From Bacteroidia bacterium (lineage in GTDB: Bacteria; Bacteroidota; Bacteroidia; M30B66), in NCBI GenBank assembly GCA_018401705.1, contig JAGYKL010000032.1, positions 1-32,407 on the forward strand: DNA of 32,407 bases, in the 5' to 3' direction. The notes beneath the pieces are model-generated. The model made no database searches, was not told where the DNA came from, and worked only from the letters and a program-made list of their open reading frames with translations. This document shows positions 1 through 32,407 of this stretch, in pieces; within the stretch, counting starts at the first letter, position 1; each line of letters starts with the position of its first letter. The translations under genes and the position numbers were made by a program.

Positions 1-652
1 CAAGTCCTGTTGTATCATTCAACTGAAAGAGACCTTTTAATGAAACAGAATTCACCCCTAAAGCATAAGCATTAATCATTTGCTCTTCAAAATTGTATGC
101 AATCCTAGCGAAACCATTTTCATGTGAAATAATCATAATCGAATCGCCTAATTCAAAATAACCAATCGGTTTAAAAAAAATCCCCCATTCTCCTACCGGC
201 CAGTTCTCGAGTTCTTCGTATAAATGTTCATATTCCCACAATTGATTTGAAAACAGACATTCATTATTGTTAAGATTATTCTTACTAAATACCCATTCAT
301 TGGGATTGCCTAGGGCGCACCAATTGCAACCATAACCAGAGTTCTCAACACCTAGAGTTACGAATTCTCTTTCTCCTTCAGGTGTTTCAGTAATTCTATA
401 ATAATCTGTGGATACTGCATAGAAATAATCATTTTCGTTAAGACTGTCAAGCAAAAAGTATGTCTTAACTTTTGACCTATAATCATCTGGCAAATAATCT
501 TGAAGAACTATAAAGTCTTCGCCTTGCAATAATCTGAAGTCTAAAATCTCATGTGAGAAGCCTTTTTGATAAACCCTTTCCCATTGAAGTTCCTGAGCAA
601 AGCTTCCGAGACATAGCAGGATTAATATAATAGCTGAGATAAACTTATTCAT
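1..652 (-). CDS. Secreted protein of unknown function (3' end outside window)
   Basis: An open frame of 217 codons runs from an ATG at 652 to the left edge of the window without a stop. The N-terminus (MNKFISAIILILLCLGSFAQ) is a classic signal peptide ending in the F-A-Q cleavage pattern common in Bacteroidota, so the protein is exported. The mature part is rich in aromatic and acidic residues and contains a C-N-W-C motif at about residues 112-115. I do not recognise a family. The alternating short beta-like stretches would suit a surface or periplasmic beta protein, and the missing C-terminus could hold a T9SS sorting domain like that of the next gene. A near-consensus -7 box (TATCTTTA, 656-663) lies just upstream. 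The gene is real by length and signal peptide; its function is unknown. Confidence 0.8.
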   Translation of the reverse strand, partial: MNKFISAIILILLCLGSFAQELQWERVYQKGFSHEILDFRLLQGEDFIVLQDYLPDDYRSKVKTYFLLDSLNENDYFYAVSTDYYRITETPEGEREFVTLGVENSGYGCNWCALGNPNEWVFSKNNLNNNECLFSNQLWEYEHLYEELENWPVGEWGIFFKPIGYFELGDSIMIISHENGFARIAYNFEEQMINAYALGVNSVSLKGLFQLNDTTGL

Positions 653-753
653 ATTTAAAGATACTACGAATTCATTAAATTAATAAGTAGTATAGGTTAA
701 ATATGTTAACAGTTTAGATTTTCGAGGATAAATATTGTTTAAAATATTTTATA

Positions 754-3045
754 TCAATGTTGCACAACAAACGGACTTCTCTCCGCTCTCCCTTTATTAT
801 TTATCACTTCAAGCAGATAAATACCGGAGGATAACTCCGCAGTATTTAAAGTGTTAAGTAAAGATTTAGAATCTTGTCTAATTAACTTTCTTCCACTTAA
901 ATCGTAAACATGAATGATACTTGAAGAAAAATCGTCATTTGCAGGAAGCTCTATACTTATTATGTTAGAGGCAGGAACTGGATAAAGTTTGATGTTTTTT
1001 GAACCAATGCTTTCAATATTCAAAGCTACTTCTCCAATTGTTCTGATTTCTGTATTTGTTCTAATTGGCGGATTGAAATCAAAATAAATGTCAGCGAAAT
1101 TTTCAATTACATAATTATTGGGATTATCCTCATTTTGTTTTAGAGCAAACTTAACATATCCAATACTTTCGTCAAGGTTTGTTGAACTATCTGGAAGAAT
1201 GATTGGATTAAATGTTACAGTTAAAACACGGTCGACCAATTCATATGAATAATTATGTGAATTTCCTGTAAATCTAAGGCTTTCGACATCCAGCATATCG
1301 CTAAGAGTATCTACTATAACTACGGCAAATGCTGTATCATTACCTGTATTTTGAAATCTAATTCTATATTCAATTTCATCATCCCTTTCAACTTTTAATG
1401 ATTCACCTTGTCCAAATGGCCACGCAAACTTATCGTTTGGATCGTAAGAGCCAATAATTAAGTCACAATCAATATCTAACCAAGGCTGCTGATCCTGAAT
1501 AGCATAAGAAATAGAATTACCTCCAAAATTGATGTTGCTATTGCAATCGCTTAAATCCCATGCTAAAATGTTAAAAGGGTTATTGGGAGTTTCCCAAACA
1601 GCAAAGGTTAGTAAGTCATCATCATTTGTATATGAGAACTCGGCACTTTCTCCAGCATTAAGCTGCAAATTACCTGTTTCTTCAACTTGACCATTTCTCT
1701 TTAATTCGTATGGCATTGATTGCGACATTGCCGAACTTCCTACATTAATTACAGTAAATGTTGCTGTTGTTGAATCAGAACAAATTGCATCTACTGTTAA
1801 GTCTGAACCATCCCATTCAGCCGAAAATTCATAGCAATCAGGCACTTGAACATAGCTAGCTTCAACACATCCATAAGAGCCTAAGCCATTCTCGCATGTG
1901 ACAGAATCTACAATTTGAAAACTGCCACATTCTCCGGGCGATAGCCCATTAATTGCAATAGAATAATACTCGCCATCAAAGCTATAAGGAGTAGAGAAGG
2001 AGATAGGAATAATCCCTTCATCATAATGTAAGATAATTTCACCAGGAGGTAGAGTTTCAGTTCCGTAATTGCAATACTGAACAACTCTTGGATTGGTAAA
2101 ACAGCGTCTTAAAAAAGGCACAGAAGTCTGCACTACAGGCAAAGCACAATCGATTGTGCTACTATAAGGAACATCAGCAAATAAAGTATCATTTTCAGGA
2201 AAATCAACGGTAAAAGTTGCGGGGAATTCAGAACAGTTATTTGACCATAAAAGATTCGGCACTGTACTTTGACTTATCTGAACTTGACCATCCGCATTGC
2301 CAGGCAGAAGTAATTTATATGTACCATCTGCTAGTGTTTCATCATAAATAATTGTTCCTGAATACTCTACTAAGGCATTTGCAATGGGAGAATCTCCATC
2401 GTCAAATATGCAATTGTCATTATTATCAGCGTAAACTCTTCCAATTACAGATTTACTTGAAAAGGGTGTGATTTCAATGCCAGCATACACATTGATTAAA
2501 AAAGGTGCGGGAATATTAGAAAAGTTAGTGACAACAAGAATGTATCTACGTCCTCCAAATAATGTAAAATTAAAGTTTTCAACTGGGGATGTACTATAGC
2601 TGCAACTCAATATGGGAGGTGGTTGAAATTGTCCTGTGAAAGTATTGAACTCCTCACAAGGAAAATCAGTAGCATCGAAAAGTATATAATCGTAATCCAC
2701 TTGACCCCAAACAACGATTGTAACCCCTCCTGTATCGGGGGATGTAAATTCGAACCAAGTCTGGTTAGGGGCAGAACCTAAACATCCAGGATATTGGAAA
2801 CCAGGCGTAATATTATTTATGATGTTAGGTAGATTAGTGTTTGTTGTAGGAAGAAATTGAAATTCTCCTGTAGAAAGTGGAATGGTATTCTCACAATCAC
2901 ATCCTGGTGTACCACTTCTTGAAGTATTGTTGCTACTCGAAAAAACAGGGGTACTATTCATCTTCTCAATATCTTCAGGCGTTTGAGCCAATGATATATT
3001 GAGATTAATAGCAAATACAGCAAGAAATACAGCTAGACCTTTCAT
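754..3045 (-). CDS. T9SS-exported surface protein with C-terminal type A sorting domain
   Basis: A 763-residue secreted protein. Residues 1-20 form a signal peptide (ends N-I-S-L-A-Q). Residues about 198-230 (GRVYADNNDNCIFDDGDSPI) resemble an SdrD B-like, calcium-binding surface repeat. Residues about 532-672 match the domain that begins D-P-N-D-K in many Bacteroidota surface proteins (DUF7619-like), with N-T-G-N-D-T-A and the closing D-I-Y-F-D-F-N-P-P-I. The last 79 residues (685-763, starting IKLYPVPAS and including VYDLSGR and SGIYLLEV) are a por-secretion-system C-terminal sorting domain, so the protein should cross the outer membrane through T9SS and be anchored or released at the surface. 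porD in this window supports a working T9SS. No catalytic domain is visible; an adhesive or structural role is an inference. Confidence 0.9.
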   Translation of the reverse strand: MKGLAVFLAVFAINLNISLAQTPEDIEKMNSTPVFSSSNNTSRSGTPGCDCENTIPLSTGEFQFLPTTNTNLPNIINNITPGFQYPGCLGSAPNQTWFEFTSPDTGGVTIVVWGQVDYDYILFDATDFPCEEFNTFTGQFQPPPILSCSYSTSPVENFNFTLFGGRRYILVVTNFSNIPAPFLINVYAGIEITPFSSKSVIGRVYADNNDNCIFDDGDSPIANALVEYSGTIIYDETLADGTYKLLLPGNADGQVQISQSTVPNLLWSNNCSEFPATFTVDFPENDTLFADVPYSSTIDCALPVVQTSVPFLRRCFTNPRVVQYCNYGTETLPPGEIILHYDEGIIPISFSTPYSFDGEYYSIAINGLSPGECGSFQIVDSVTCENGLGSYGCVEASYVQVPDCYEFSAEWDGSDLTVDAICSDSTTATFTVINVGSSAMSQSMPYELKRNGQVEETGNLQLNAGESAEFSYTNDDDLLTFAVWETPNNPFNILAWDLSDCNSNINFGGNSISYAIQDQQPWLDIDCDLIIGSYDPNDKFAWPFGQGESLKVERDDEIEYRIRFQNTGNDTAFAVVIVDTLSDMLDVESLRFTGNSHNYSYELVDRVLTVTFNPIILPDSSTNLDESIGYVKFALKQNEDNPNNYVIENFADIYFDFNPPIRTNTEIRTIGEVALNIESIGSKNIKLYPVPASNIISIELPANDDFSSSIIHVYDLSGRKLIRQDSKSLLNTLNTAELSSGIYLLEVINNKGRAERSPFVVQH

Positions 3046-3175
3046 ATCTATGTTTGATTTGAAGTAAACCTAAACAATTTGGACACGCAGATGCTAGTAT
3101 ACCAAAGGTGTTCTTACTAAGCCATCAATTAAAATCTGACTTAATTGAATAAAAAAGTGCCTGAAAATCTGGGGT

Positions 3176-4039
3176 TTAACCTAGGTAGGTTTTAAGTATC
3201 TTACTTCTTGAAGTCTGCTTCAGACGACGAATAGCTTTTTCTTTAATTTGGCGAACACGTTCACGTGTAAGATCGAATTTCTCACCTATTTCTTCAAGAG
3301 TCATAGCATGTTCGCCATTAAGACCAAAGTAATATTTAATTACATCAGCTTCTCTTGCTGTAAGCGTTGAAAGAGCTCTGTCAATTTCCTTACGAAGTGA
3401 ATCGTTAATTAATCCAGCTTCAGGGCTGGGACTATCGTTAGAACGCAATACATCGTACATATTGCTTTCTTCACCTTGAACTAAAGGTGCATCCATAGAA
3501 ATATGACGTCCAGAGTTTTTCATACTCTCCTTTACATCATTTTCTGTTAACTCCAGAAGTTCAGCAATTTCTTCAGCGCTAGGCTCTCTTTCATATTCCT
3601 GCTCTAGTTTAGAAAATGCTTTATTGATTTTATTGATTGAGCCAATCTTATTCAATGGAAGACGAACAATACGAGACTGCTCAGCCAAAGCCTGAAGAAT
3701 CGATTGACGGATCCACCATACAGCGTATGAGATAAACTTAAATCCTCTAGTTTCATCAAAGCGCTGCGCAGCTTTAATTAAACCGAGATTTCCTTCGTTA
3801 ATCAAATCGGGGAGACTAAGACCTTGGTTTTGATACTGCTTAGATACAGAAACTACAAATCGAAGATTTGCCTTTGTAAGTTTCTCAAGTGCGGCTTGAT
3901 CACCTTGACGAATTCTTCTTGCTAATTCAACCTCTTCTTCTGCAGTGATGAGTTCAACTTTTCCGATTTCCTGAAGGTACTTGTCTAAAGATGCTGTTTC
4001 ACGATTCGTAACCTGTTTGGTAATCTTAAGCTGTCTCAT
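3176..4039 (-). CDS. rpoD: RNA polymerase primary sigma factor (sigma-70, Bacteroidota type)
   Basis: This 287-residue sigma-70 factor starts directly at region 1.2 and lacks the long region 1.1 of proteobacterial RpoD, as is normal for the primary sigma of Bacteroidota. Region 1.2 covers about residues 17-50. Region 2 covers about 56-125, with core-binding [15 protein letters not shown] and the -10-recognising helix [18 protein letters not shown]. Region 3 follows. Region 4.2 (about 245-275) carries the helix-turn-helix [18 protein letters not shown] that reads the -33 element. It directs housekeeping transcription from TTG/TAnnTTTG promoters, several of which are visible in this window. It appears monocistronic, with a -7 box at 4082-4089 giving a leader of about 40 nt. 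Confidence 0.97.
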
Positions 4040-4081
4040 AAAAGAAATTAAAGTTTATAATCTGGATGAATTTCGAATCGG

Positions 4082-4089
4082 CAAAATTA
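4082..4089 (-). promoter_or_regulatory. Candidate -7 box of rpoD
   Basis: On the minus strand this reads TAATTTTG, matching the Bacteroidota -7 consensus TAnnTTTG, 42 nt upstream of the rpoD ATG at 4039. I do not see a convincing TTTG -33 element at the usual 17-20 nt spacing, so the call rests on the -7 box and position alone. Confidence 0.45.
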
Positions 4090-4179
4090 CATAAAATTAT
4101 AATACGGCCATAATAAAATAAAGTTTTGCAATCTGCTCAATGGCCTGATTATTGTGGTGTGAGGAGCCTCCTAGTAATT

Positions 4180-4587
4180 TTATTCTCTCATCCATATCCT
4201 TCTGAAGGCATCTCCACTTGCAGCAGAAAAACCGCCAATAATACCGCCAATAATTCCAGTTACTAATATAAGCAGGATGGAAGATTCTGGAATTGGAAAT
4301 AGTTTTACTACTCTTGAAGACAGAATGGAGTTGTTTTCTATATCAATAATAAAAGCAAGAACTCCCCAAGAAAGGAAAAGACCAGTAAATCCTGCCCAAA
4401 ATGGAGAACGATTTAGGGGGGCTGTGAAAAATGCTAATATAAATGCAGAAATGATTAAGCTCCACCATGGCAAATAAAATTGTGCTATGGTAGCGCCTCC
4501 TCCAATAATGATTATTCTAGGAATGAACCAGCGTTTAGCTCTACGGCGAGCAACTGGTGATATGTAAGATGCGTTGATGTTGTTCAT
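4180..4587 (-). CDS. Small polytopic membrane protein of unknown function
   Basis: A 135-residue protein with a basic N-terminus (V-A-R-R-R-A-K-R) followed by about four hydrophobic segments (residues about 22-38, 42-58, 64-82 and 102-122), the last glycine-rich (GIIGGIIGG). This pattern predicts an inner-membrane protein with a cytosolic N-terminus. I do not recognise a named family. Its ATG at 4587 lies inside the 3' end of the upstream acylase gene, a 47-nt overlap in another frame. No other ATG exists until near the C-terminus, so this start is the best choice. Translational coupling to the acylase is likely, and the protein may act with it, but that is inference. Confidence 0.7.
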   Translation of the reverse strand: MNNINASYISPVARRRAKRWFIPRIIIIGGGATIAQFYLPWWSLIISAFILAFFTAPLNRSPFWAGFTGLFLSWGVLAFIIDIENNSILSSRVVKLFPIPESSILLILVTGIIGGIIGGFSAASGDAFRRIWMRE

Positions 4588-6964
4588 GTGGCTTTAATAG
4601 CAATAATGTATAATAGCTTCCTTTGGTCCAGCTATCGATAAAGTTGTCGTAGTAAACACTCCCCGGATTTCCGCTTTGTCCACCTGGATAAACTCCAAAT
4701 GCTTGTCCCGCGTCGCCTGGGCTAACCACCATTCTCCAGCCCGGGCCTTTGTTTTCACTGGTGGCGTTGACAATACTCTTATTTCCACCATTCTGAATGT
4801 TTTTAATGCTAAAAGCTGGCAGCCTTGTTAAGTGAGTTATGGAAGTCGATTTGTAGTTAGCCCAACTAAGTGACTCATGGTCTTTTTTCCAATCATCAAC
4901 TTTCTCAATTGCGTTATGAAAAGTAAGGTTGATTAAATCTTTTAGAGATTCTGTCTCAGGAGTTCTTCGATCGTCAATTAAAACTCCATCAGGAAATCTC
5001 TTTATGTACCTTATGGTTTCAAAATAGCCTGGCATAACAAGTCTTCGATCTTGATCTTTAAACTCATCCCAAATTGATTCATTCAATAATTTCCACCATT
5101 CTTCAAAGTATACAGGAGCTTTTTCTTCTGGGTCATTAAAAAATATCCACTGCTTCAATAAATTGAGAGGAGTTAGCTCATTGCTTTTAATTTCATTTGG
5201 GTTGAGTGCTTCCAGCATTAGCGGAAGTATTTCAGAGGCATATAAATTGAAGTTGTCATTCTGCAATCTCATCATGTCTTCAATTTTCGCGTTTTCAATC
5301 TCTGAAAGTCTCTTATTTATCCTGCGATTTCTGAAGTATTCATAGGTACCGCTGTAGTAATATGGATAGCTCTCGTCTGTTGGATGTTGGTTTGCTGAAC
5401 TAAGCCAACCTTGCTCTGGATTGAGTGCTTGTGGATTTGCTGAATCGGGAATAAACCCAACCCACAGGGTTTCTTTAATGCTTCCATCCATGATGAACCT
5501 GCCTTGCTCATGAGCTTTATGAACAAATTTTCCTTGTTGTCTCATTGCAATATCGCCTCCGGCGGATGCAAACACAAAGTTCTGACCTGGACATTGATAG
5601 AATTTCATCGCTTCATCATAATCAGCATAATTATCTGCTTTGTTTAGCAAGTAAAAGGTCATTAACTCTTTGCTTGCCTCATGAGCTGTCCATTTAAGCG
5701 CTCTATTTACCGTTTCCTGGCCGGAATTATATTTTTCATCAAAAGCCACAGGACCGTGTAATGTATGAATGATTGTATCATACACAGGATCACTACCCCT
5801 GATTATAAATTCTTCTATAACCTTTTCTGTTTTTTTCCATTTCCCATCAAATAGATACTCATCTTTCTTTGAATCCTTAAATTCAATGTTGTACCAATCT
5901 TTCACATCCATTGCAGCATTTGTAGTGCCCCAGGCTATACTATCGTTAAATCCTATAATCACGCAAGGCGAACCGGGTAGGCTAGCTCCATAAACATTTG
6001 ATTGAGGGCTGTGAAGTTGAATCTCATACCAAATGCTTGGTAGATTAAGACTTAAGTGAGGGTCGTTGCAAAGGATTGGTTTTCCAGAAGCTGTCCTACT
6101 TCCACTAACAGCCCAGTTGTTACTGCCGAATTCAGAGGCTGGTTTTTCAAAAGGATATGTAACGGCGACATCGTGCTCTCCTGGACGAAATGAAATTTTT
6201 GGAAGTATGGAATCGTCTGCTGTTGGAAATGGAGTTCCTTTAGGAATTATCGGGTCTAGCAAAGTATCAGGATATTCAGGGAATAAACTGATAAATGTGT
6301 CATAGCCTAACAGCTTAACTGCATTGGTATATTCGAAATCAGTCTCATAACCTGTCAAGGTATTTGCCATATATTTTAACAAAAGAGCTGTCTTTATTGG
6401 CGCCCACGCTTCTGGCTTAAAGTCTAATAATTTATATTCGAGAGGTAAACTAGAATAAGTAAGTTGATTAATAAATGCGTTAATACCATCCGAGTAGCTC
6501 TGCACAATAACCTTTAAAACAGAGTCTTTCATGACATAGTCAATTGCTTTTTCAGCTCCATATTTTAAGCCGATACGCCGAGCTTCCATGTCAAGCTTTA
6601 AAGCTTTCTCACCTACAATTTCAGATAATCTTCCGCCTGCAGCTCGCGTTTGCAAATCCATCTGAAATAATCTATGGCTTGCTGTTACGTAACCTTGCAG
6701 AAAGTACAAATCATGGTCGTTTGATGCAAAAATGTGAGGAACCAAACGATCATCGTAAACTACTTCGGCTGCATCATGTAATTCAGCAAACTTTATGTTT
6801 CTAGGTAAATTGATATCTGATTTTTCTGCTTGTTGCCAAAATCCTTCAAATGGCGAAAAGAATTTTCCGATAGGAGGTAAGTCACCTGTTTTAAAACTGT
6901 AAGGCCAAGCTAATCCTACAGTAATTAAGAGTAATAACAGGAATTTTAGTGTTTTCTTCGACAT
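4541..6964 (-). CDS. Penicillin acylase family N-terminal-nucleophile hydrolase
   Basis: An 807-residue member of the penicillin acylase (Ntn hydrolase) family. These exported proteins are made as one chain and self-cleave into alpha and beta subunits, the beta chain starting with the catalytic Ser; they hydrolyse amide bonds of acylated amines such as beta-lactams or acyl-homoserine lactones. A signal peptide or anchor is at residues 5-22. The alpha-chain signature GYVTASHRLFQMDLQTRAAG is at 91-110. The cleavage/nucleophile motif is G-S-N-N-W-A-V with Ser281 as predicted nucleophile, followed by NDPHL. The C-terminal hallmark PGGQSGNP is present. The length is normal for the family. The substrate cannot be read from the sequence; acyl-peptide, acyl-homoserine lactone or beta-lactam are all possible. 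The 3' end overlaps the next gene by 47 nt. Confidence 0.92.
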   Translation of the reverse strand: MSKKTLKFLLLLLITVGLAWPYSFKTGDLPPIGKFFSPFEGFWQQAEKSDINLPRNIKFAELHDAAEVVYDDRLVPHIFASNDHDLYFLQGYVTASHRLFQMDLQTRAAGGRLSEIVGEKALKLDMEARRIGLKYGAEKAIDYVMKDSVLKVIVQSYSDGINAFINQLTYSSLPLEYKLLDFKPEAWAPIKTALLLKYMANTLTGYETDFEYTNAVKLLGYDTFISLFPEYPDTLLDPIIPKGTPFPTADDSILPKISFRPGEHDVAVTYPFEKPASEFGSNNWAVSGSRTASGKPILCNDPHLSLNLPSIWYEIQLHSPQSNVYGASLPGSPCVIIGFNDSIAWGTTNAAMDVKDWYNIEFKDSKKDEYLFDGKWKKTEKVIEEFIIRGSDPVYDTIIHTLHGPVAFDEKYNSGQETVNRALKWTAHEASKELMTFYLLNKADNYADYDEAMKFYQCPGQNFVFASAGGDIAMRQQGKFVHKAHEQGRFIMDGSIKETLWVGFIPDSANPQALNPEQGWLSSANQHPTDESYPYYYSGTYEYFRNRRINKRLSEIENAKIEDMMRLQNDNFNLYASEILPLMLEALNPNEIKSNELTPLNLLKQWIFFNDPEEKAPVYFEEWWKLLNESIWDEFKDQDRRLVMPGYFETIRYIKRFPDGVLIDDRRTPETESLKDLINLTFHNAIEKVDDWKKDHESLSWANYKSTSITHLTRLPAFSIKNIQNGGNKSIVNATSENKGPGWRMVVSPGDAGQAFGVYPGGQSGNPGSVYYDNFIDSWTKGSYYTLLLLKPHEQHQRILHITSCSP

Positions 6965-7211
6965 GTTACTTACAGAAGGTTCGGCAAGATAACAATTGAG
7001 ACGATGATTCTATGCAGAGAACTTATAAATCTAACTTGTTTGTAAGAAAAAGCATAAACAGATTATTTAACCAAAACCAATAAGAAATAAGCTTCATCAT
7101 AAAGCTGCTATCTCTTTTGAATTAAACTTATTTCCGAGTGTAGAGAAATTCATACTTAACAAGCAATTTTTAATTGCAATTGAAGTCAAAAACAGCTCAA
7201 TAATTAATGTT

Positions 7212-10046
7212 TTATCTATGAGGGGGCTTTCCTGGGCCAAATGAAGGGTGGTCGTCAGGCACATTAGTAGGTGCCTTCATATTATTGAATTTCCTGAACG
7301 TATAAGTGAATGTGAGCAAGAAATATCGATTTAGAACACGTACCGAATTGTCTTCAACATAAGTCTCAGTAACTGTTCTGCTAATGCTTGTGTTCTGATT
7401 AAGAATATCATAAGCACTTAACTTAAGCTCTCCAGCTCTTCGTTTCAAAAATTTATATCCTAATCCGACATTCCACAAAACAAACTCCTGGTTAAATGCA
7501 GCTTCTAAACCTGAATAATTAGAGTAAGCTGCTTCACTAGTTATAACTAGTCCTCTCCAAGGAAGCCAATTACCTTTAAAACTTGCAGTTTGGATTAAGT
7601 AATTATTGTTCAATTGAGGTTGAAGACTATTTTCAACTATGCTATAAGCTGCATTATAGCCAGCACTAAAGTCAATTTTCTCACTTATATTACTTGCTAA
7701 AACTATACCTCCTGAATAACCATAGTTATTGGTCTCGTTTCTTAAGCCATTAATTATTCCAGGAGTTAATTGGTAATTTAAGCCACCTTGGATATTAGCA
7801 GTGCTCTTGAGCCATTTAACAGGTAGGCTGTAAGTTAGCAATGAAGATACATTCCACCACCCATTAGTATTAACAGGGCGACTTAGTTGACTGCCACTTC
7901 TTAATCTAATACCATCTGAAAGAATGGTATCTGTTGATGCAATTATTGTAGAATTAGCGATGTAATTTGATGTATTTGTAGCACTAACATTGAGGAAGAT
8001 TGAGCGACTTGTTTCAGCGTTTGTTCTACTAAAACGGGTGGAAATGGTTTGTGAAAATTCCTGATTTAGTTGATCATTCCCAATGCTAAGCTGAAGCGGA
8101 TTTGTGTTGATTAATACATTTTGTAGCTGACTTACGTTTGGTGCATTTGTTCTAGAACGGTAGTACACTCTCAAGTTAGCAGACCTGCTGAATTTGTAGT
8201 TCAACATTGCAAATGGAACTACATTGAAAAAGGTTTTTCTTATAAGTGGTTGTTCTGGAAATGTTTGTAAACCTTCTAATGTTACATATTGGGCATTAAC
8301 ATTAAGAACACTAAAGAACTTATTGCCTCTATATCTAATTCCGGCACCCCCTAGTTGAGTTTGAAGAGTATTCTCGTATCTGTTTGAAAGCAAACTATCG
8401 AAACGACTATAAGAATTACTGTTTTCATCAAAGGCATTTGTTTGTCTTAAAGACAAGCTTTGAGTTAATGAAGGTCTATAACTTAGGAATAATTGCGACT
8501 TTTTGCCTAAAGGCTCGGTATAAATTAAGTTAGCTGAATAATTAGTGGAGTTTGAATATGTTCCACTTTCCTGTCTTATAAATTGGGTTGAATCAGTAAT
8601 GAAAAATGTATTATTTGAAATTTGATTTGTGACACCATTCTTCTCGTCGGTATCAACATTTAGTGCTAGTGATATCGTTCTTCCTTCTTTTTTTGTTTTG
8701 TGTCTAAAAAGCAAGTTTTGTCCCATACTATACCCTGTGTTTTGTGAGGGGTTTTGAGTAGATGTAAGACTTAATGGAATCGTATTATTAATTGAAGTTT
8801 CTCCTTCAACTTTTGAGTTTGATTGATTGCCTTGCCAACTCAATCTTGGAGTGTAAATAATTGAGTTATTAGAGTCAAGGTTTATCTCCATTCTTAAATT
8901 TAATCTATGATTTAAGTTATTGCTCCAAGAGCTGTTTGCCTCAGTATAAATTTGCGAAGTGCTATCATTTAAATAAAAATCACGGTTAATATTCTGTTCA
9001 GTTTCATTATATGTATTATTGAAGAAATAACTGCTGCTAAGCTTGATTTTCGGACTTAAAGAATCAGAGTAGTTAATTCCAATGGAATGCGTAGTGTTAA
9101 TTCCATTTTGTTGACCAACCATGAAATTTGATGGATCATTTGTGCTTGGTACCATTCCCATCATTCGTCCTCTCCCTCCAACTCTTCCAGCTCCTTGACT
9201 TAAGCCTAGTAAATCTTCATTTGAGAAGTTTTGTTGATTGAGATTATTGCTTTGACTGATTATGGAGAAGCGTCTGTTATTCTTGAATAAATTAACGTTT
9301 GCTCCAGCAGCATATCTTTCGGAAGTTCCTCCACCAGCATAAATTTTCCCAAATTGAGCTTCTTTAACTCCTCCTCTCGTTATCACGTTAATGGTTCTTC
9401 TAGAGTTTCCATCATCAAAGCCTGAAAATTGGGCTTGATCAGTGAGTTTATCAAAATATTGAATTTTATCTACAACTTCAGCAGGTAAGTTTTTCATAGC
9501 CATCGACACATCATCACCAAAGAATTCCTTGCCATCAATTAAGACTTTCTGAACTTGCTCTCCTCCGGCTTTTACTGTCCCATTCTCCACTTGCATTCCT
9601 GGCATTTTTTTAACAAGGTCTTCTAACGTTGCATCAGGATTTGTTTTAAATGCATTAGCATTCATTTGAACTGTATCTCCGATAATTTCAGTTCTTATTT
9701 GAGTACTTTCAATCTCAACTGTCTTTATTACTTCTGTATTAGTTTGTAAGATAATATTACCCAAACTTTTGTTCTCATTCAGGTTTATTGGAAGAATATT
9801 ATCTTTAAATCCTACATAAGTAATTCTAATTTTGTAGAACCCGTAGGCACATTGTCAAATTTAAATGTTCCTTCAACGCTTGATGAAACACCTCGAAAGA
9901 AAGTGGAGTCAGGCATTTTATAAAGAGAAACTCCTGCACCAGGTAATGCGTTCATCTTTCCAAAACTTTACCATCTATTATAAACTGCTGAGAAATGGCA
10001 AATTGCAAATCAGTAAAAGAAATAATAGCTTCAGAAATGTTGACAT
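7212..10046 (-). CDS. TonB-dependent-receptor-like outer-membrane beta-barrel protein (5' part frame-disrupted)
   Basis: The uninterrupted frame runs from about 9830 down to the stop at 7212 (850 residues from codon 9764). It holds a plug-like domain (P-D-A-T-L-E-D-L-V-K-K-M-P-G-M, V-L-I-D-G-K-E-F-F-G-D-D, N-V-I-T-R-G-G) and a large barrel typical of the outer-membrane beta-barrel family PF14905. No valid start lies in this frame; the codon at 9764 is an internal TTG. Three single-base changes (G run 9840-9842, A run 9957-9959, T run 9993-9995) join it to upstream pieces: a carboxypeptidase-regulatory-like beta-sandwich (DSTFFRG, EGTFKFDNVPTG, YKIRITYVGF) and a signal peptide starting MSTFLKLLFLLLICNLPF at ATG 10046. 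The repaired gene is 945 codons plus a stop, exactly in frame. It probably moves or senses a bulky ligand at the outer membrane. It lies directly downstream of a LytTR regulator. Confidence 0.8.
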
Positions 10047-10755
10047 AATTATTATAAGGTGTGTTTTGTAGATATTTTTGAAATTCAACTCGATAAGAAT
10101 CTGCAATAGTTATTCGATGTTTACCAATAATTACTTGGTTTCTTTCAATGCTATCAATCTTATTAAGGTTTATTATAAAGGATCTATGGATGCGCATAAA
10201 CTTTTCGGGTGGTAATTGTTCTTGCAAATCTTTAAGATTTAATAAAGAACTCAATGGAGAAACCTTATTGTCTATGAAAAGTTTAACATAATCTTTATCA
10301 CTTTCTGCAAAAAGCAAATTGTCATACTTGATATTTTCAAATCTGTAATCCACTTTAACGAAAAATGAGTCAGCTTCAGTAGAATTGCTTACTAAGCTAT
10401 TCCTGTTTTGAGCTTTTTTAACTGCTTTTGAGAACTCTTCAAAATCAAATGGTTTTAGCAGGTAGTCGATAGCCTCCACTTTAAAACCATCAATTGCATA
10501 ATTTGAAAATGCCGTAGTGAAAACAACACCCAGAGTTGGAGAAATTCTTTTACTTAATTCAATGCCATTCATCCCGGGCATTTGAATGTCAAGAAAAATA
10601 AGATCTACATTTTCATGTGAAAGTTCCTCTAAAACTTCTGTTGCATTATTGCATTTTGCTACCAATTGAAGAATTGGCATTTGATTTACATAGGATGCTA
10701 AAAGATTTAATGCAGGCAATTCATCATCAGCAATGATTACACGAATTTTATTCAT
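9952..10755 (-). CDS. LytTR-family response regulator
   Basis: A receiver domain occupies residues 1-115, with the acidic pair D10/D11, phospho-acceptor D56 in F-L-D-I-Q-M-P-G, T80/T81 and K101 (L-L-K-P-F). A LytTR DNA-binding domain follows at about 130-230 (VKVDYRFENIKYDNLLFAES, then F-M-R-I-H-R-S-F-I-I-N). It should be phosphorylated by the kinase encoded just upstream, whose stop overlaps its ATG by 4 nt. The frame as given runs to TGA 9952 and yields 267 residues, but the last 35 look foreign: they hold pieces of the signal peptide and first strand (QFIIDGKVLE) of the downstream receptor in the wrong context. Adding one base in the A run at 10064-10067 would stop the protein at TAA 10052 after 234 residues, 5 nt before the receptor ATG. 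I take 10052 as the likely true end. Confidence 0.93.
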   Translation of the reverse strand: MNKIRVIIADDELPALNLLASYVNQMPILQLVAKCNNATEVLEELSHENVDLIFLDIQMPGMNGIELSKRISPTLGVVFTTAFSNYAIDGFKVEAIDYLLKPFDFEEFSKAVKKAQNRNSLVSNSTEADSFFVKVDYRFENIKYDNLLFAESDKDYVKLFIDNKVSPLSSLLNLKDLQEQLPPEKFMRIHRSFIINLNKIDSIERNQVIIGKHRITIADSYRVEFQKYLQNTPYNNYVNISEAIISFTDLQFAISQQFIIDGKVLER

Positions 10756-11792
10756 AATTTAATCTTTAAAACCGAATTGTAAATACCAGCTTTAGATTCA
10801 ATTGTTAAGCTGTTTTGTTGAGGATACAGATTATCTAGGCGCTTTTGTAAATTTATAATTCCAATTCCACTACCACTTTTGTCTTCAACATCCTTTGGAT
10901 TATTAGAATTGCTTATTGTAAATATTAATTCTCCATTTGATAATGCTAGTTTTAAATCAATAAAAGTATCTGTTTCTGAAGAAACACTGTGTTTAAAAGC
11001 ATTTTCAACTAAAGGAATAAACAATAAAGGAGCTATTTGTATTTCTTCGATGTTGCTGGGAAAATCTGCTGAGATTTTAATAATATGTCCTTGTCTTTCT
11101 TGCATTAACTGAATATAATTTTGTATAAAAGCAATTTCTTGAGATAAAGAAACTCTGTTTTCTGATGTTTCATACAACACATATCTCATTAGTTTACTTA
11201 ATTGATGCAAAGCTTTTTGAGCCCTTTCAGGTGCTTCTGTAATTAATGCATAAATCGTGTTTAATGAATTAAAAAAGAAATGCGGCTGTATTTGATAGTG
11301 TAAATAATTTAATTCGGATTTTAATGCTTCATTCTCAGAGTTTTTTCTTTCTATCTCTGAATTAAGAAATCGCTGTGTTGACTTAATAGCAACGCTAACA
11401 CCTACAGGTAAAAGGTAAGAAATAAAGATCCTGAAATAAAAGAATGTTTTAAATGGTTTGTGTGAACTAGAGTTGAATGGGTGTTGGCTAAAAAAATCTT
11501 TTATCCATTCAAATCCAAACAATAGAAGAATAATTATTGCAACATTAATTATTAAGAATAATAGTATTCTTGACTTAAATAGAAAAGCATTAATTAAATA
11601 CAAATAATTTACGTAAAAGAGTAAAGCAGAGAAAATAAGAGGAATCCAATGCCTTAATAGCAGAGAATCCCAATTGAGTGATTCTGCAGGAAGCAATAGA
11701 ATAGGAAAGCTCACAAAAGCTGCCCAAACAACAAGATGTAATGTTATTTGAAAAAAAATCGAACTGCGTTTATTTGAATATTCTTTCAACAT
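10752..11792 (-). CDS. LytS-type sensor histidine kinase
   Basis: A 346-residue membrane kinase of the His_kinase/LytS type that pairs with LytTR regulators. Four hydrophobic segments occupy about residues 10-135. A coiled-coil linker (E-R-K-N-S-E-N-E-A-L-K-S-E-L) leads to the phospho-acceptor motif YQIQPHFFFNSLNT with His171. The ATP-binding N box is LVENAFKH (N264), and the G box is SGSGIGIINLQKRL. The frame extends to a TTG at 11801, but the ATG at 11792 is the better start. The stop overlaps the response regulator ATG (ATGA), so the two are co-translated. There is no large periplasmic domain, so the stimulus is probably sensed in or near the membrane. The signal is unknown. Confidence 0.93.
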   Translation of the reverse strand: MLKEYSNKRSSIFFQITLHLVVWAAFVSFPILLLPAESLNWDSLLLRHWIPLIFSALLFYVNYLYLINAFLFKSRILLFLIINVAIIILLLFGFEWIKDFFSQHPFNSSSHKPFKTFFYFRIFISYLLPVGVSVAIKSTQRFLNSEIERKNSENEALKSELNYLHYQIQPHFFFNSLNTIYALITEAPERAQKALHQLSKLMRYVLYETSENRVSLSQEIAFIQNYIQLMQERQGHIIKISADFPSNIEEIQIAPLLFIPLVENAFKHSVSSETDTFIDLKLALSNGELIFTISNSNNPKDVEDKSGSGIGIINLQKRLDNLYPQQNSLTIESKAGIYNSVLKIKL

Positions 11793-11885
11793 CGGATACA
11801 AATGTGAAGGATAATATTGACGAAGTAAAGTATGTTCGACAGACAGTTGAATTTTATCGATGAATCTTGGGTGATATATCGCGAA

Positions 11886-11924
11886 AAAATCGCCCGAAGG
11901 GCAAAAAGCTCTAGGGGCGATTTT
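11886..11924 (-). terminator. Rho-independent terminator after trxB
   Basis: A perfect 10-bp inverted repeat (AAAATCGCCC at 11886-11895 and GGGCGATTTT at 11915-11924) with a 19-nt loop sits 17 bp beyond the trxB stop. Read on the minus strand, the stem closes into a run of T residues. The A/T-flanked stem could also stop plus-strand transcription, but no plus-strand gene needs it. It separates trxB from the sensor kinase operon. Confidence 0.75.
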
Positions 11925-11941
11925 GTTATTTGTTTTAATTT

Positions 11942-12892
11942 CTATGCTTCTATTCCTACTGTAGCCAGATATCTTTCAGCATCTAAAGCCGCCATGCATC
12001 CAGAACCTGCTGCTGTTACAGCTTGTCTGTAAATATGATCTTGAACGTCTCCGCAGGCAAAAACTCCCGGGATATTAGTTTTGGAGCTACCTGGAATAGT
12101 CTTTACATATCCATTTTCGTCCATTTCGAGCCAATCTTTGAAGATGCTTGAATTAGGTGTATGACCGATAGCTACAAAAAATCCAGTGATATCGAGAGTA
12201 AATTCCTCATTCGTACTGTTATTTTTGAATCTTGCTCCTGAAACTGTTTGCTCTCCTGTAATTTCAATAGTTTCAGTGTTAAATAATACTTCAATGTTAG
12301 GAGTGTTGAAGACTCTGTGTTGCATTGCTTTAGAGGCTTTGAGTTCGTCTTTTCTCACAATCATATAAACCTTTTTGCAAAGCTTTGCCAAATAACTTGC
12401 TTCTTCAGCAGCCGTGTCACCTCCACCAACAATTGCTACATCTTGACCGCGGTAGAAAAATCCATCACAAACCGCGCAAGCAGATACCCCAAAACCGTTG
12501 AATTTTTGCTCAGATTCGATGCCTAACCACTTAGCAGAAGCCCCTGTTGCAATGATAACAGTATTTGCCTCTATAAGCTTGTTATCATCAATCCAAACTT
12601 TATGCACTGGACCTGAAAAATCTACTTTAGTAGCCATGCCAAATCTAACATCGGTGCCAAATCTTTTAGCTTGTGCAAGAAAATCTTCCATCATTTTAGG
12701 TCCGTCTGTTCCTTCTGGATAACCTGGATAATTCTCTACTTCAGTTGTAATAGTTAGTTGACCTCCTGGTTGCATTCCCTGATACATTAGAGGTTTCATA
12801 TCGGCTCTTGCTGCATATATAGCAGCAGTATACCCTGCAGGTCCTGATCCAATAATCAGGCATTCTACGTGTTCTGTTTCGTTGTTATTCAT
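11942..12892 (-). CDS. trxB: Thioredoxin reductase
   Basis: A 316-residue flavoprotein that uses NADPH to reduce thioredoxin in the cytoplasm. The FAD site GSGPAGYTAAIYAARA is at 15-30. The redox-active disulfide C-A-V-C-D-G has Cys139 and Cys142. The NADPH-binding GGGDTAAEEA is at 156-165, followed by the 2'-phosphate-binding basic segment V-R-K-D-E-L-K-A-S at 179-187. The C-terminal FAD motif is GVFACGDV at 276-283. The length is normal. A -7 box at 12900-12907 ends 7 nt before the ATG, predicting a very short or absent 5' leader, and a strong terminator follows. It therefore looks monocistronic, separate from the DUF4249 gene that ends 18 nt upstream. Confidence 0.97.
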   Translation of the reverse strand: MNNNETEHVECLIIGSGPAGYTAAIYAARADMKPLMYQGMQPGGQLTITTEVENYPGYPEGTDGPKMMEDFLAQAKRFGTDVRFGMATKVDFSGPVHKVWIDDNKLIEANTVIIATGASAKWLGIESEQKFNGFGVSACAVCDGFFYRGQDVAIVGGGDTAAEEASYLAKLCKKVYMIVRKDELKASKAMQHRVFNTPNIEVLFNTETIEITGEQTVSGARFKNNSTNEEFTLDITGFFVAIGHTPNSSIFKDWLEMDENGYVKTIPGSSKTNIPGVFACGDVQDHIYRQAVTAAGSGCMAALDAERYLATVGIEA

Positions 12893-12899
12893 GATGGCA

Positions 12900-12907
12900 C
12901 AAATATA
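12900..12907 (-). promoter_or_regulatory. -7 box of trxB
   Basis: The minus strand reads TATATTTG, an exact TAnnTTTG match, in the 18-nt gap between the DUF4249 stop and the trxB ATG at 12892. Only 7 nt separate the box from the start codon, so the transcript would begin within a few nucleotides of the ATG. A -33 TTTG is not obvious. Confidence 0.5.
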
Positions 12908-12910
12908 TAA

Positions 12911-13792
12911 TTAGTTTGCAGCTATAACTGTGTCATAACTCACAGACATTCCAACCCAAACCCCCAAGCCTCCATTTATATTGCTTTTTACTAATGTTGG
13001 AGAAGCAAAAGGATTTCCATTTGAATTTATAGCCGCATCCAATGTCGAGTAAAAGTCATATTCCTTACGACCCATTGTTGCAAATTTGAAAAACATCGTG
13101 TCTCCCAAAGTATAGAAGAATTCATTGGGTACAAAAGTGTCGGTAGCAGCAAATGGCTCGTCACCGCGTCCAGTGAAAAAAGTTACTCGTTGACCATTTA
13201 CGAAATCATCATTAAATGAAGAGCCAGGAACAGGAAAAAACTGCAATTCAGAATTTCTTTTAGCAAATAGTCTGTATGCATTACCAAAGGTGTCTGGATC
13301 CATAATAGTTAAATAAGATACTCCTAAACTATCTTCATTAACGTCGAAGGGATTTAATTCAAACCATGCCGAATCAATAGGAACACTGTCAGGAAGTGTT
13401 GTTGAGGAGGTTAACGTTTGCCCCTCGGCAATAATTTCTAAGGTATAAGTCTTTCCAACTTCACCAGTAATTATGCTTCCTGTATAATAGAAAAAGGGGT
13501 AATTGTTAAAATCTAATGTGAATTGTAAAGTTTCAGTTATAATGCCGTTGCTAAGTTTTACCTCAGCATCTTGTATTACAAACTCTTCAACAAATGATTC
13601 AAGGTCGATTGGGAAACTCTCGAAAAAGCCTTGATTACGAGTTAATAATATTACTGGCCTTTTTCCCGCTTCTATATTTCCCTCAACCACAATTAGATTC
13701 TGAGAGGAGGGAAGGTCTATCTGAATTTCTCGTTCGCATGCAACCACCAGAAAGATTAATAAAAACGGGGTAAAGTATTTTAATAGCTTCAT
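12911..13792 (-). CDS. DUF4249 family lipoprotein
   Basis: A 293-residue lipoprotein. The N-terminus is hydrophobic and ends in the lipobox V-V-A-C at Cys19, followed by E-R-E-I-Q-I-D-L, a start typical of DUF4249 proteins. The body (V-V-E-G-N-I-E, L-S-N-G, G-K-T-Y-T-L-E-I, T-T-L-P-D-S-V-P-I-D) also fits that family of beta-rich, outer-membrane-associated proteins, which in Bacteroidota are regularly encoded next to a TonB-dependent receptor. Its ATG at 13792 shares one base with the stop of the receptor gene, so the pair is translationally coupled. A role as an accessory lipoprotein of that receptor is inferred from position; the biochemical function of DUF4249 is not known to me. Confidence 0.85.
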   Translation of the reverse strand: MKLLKYFTPFLLIFLVVACEREIQIDLPSSQNLIVVEGNIEAGKRPVILLTRNQGFFESFPIDLESFVEEFVIQDAEVKLSNGIITETLQFTLDFNNYPFFYYTGSIITGEVGKTYTLEIIAEGQTLTSSTTLPDSVPIDSAWFELNPFDVNEDSLGVSYLTIMDPDTFGNAYRLFAKRNSELQFFPVPGSSFNDDFVNGQRVTFFTGRGDEPFAATDTFVPNEFFYTLGDTMFFKFATMGRKEYDFYSTLDAAINSNGNPFASPTLVKSNINGGLGVWVGMSVSYDTVIAAN

Positions 13793-16164
13793 TAGAATGA
13801 GAAGTTATAAGTAACTGAAGGTATGATTGGAAACAGAGAGACCATGTTTGCAGTGTTTTTTAAATTTCCATCTATAGGGGATCCGCTAGTTTCCAAGTAA
13901 ATAAAGTAAGGGTTGAGGCGACTATAAACGTTGTAAATAGAAAAATTCCAGCTCGACTTTAAGCGTTTGTCAGGCTTTCGGTTTGGAACCCAGGTGGCAG
14001 ATAAGTCAAGCCTGTGATAAGCAGGCATTCTATAATTGTTGCGATCTTCATAATTAACTACAGGATTTCCCTCAAAGAAATATAGACTTGTAGGCAACCA
14101 AATTAGGTTGCCTGATGCATAAACGAAAACAGCGCCCAATGTCCAATGTTTATTGATTTCATGGGATAAAACAAAGCTTAAGTCATGTCTTCTGTCGTAG
14201 TTTGCATAATAGGTTTTTCCTCCATTTAATTCAGCAAAGGTTCTTTGAGTCCATGATAAGGTGTAGCCAATCCAACCATTGGTTTTACCAAATGCCTTTT
14301 TTACAAAGAACTCAGCTCCGTAGGCCTCGCCACGGCCGAATGTTAAGAAATTATCTAGGTTGTCATTTACACCACTCGAAGGCAAAACCCCATCTTTAAA
14401 TTCAATTTGGTTTTCCATTGTTTTGTAATAAGCTTCAACCGAAGTTTCCCATGCATTATCCTTAAAATTGCGGTAGTAGCCTAAGGAATATTGGGTTCCA
14501 AATTGAGGCCTAACCAACTCCGTGCTTGGGAACCATAAGTCGGTAGGCAAACTTTGATTGGCCAAAGAGGTAATGTGGATGTATTGGTAATTTTGAGTAA
14601 ATGAAGCTTTGATAGATGAATTCTTATTTAAAGAATATCTAAGCATTAAGCGAGGTTCGATATTGGGATAATCTTTAATGATTTGTCCTTTGTCATAAAC
14701 AGTTGAATCAGTTTTTAAGCCTAATTCATCCTTCTGATAACGGGTAAACTGACCTGCATGTGCAAACCATGAAGCTCTTAAACCTGCATGAATTCTAAGT
14801 TTGTCACTGATATCGAAATCATCACCAATATAAGCAGCTGCTTCGTGAGCAAATAGATTTACTGTTGGACCAAAATCTAACTCCTCCCCGGCAATTTCAC
14901 CACTTGCATTATTAGGTGTGAACCTATGCCAAATGTAATTGAGTCCAAATTTAACATTATGTCTAACTGTTGGATACCATGTAAAATCAGCCTTTGCATT
15001 ATAATCTCTAATTCCGGAACCAACTTTAAAAGCAAATGATGTTTGCTCAATATTAGACTCAAATCGGTAGTCTGAAAAAATAAGAGAAGTGTTTAAAAAT
15101 AGTTTATCATTAAATAAGTGGTTCCAGCGTGCCGAAAGAGTTGCATTTCCCCAAGGTATTCTGATATTAAAATTACTCTCGGTGCTTTTGAAGGTAAACA
15201 CATCTCTTCCAAAATAACCTGAAAGAAAAAGACGGTCTTTATCAGAAAGCCGATAATTCATTTTCATGTTTAAGTCGTAAAAGAAGTACCCCGAGCCTTT
15301 TGTTGGAGCATCTTCTCTAATAAAAGGCTGGGCAAGAACATCTATGTATGTTCTTCTTCCTGAAATAATAAAGGAGGAGGTGTCTTTTTTAATGGGTCCT
15401 TCAACTGTTAGTCGTGATGAAATTAATCCAAGACCTCCATTTACCTTATAATTACGATTATTACCTTCCTTCATACTGATGTCAAGAACAGAAGCTAAAC
15501 GTCCTCCATACTGCGCTGGCATTCCGCCTTTGTGAAGATCAACAGTTTTAACTGCATCGGAGTTAAATACTGAGAAGAATCCTAATAGGTGAGCAGCATT
15601 ATAAACAACAGCTTCATCTAAAAGAACTAGATTTTGGTCGGGGCCACCTCCACGCACATAAAGACCTGTGTTTCCTTCCCCTGCGTTTTTAACGCCAGGG
15701 ATTAATTGAACAATCTTAACTAAATCGACTTCCCCAAAAAAAGCGGGCAATTTTTTCATTTGCTCTACTGAAAGTTCAACACGACCCATATCCGTACTTT
15801 TTACTGAATTCTCTATTCGGGATTCAGTAATAACCACTTCTTTAGCAAGAATAGCCTTAGAAATAAGTGATACATTTTTCCTTTGGTCAGTATTAAGGTC
15901 AATAGGGATTTCAACATCATTATACCCCAGAAATGATACAATAAGAGTGTATTTTCCAGCGGGTAAAGTAAGAGAGTAGAAACCATAAGGATTCGTTGAT
16001 GCTCCCTGCATAGTTTCTTTTATATAAGCATTTGCGCCAGGAAGAAACTCTCCTGTGTTTTCATCCTTGACATATCCGCTAACTGTATGCTTACTTTGAG
16101 CTTGTAGATTAATTGAAAAAATTACAAGAATAAATACTTGAATAACTAAAGAAAAAAACTTCAT
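13792..16164 (-). CDS. TonB-dependent receptor with carboxypeptidase-like regulatory domain
   Basis: A 790-residue outer-membrane receptor. The signal peptide MKFFSLVIQVFILVIFSI ends before Q-A-Q-S. A CarboxypepD_reg-like sandwich occupies about 25-105 (VSGYVKDENTGEFLPGANAY, G-F-Y-S-L-T-L-P-A-G-K-Y). The plug domain follows (V-Q-L-I-P-G-V, G-L-Y-V-R-G-G-G-P-D-Q-N-L-V-L-L-D). The rest is a 22-strand-type barrel ending in aromatic S-V-T-Y-N-F-S-F, a BamA-recognised terminal strand. It imports an unknown ligand using TonB energy. The frame could extend to a TTG at 16179, but that overlaps the stop of the preceding CoA-binding gene; ATG 16164 is 11 nt after that stop and starts the signal peptide. 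It is coupled to the DUF4249 lipoprotein gene downstream. Confidence 0.93.
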   Translation of the reverse strand: MKFFSLVIQVFILVIFSINLQAQSKHTVSGYVKDENTGEFLPGANAYIKETMQGASTNPYGFYSLTLPAGKYTLIVSFLGYNDVEIPIDLNTDQRKNVSLISKAILAKEVVITESRIENSVKSTDMGRVELSVEQMKKLPAFFGEVDLVKIVQLIPGVKNAGEGNTGLYVRGGGPDQNLVLLDEAVVYNAAHLLGFFSVFNSDAVKTVDLHKGGMPAQYGGRLASVLDISMKEGNNRNYKVNGGLGLISSRLTVEGPIKKDTSSFIISGRRTYIDVLAQPFIREDAPTKGSGYFFYDLNMKMNYRLSDKDRLFLSGYFGRDVFTFKSTESNFNIRIPWGNATLSARWNHLFNDKLFLNTSLIFSDYRFESNIEQTSFAFKVGSGIRDYNAKADFTWYPTVRHNVKFGLNYIWHRFTPNNASGEIAGEELDFGPTVNLFAHEAAAYIGDDFDISDKLRIHAGLRASWFAHAGQFTRYQKDELGLKTDSTVYDKGQIIKDYPNIEPRLMLRYSLNKNSSIKASFTQNYQYIHITSLANQSLPTDLWFPSTELVRPQFGTQYSLGYYRNFKDNAWETSVEAYYKTMENQIEFKDGVLPSSGVNDNLDNFLTFGRGEAYGAEFFVKKAFGKTNGWIGYTLSWTQRTFAELNGGKTYYANYDRRHDLSFVLSHEINKHWTLGAVFVYASGNLIWLPTSLYFFEGNPVVNYEDRNNYRMPAYHRLDLSATWVPNRKPDKRLKSSWNFSIYNVYSRLNPYFIYLETSGSPIDGNLKNTANMVSLFPIIPSVTYNFSF

Positions 16165-16175
16165 TAATACCCTAA

Positions 16176-16566
16176 TCAATAATTGTTAACTCTAGAAAAA
16201 TAAGTATTTGCCGACATCATCACAAGAGTGCAAGCTTCAAGAACCTCAATGCCTTGTTCTTTGGCAATTTTCTCGAACTTCATGTTTTCAGTTCCTGGAT
16301 TAAATATGATTCTTTTGGGCTTTAAATTTAGAAGATCATCAATCATACTTTCCTGATGGTCTTGATTTATATATAAATGTTATTGTGTGTACATCCACTC
16401 CTTTAGGTAAAGTAGTATTTATTTCAATGTCATTTATCGCTCCAGCCTTTTGCCAAAGCAAACACAGGAAGTTATTATCAAGTAATTTTTTAACTGCCAA
16501 ATTTGAATACCGGGATGGGTTTTCACTAGCACCAATTACTAATGTTATAGGCATTGCTTCAATCAT
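16176..16566 (-). pseudogene. CoA-binding domain protein, frame-disrupted
   Basis: The first part reads M-P-I-T-L-V-I-G-A-S-E-N-P-S-R-Y-S-N-L-A-V, the Rossmann start of small CoA-binding (YccU-like) proteins. The frame stops at 16339, but another frame continues the family without gap: T-L-Y-I-N-Q, P-K-R-I-I-F-N-P-G-T-E-N, E-A-C-T-L-V-M-M, ending at TGA 16176. Removing one T from the run at 16375-16377 joins them to 129 residues, the normal family size. A second, compensated disturbance (C pair 16467-16468, A run 16448-16451) turns an expected N-F-P-V-F-A-L-A-K into N-F-L-C-L-L-W-Q-K. The start is ATG 16566 or 16554; the open frame further upstream overlaps the promoter and does not look coding. 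The stop is 11 nt before the TonB receptor ATG, so the genes are probably co-transcribed. Confidence 0.75.
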
Positions 16567-16594
16567 TTTTATTTTGTGATATTTTAATTCAAAT

Positions 16595-16612
16595 TTTGCC
16601 AAGGCAAATATA
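16595..16612 (-). promoter_or_regulatory. -7 box with overlapping palindrome upstream of the CoA-binding gene
   Basis: The minus strand reads TATATTTG at 16612-16605, a TAnnTTTG match about 40 nt before the CoA-binding gene start. It overlaps a perfect inverted repeat TTTGCC-NN-GGCAAA at 16595-16608, covering the expected transcription start. That is where a repressor would bind, but no regulator is assigned. No -33 element is clear. Confidence 0.4.
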
Positions 16613-16747
16613 GAGTCAGGAAAGTTGCTTTCTGATAGTTTTTGATAAATAAATGATTTGTGAAGGACACTTCTAAAATAGTTGATTCCTTTAACCCAAT
16701 AAGATAGGAGCATTAAGTTTTAGCCGACTCTAAGCTTTTGTCATCAG

Positions 16748-17091
16748 TTATTGTTTACTTACCCAAGAGATAGAGTCTTTAAGATGATGAATATCAACTA
16801 ATTGTAGTTCGAGAAGTGCTTTCTTAAATCTTTAACAAAAGGTAAATCCAGTATTCCATTTGAATGAATATGTCCTAAGCTTCTGTTAAACAGTCAATTC
16901 AGTTCCACCATATGTATGATTTGCTTTTCAATTTCAGGCCATGATTGAACATCAGAAATGAAGTTTTTAATTTTAGGCTGAATATGAGAAAACTTCTTCC
17001 GATTTGTTTTCTCAAGTTTTAAGATACTCAATAATTTGTTCGCAGATGCAGCCATATTGAACTGAACAAGAAAATCACTCGAAAGTTTCAA
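16748..17091 (-). pseudogene. Broken small gene of unknown family
   Basis: Open frame pieces on the minus strand read as one small protein of about 102-114 residues. The first piece (M-A-A-S-A-N-K-L-L-S-I-L from ATG 17055, or from TTG 17091) ends at a TGA at 16894-16896. The same frame continues with L-F-N-R-S-L-G-H-I-H-S-N-G-I-L-D-L. Adding one base in the A run 16820-16822 extends it through K-A-L-L-E-L-Q-L-V-D to TAA 16748. The helical, amphipathic composition supports past or present coding. I recognise no family. It lies between the divergent pntAA promoter and the CoA-binding gene, in the stretch with the most apparent indels. It may be intact in the living cell if the indels are errors. 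Confidence 0.4.
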
Positions 17092-17115
17092 GTTTGAATT
17101 CTGATAATTATAGTA

Positions 17116-17142
17116 TTTGGCATTTCTAAACTTATATATTTG
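17116..17142 (+). promoter_or_regulatory. Candidate promoter of the pnt operon
   Basis: TATATTTG at 17135-17142 matches TAnnTTTG, with a TTTG at 17116-17119 upstream; the 15-nt spacing is slightly shorter than usual. A start a few bases after 17142 would put the GTG at 17142 outside the transcript and leaves GTG 17160 as the first usable start of pntAA. Confidence 0.45.
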
Positions 17143-17159
17143 TGAAAAATGTCATTCTT

Positions 17160-18275
17160 GTGATAATTGCTATTCCCAAAGAAACGAAGGACAGAGAGCG
17201 AAGAGTCGCTCTAAGTCCTGAAATTGCCAAAGAACTTATTGATAAAGGCTTTACCGTACATGTTGAGAAAGGCGCTGGTTTAGAATCATATTTCTCTGAT
17301 TCTTTATATCAAGATGCCGGAGCCAAAGTAATAGGTGATCGCTCTGAACTGTTTTCAAGTGCTGATGTGATTTTGATGGTAAACGCTCCATTAGAAACAG
17401 AAGTCGCTCTCATGAAAGAGAAGGCTGTTCTTATCTCATTTGTATTTGCGGCCACAGCTCCAGAAGTTATTAATGCTTGTGAAAAGGCAGGTGTTTCTGT
17501 TTTTTCAATGGATGCTATTCCTCGAATTTCTCGAGCTCAAAAAATGGATGCATTGAGTTCTCAAAGTAATCTAGCAGGCTATAAAACAGTAATACTTGCT
17601 GCAAACGCATTGGGGAAAATATTTCCCATGTTAATGACTGCAGCTGGAACTGTTAAGCCGTGCAAAGTAGTTATTATGGGCGCGGGAGTTGCAGGTTTAC
17701 AGGCAATTGCTACTGCTAAGAGACTTGGTGCTTTAGTTGAAGTAAGTGATATTAGACCCGAAACAAAAGAGCAAGTTGAATCTTTGGGCGCGAAATTTAT
17801 CGAAGTAAAAGGTGATGATAGTATTCGCACCGAAGGTGGATATGTCAAGGAAGTTTCTGCAGATTTTTTAGCGAAACAACAAGAGCTTATTGGAAAACAC
17901 GTAGCTGCTGCTGATATTGTTATTACAACAGCATTGATTCCCGGAAAGAAAGCACCTGTTTTAATTACAGAAGACATGGTTAAGTCAATGAAGATGGGCT
18001 CGGTTATAGTTGATATGGCTGTTGAACAAGGCGGTAATTGTGTATTAAGCGAGCTTAATAAAACAGCAGAAAAGTATGGTGTTACAATTATTGGTGAATC
18101 CAACCTGCCATCGCTTTTACCTATGAATGCAAGTCAACTGTATGCTAGAAATATTAGCACATTTTTGTTGCACTTAGCTGATAAAGATGGCTTTAAATGG
18201 GAAATGGATGAAGAAATTACCAAAGGCTCACTGCTGCTTCATCAAGGGAAAAGAGTTCACCCAACAGTAAGTTAA
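17160..18275 (+). CDS. pntAA: NAD(P) transhydrogenase subunit alpha part 1 (domain I)
   Basis: The NAD(H)-binding dI component of the proton-translocating transhydrogenase, which uses the proton gradient to drive hydride transfer from NADH to NADP+. The start GTG 17160 gives 371 residues and the family's usual opening I-I-A-I-P-K-E-T-K-D-R-E-R-R-V-A-L-S-P. The substrate motif R-I-S-R-A-Q is at about 122-127. The Rossmann motif GAGVAGLQAIATAKRLGA is at 174-191, with the ribose-binding Asp (V-S-D-I-R-P) near 197. Another GTG in frame at 17142 adds six residues but overlaps the -7 box. The protein is soluble and docks on dII/dIII encoded by the next two genes; the alpha chain is split into two genes here, as in Rhodospirillum-type systems. 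Confidence 0.96.
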   Translation: MIIAIPKETKDRERRVALSPEIAKELIDKGFTVHVEKGAGLESYFSDSLYQDAGAKVIGDRSELFSSADVILMVNAPLETEVALMKEKAVLISFVFAATAPEVINACEKAGVSVFSMDAIPRISRAQKMDALSSQSNLAGYKTVILAANALGKIFPMLMTAAGTVKPCKVVIMGAGVAGLQAIATAKRLGALVEVSDIRPETKEQVESLGAKFIEVKGDDSIRTEGGYVKEVSADFLAKQQELIGKHVAAADIVITTALIPGKKAPVLITEDMVKSMKMGSVIVDMAVEQGGNCVLSELNKTAEKYGVTIIGESNLPSLLPMNASQLYARNISTFLLHLADKDGFKWEMDEEITKGSLLLHQGKRVHPTVS

Positions 18276-18307
18276 ATTTTAAGCTAAGCATAAATTACTT
18301 TAATATT

Positions 18308-18616
18308 ATGGAACAAGTGTTTTATTACCTGAGCGATCATATGGACATGATTTATTTCATTGTTCTATCAGTTTTTGTTGGTGTTGAAGTTATTGGCAAT
18401 GTACCAACTGTACTTCACACTCCTCTTATGTCGGGAGCTAACGCCATTCATGGTGTAGTTATAGTAGGTGCTATTTATGTTATGCTTCATTTACATGAAG
18501 ATGATTTTATGGGTATGATATTGGGGTTTTTAGCTGTTTTACTCGGCACTCTTAATGTTGTAGGAGGCTTTGTAGTGACTGACAGGATGCTCGAAATGTT
18601 TAAAAAGAAAAACTAA
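18308..18616 (+). CDS. pntAB: NAD(P) transhydrogenase subunit alpha part 2 (membrane)
   Basis: A 102-residue membrane subunit supplying the alpha-chain part of the dII proton channel. Three hydrophobic helices lie at about residues 13-32, 45-63 and 68-92, with the family motifs SGANAIHGVVIVGA and GGFVVTDRMLEMF. The length matches stand-alone PntAB proteins. It lies 32 nt after pntAA and 7 nt before pntB, so all three are one transcription unit. Confidence 0.95.
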   Translation: MEQVFYYLSDHMDMIYFIVLSVFVGVEVIGNVPTVLHTPLMSGANAIHGVVIVGAIYVMLHLHEDDFMGMILGFLAVLLGTLNVVGGFVVTDRMLEMFKKKN

Positions 18617-18623
18617 AGTTGCT

Positions 18624-20021
18624 ATGTCGTTGAATTTATCTTTACTAGAGATTTGTTATTTAATTGCATCGGTAACTTTTGTTATCGGCCTCAAGTTTAT
18701 GGGGAATCCTAAAACGGCCAGAAGAGGTAATCTTATTGGTGCCTTTGGGATGACAGTAGCAATTATTGGAACTGTTGTTTTACATGATCAAAAAGTACCG
18801 CCAATTATTTATGGATTAATTGTATTAGCCATATTCATAGGTACAATAATCGGGTGGCTGACTGCAAAGAAGGTTGCCATGACTAAGATGCCTGAGTTGG
18901 TATCATTATTTAACGGAATGGGTGGTGCTTGTGCAGCTCTGATTTCATTAATTGAGTACCCGCACATGCAGCATGAAACTGGTTCGATGGTAGCTGTATT
19001 GGCTGGTTTAGTGATTGGTTCTGTTTCGTTTTCAGGAAGTATGATTGCTTTTTTGAAGTTGAATGGAACTCTAAATAAAGCCTTAAGGATCCCTGCTTAT
19101 AACATTATCAATACCTTGATTATGGCTGGATTGTTTATCTGGGTAGTATTAATGATTATCATGCCTGGATTTGACAGTGCATTAAATCTTTATTTGTTAT
19201 TGTTTTTTGCCTTGATGTATGGGGTATTATTTGTAATTCCAATTGGAGGAGCCGATATGCCTGTGGTTATTTCGTTACTCAATTCATTTACAGGATTAGC
19301 AGCTGCTTTTGGAGGATTCTTATACGGTAATAAAGCGATGCTAACAGGTGGGATTTTAGTTGGATCAGCTGGTACACTTCTTACTCTCGTAATGTGTAAG
19401 GCTATGAATCGCCCTTTAAGTAATGTTATTTTTGGCGCCTTCGGCGGAAGTGGAGCCGATACTGGAAGTGGGGCAGAGGGCGCAGGGGGCTCTGTGAAAG
19501 ATATTTCAACGACCGATTTAGCCGTGCTGATGAATTATTCTAAGAAGGTGATCATCGTTCCTGGTTATGGATTAGCTGTTGCTCAAGCTCAACATGTAAT
19601 TCATGAGATTGAACTTCTACTTGAATCTCGAGGAGTTGATGTTAAATATGCTATACATCCAGTTGCAGGCAGAATGCCAGGTCATATGAATGTGCTCTTG
19701 GCAGAATCTAGCGTTGATTACGATAAGTTGCTTGAAATGGAGGAGATTAATCCAGAATTTTCAAGTACTGATGTTGTTCTGGTAGTAGGAGCAAATGATG
19801 TTGTTAACCCTGCTGCTAAAACTGACCCCAGCAGTCCAATTTATGGAATGCCAATCTTGGAAGTAAATCAGGCTGCGCATATTATTGTTAACAAGCGTTC
19901 TATGAACGCTGGATATGCTGGTATAGATAATCCTTTGTTTTATGACCCTAAAACGAGTATGCTTTTTGGAGATGCTAAAACTGTATTAACCGCATTAGCG
20001 AATGAACTAAAAGCGCTTTAA
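18624..20021 (+). CDS. pntB: NAD(P) transhydrogenase subunit beta
   Basis: A 465-residue subunit. Residues 1 to about 270 carry eight to nine transmembrane helices of the dII channel, including the conserved NGMGGACAALIS segment near residue 97. A glycine-rich linker (GSGADTGSGAEGAG) leads to the C-terminal NADP(H)-binding domain dIII, with V-P-G-Y-G-L-A-V-A-Q-A-Q, GRMPGHMNVLLAE, VGANDVVNPAA and the NADP-loop region N-K-R-S-M-N-A-G-Y-A-G-I-D-N. The complex sits in the inner membrane and supplies NADPH for biosynthesis and for thioredoxin reduction (trxB is nearby). It is the last gene of the pnt operon; a new promoter candidate follows. Confidence 0.97.
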   Translation: MSLNLSLLEICYLIASVTFVIGLKFMGNPKTARRGNLIGAFGMTVAIIGTVVLHDQKVPPIIYGLIVLAIFIGTIIGWLTAKKVAMTKMPELVSLFNGMGGACAALISLIEYPHMQHETGSMVAVLAGLVIGSVSFSGSMIAFLKLNGTLNKALRIPAYNIINTLIMAGLFIWVVLMIIMPGFDSALNLYLLLFFALMYGVLFVIPIGGADMPVVISLLNSFTGLAAAFGGFLYGNKAMLTGGILVGSAGTLLTLVMCKAMNRPLSNVIFGAFGGSGADTGSGAEGAGGSVKDISTTDLAVLMNYSKKVIIVPGYGLAVAQAQHVIHEIELLLESRGVDVKYAIHPVAGRMPGHMNVLLAESSVDYDKLLEMEEINPEFSSTDVVLVVGANDVVNPAAKTDPSSPIYGMPILEVNQAAHIIVNKRSMNAGYAGIDNPLFYDPKTSMLFGDAKTVLTALANELKAL

Positions 20022-20051
20022 AGAGGCAAAAAATACTCCTTTAGGGTTAGC

Positions 20052-20080
20052 TTTGTTTACTCTTGTAGGTTTTAACTTGC
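20052..20080 (+). promoter_or_regulatory. Candidate promoter of the PAS-LuxR gene
   Basis: TTTG at 20052-20055 is followed after 17 nt by TAACTTGC at 20073-20080, one base short of the TAnnTTTG consensus. The spacing is right, and the gene starts 18 nt later at 20098. Readthrough from pntB is also possible, since I see no terminator between them. Confidence 0.35.
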
Positions 20081-20097
20081 AGCCAAAATGAAGGGGT

Positions 20098-20904
20098 ATG
20101 TTCATTAATGATAAACAATCTGCTGAATCGAGCCGTAATTCAAGTAGCTCCGCAGAGGATTTAGCCAAAGTTATTGCTACTTTTAAAAAACTTCAGTTGA
20201 ATAGGGCTGTGCCTGAATTCATTGAGGAAAACGGTTTAGAGTTAAAGCTCTTTGATGCTTTAGATATTGGTGTTTACATAATTGATTATAGCTCAGGTAA
20301 GTATGTTTATGTTAATGAGTCTTTTGCTAAGATTTTGGGGCTTTCAAAACACGATATCTTAGATCAACATATTTCTGTTTTGTCGGGTTCTGTTCATGCT
20401 GCCGATTTTGATTCACTAATAAGTGTGATGATAAAAACTGGGGAGTTCATCCGCAAAATTCCCAAGCCGGACAGAAATAAAATCAACTTCAAGGTTTTTT
20501 ATAGAATAAAAAAAGGGAATGGGAGCTCCTGCTGGTGCATGCAGAGCAATAAAATAATTGAGGATTTTACTTCTGATGCCAAAATAGATATTGGCACAAT
20601 AAATTGTTTACCTGAGCATCATTCGGTAGATCGAGTTGCTGCATATCTTAAAATAGGGATTAAAAACATTGAAATTTTACCTGGTAATGAAGAAGTAAAT
20701 CCTCTTAGTGCTCTTAGCAAAAGAGAAAGAGAGGTTTTAAATTTAGTTGGCAAAGGTTTTAGCTCAAGAGAGATATCAGAGAAGCTAAAGTTGAGTGAGG
20801 AGACTATTAAGATTCATAGAAAGAGAGTACTTAGGAAGTTAAAAGTAAACTCATCTATTCATGCAATCAGGATTTTACAGAAGTATGGTCGAAGCTATAC
20901 ATAA
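20098..20904 (+). CDS. PAS domain LuxR-type transcriptional regulator
   Basis: A 268-residue regulator. A PAS sensor domain covers about residues 50-165 (FDALDIGVYIIDYSSGKYVY, N-E-S-F-A-K-I-L-G). A LuxR/GerE helix-turn-helix covers 203-262 (LSKREREVLNLVGKGFSS, then R-E-I-S-E-K-L, S-E-E-T-I-K-I-H-R-K-R-V). There is no receiver domain and no membrane segment, so it probably senses a small ligand or redox state in the cytoplasm and binds DNA as a dimer. The PAS domain shows no clear haem or flavin ligand motif. It lies 76 nt after pntB and could respond to the same physiology, but that link is only positional. Its 3' end overlaps the convergent membrane-protein gene by 38 nt. Confidence 0.88.
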   Translation: MFINDKQSAESSRNSSSSAEDLAKVIATFKKLQLNRAVPEFIEENGLELKLFDALDIGVYIIDYSSGKYVYVNESFAKILGLSKHDILDQHISVLSGSVHAADFDSLISVMIKTGEFIRKIPKPDRNKINFKVFYRIKKGNGSSCWCMQSNKIIEDFTSDAKIDIGTINCLPEHHSVDRVAAYLKIGIKNIEILPGNEEVNPLSALSKREREVLNLVGKGFSSREISEKLKLSEETIKIHRKRVLRKLKVNSSIHAIRILQKYGRSYT

Positions 20905-22255
20905 TGCACGCATTTAGCTTCTTAAATAATTTATTATCCCAAATGAATTTGGGGAAAGTAATATCATAAAGGCATACCGCAAAATATGCTGGTAATAAAG
21001 CAGTTTTATAGCGCATTATACCTCCTGCAACAGGAGTCGTGTAACCAATTATAAATGACAAACCAATAACATAAACTGAAAGAGCTATTATCAATGAATC
21101 AGGTTTTCTCTTTTTTGATAATGAAATAATAAGAGGGAAAAGCATTATCAATAAAAATAAGTTTTCTAATGAAGAAATCTTTACAAGGATAGAATCTGAC
21201 TTCTCAGTGATGAAGGGGCGGTATAGTGCAGCGAAAATTGCCTTTGGCGACTCTTGTATTAAACCTGGCAGTCCTCTGTCAATTAAGTCTTCAAAAGTCA
21301 GCTGTTTTGCTTCTCCAAAAATTGCGGCTTTAAGCGCTTCTTCTCTTTTATTATTGAGGATGCTTACGGCATCAAGTTTATAGCTCACATATGGTGCAAC
21401 AAAAAGTAAGACGAGTGTTAAAATTCCTAATGACACAAAAGCAATTCGCTTTTTGATTTTATCCTTTATTTCTATTGTTCCATAAACGAATGCAGCGGCT
21501 AGGAAAGCAATCAATACGTAGTATTTAGTATACAAAACAATAATTGTACATATGCTAAATAATATGGCCATCAATATGGTTCTACTTTTTGACTTATTAA
21601 TGAAGCGATATAGATAAATAAAAAGCAAACTTGTTGCTGCTAATGTGAGTGTGTCTTTTAGAGGCGCGCTGCACCAAAGTAATACAGTTGGGAATAACAG
21701 GGTTAAAATTGAAATTGCTAATAATGACGATGGTTTAAAAGACTTGAATAGGTTAAGAAAAGCAATACAACAAATTAAACTTAACCAACTAAAATATAAT
21801 ACGTGTGTGTAAATATTTCCCAAACTTATTGGCATTAATAAAGCATTAATTCTAGTAATAATTCTATTAGATTGAAATAAATTATAATTCTGTGTTTGAG
21901 TAAATTCAAGCCATTCGGTGCTTTGAGGATCCCAGTTTTTCATGTTTGAAGTGTACTTTAGCAAGCGAGGATCTTGTTCATCAATGCCAAACAAAAGTTT
22001 GAAATACGAGCTCGGGTCTTCTGGCAATGCTTCAGCAATCACAGCTGCATCATCGAAAAATTTATAGATATCAGCAGAACTTCTTTCGGTATAATAGTAA
22101 GTATAAATTAGCACTAAGCCCGAACCAAATAAAACTTTAACCGCAAAAACGAAAAGTATGAATGGTTTGCGTAAAAATGAATCTTTAATCCAGCTTATCC
22201 TCAGTGTAATTAAGGATAATACGAAAAGTGTTAGGACAAATATTAGCCACGACAT
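20867..22255 (-). CDS. Polytopic membrane protein, possibly GT-C-like
   Basis: A 462-residue integral membrane protein with roughly ten hydrophobic helices spread along its length. Between helix 2 and the next lies a long non-cytoplasmic-looking loop (about residues 60-125) rich in acidic and aromatic residues (Y-K-F-F-D-D-A-A, D-E-Q-D-P-R-L-L). A second soluble loop is at about 300-345. The layout, with acidic residues in the first loop, resembles GT-C glycosyltransferases and O-antigen polymerase-type proteins, but I see no diagnostic motif. The start ATG 22255 opens straight into a helix. The 3' end overlaps the convergent PAS-LuxR gene by 38 nt. Function unknown; a role in surface glycan synthesis is a guess from topology. 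Confidence 0.75.
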   Translation of the reverse strand: MSWLIFVLTLFVLSLITLRISWIKDSFLRKPFILFVFAVKVLFGSGLVLIYTYYYTERSSADIYKFFDDAAVIAEALPEDPSSYFKLLFGIDEQDPRLLKYTSNMKNWDPQSTEWLEFTQTQNYNLFQSNRIITRINALLMPISLGNIYTHVLYFSWLSLICCIAFLNLFKSFKPSSLLAISILTLLFPTVLLWCSAPLKDTLTLAATSLLFIYLYRFINKSKSRTILMAILFSICTIIVLYTKYYVLIAFLAAAFVYGTIEIKDKIKKRIAFVSLGILTLVLLFVAPYVSYKLDAVSILNNKREEALKAAIFGEAKQLTFEDLIDRGLPGLIQESPKAIFAALYRPFITEKSDSILVKISSLENLFLLIMLFPLIISLSKKRKPDSLIIALSVYVIGLSFIIGYTTPVAGGIMRYKTALLPAYFAVCLYDITFPKFIWDNKLFKKLNACIMYSFDHTSVKS

Positions 22256-22350
22256 TCAGCGAATATAATCATTGATTTTATCAATTATAGGAACTCGTTC
22301 AAATTCTCTTCTTTGTTATCCATTCAGTATATTTACGAAGGTTCTGAGAT

Positions 22351-22381
22351 AAAAAAAGCCCCCTAATTTGACTTAGGAGGC
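22351..22381 (-). terminator. Rho-independent terminator after the oxoamine synthase gene
   Basis: On the minus strand the sequence forms a 9-bp stem, GCCTCCTAA with TTAGGGGGC (one T-G wobble), a 6-nt loop, then seven T residues (22357-22351). It lies 20 bp beyond the stop at 22402. It is a textbook intrinsic terminator and isolates that gene from the membrane-protein gene. Confidence 0.85.
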
Positions 22382-22401
22382 CTTCTTGAAATTCATTGTA
22401 C

Positions 22402-23643
22402 TTAAACTACTTTTTCCATCGCTCTCTCATAATGACCAGCTTTTAGCTTGTCCTTAATACTTGAGAAAGCTTTAATTGTATATTCAACATCATCTAAAGT
22501 ATGCACAGCAGTTGGAATTAATCTAAGCATAATAACTCCTTTAGGCACAACTGGGTAAACCACCATCGAGCAGAAAATATTGAAGTTTTCTCTTAAATCA
22601 TAAATCAAGTTGGCAGCTTCTGGAATTGAACCATTTAAGAATACAGGCGTTACAGGCGATTGTGTATTACCAATATCAAATCCTTCTTTCTTAAGAGCAC
22701 TTTGAAGAGCATTTACAATTTTCCAAAGATTATCCTTTAGTTCAGGTTGCGTTTGGAGTAGTTCTAAGCGCTTTAATGCACCCACAACAAGAGGCATTGG
22801 AAGAGCCTTAGCAAATATTTGAGATCTCATATTGTATCTCAAAAACTCAATTACCTGCGCATCTCCAGCTATAAACCCACCAATAAGTGCCATGGACTTT
22901 GCAAATGTTCCAAAGTAAATATCCACACCGTCCATGCAATTCTGCTCTTCAGAAGCACCTGCGCCAGTTTTACCCATGGTTCCAAAACCATGAGCATCGT
23001 CAACAAGCAAACGAAACTGGAACTTTTTCTTTAGTTCAACAATCTCAGCAAGTTTACCTTGATCACCGCTCATTCCAAAAACACCTTCAGTAATAACTAG
23101 AATAGCCCCGTTGGTATCCTGAACAAGCTTAGTTGCTCTTTCTAGTTGAGTTTCGAGATTGCGTATATCATTATGAGGGTAAACAAATCGTTTGCCCATA
23201 TGCAATCTAACGCCATCAATTATACATGCGTGAGATTCTGAATCATAAACAATTACATCATGACGATCAACCAATGCATCAATCGCAGACATGATACCTT
23301 GATAACCATAATTTACCAAAATGGCATCTTCCTTTTTCTCAAATTTTGCTAGTTCAGCTTCAAGCTTTTCATGTAAGTCGGAGTTACCAGACATCATTCG
23401 AGCTCCCATTGGAAGAGCATTGCCATAATCAGCAGCTCCTTGAGCATCAGCTTTCCTTACTTCAGGATGGTTAGCTAATCCTAAATAATTGTTCAAACTC
23501 CAATTTAGAACTTCCTTGCCTCTAAATACCATGCGAGGTCCAATTTCACCTTCTAGTTTGGGAAATGTAAAATAACCGTGAACATCTTTAGCGTAAGAAC
23601 CTAATGGTCCACGATTTAGCTTGAGTTTTTCAAATAAGTCCAT
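22402..23643 (-). CDS. PLP-dependent alpha-oxoamine synthase (serine palmitoyltransferase or cysteate acyltransferase type)
   Basis: A 413-residue fold-I PLP enzyme of the family that condenses an amino acid with an acyl thioester and releases CO2 (SPT, cysteate fatty acyltransferase, KBL, BioF). The substrate loop W-S-L-N-N-Y-L-G-L is near residue 48. The ring-stacking His is in D-S-E-S-H-A-C (138). The PLP-contacting D-D-A-H-G-F-G is at 215-221. The Schiff-base Lys is in F-G-T-F-A-K-S-M (249). The opening MDLFEKLKLNRGPLGSY and the S-Q-I-F-A-K-A-L-P segment fit the enzyme Bacteroidota use for sphingolipid or sulfonolipid bases. An in-frame codon at 23676 adds 11 residues but sits on the -7 box at 23674-23681, so ATG 23643 is chosen. 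The amino-acid substrate, serine or cysteate, cannot be decided here. Monocistronic with its own terminator. Confidence 0.88.
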   Translation of the reverse strand: MDLFEKLKLNRGPLGSYAKDVHGYFTFPKLEGEIGPRMVFRGKEVLNWSLNNYLGLANHPEVRKADAQGAADYGNALPMGARMMSGNSDLHEKLEAELAKFEKKEDAILVNYGYQGIMSAIDALVDRHDVIVYDSESHACIIDGVRLHMGKRFVYPHNDIRNLETQLERATKLVQDTNGAILVITEGVFGMSGDQGKLAEIVELKKKFQFRLLVDDAHGFGTMGKTGAGASEEQNCMDGVDIYFGTFAKSMALIGGFIAGDAQVIEFLRYNMRSQIFAKALPMPLVVGALKRLELLQTQPELKDNLWKIVNALQSALKKEGFDIGNTQSPVTPVFLNGSIPEAANLIYDLRENFNIFCSMVVYPVVPKGVIMLRLIPTAVHTLDDVEYTIKAFSSIKDKLKAGHYERAMEKVV

Positions 23644-23673
23644 AGTGAACAGTGCGTGTATGCAAATTTTCCG

Positions 23674-23681
23674 CAAAAGTA
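23674..23681 (-). promoter_or_regulatory. -7 box of the oxoamine synthase gene
   Basis: The minus strand reads TACTTTTG, an exact TAnnTTTG match followed by C. It lies 30 nt from the ATG at 23643 and rules out the upstream in-frame start at 23676. No clear -33 element was found. Confidence 0.5.
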
Positions 23682-23722
23682 AGTAAAATTAACTTGGCAT
23701 ATAATAAAGTCATCAACACACG

Positions 23723-23751
23723 TTTGTTCATCATGCAGTTTCGTACTTTTG
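23723..23751 (+). promoter_or_regulatory. Promoter of the bamD operon
   Basis: TTTG at 23723-23726, 17 nt, then TACTTTTG at 23744-23751: both halves of the Bacteroidota promoter at correct spacing. The ATG of bamD is at 23757, only 5 nt after the box, so the transcript would be nearly or fully leaderless. It is divergent from the oxoamine synthase promoter 60 bp away. Confidence 0.6.
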
Positions 23752-23756
23752 CAATT

Positions 23757-24569
23757 ATGAAATTATTGTTCCAGTCTGGATTATTGTCTTTCGTTTTGCT
23801 TATAACCATTTCATCGTGTAGTAATTACCAGAAGGTTTTGAAAAGTAACGACTATGCGAAAAAATATGAAGTTGCTCTTCAATTGTACAATAAAAAAGAT
23901 TATCAGAAAGCTTATCCATTGTTAGAAGAGCTTGTTTCGGTTAAGCGAGGCACTAAAGAAGCTGAAGATATTTATTATTATTACTGCTATTGCAATTATT
24001 ACTTAGATGATCTAATAAGCGCAAGTTATCATTTTGCTCAATTCGCCAAGACTTATCCTGCAAGTGAAAAGGCTGAAGAGGCATCATACATGAATGCTTA
24101 TTGTTACTACTTAGGCTCTCCTGTTTATTCATTAGATCAGAGTAATAGTTATCGTGCTATAGAAGAGCTACAAGTTTTTATTAATAAGTACCCTAACAGT
24201 GCGAGAATATCTGAATGCAATGAACTTATAGATAAACTCAGGGCCAAGCTTGAAGTGAAGTCTTATGAGAAGGGAATGCTGTATTTTAAGATGTCAGATT
24301 ATAAAGCAGCTATCGTTTCTCTAAATAATACACTCAAGGATTTTCCGATGACTGAATACAAGGAAACTATCCTGTTTACTATAGTTAAAGCTAATTTCTT
24401 ATTGGCTCAAAATAGTTATGAAAATAAGAAAGCTGAAAGGTATAAGGCAACAATTGATGCCTATAACATATTTATTGATAAATTTGCCGACGGAAAATAT
24501 GCAAAAGAAGCTAATTCGATTGTTGAAAAAGCGAGAGAAAAGTATTCTATGTATACTTCTACAAATTAA
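23757..24569 (+). CDS. bamD: Outer-membrane assembly lipoprotein BamD
   Basis: A 270-residue lipoprotein of the BAM complex, which folds beta-barrels such as the two receptors in this window into the outer membrane. The signal peptide ends in the lipobox T-I-S-S-C with Cys21. TPR-type helical pairs follow (Y-E-V-A-L-Q-L-Y-N-K-K-D-Y-Q-K-A-Y, A-S-Y-H-F-A-Q-F-A-K-T-Y-P, A-I-E-E-L-Q-V-F-I-N-K-Y-P-N), the arrangement of BamD/YfiO. The frame is open from 23652, but the added 35 residues contain the promoter; ATG 23757 starts the signal peptide exactly. First gene of bamD-rpoZ-coaBC-porD, an order I recall from other Bacteroidota. Confidence 0.93.
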   Translation: MKLLFQSGLLSFVLLITISSCSNYQKVLKSNDYAKKYEVALQLYNKKDYQKAYPLLEELVSVKRGTKEAEDIYYYYCYCNYYLDDLISASYHFAQFAKTYPASEKAEEASYMNAYCYYLGSPVYSLDQSNSYRAIEELQVFINKYPNSARISECNELIDKLRAKLEVKSYEKGMLYFKMSDYKAAIVSLNNTLKDFPMTEYKETILFTIVKANFLLAQNSYENKKAERYKATIDAYNIFIDKFADGKYAKEANSIVEKAREKYSMYTSTN

Positions 24570-24574
24570 AAACG

Positions 24575-24588
24575 AGAATTCGAATTCT
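24575..24588. repeat. Perfect 14-bp palindrome between bamD and rpoZ
   Basis: AGAATTCGAATTCT is its own reverse complement and fills most of the 24-nt gap between the bamD stop and the rpoZ ATG. As DNA it could bind a dimeric regulator; as RNA it could form a weak hairpin just before the rpoZ start. No T tract follows, so it is not a terminator. Confidence 0.55.
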
Positions 24589-24593
24589 ATTAT

Positions 24594-24914
24594 ATGCCTG
24601 CAGAAAACACAACAGTAACAAGAGACCTTCGCTACATGGAAGGTTCTACAGAAAACATTTATGAGTCAATCGCGATCATTGCTAAAAGAGCAAATCAGAT
24701 TAGCCTTAATGTAAAAGAAGAACTTAATGCAAAGCTTCAAGAATTTGCTACTTCTAGCGATAATCTAGAAGAAATTTTTGAAAATCGTGAGCAGATTGAA
24801 ATTTCAAAGCACTATGAGCGTCAGCCTAAGCCAAGTCTAGTTGCAATACACGACTTTCAGGAAGGAAAAGTTTATTTCCGCAATCCAGCAAAAGAGGGCG
24901 AAGAAGAAAAATAA
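24594..24914 (+). CDS. rpoZ: RNA polymerase omega subunit (Bacteroidota RpoZ)
   Basis: A 106-residue protein of the Rpb6/omega family in its Bacteroidota form. The core is Y-E-S-I-A-I-I-A-K-R-A-N-Q-I, then L-N-A-K-L-Q-E-F-A-T-S-S-D-N-L-E and F-E-N-R-E-Q-I-E-I-S-K-H-Y-E-R, with the closing P-K-P-S-L-V-A-I-H-D-F and an acidic tail. Omega helps assemble and stabilise the beta' subunit. Family members in this phylum are about this size and diverge strongly from E. coli omega, so simple similarity searches may miss them. It lies 24 nt after bamD and 8 nt before coaBC. Confidence 0.9.
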   Translation: MPAENTTVTRDLRYMEGSTENIYESIAIIAKRANQISLNVKEELNAKLQEFATSSDNLEEIFENREQIEISKHYERQPKPSLVAIHDFQEGKVYFRNPAKEGEEEK

Positions 24915-24922
24915 CGGTTCAC

Positions 24923-26128
24923 ATGCTCTTCCGGAAAAAGATTGTTTTAGGAATAACCGGAAGCATTGCAGCTTATAAAAGCGCGCTGCTTGCCCGCCAG
25001 CTAATAAAAGCGGGTGCGGAAGTGAGGGTCATTATGACAGAATCTGCCAAAGATTTCATAACACCACTCACTTTGCATACACTTACTAAGAACCCTGTTC
25101 ATAATTCCTTTACTGTTGGACAGCAAGGAGAATGGGTAAATCATGTCGAATTAGGCCTTTGGGCAGATGCGATGGTCATTGCTCCGGCTAGTGCAAACAC
25201 TCTTGGCCATTGTGCTAATGGGATTTGTGAAAGTTTGTTAGTTGCAGTATATCTTTCTGCAAGATGCCCTGTCTTTTTTGCACCAGCAATGGATGTAGAT
25301 ATGTGGCATCACCCTTCAACTCAAAGGAATATACAACTATTGAAAACTTATGGCAACCACATAATCTCACCTGGAACAGGTGAATTGGCTAGTGGATTGA
25401 TTGGCGAAGGACGAATGAGTGAGCCCGATGAGATTGTTGATTACCTTGAAGCCTTCAATTCTCGTGTGCGCTTAATGAAAGGGAAGAAGGTACTTGTTTC
25501 AGCAGGACCGACAATTGAGCCTATTGATGATGTTAGATTTATATCTAATCACTCTTCAGGAAAAATGGGTTATTCAATAGCTAACGAGTTATCTTCAAGG
25601 GGGGCAGAGGTTACATTGGTTAGTGGACCTGTCACAAACCAAAAAGTTAGGCCTGAAGTGAAATTAATAAAGGTTAACACAGCTGAAGAAATGTTCAAGG
25701 CTTGCATTGACGAATTCCCTCAAACAGATGCTGCCATCTTAACTGCAGCTGTTGCTGATTTTAAGCCAAAGAATAAAGTTGAAGGGAAAATTAAAAAGAA
25801 TAACTCATCAATGATTGTTGATTTGGAGCCCAATGCTGATATATTGCTTGAGTTGGGTAAAGCTAAAACCGAAAAACAAGTATTAATTGGTTTTGCCTTA
25901 GAAACATCAAGAGGGAGAGAAAATGCTGAAGACAAGTTAAAAAGGAAGAATCTGGACTTTATTGTGCTTAATTTATTTGATGAAACTAATCAGGTGTTTG
26001 GGAGTGATTTAAATAGAGTTGAGATTGGCAATTCAAAAGGAGAATGGAAAAGCTTTAATACAAAATCTAAATCAGAAATCGCCGTTGATATAATTGATGA
26101 ACTTGTAGAATACTTAAATCATGAATAG
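24923..26128 (+). CDS. coaBC: Bifunctional phosphopantothenoylcysteine decarboxylase / phosphopantothenate-cysteine ligase
   Basis: A 401-residue fusion catalysing two steps of coenzyme A synthesis in the cytoplasm. The FMN-binding CoaC half (about 1-185) has G-I-T-G-S-I-A-A-Y-K, the catalytic His74 (N-H-V-E-L-G) and A-P-A-S-A-N-T. The CoaB half (about 188-401) has SAGPTIEPIDDVRFISNHSS, G-K-M-G, A-A-V-A-D-F and the lysine motif K-I-K-K-N. Two CoaC positions differ from the E. coli enzyme: P-A-M-D-V-D-M-W has Asp124 where PxMNxxMW has Asn, and E-L-A-S-G has Ser157 where the lid Cys is expected. I believe these variants are common in this phylum, but that is from memory. The start is ATG 24923; the end overlaps porD by 8 nt. 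Confidence 0.95.
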   Translation: MLFRKKIVLGITGSIAAYKSALLARQLIKAGAEVRVIMTESAKDFITPLTLHTLTKNPVHNSFTVGQQGEWVNHVELGLWADAMVIAPASANTLGHCANGICESLLVAVYLSARCPVFFAPAMDVDMWHHPSTQRNIQLLKTYGNHIISPGTGELASGLIGEGRMSEPDEIVDYLEAFNSRVRLMKGKKVLVSAGPTIEPIDDVRFISNHSSGKMGYSIANELSSRGAEVTLVSGPVTNQKVRPEVKLIKVNTAEEMFKACIDEFPQTDAAILTAAVADFKPKNKVEGKIKKNNSSMIVDLEPNADILLELGKAKTEKQVLIGFALETSRGRENAEDKLKRKNLDFIVLNLFDETNQVFGSDLNRVEIGNSKGEWKSFNTKSKSEIAVDIIDELVEYLNHE

Positions 26129-27020
26129 AGTCCTCATTGCGTTAATTTTTCTTTTATCCAGATTTAGTGTTCAAGCTCAAGAGCTTAATTGTCAAGTTAG
26201 TGTGCTTTCTCCCGGGGTTCAGCTAAGCGACAAAAGGGTTTTCACTACATTAGAAACGGCAATTAGGGAATTTATGAGTAATAAGAAATGGACATCCGAC
26301 CAGTTTCTTAGAGATGAAAAAATTGAGTGCAACTTAACTTTCAATATTAACAAGTATAGCACTTCAGACCAGACTTTTGAGGGAACTTTACAAATTCAAT
26401 CTCGGCGACCTGTATACAATTCTAACTATGGTTCTATCCTTTTGAACTTTATTGATAAGGATATTTCATTCAAATATCTGGAATACCAACCTATTGAATT
26501 TGCTGACAATGCATATATCTCTGGTTTAGCAAGCTTGTTGGGTTATTATGCATATGTAATTATAGCTATGGATTACGATAGCTTTAGTCCTCTGGGAGGA
26601 ACTCCTCATTGGCAAAAAGCCCAAAGTGTGGTGAACAACGCAATCACAGATCCAGCAAAAGGTTGGAAAGGAACAGATATTCCACCAAGAAATAGATTTT
26701 GGCTTGTGGAGAATTACTTAAACCCCATTTACAAACCTCTTCGTGATGCAAATTATCTATATCACAGAAAAGGAATGGATAATATGTATGACAAAATGGA
26801 ATTAGGTAGAACCTCAATTTTAGAAGCTCTGCAGAAGATTCAACAAGTAAATAAGCAAAGACCTTCTTCTTACAATGTTCAGCTTTGGTTTAACGCAAAA
26901 ACCGATGAACTTGTAAACATTTTCAAACAATCAAGTCCTGCCGAGAAAGTTGCAGTTATTCAATTACTAGGGGAATTAGACCCTACCAATAATAACAAGT
27001 ACAGACAAATCAACCAGTAG
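26121..27020 (+). CDS. porD: Type IX secretion system protein PorD (DUF4835)
   Basis: A 299-residue exported protein of the DUF4835/PorD family. The signal peptide ends S-V-Q-A-Q-E (cleavage near residue 19), followed by the usual L-N-C-Q-V-S-V. Family-typical stretches include R-V-F-T-T-L-E-T-A-I-R-E-F, N-Y-G-S-I-L-L-N-F-I-D, A-Y-V-I-I-A-M-D-Y-D-S-F-S and P-R-N-R-F-W-L-V-E-N-Y-L-N-P-I-Y. In T9SS organisms PorD is needed for secretion or gliding, although its exact place in the machine is not well defined. Its ATG lies inside the last codons of coaBC (8-nt overlap), so translation is coupled. The protein exported from 754-3045 is an expected T9SS client. The stop is 2 nt from the stop of the convergent gene. 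Confidence 0.88.
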   Translation: MNRVLIALIFLLSRFSVQAQELNCQVSVLSPGVQLSDKRVFTTLETAIREFMSNKKWTSDQFLRDEKIECNLTFNINKYSTSDQTFEGTLQIQSRRPVYNSNYGSILLNFIDKDISFKYLEYQPIEFADNAYISGLASLLGYYAYVIIAMDYDSFSPLGGTPHWQKAQSVVNNAITDPAKGWKGTDIPPRNRFWLVENYLNPIYKPLRDANYLYHRKGMDNMYDKMELGRTSILEALQKIQQVNKQRPSSYNVQLWFNAKTDELVNIFKQSSPAEKVAVIQLLGELDPTNNNKYRQINQ

Positions 27021-27022
27021 TA

Positions 27023-27535
27023 TTAGTCCTCGTCATGTTCCTCTGACCCTTCCTGCGGAAGAGCTGGAATATTCTCTGATGATGTAGCAGACAATTCACT
27101 TCTTATTTCTGGTCTTCTTATTTCTCCACCAGAATTTCCTGTTCTTATCATTGAGCCAAAACATAGAATACCTAATACTAAGGTTAATATGCTAAACTGA
27201 AGGTTCAATCTATGCTTTCTAAGATCTAAAAAGAAAGATAATAATGCTGTCAATCCCATGAATTCAGCTAGCCAAAGTGATAATTCAGCCATTTCTTCGT
27301 GTTCATGAATAATATCATGTCCGATACCTGGTAGATTCTCAACAACTTCTTCAGCTCCTTCACCAGTGAAAAAAGCAGGGAGACTGAAAACAGCAGCAGC
27401 TATTAATAAAGCATATCCAACTCGCCTTACAATAGAATTGCCTAAAACCATTCCGGTAATTAAAATAATCAAACCAAAGAAACTTCCCATTATAGGAAAG
27501 TGATTAAACAGTAAGTGAAGGTGGTGCTCGCTCAT
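27023..27535 (-). CDS. DUF2231-like small membrane protein
   Basis: A 170-residue protein with four hydrophobic helices (about residues 10-32, 36-54, 88-106 and 112-130). It has histidine-rich ends of helices (S-E-H-H-L-H-L-L-F-N-H-F-P-I-M-G; H-D-I-I-H-E-H-E-E-M) and the loop F-F-T-G-E-G-A-E-E-V-V-E, the pattern of DUF2231-type predicted membrane proteins. The conserved His/Glu could bind metal or haem, which is inference. The acidic C-terminal tail ends E-E-H-D-E-D. An in-frame codon at 27586 would add 17 residues of poor quality; ATG 27535 gives the family-like start. Convergent with porD, with a 2-nt gap. Confidence 0.78.
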   Translation of the reverse strand: MSEHHLHLLFNHFPIMGSFFGLIILITGMVLGNSIVRRVGYALLIAAAVFSLPAFFTGEGAEEVVENLPGIGHDIIHEHEEMAELSLWLAEFMGLTALLSFFLDLRKHRLNLQFSILTLVLGILCFGSMIRTGNSGGEIRRPEIRSELSATSSENIPALPQEGSEEHDED

Positions 27536-27586
27536 GAGTTTATAATTAATGATGCAAATTGCACAAATATCTGTCATGAATTGCAC

Positions 27587-27918
27587 CCATCATAAATGAA
27601 TTATGAACTATTGATAGGAGCCTGTTAATTAAATTGAAAATTTTGAAATATTCATAGTTAATTAATTGCAAGGAAATTATTAGTTGTAATTATTGCTTCT
27701 ATTTAAATCGAATTTGTATTCTTTTAATAATTCCGAATGCTTTGTTAATATTAGCTTTTCGACGGATTATTTACTCTTTAAATTCGAGTTAATCTGAGTT
27801 TAATTACATATAAAATAAAAACAATTCGCATTTTTTGTGTAAATTTGCATTCTATTTTTAATGAAATAAAAATGTTTGATTGAATTATTGCTGAATTTCA
27901 TTAGCTGTCATCAAACAA
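27587..27918. other. Gene-free AT-rich gap with a candidate -7 box for the symporter operon
   Basis: About 330 bases without a credible frame on either strand. The content is strongly AT-rich. On the plus strand TAAATTTG at 27840-27847 matches TAnnTTTG, 71 nt before the symporter ATG at 27919, and is the most likely promoter of the downstream operon. I found no paired -33 element, strong hairpin, tRNA or repeat. Confidence 0.5.
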
Positions 27919-29369
27919 ATGCCAATGGCTATACACTGGATAGACTTATCAATTTTTATAATTTACATAATAGTAATGTTAGGCATTGGTCTACATTATT
28001 TTAGAAGAAACACCTCTGCTGAAGATTATTACGTTGGTGGCAGGTCAATTAAAGCCTGGCATGTTGGTTTATCAGTTGTTGCAACTGACGTCGGTGGAGG
28101 ATTCTCTATCGGACTAGGAGGTTTAGGTTTTGTAATAGGAGTTTCGGGCTCTTGGATGCTTTTTACTGGTCTTATTGGAGCATGGTTAAGTTCTGTCTTT
28201 CTAATACCACGCGTGTTTGAGTTATTGAAGAAAAAATCATTAACAACATTTCCAGAGGTATTAGGTGTTTTGTTCGACAAACGCGTAGCTTTTGTAGCTG
28301 GTATAATTTCATTAATTGGATATTTAGGCTTCACAAGTTCTCAGCTTCTTGCAGGGGCAAAACTTGCATCTGCTACTTTTAATGGTATTTCGCTCCAATC
28401 ATCAATTTGGATTATGGGAGTAATTGCTGTTGTTTATACTGTTTTAGGTGGAATGAAAGCGGTTATTTACACTGATACTGTTCAATGGATTATTCTCTTC
28501 TCAGGACTTTTTTTATTGGAATACCTTTTGGCTATTATGCATTAGGAGGATGGGAAGGCCTTGCAAAATCGCTTCCTAAATCCCATTTTGGCTTAAGCAA
28601 CATTGAACCCGTTCAATTAATCAATTGGGCAATTACAATTATTCCTGTTTGGTTTATTGGTATGACTTTATACCAAAGAATTTATGCTTGTGGCTCAGTG
28701 AAATCAGCCAAAAAAGCGTGGTTCATTGCTGGATTATTTGAATGGCCTGTGATGGCATTTTTAGGCGTTACCTTAGGAGTGTTTGCTAAAGCTGCTTTAG
28801 TGCAAGGTCTTTTCGCATCCTCCGGATACCTTGAAGTTGGCTCTCTAGATCCCGAAATGGGCTTGCCTCTATTTTTAGCTACCGTTTTACCCACAGGCTT
28901 AATGGGATTGATGATGGCTGCTTATTTCTCGGCTGTGCTTTCTACTGCAGATAGTTGCCTGATGGCTGCCTCTGGAAACCTAGTAGCTGATATTATCAAG
29001 CCTTTCAAGAAAATGCAGGAACATACAGAGTTAAAAATTTCTCAGTTTGTTACATTAATCCTTGGTACTGTGGCTGTTTTACTCGCTAGTACCATGCAAA
29101 ATGTGCTTGAATTAATGCTAATGTCATATGCATTTATGGTCTCGGGCCTTCTTGTTCCCGTTATATCAGGCTTTTTAGTTAAGCAACCTTCAGCAAATGC
29201 CGCACTCTCTTCGATGATTGCTGGAGGAAGTGTAACACTTTTACTAATAATCTTAAAAATAAAACTCCCTTGGAACCTCGATGCCAATGTTTTTGGTCTA
29301 ACTAGTTCTGCAATAGTGTATTTAATTGTTCAGAAACTTGATAAGGCCCGAATGACTAATAATCAATAA
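27919..29369 (+). pseudogene. Sodium:solute symporter (SSS family), split by a frameshift
   Basis: Two overlapping frames form one symporter. The first (27919 onward) has N-terminal helices and family motifs ([34 protein letters not shown]) but goes out of frame at a run of seven T (28508-28514) and stops at 28545. The second frame continues at the same point ([13 protein letters not shown]) through S-A-V-L-S-T-A-D-S-C-L-M-A to 29369. With eight T the gene encodes 483 residues, normal for SSS carriers (about 13 helices) that import organic solutes with Na+. The start is ATG 27919 or 27925. First gene of the operon with the acyltransferase, amidohydrolase and racemases, so it probably imports their substrate. 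Real disruption, slippage rescue and sequencing error are all open. Confidence 0.88.
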
Positions 29370-29379
29370 ATATAATTCT

Positions 29380-29817
29380 ATGGAAATAATTACTATGAAA
29401 CCTGATGAGCTTTATGATGAAATCAAGCTTAAAGACATTAACAATTTTCTTTTCGAACACTTAGGTAAATATGGCGATCCGAAAGAGCAAATCCGGATGG
29501 CTATGAACTATGCCTTAAGCAAGCAAAAGGGTAGAGGTGGTGTGATTATTCTTGCCGAAGAAAATAATAAGATCTTAGGTGCAGTTGTGGTTAATGAAAC
29601 TGGCATGGATGCTTATATACCAGCTAATATACTAGTCTATATTGCGGTTGATGAATCACAACGAGGAAAAGGTATTGGCAAAAAACTAATGGAAGAAGCT
29701 ATTACCCAAACCGCTGGTGGTATTGCACTTCATGTTGAACCAGATAACCCCGCAAAGAAATTATACGAGAAGTTAGGCTTTACAAATAAGTATTTGGAAA
29801 TGAGATTACAACAATGA
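29380..29817 (+). CDS. GNAT family N-acetyltransferase
   Basis: A 145-residue single-domain GNAT enzyme that would transfer an acyl group from CoA to an amine. Motif A, with the pyrophosphate-binding loop, is I-A-V-D-E-S-Q-R-G-K-G-I-G (88-100). Motif B follows with A-L-H-V-E-P-D-N-P-A-K-K-L-Y-E-K-L-G-F (117-134), typical of amino-acid-type acetyltransferases. It starts 10 nt after the symporter and its stop overlaps the amidohydrolase ATG by 4 nt. This position suggests it N-acylates the imported substrate or product that the neighbouring deacylase handles, but the acceptor cannot be predicted from sequence. Confidence 0.9.
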   Translation: MEIITMKPDELYDEIKLKDINNFLFEHLGKYGDPKEQIRMAMNYALSKQKGRGGVIILAEENNKILGAVVVNETGMDAYIPANILVYIAVDESQRGKGIGKKLMEEAITQTAGGIALHVEPDNPAKKLYEKLGFTNKYLEMRLQQ

Positions 29818-30929
29818 TTGATTCTGCTGAATTCAGGAAGAAATTACATGCTTTAGCCGAATTGTCGGGAGAAGAGAAAATAAGCTCGCAGACAATTGCT
29901 GAAGACTTAAGGGAAATTCCTTCATTTTCAATTAAACAAGTTGGAGGCTATAGTATTCTTGCTTCTTCAAGCCCTTCGGGCGGATTCCTTTTAAGAGCTG
30001 ATATTGATGCATTGCCCATTAGCGAGGAGCATCTCAATCTGCAATATGCTTCAAAGAATCTTGGTGTTTCGCATAAATGCGGACATGATGGCCATTCGGC
30101 AATCTTACGAGGTACAGCTCATGAAATAAGCAATTTGCTAATTAAAAAGCCTATACATTTCTTATTTCAAGCATCAGAAGAAAACGGCAAAGGTGCTCCT
30201 GCCGTCCTGAACGATAATTATTTCAAAAATGTGGCTCCAGATTTCGCTTTTGGTATGCACAATATTCCAGGAAAACCTTTGGCTGAAGTATTAGTAAAAA
30301 AGGGAATTATCACAACAGCAGTTGTCACTTTAATAATAAGAATTCATGGGGTTTCAGCGCATGCATCATCCCCCGAAAGGGGAATTTCTCCTATTCCCGC
30401 AATAACTGGTTTACTGACATTTAATCAGGAACTACTTCAACAGAAATCAAAGTATGCTTTAATTACACCAACTTATATTATAGTTGGCTCAGAATCAAAT
30501 GGCACAGCTCCAGGCGATGCTCAAATCAACCTCACGATTCGATGCCACGAAACAAGCTTTCTCGTTGAAATTTGTCAAGATATTCAAGCTGAGTTAAACA
30601 GAATTTGTAATGTAGCAGGTTTGAAATTTTCAGTTGATGAAGAAGACAGATTCGATGCTTGTTTAAATGATAGCGCTGCAGTTGATTTGCTTTTGGATGC
30701 CTCATCAAGGGCTGGTCTTGAAGTTAATATGCTCGATGAGCCTTTTCCTTTCGGTGAAGATTTCGGAGCTTATTCTCAAGTTATTCCATCCTGCTTTTTC
30801 GGCCTTGGGGCCGGAATAAATCAGCCTCCATTACATCATCCAGATTATGATTTTCCAGATGAGCTAATCGAACCTGCAGTGAAATTATGGAGATGTCTAA
30901 TTAATAAGGATTTAAATTATATATTATGA
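29814..30929 (+). CDS. M20 family metallo-amidohydrolase (N-acyl amino acid deacylase type)
   Basis: A 371-residue member of the M20D/amidohydrolase group, which removes acyl groups from amino acids or cleaves small amides using two metal ions. The metal ligands are visible: H-K-C-G-H-D-G-H with Cys89 and His91, E-E-N-G-K-G (Glu122/Glu123), G-M-H-N (His149) and a C-terminal H-H-P (341-342). R-A-D-I-D-A-L-P-I is at 61-69. A dimerisation lid holds G-V-S-A-H-A-S-S-P-E-R-G. There is no signal peptide, so it is cytoplasmic. The substrate could be an acetyl amino acid, an aminobenzoyl or hippurate-like amide, or a peptide. ATGA overlaps on both sides tie it to the acyltransferase and the racemase. 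Confidence 0.9.
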   Translation: MIDSAEFRKKLHALAELSGEEKISSQTIAEDLREIPSFSIKQVGGYSILASSSPSGGFLLRADIDALPISEEHLNLQYASKNLGVSHKCGHDGHSAILRGTAHEISNLLIKKPIHFLFQASEENGKGAPAVLNDNYFKNVAPDFAFGMHNIPGKPLAEVLVKKGIITTAVVTLIIRIHGVSAHASSPERGISPIPAITGLLTFNQELLQQKSKYALITPTYIIVGSESNGTAPGDAQINLTIRCHETSFLVEICQDIQAELNRICNVAGLKFSVDEEDRFDACLNDSAAVDLLLDASSRAGLEVNMLDEPFPFGEDFGAYSQVIPSCFFGLGAGINQPPLHHPDYDFPDELIEPAVKLWRCLINKDLNYIL

Positions 30930-32074
30930 ATGAGACATCAGAGATTAACTTATTGAATGACAGTCTTTTAAATAATATTTCGTTCGTTAGAAAGCAAATC
31001 CATAAAGCAACAGAGCTATGTGCGGTTGTGAAGGGGAATGCTTATGGTCATGGAATTGAAACTTTTGTTCAAATGTTGCTTAACAATGGTGTTACATCCT
31101 TTGCAGTTTTTAGTGCTGATGAAGCTAGGAGGGTTAATTTAATGCTTCCTATTGGTTGCCGCCTAATAATTATGGGCGATTTGGATGAAGCAGCGCTACC
31201 TTGGTGCATTGAAGAGAACGTAGAGTTTTATGTTTTCTCATTTGAAAGACTCAAGCAGGCGATAAGAGTATCCCACGAAAGTGGAAAGAAGGCAAGGATT
31301 CATATTGAATTGGAAACGGGAATGTACAGAACTGGTTTTGACGATACCAATATGCCAGAATTGTTAAGCTTACTTGACTCAGCTAGAGAATTTATTCATT
31401 TGTCAGGCTTATGCACTCATTTTGCCGGGGCCGAACTCATTGAGAATTTTGATAGAATACAAATTCAGGCGGCTAATTTTACTGCAGGAATTGAAGAATT
31501 TCAAAAGCAGAATCTTATTCCGCAAACGGTTCATGCGTGTTGTTCTGCTGCAATGATGAGAATTCCAGAAATGCACTTTGATTTGGTGAGGGTGGGGATT
31601 TTACTTTATGGTTTTTGGCCATCCAAGGAAATGGCTATTGAATATTCAACATTACATCCTTCAGAACCCAATCCTTTAAGACGAGTAATTCAGTGGAAAA
31701 GTAGGGTAATGAGCATCAAAAATGTTCCTGCAGGCTCTTGGATTGGCTATGGTGAAAGTTTTGCCGCCAGAACTAACATGAAAATTGCAATTATTCCAGT
31801 TGGTTATGCTCACGGCTATGCCAGATCATTAAGTAATTTTGGCCAAGTGTTAATTCAAGGTGAAAAGCTGCCGGTTTTAGGACTTGTTAATATGAATTGC
31901 ATTTCTGTTGATGTAACCCTTCTTAATGACATTGCTGTGGGTGATGAAGTGATGTTGATTGGCAAGCAGGATGATCAGGAAATATCTGTGGCTTCCTTTA
32001 GTGAACGTTCAGAACAGTTGAATTATGAATTACTAACAAGATTGCCTCATAGTATCCCAAGAATCTCAAACTGA
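30926..32074 (+). CDS. Alanine racemase homologue (fold-III PLP enzyme)
   Basis: A 382-residue alanine-racemase-family protein. The PLP lysine is in A-V-V-K-G-N-A-Y-G-H-G (Lys36). The opposite catalytic tyrosine is in W-I-G-Y-G-E-S (Tyr275), so both bases of the racemisation reaction are kept. E-L-E-T-G-M-Y-R-T-G-F follows the usual Alr pattern for the PLP-contacting Arg. Differences from ordinary Alr are G-Y-A-H-G-Y (His296 where Asp is usual), V-N-M-N (Asn324 where M-D is usual) and a short N-terminus without the standard E-I-D-L-x-A start. The gene may supply D-Ala for the cell wall or racemise another amino acid. The operon context with deacylase, acyltransferase and transporter favours a specialised substrate, so I give no gene symbol. 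Confidence 0.9.
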   Translation: MNETSEINLLNDSLLNNISFVRKQIHKATELCAVVKGNAYGHGIETFVQMLLNNGVTSFAVFSADEARRVNLMLPIGCRLIIMGDLDEAALPWCIEENVEFYVFSFERLKQAIRVSHESGKKARIHIELETGMYRTGFDDTNMPELLSLLDSAREFIHLSGLCTHFAGAELIENFDRIQIQAANFTAGIEEFQKQNLIPQTVHACCSAAMMRIPEMHFDLVRVGILLYGFWPSKEMAIEYSTLHPSEPNPLRRVIQWKSRVMSIKNVPAGSWIGYGESFAARTNMKIAIIPVGYAHGYARSLSNFGQVLIQGEKLPVLGLVNMNCISVDVTLLNDIAVGDEVMLIGKQDDQEISVASFSERSEQLNYELLTRLPHSIPRISN

Positions 32075-32076
32075 TT

Positions 32077-32407
32077 ATGGCTTACATAGAAATAAATACA
32101 ATAAAGCTGGAGCATAACTTTCGTTTCCTAGACAAAAGATTTAAGTCAGCAAACATTGAGTGGGCAGTGGTTACCAAATTGCTTTGTGGCCATATGCCAA
32201 CTATTGAATTATTGGCAAAATTGGGCGCAAATGAAATGTGCGATTCTCGTCTTTCTAATATAAGGAAAATAAAAAAGAAGTTTCCCAACATCCAAACTGT
32301 ATACATAAAGCCTCCAGCAAAGCAAAGTATCTCCAACATAGTCAGATATGCAGATGTTTCATTTAATACTCAATATCAAACATTAGTATGGTTAAGTGAA
32401 GAAGCTG
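32077..32407 (+). CDS. Alanine/ornithine racemase family PLP protein (3' end outside window)
   Basis: An ATG 2 nt after the racemase stop opens a frame that runs to the window edge (110 codons). It starts M-A-Y-I-E-I-N-T-I-K-L-E-H-N, the racemase beta-barrel opening, with the predicted PLP lysine in A-V-V-T-K-L-L-C-G-H (Lys34), then M-C-D-S-R-L-S-N-I. The T-K-x-x-C-G and D-S-R-x-x-N-I pattern matches the ornithine-racemase-like branch rather than Alr. The catalytic acid/base in the C-terminal half is not visible. It is the second racemase-type gene in the same operon. Short unspaced linkage to the previous gene indicates co-translation. Confidence 0.85.
   Translation, partial: MAYIEINTIKLEHNFRFLDKRFKSANIEWAVVTKLLCGHMPTIELLAKLGANEMCDSRLSNIRKIKKKFPNIQTVYIKPPAKQSISNIVRYADVSFNTQYQTLVWLSEEA

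Follow-up and report, generated by a model that had tools for sequence, protein, structure and literature searches.

Organization of the locus

The window, that is, the whole stretch of DNA that was analysed, is an entire contig of 32407 bp. Open reading frames called within it place genes for an SSS symporter, a GNAT acetyltransferase, an M20-family amidohydrolase (M20) and two putative racemases, ALR2 and ORR, on the + strand (Table 1). The initial annotation had described a same-strand SSS-GNAT-M20-Alr-Orr cluster; its coordinates and family assignments were confirmed, with 4-nt overlaps at the GNAT/M20 and M20/ALR2 junctions and a 2-nt gap between ALR2 and ORR. All five listed families are present, but the symporter is not one open frame and ORR is only partial, its first 110 aa being all that fits before the contig ends. 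The complete operon is carried by relatives. The Bacteroidota promoter pattern TTTG-N17..23-TAnnTTTG is absent before the operon, its sole match in the window lying elsewhere and within chance.

Table 1. Features of the operon in the window
Feature	Coordinates	Strand	Supporting observations
SSS symporter (closest model PutP)	27919..29369	+	two ORFs, PF00474; frame broken by 1-nt shift
GNAT acetyltransferase, 145 aa, core gene	29380..29817	+	PF13508 2.8e-16
M20-family amidohydrolase, 371 aa	29814..30929	+	PF01546 9.4e-29; TIGR01891
ALR2, stand-alone alanine-racemase-like, 382 aa	30926..32074	+	PF01168 + PF00842; TIGR00492
ORR, Orr/COG3457-like PLP racemase, first 110 aa, core gene	32077..32407	+	NF040742 2.8e-19 on fragment

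A single-base shift at a T7 run (28508-28514) divides one SSF protein between the two symporter ORFs, 27919-28545 and 28485-29369, and PF00474 matches both its N-terminal half (8.5e-27) and its C-terminal half (5.5e-15). Since the orthologue in a genome of the same genus (G001) is intact at 482 aa, the frameshift reflects either a mistake in assembly or a recently acquired lesion; intact orthologues are generally about 480-490 aa long. These score 141-160 bits against the PutP model TIGR02121, far below its cut-off of 515.5 bits.

The AlphaFold model of GNAT (pLDDT 95) has among its nearest folds N-alpha-acetyltransferases such as NatC/RimI/Ard1, with Z up to 17.0. The comparison is unspecific (ranks 1 to 50 span Z 17.0-15.1) and the model identifies no more than the GNAT fold, leaning towards N-alpha-acetyltransferases. 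M20 scores 188.4 bits against TIGR01891 (cut-off 153.75), carries the metal-binding motif HKCGHDGH together with SEEN, and has YxeP (1ysj) as its nearest solved relative (3.7e-34). It also resembles the N-acetyl-diaminobutanoate deacetylase DoeB2, yet its score falls far short of the 550 set as cut-off for that model.

Two racemases of the fold-type III superfamily

The PLP lysine is conserved in both operon racemases, which are members of the fold-type III PLP superfamily. ALR2 matches TIGR00492 with 283.2 bits (cut-off 168) and has both domains, PF01168 and PF00842. Its catalytic residues Lys36 and Tyr275 are kept, as are the equivalents of the Alr residues Lys39, Arg136, Arg219, Tyr265, Tyr284, Arg290, Met312 and Tyr354. 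The catalytic Lys, Tyr265 and Tyr354 are retained in 22/22 ALR2 proteins compared. The conserved Asp313, in contrast, is Asn324 in the window protein; this position is Asn in 22/22 ALR2 and Asp in 8/8 MurF-Alr-type domains, and a second conserved Asp (GYADG) is mostly changed in ALR2 as well. Full-length ALR2 members score >500 bits in a search in which other Alr reach about 260 or less. These sequence features set the stand-alone ALR2 apart from the housekeeping MurF-Alr as a specialised subfamily.

The genome from which the window comes also encodes, away from the operon, an 823-aa Alr-domain protein of the MurF-Alr type (G000:C89). Because of this protein and the invariant Asp-to-Asn change in ALR2, we rejected plain D-Ala supply as the role of the operon. 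The same change occurs naturally in broad-spectrum racemases, and in M. tuberculosis Alr, whose Asp322 corresponds to Asp313 of G. stearothermophilus Alr, it lowers D-cycloserine affinity 240-fold (PMC10288493); ALR2 is naturally substituted at this site. Bar and Lyr are without the small-substrate gate Tyr354 (PMC3485190), and ALR2 differs from Bsr/Bar in that it has the Asn at position 313 but no small residue in place of Tyr354.

ORR aligns over its full length to the Orr model NF040742, and ornithine racemase is its best curated match, but the full-length orthologues (333.9, 275.5 and 289.4 bits) and the window fragment (69.4) all fall below the cut-off of 480 bits. Unlike Orr, it partners GNAT, M20 and ALR2 and not D-ornithine aminomutase genes. 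Lys34, which aligns with ALR2 Lys36, and Arg217 are invariant or nearly so. The AlphaFold model of ORR (pLDDT 92) aligns with alanine racemase 4luy_A (Z 27.6, rmsd 3.2, 328 aligned) and with E. coli YhfX (4kbx; Z 25.1, rmsd 3.5, 307 aligned). As modelled, ORR belongs to the fold-type III PLP racemase superfamily, with a barrel, a C-terminal beta domain, the PLP lysine and an Arg directed at the PLP nitrogen, features that it has in common with Orr/COG3457 and YhfX. The position of Alr Tyr265 is occupied in ORR by a non-conserved residue (Asn, Ala and others) according to a profile alignment that is weak in that stretch. A sequence search of ORR against the PDB returned no match. The operon offers enzymology two racemase subfamilies, one of them with no relative by sequence among solved structures in our searches. 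RacX of Halocola, modelled on EcL-DER, was set aside as a different racemase.

Conservation of the gene set

Co-occurrence at the genome level was counted over 395 genomes of the class. ORR is found in 50 of these, GNAT in 52 and both in 49 (ORR vs GNAT 49/1/3/342, Fisher p = 9e-58, uncorrected for relatedness), and GNAT lies upstream of ORR on the same strand in 49/49 genomes having both. Chance falls far short of explaining this grouping. Roughly one in eight of the genomes sampled from the class has the core, and the set is gained or lost as a unit. ALR2 is present in 40/395 genomes, in 40/40 cases with GNAT and in 39/40 with ORR, even though it lies away from the operon in 13 of the 40, usually as an M20-ALR2 pair. 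M20 adjoins ALR2 in 11/14 ALR2 loci outside the operon, and among 17 further genomes in which only the M20-ALR2 pair was evident, ORR was found elsewhere in 15. Since the genes keep to the same genomes even where they are unlinked, they constitute a real system of two modules, a core of (SSS)-GNAT-ORR plus M20-ALR2. The five families, whose co-occurrence the initial annotation had proposed to check, are thus conserved together. The outcome it had regarded as fatal, namely no conserved co-occurrence or enzymes acting only in plain D-Ala supply and general peptide turnover, is contradicted by these counts and by the separate MurF-Alr-type protein.

Among 68 distinct ORR loci, GNAT accompanies ORR at 66, SSS at 52, M20 at 46 and ALR2 at 44, and all five genes are found at 37, in several orders. 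These loci span Flavobacteriia, Cytophagales, Bacteroidales, Saprospiria, Balneolia and Ignavibacteria, together with one deltaproteobacterial MAG. The companions suggested in the initial annotation, genes for DUF1611, dipeptide epimerase or D-amino-acid oxidase, do not belong to the operon where relatives carry it. In two other genomes, however, DUF1611 adjoins an ORR of divergent sequence, in Tenacibaculum the operon has genes for D-hydroxyproline-type oxidation beside it, and an M23 peptidase gene follows ORR at loci L020, L086 and L128. A literature search covering Orr/COG3457/YhfX-type racemases, lysine racemases of Bacteroidetes, DUF1611 in company with racemases and D-amino-acid acetyltransferase/symporter operons found no description of the five-gene set, in agreement with the initial remark that it was not known as a described system.

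A candidate pathway for amino-acid salvage and inversion

Judged from the families it encodes, the operon probably serves to take up an amino acid and switch its handedness. The pathway of uptake and stereochemical conversion proposed at the outset is supported in part: the genes are one conserved system, the racemases are not a housekeeping D-Ala supply, and uptake with inversion is the natural reading of the parts. We favour, tentatively and with somewhat less than even confidence, a two-module salvage and stereo-inversion system to which acetylation and deacetylation would give direction. The Na+ symporter would import an amino acid, most likely in the D form or as a mix of D and L, derived from peptidoglycan or from organic matter that has aged, and ORR would interconvert its enantiomers. 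GNAT, using acetyl-CoA, would acetylate one product on the alpha-amine, or on a side-chain amine if the substrate is basic, and so take it out of the racemase equilibrium. M20 would then remove the acyl group, and ALR2 would turn the released amino acid, or else a second and small one, into the enantiomer put to use. Bracketed by acetylation and deacetylation in this way, two otherwise reversible racemases would gain a direction. Cell walls and aged organic matter supply a large pool of D-amino acids that is consumed slowly. Bacteroidota are major degraders of such matter, and a five-gene set for which we found no description points to an unrecognised amino-acid pathway.

Two known pathways serve as precedents in favour of salvage with inversion. 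The DgcN step of the DgcN-DgcA D-glutamate pathway is an N-acetylation, and the likeness lies in an amino-acid stereo-inversion that runs one way and is tied to acetylation. However, DUF1611 (DgcN-type) and an enolase-fold epimerase are neither in the window operon nor conserved in orthologous operons, and the racemases found instead are PLP enzymes needing a free amine. The dgcN route has been called an irreversible racemization pathway (PMC12363236; also discussed in PMC10845958). In the second precedent, the yxe/scm operon of Bacillus subtilis, a GNAT, an M20 enzyme and a transporter handle S-(2-succino)cysteine, which is acetylated, acted upon and deacetylated (PMC9706529). Both operons have a GNAT, an M20 deacetylase (YxeP being the nearest solved relative of ours) and an amino-acid importer, but yxe/scm has an ABC importer and a monooxygenase or lyase where the window operon has an SSS importer and two racemases. 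The operon may be a PLP counterpart of DgcN-DgcA, an acetyl-CoA-driven one-way racemisation in Bacteroidota with two PLP racemases of different specificity, a GNAT/M20 bracket, a Na+ symporter feed and possibly a different second base in ORR; we regard this fuller version as doubtful.

Several points count against salvage. PLP racemases need a free alpha-amine, so that a product acetylated there would lie off the ORR path. The GNAT target could be a protein or an unrelated small molecule, and acetylating and deacetylating within one operon could be futile. ALR2 was not detected in 11 of the 50 ORR genomes, so the core functions without it, and SSS is absent from 16/68 ORR loci and broken in the window assembly.

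Production or remodelling is the first alternative: an imported L-amino acid would be turned into a non-canonical D-amino acid that is used to edit the wall, is exported or serves as a compatible solute, with acetylation as a means of storage, export or protection. Racemases run in both directions, the ALR2 Asp-to-Asn change is natural in broad-spectrum racemases (PMC10288493), and the M23 peptidase gene after ORR at three loci would also fit. Nevertheless, most operons provide for import, not export, and have no conserved partner gene for a ligase, an exporter or a wall-transferring enzyme, and the small-substrate gate Tyr354 that Bar and Lyr lack (PMC3485190) is retained in ALR2. We consider this reading unlikely.

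Ranking just behind it, and likewise improbable, is a side-chain chemistry of diamino acids, in which SSS would import lysine or ornithine, GNAT acetylate the side-chain amine, ORR racemise and M20, a relative of ectoine DoeB and ArgE-type deacetylases, deacetylate. A side-chain-acetylated amino acid is open to a PLP racemase because its alpha-amine stays free, and both the best curated match of ORR and the resemblance of M20 to DoeB2 point the same way. Against this, ORR (276-334 bits) and M20 stay under the respective cut-offs, genes of ornithine or lysine catabolism are not conserved beside the operon, and the model to which the symporter comes closest, far below the cut-off, is that of a proline carrier.

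The natural ALR2 substitution would also suit detoxification, with GNAT N-acetylating D-amino acids that are toxic, or analogues of D-alanine (D-cycloserine, for example), and ALR2 being analogue-tolerant: Asn is invariant in ALR2 where MurF-Alr has Asp, the GYADG Asp is mostly changed too, and the effect on D-cycloserine affinity is large in M. tuberculosis Alr (PMC10288493). We consider this quite improbable, as a dedicated symporter importing a toxin makes little sense, M20 would reverse the acetylation, ORR would have no role and the housekeeping MurF-Alr keeps its Asp. Finally, a loose housekeeping cluster, with ALR2 a spare D-Ala source, M20 in general peptide turnover and GNAT an unrelated modifier, is very improbable: all the families are common, Alr and M20 being widespread enzymes, but the co-occurrence already contradicts it, with a separate MurF-Alr-type protein present, ALR2 never without GNAT in 395 genomes though unlinked in 13, and GNAT preceding ORR on the same strand wherever both occur.

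A five-gene operon at the contig end

Reading of the open frames places five genes in a row at the end of the window, encoding a symporter (SSS), an acetyltransferase (GNAT), an M20 amidohydrolase (M20), a stand-alone Alr-like protein (ALR2) and an Orr-like PLP racemase (ORR). This one-strand arrangement, proposed in the initial annotation, is borne out: the GNAT/M20, M20/ALR2 and ALR2/ORR junctions measure -4, -4 and +2 nt, and profile searches with Pfam and NCBIfam back the family membership of all five proteins. The families it had assigned to the symporter and the Orr-like gene also hold, but neither gene is whole: ORR stops after 110 residues because the window is a complete contig, and SSS lies in two frames, both halves matching the SSF family, broken by a single-base frameshift. 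Since a same-genus genome carries an intact SSS orthologue (482 aa), we take the frameshift for either an assembly error or a recent lesion. SSS-GNAT-M20-ALR2 order is identical in that genome, running to its own contig end, and Salibacter halophilus (contig L078) holds all five genes complete and ordered as in the window.

Coordinates of the operon genes and of features at compared loci (L-numbers)
Feature	Sequence	Position	Strand
SSS	window	27919-29369	+
T7 run with SSS frameshift	window	28508-28514	
GNAT	window	29380-29817	+
M20	window	29814-30929	+
ALR2	window	30926-32074	+
ORR (truncated)	window	32077-window end	+
Second S. halophilus ALR2	L145 (G012:C5)	143003-144148	
DUF1611-ORR-M15 cluster	L093	5422-8238	
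DUF1611-ORR-M15 cluster	L094	6442-9256	
GNAT-divergent ORR pair	L095	6379-8036	
M23 peptidase after ORR	L020	4684-5307	
M23 peptidase after ORR	L086	8542-9156	
M23 peptidase after ORR	L128	4138-4842	
Hydroxyproline-type pathway genes	L029	13422-18800	
Hydroxyproline-type pathway genes	L030		
Hydroxyproline-type pathway genes	L042		
Hydroxyproline-type pathway genes	L045	4385-6652	

The set is conserved as a core and an accessory pair

A scan with the M20 protein as query gave 80 loci from titled genome records, and pooling these with loci from a class-wide search yielded 68 distinct loci holding ORR, from Flavobacteriia, Cytophagales, Bacteroidales, Saprospiria, Balneolia, Ignavibacteria and one deltaproteobacterial MAG. 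Same-strand neighbours of ORR were GNAT (66/68), SSS (52/68), M20 (46/68) and ALR2 (44/68). The complete set is present at 37 of the 68 loci in varying gene order, the commonest joint operons being SSS-GNAT-M20-ALR2-ORR (22 loci) and GNAT-SSS-M20-ALR2-ORR (11 loci). This shuffling argues that function, rather than common descent of one stretch, holds the set together.

The initial annotation had read the operon as serving uptake and stereochemical conversion of an amino acid or N-acyl amino acid and had named family co-occurrence as a check; the families are indeed conserved together. Among 395 genomes sampled class-wide, ORR was found in 50 (leaving out three divergent members), GNAT in 52 (leaving out two weak paralogue matches) and both in 49 (Fisher p = 9e-58, uncorrected for relatedness). 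GNAT lies upstream of ORR on the same contig and strand in all 49, at gaps of 2 nt to 4.1 kb. ALR2 occurs in 40/395 genomes, every one with GNAT and 39 with ORR; the sole exception is a MAG, 73% complete, whose contig ends inside the operon. (SSS)-GNAT-ORR is thus a core module able to stand alone, as in the 11 ORR genomes with no detectable ALR2, and M20-ALR2 is an accessory pair that depends on it. ALR2 is unlinked from ORR in 13 genomes, each of which has ORR, and M20 is directly upstream in 11 of the 14 unlinked loci (13 genomes plus a second Salibacter copy). That second copy, in S. halophilus, has no adjacent M20. Of a second sample of 17 genomes, chosen solely for an M20-ALR2 pair with no ORR in its vicinity, 15 carry ORR at another place, and a 2.1-Mb MAG is one of the two that gave no match. 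Carriers and non-carriers stand side by side within many families (e.g., f1, f2, f4, f8, f14, f19, f28, f33, f38, f54), and the set has therefore likely been gained or lost repeatedly as a unit.

Predicted properties of the enzymes

In one and the same search, ALR2 sets itself apart from other Alr proteins: full-length members score >500 bits and one partial member 409 bits, whereas the MurF-Alr fusion type reaches ~260 bits at most; two more contig-end fragments were counted by position. ALR2 retains the PLP lysine, the second base Tyr265, the carboxylate-binding Arg136, Arg219 (PLP nitrogen) and the gate residues Tyr284 and Tyr354. The Asp313 equivalent is Asn in 22/22 ALR2 proteins, whereas 8/8 MurF-Alr-type domains, drawn from these genomes or their relatives, have Asp. 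Nearly all ALR2 also replace the Asp of the GYADG motif, assumed to be Asp285, by His, Ser, Tyr or Asn. In alanine racemases the two aspartates are described as conserved and as both salt-bridged to one arginine; replacing the first by Asn cuts the D-cycloserine affinity of Mycobacterium tuberculosis Alr 240-fold, a change that broad-spectrum racemases show naturally (PMC10288493). Unlike broad-spectrum and lysine racemases (PMC3485190), ALR2 still has Tyr354, making a small substrate the better guess from sequence. With a separate 823-aa frame of MurF-Alr type, bearing an Alr C-terminal domain, in the window's genome, wall D-alanine is predicted not to require ALR2.

The structure predicted for ORR (pLDDT 92) shows the alanine-racemase fold in full (Z 27.6, rmsd 3.2, 328 aligned against alanine racemase; Z 25.1 against YhfX). 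ORR retains the PLP lysine and arginine, scores 276-334 bits to the Orr model, under its 480-bit cut-off, and does not conserve the Tyr265 position in a weak profile alignment. The GNAT model is a confidently predicted GNAT fold, nearest to N-alpha-acetyltransferases in a comparison that does not discriminate among GNATs. M20 carries the metal motif and passes the TIGR01891 cut-off, with YxeP as its nearest solved structure.

A proposed pathway

PLP racemases require a free alpha-amine, so acetylation would come either after racemisation or, in a rival scheme, on a side-chain amine. N-acetylation is the key step of the dgcN route. That route has been called an irreversible racemisation (PMC12363236), and the closest known operon in logic, yxe/scm of Bacillus subtilis, comprises an importer, a GNAT, a conversion step and an M20 deacetylase (PMC9706529). 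Drawing on both, we propose acetylation after racemisation: the importer would take up the substrate, ORR would racemise it, GNAT would acetylate the product as a pull, M20 would deacetylate it and ALR2 would racemise it again, each role being predicted from family membership. The families are known and their combination appears new; in a literature search of partial coverage, no paper found described the gene set.

Neighbouring genes

Two genomes (loci L093 and L094) carry a compact DUF1611-ORR-M15 cluster, in which a divergent ORR scoring 264-292 bits against the ORR profile is flanked by DUF1611 and a D-Ala-D-Ala-type peptidase; here again an acetyltransferase is paired with a racemase. In a third genome (L095), a divergent ORR lies downstream of a GNAT of another type (197 aa) with a 4-nt overlap, and a large ORF follows ~3 kb downstream. 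At three loci, two from Balneolota and one other, the gene directly after ORR encodes an M23 peptidase, L086 being assigned by its clustering with L020. Hydroxyproline-type pathway genes, of the proline-racemase and D-amino-acid-oxidase families, neighbour the operon at four loci from Tenacibaculum and a related MAG, in two arrangements. As clues rather than proof, these neighbours hint at amino-acid stereochemistry and possibly at peptidoglycan peptides.
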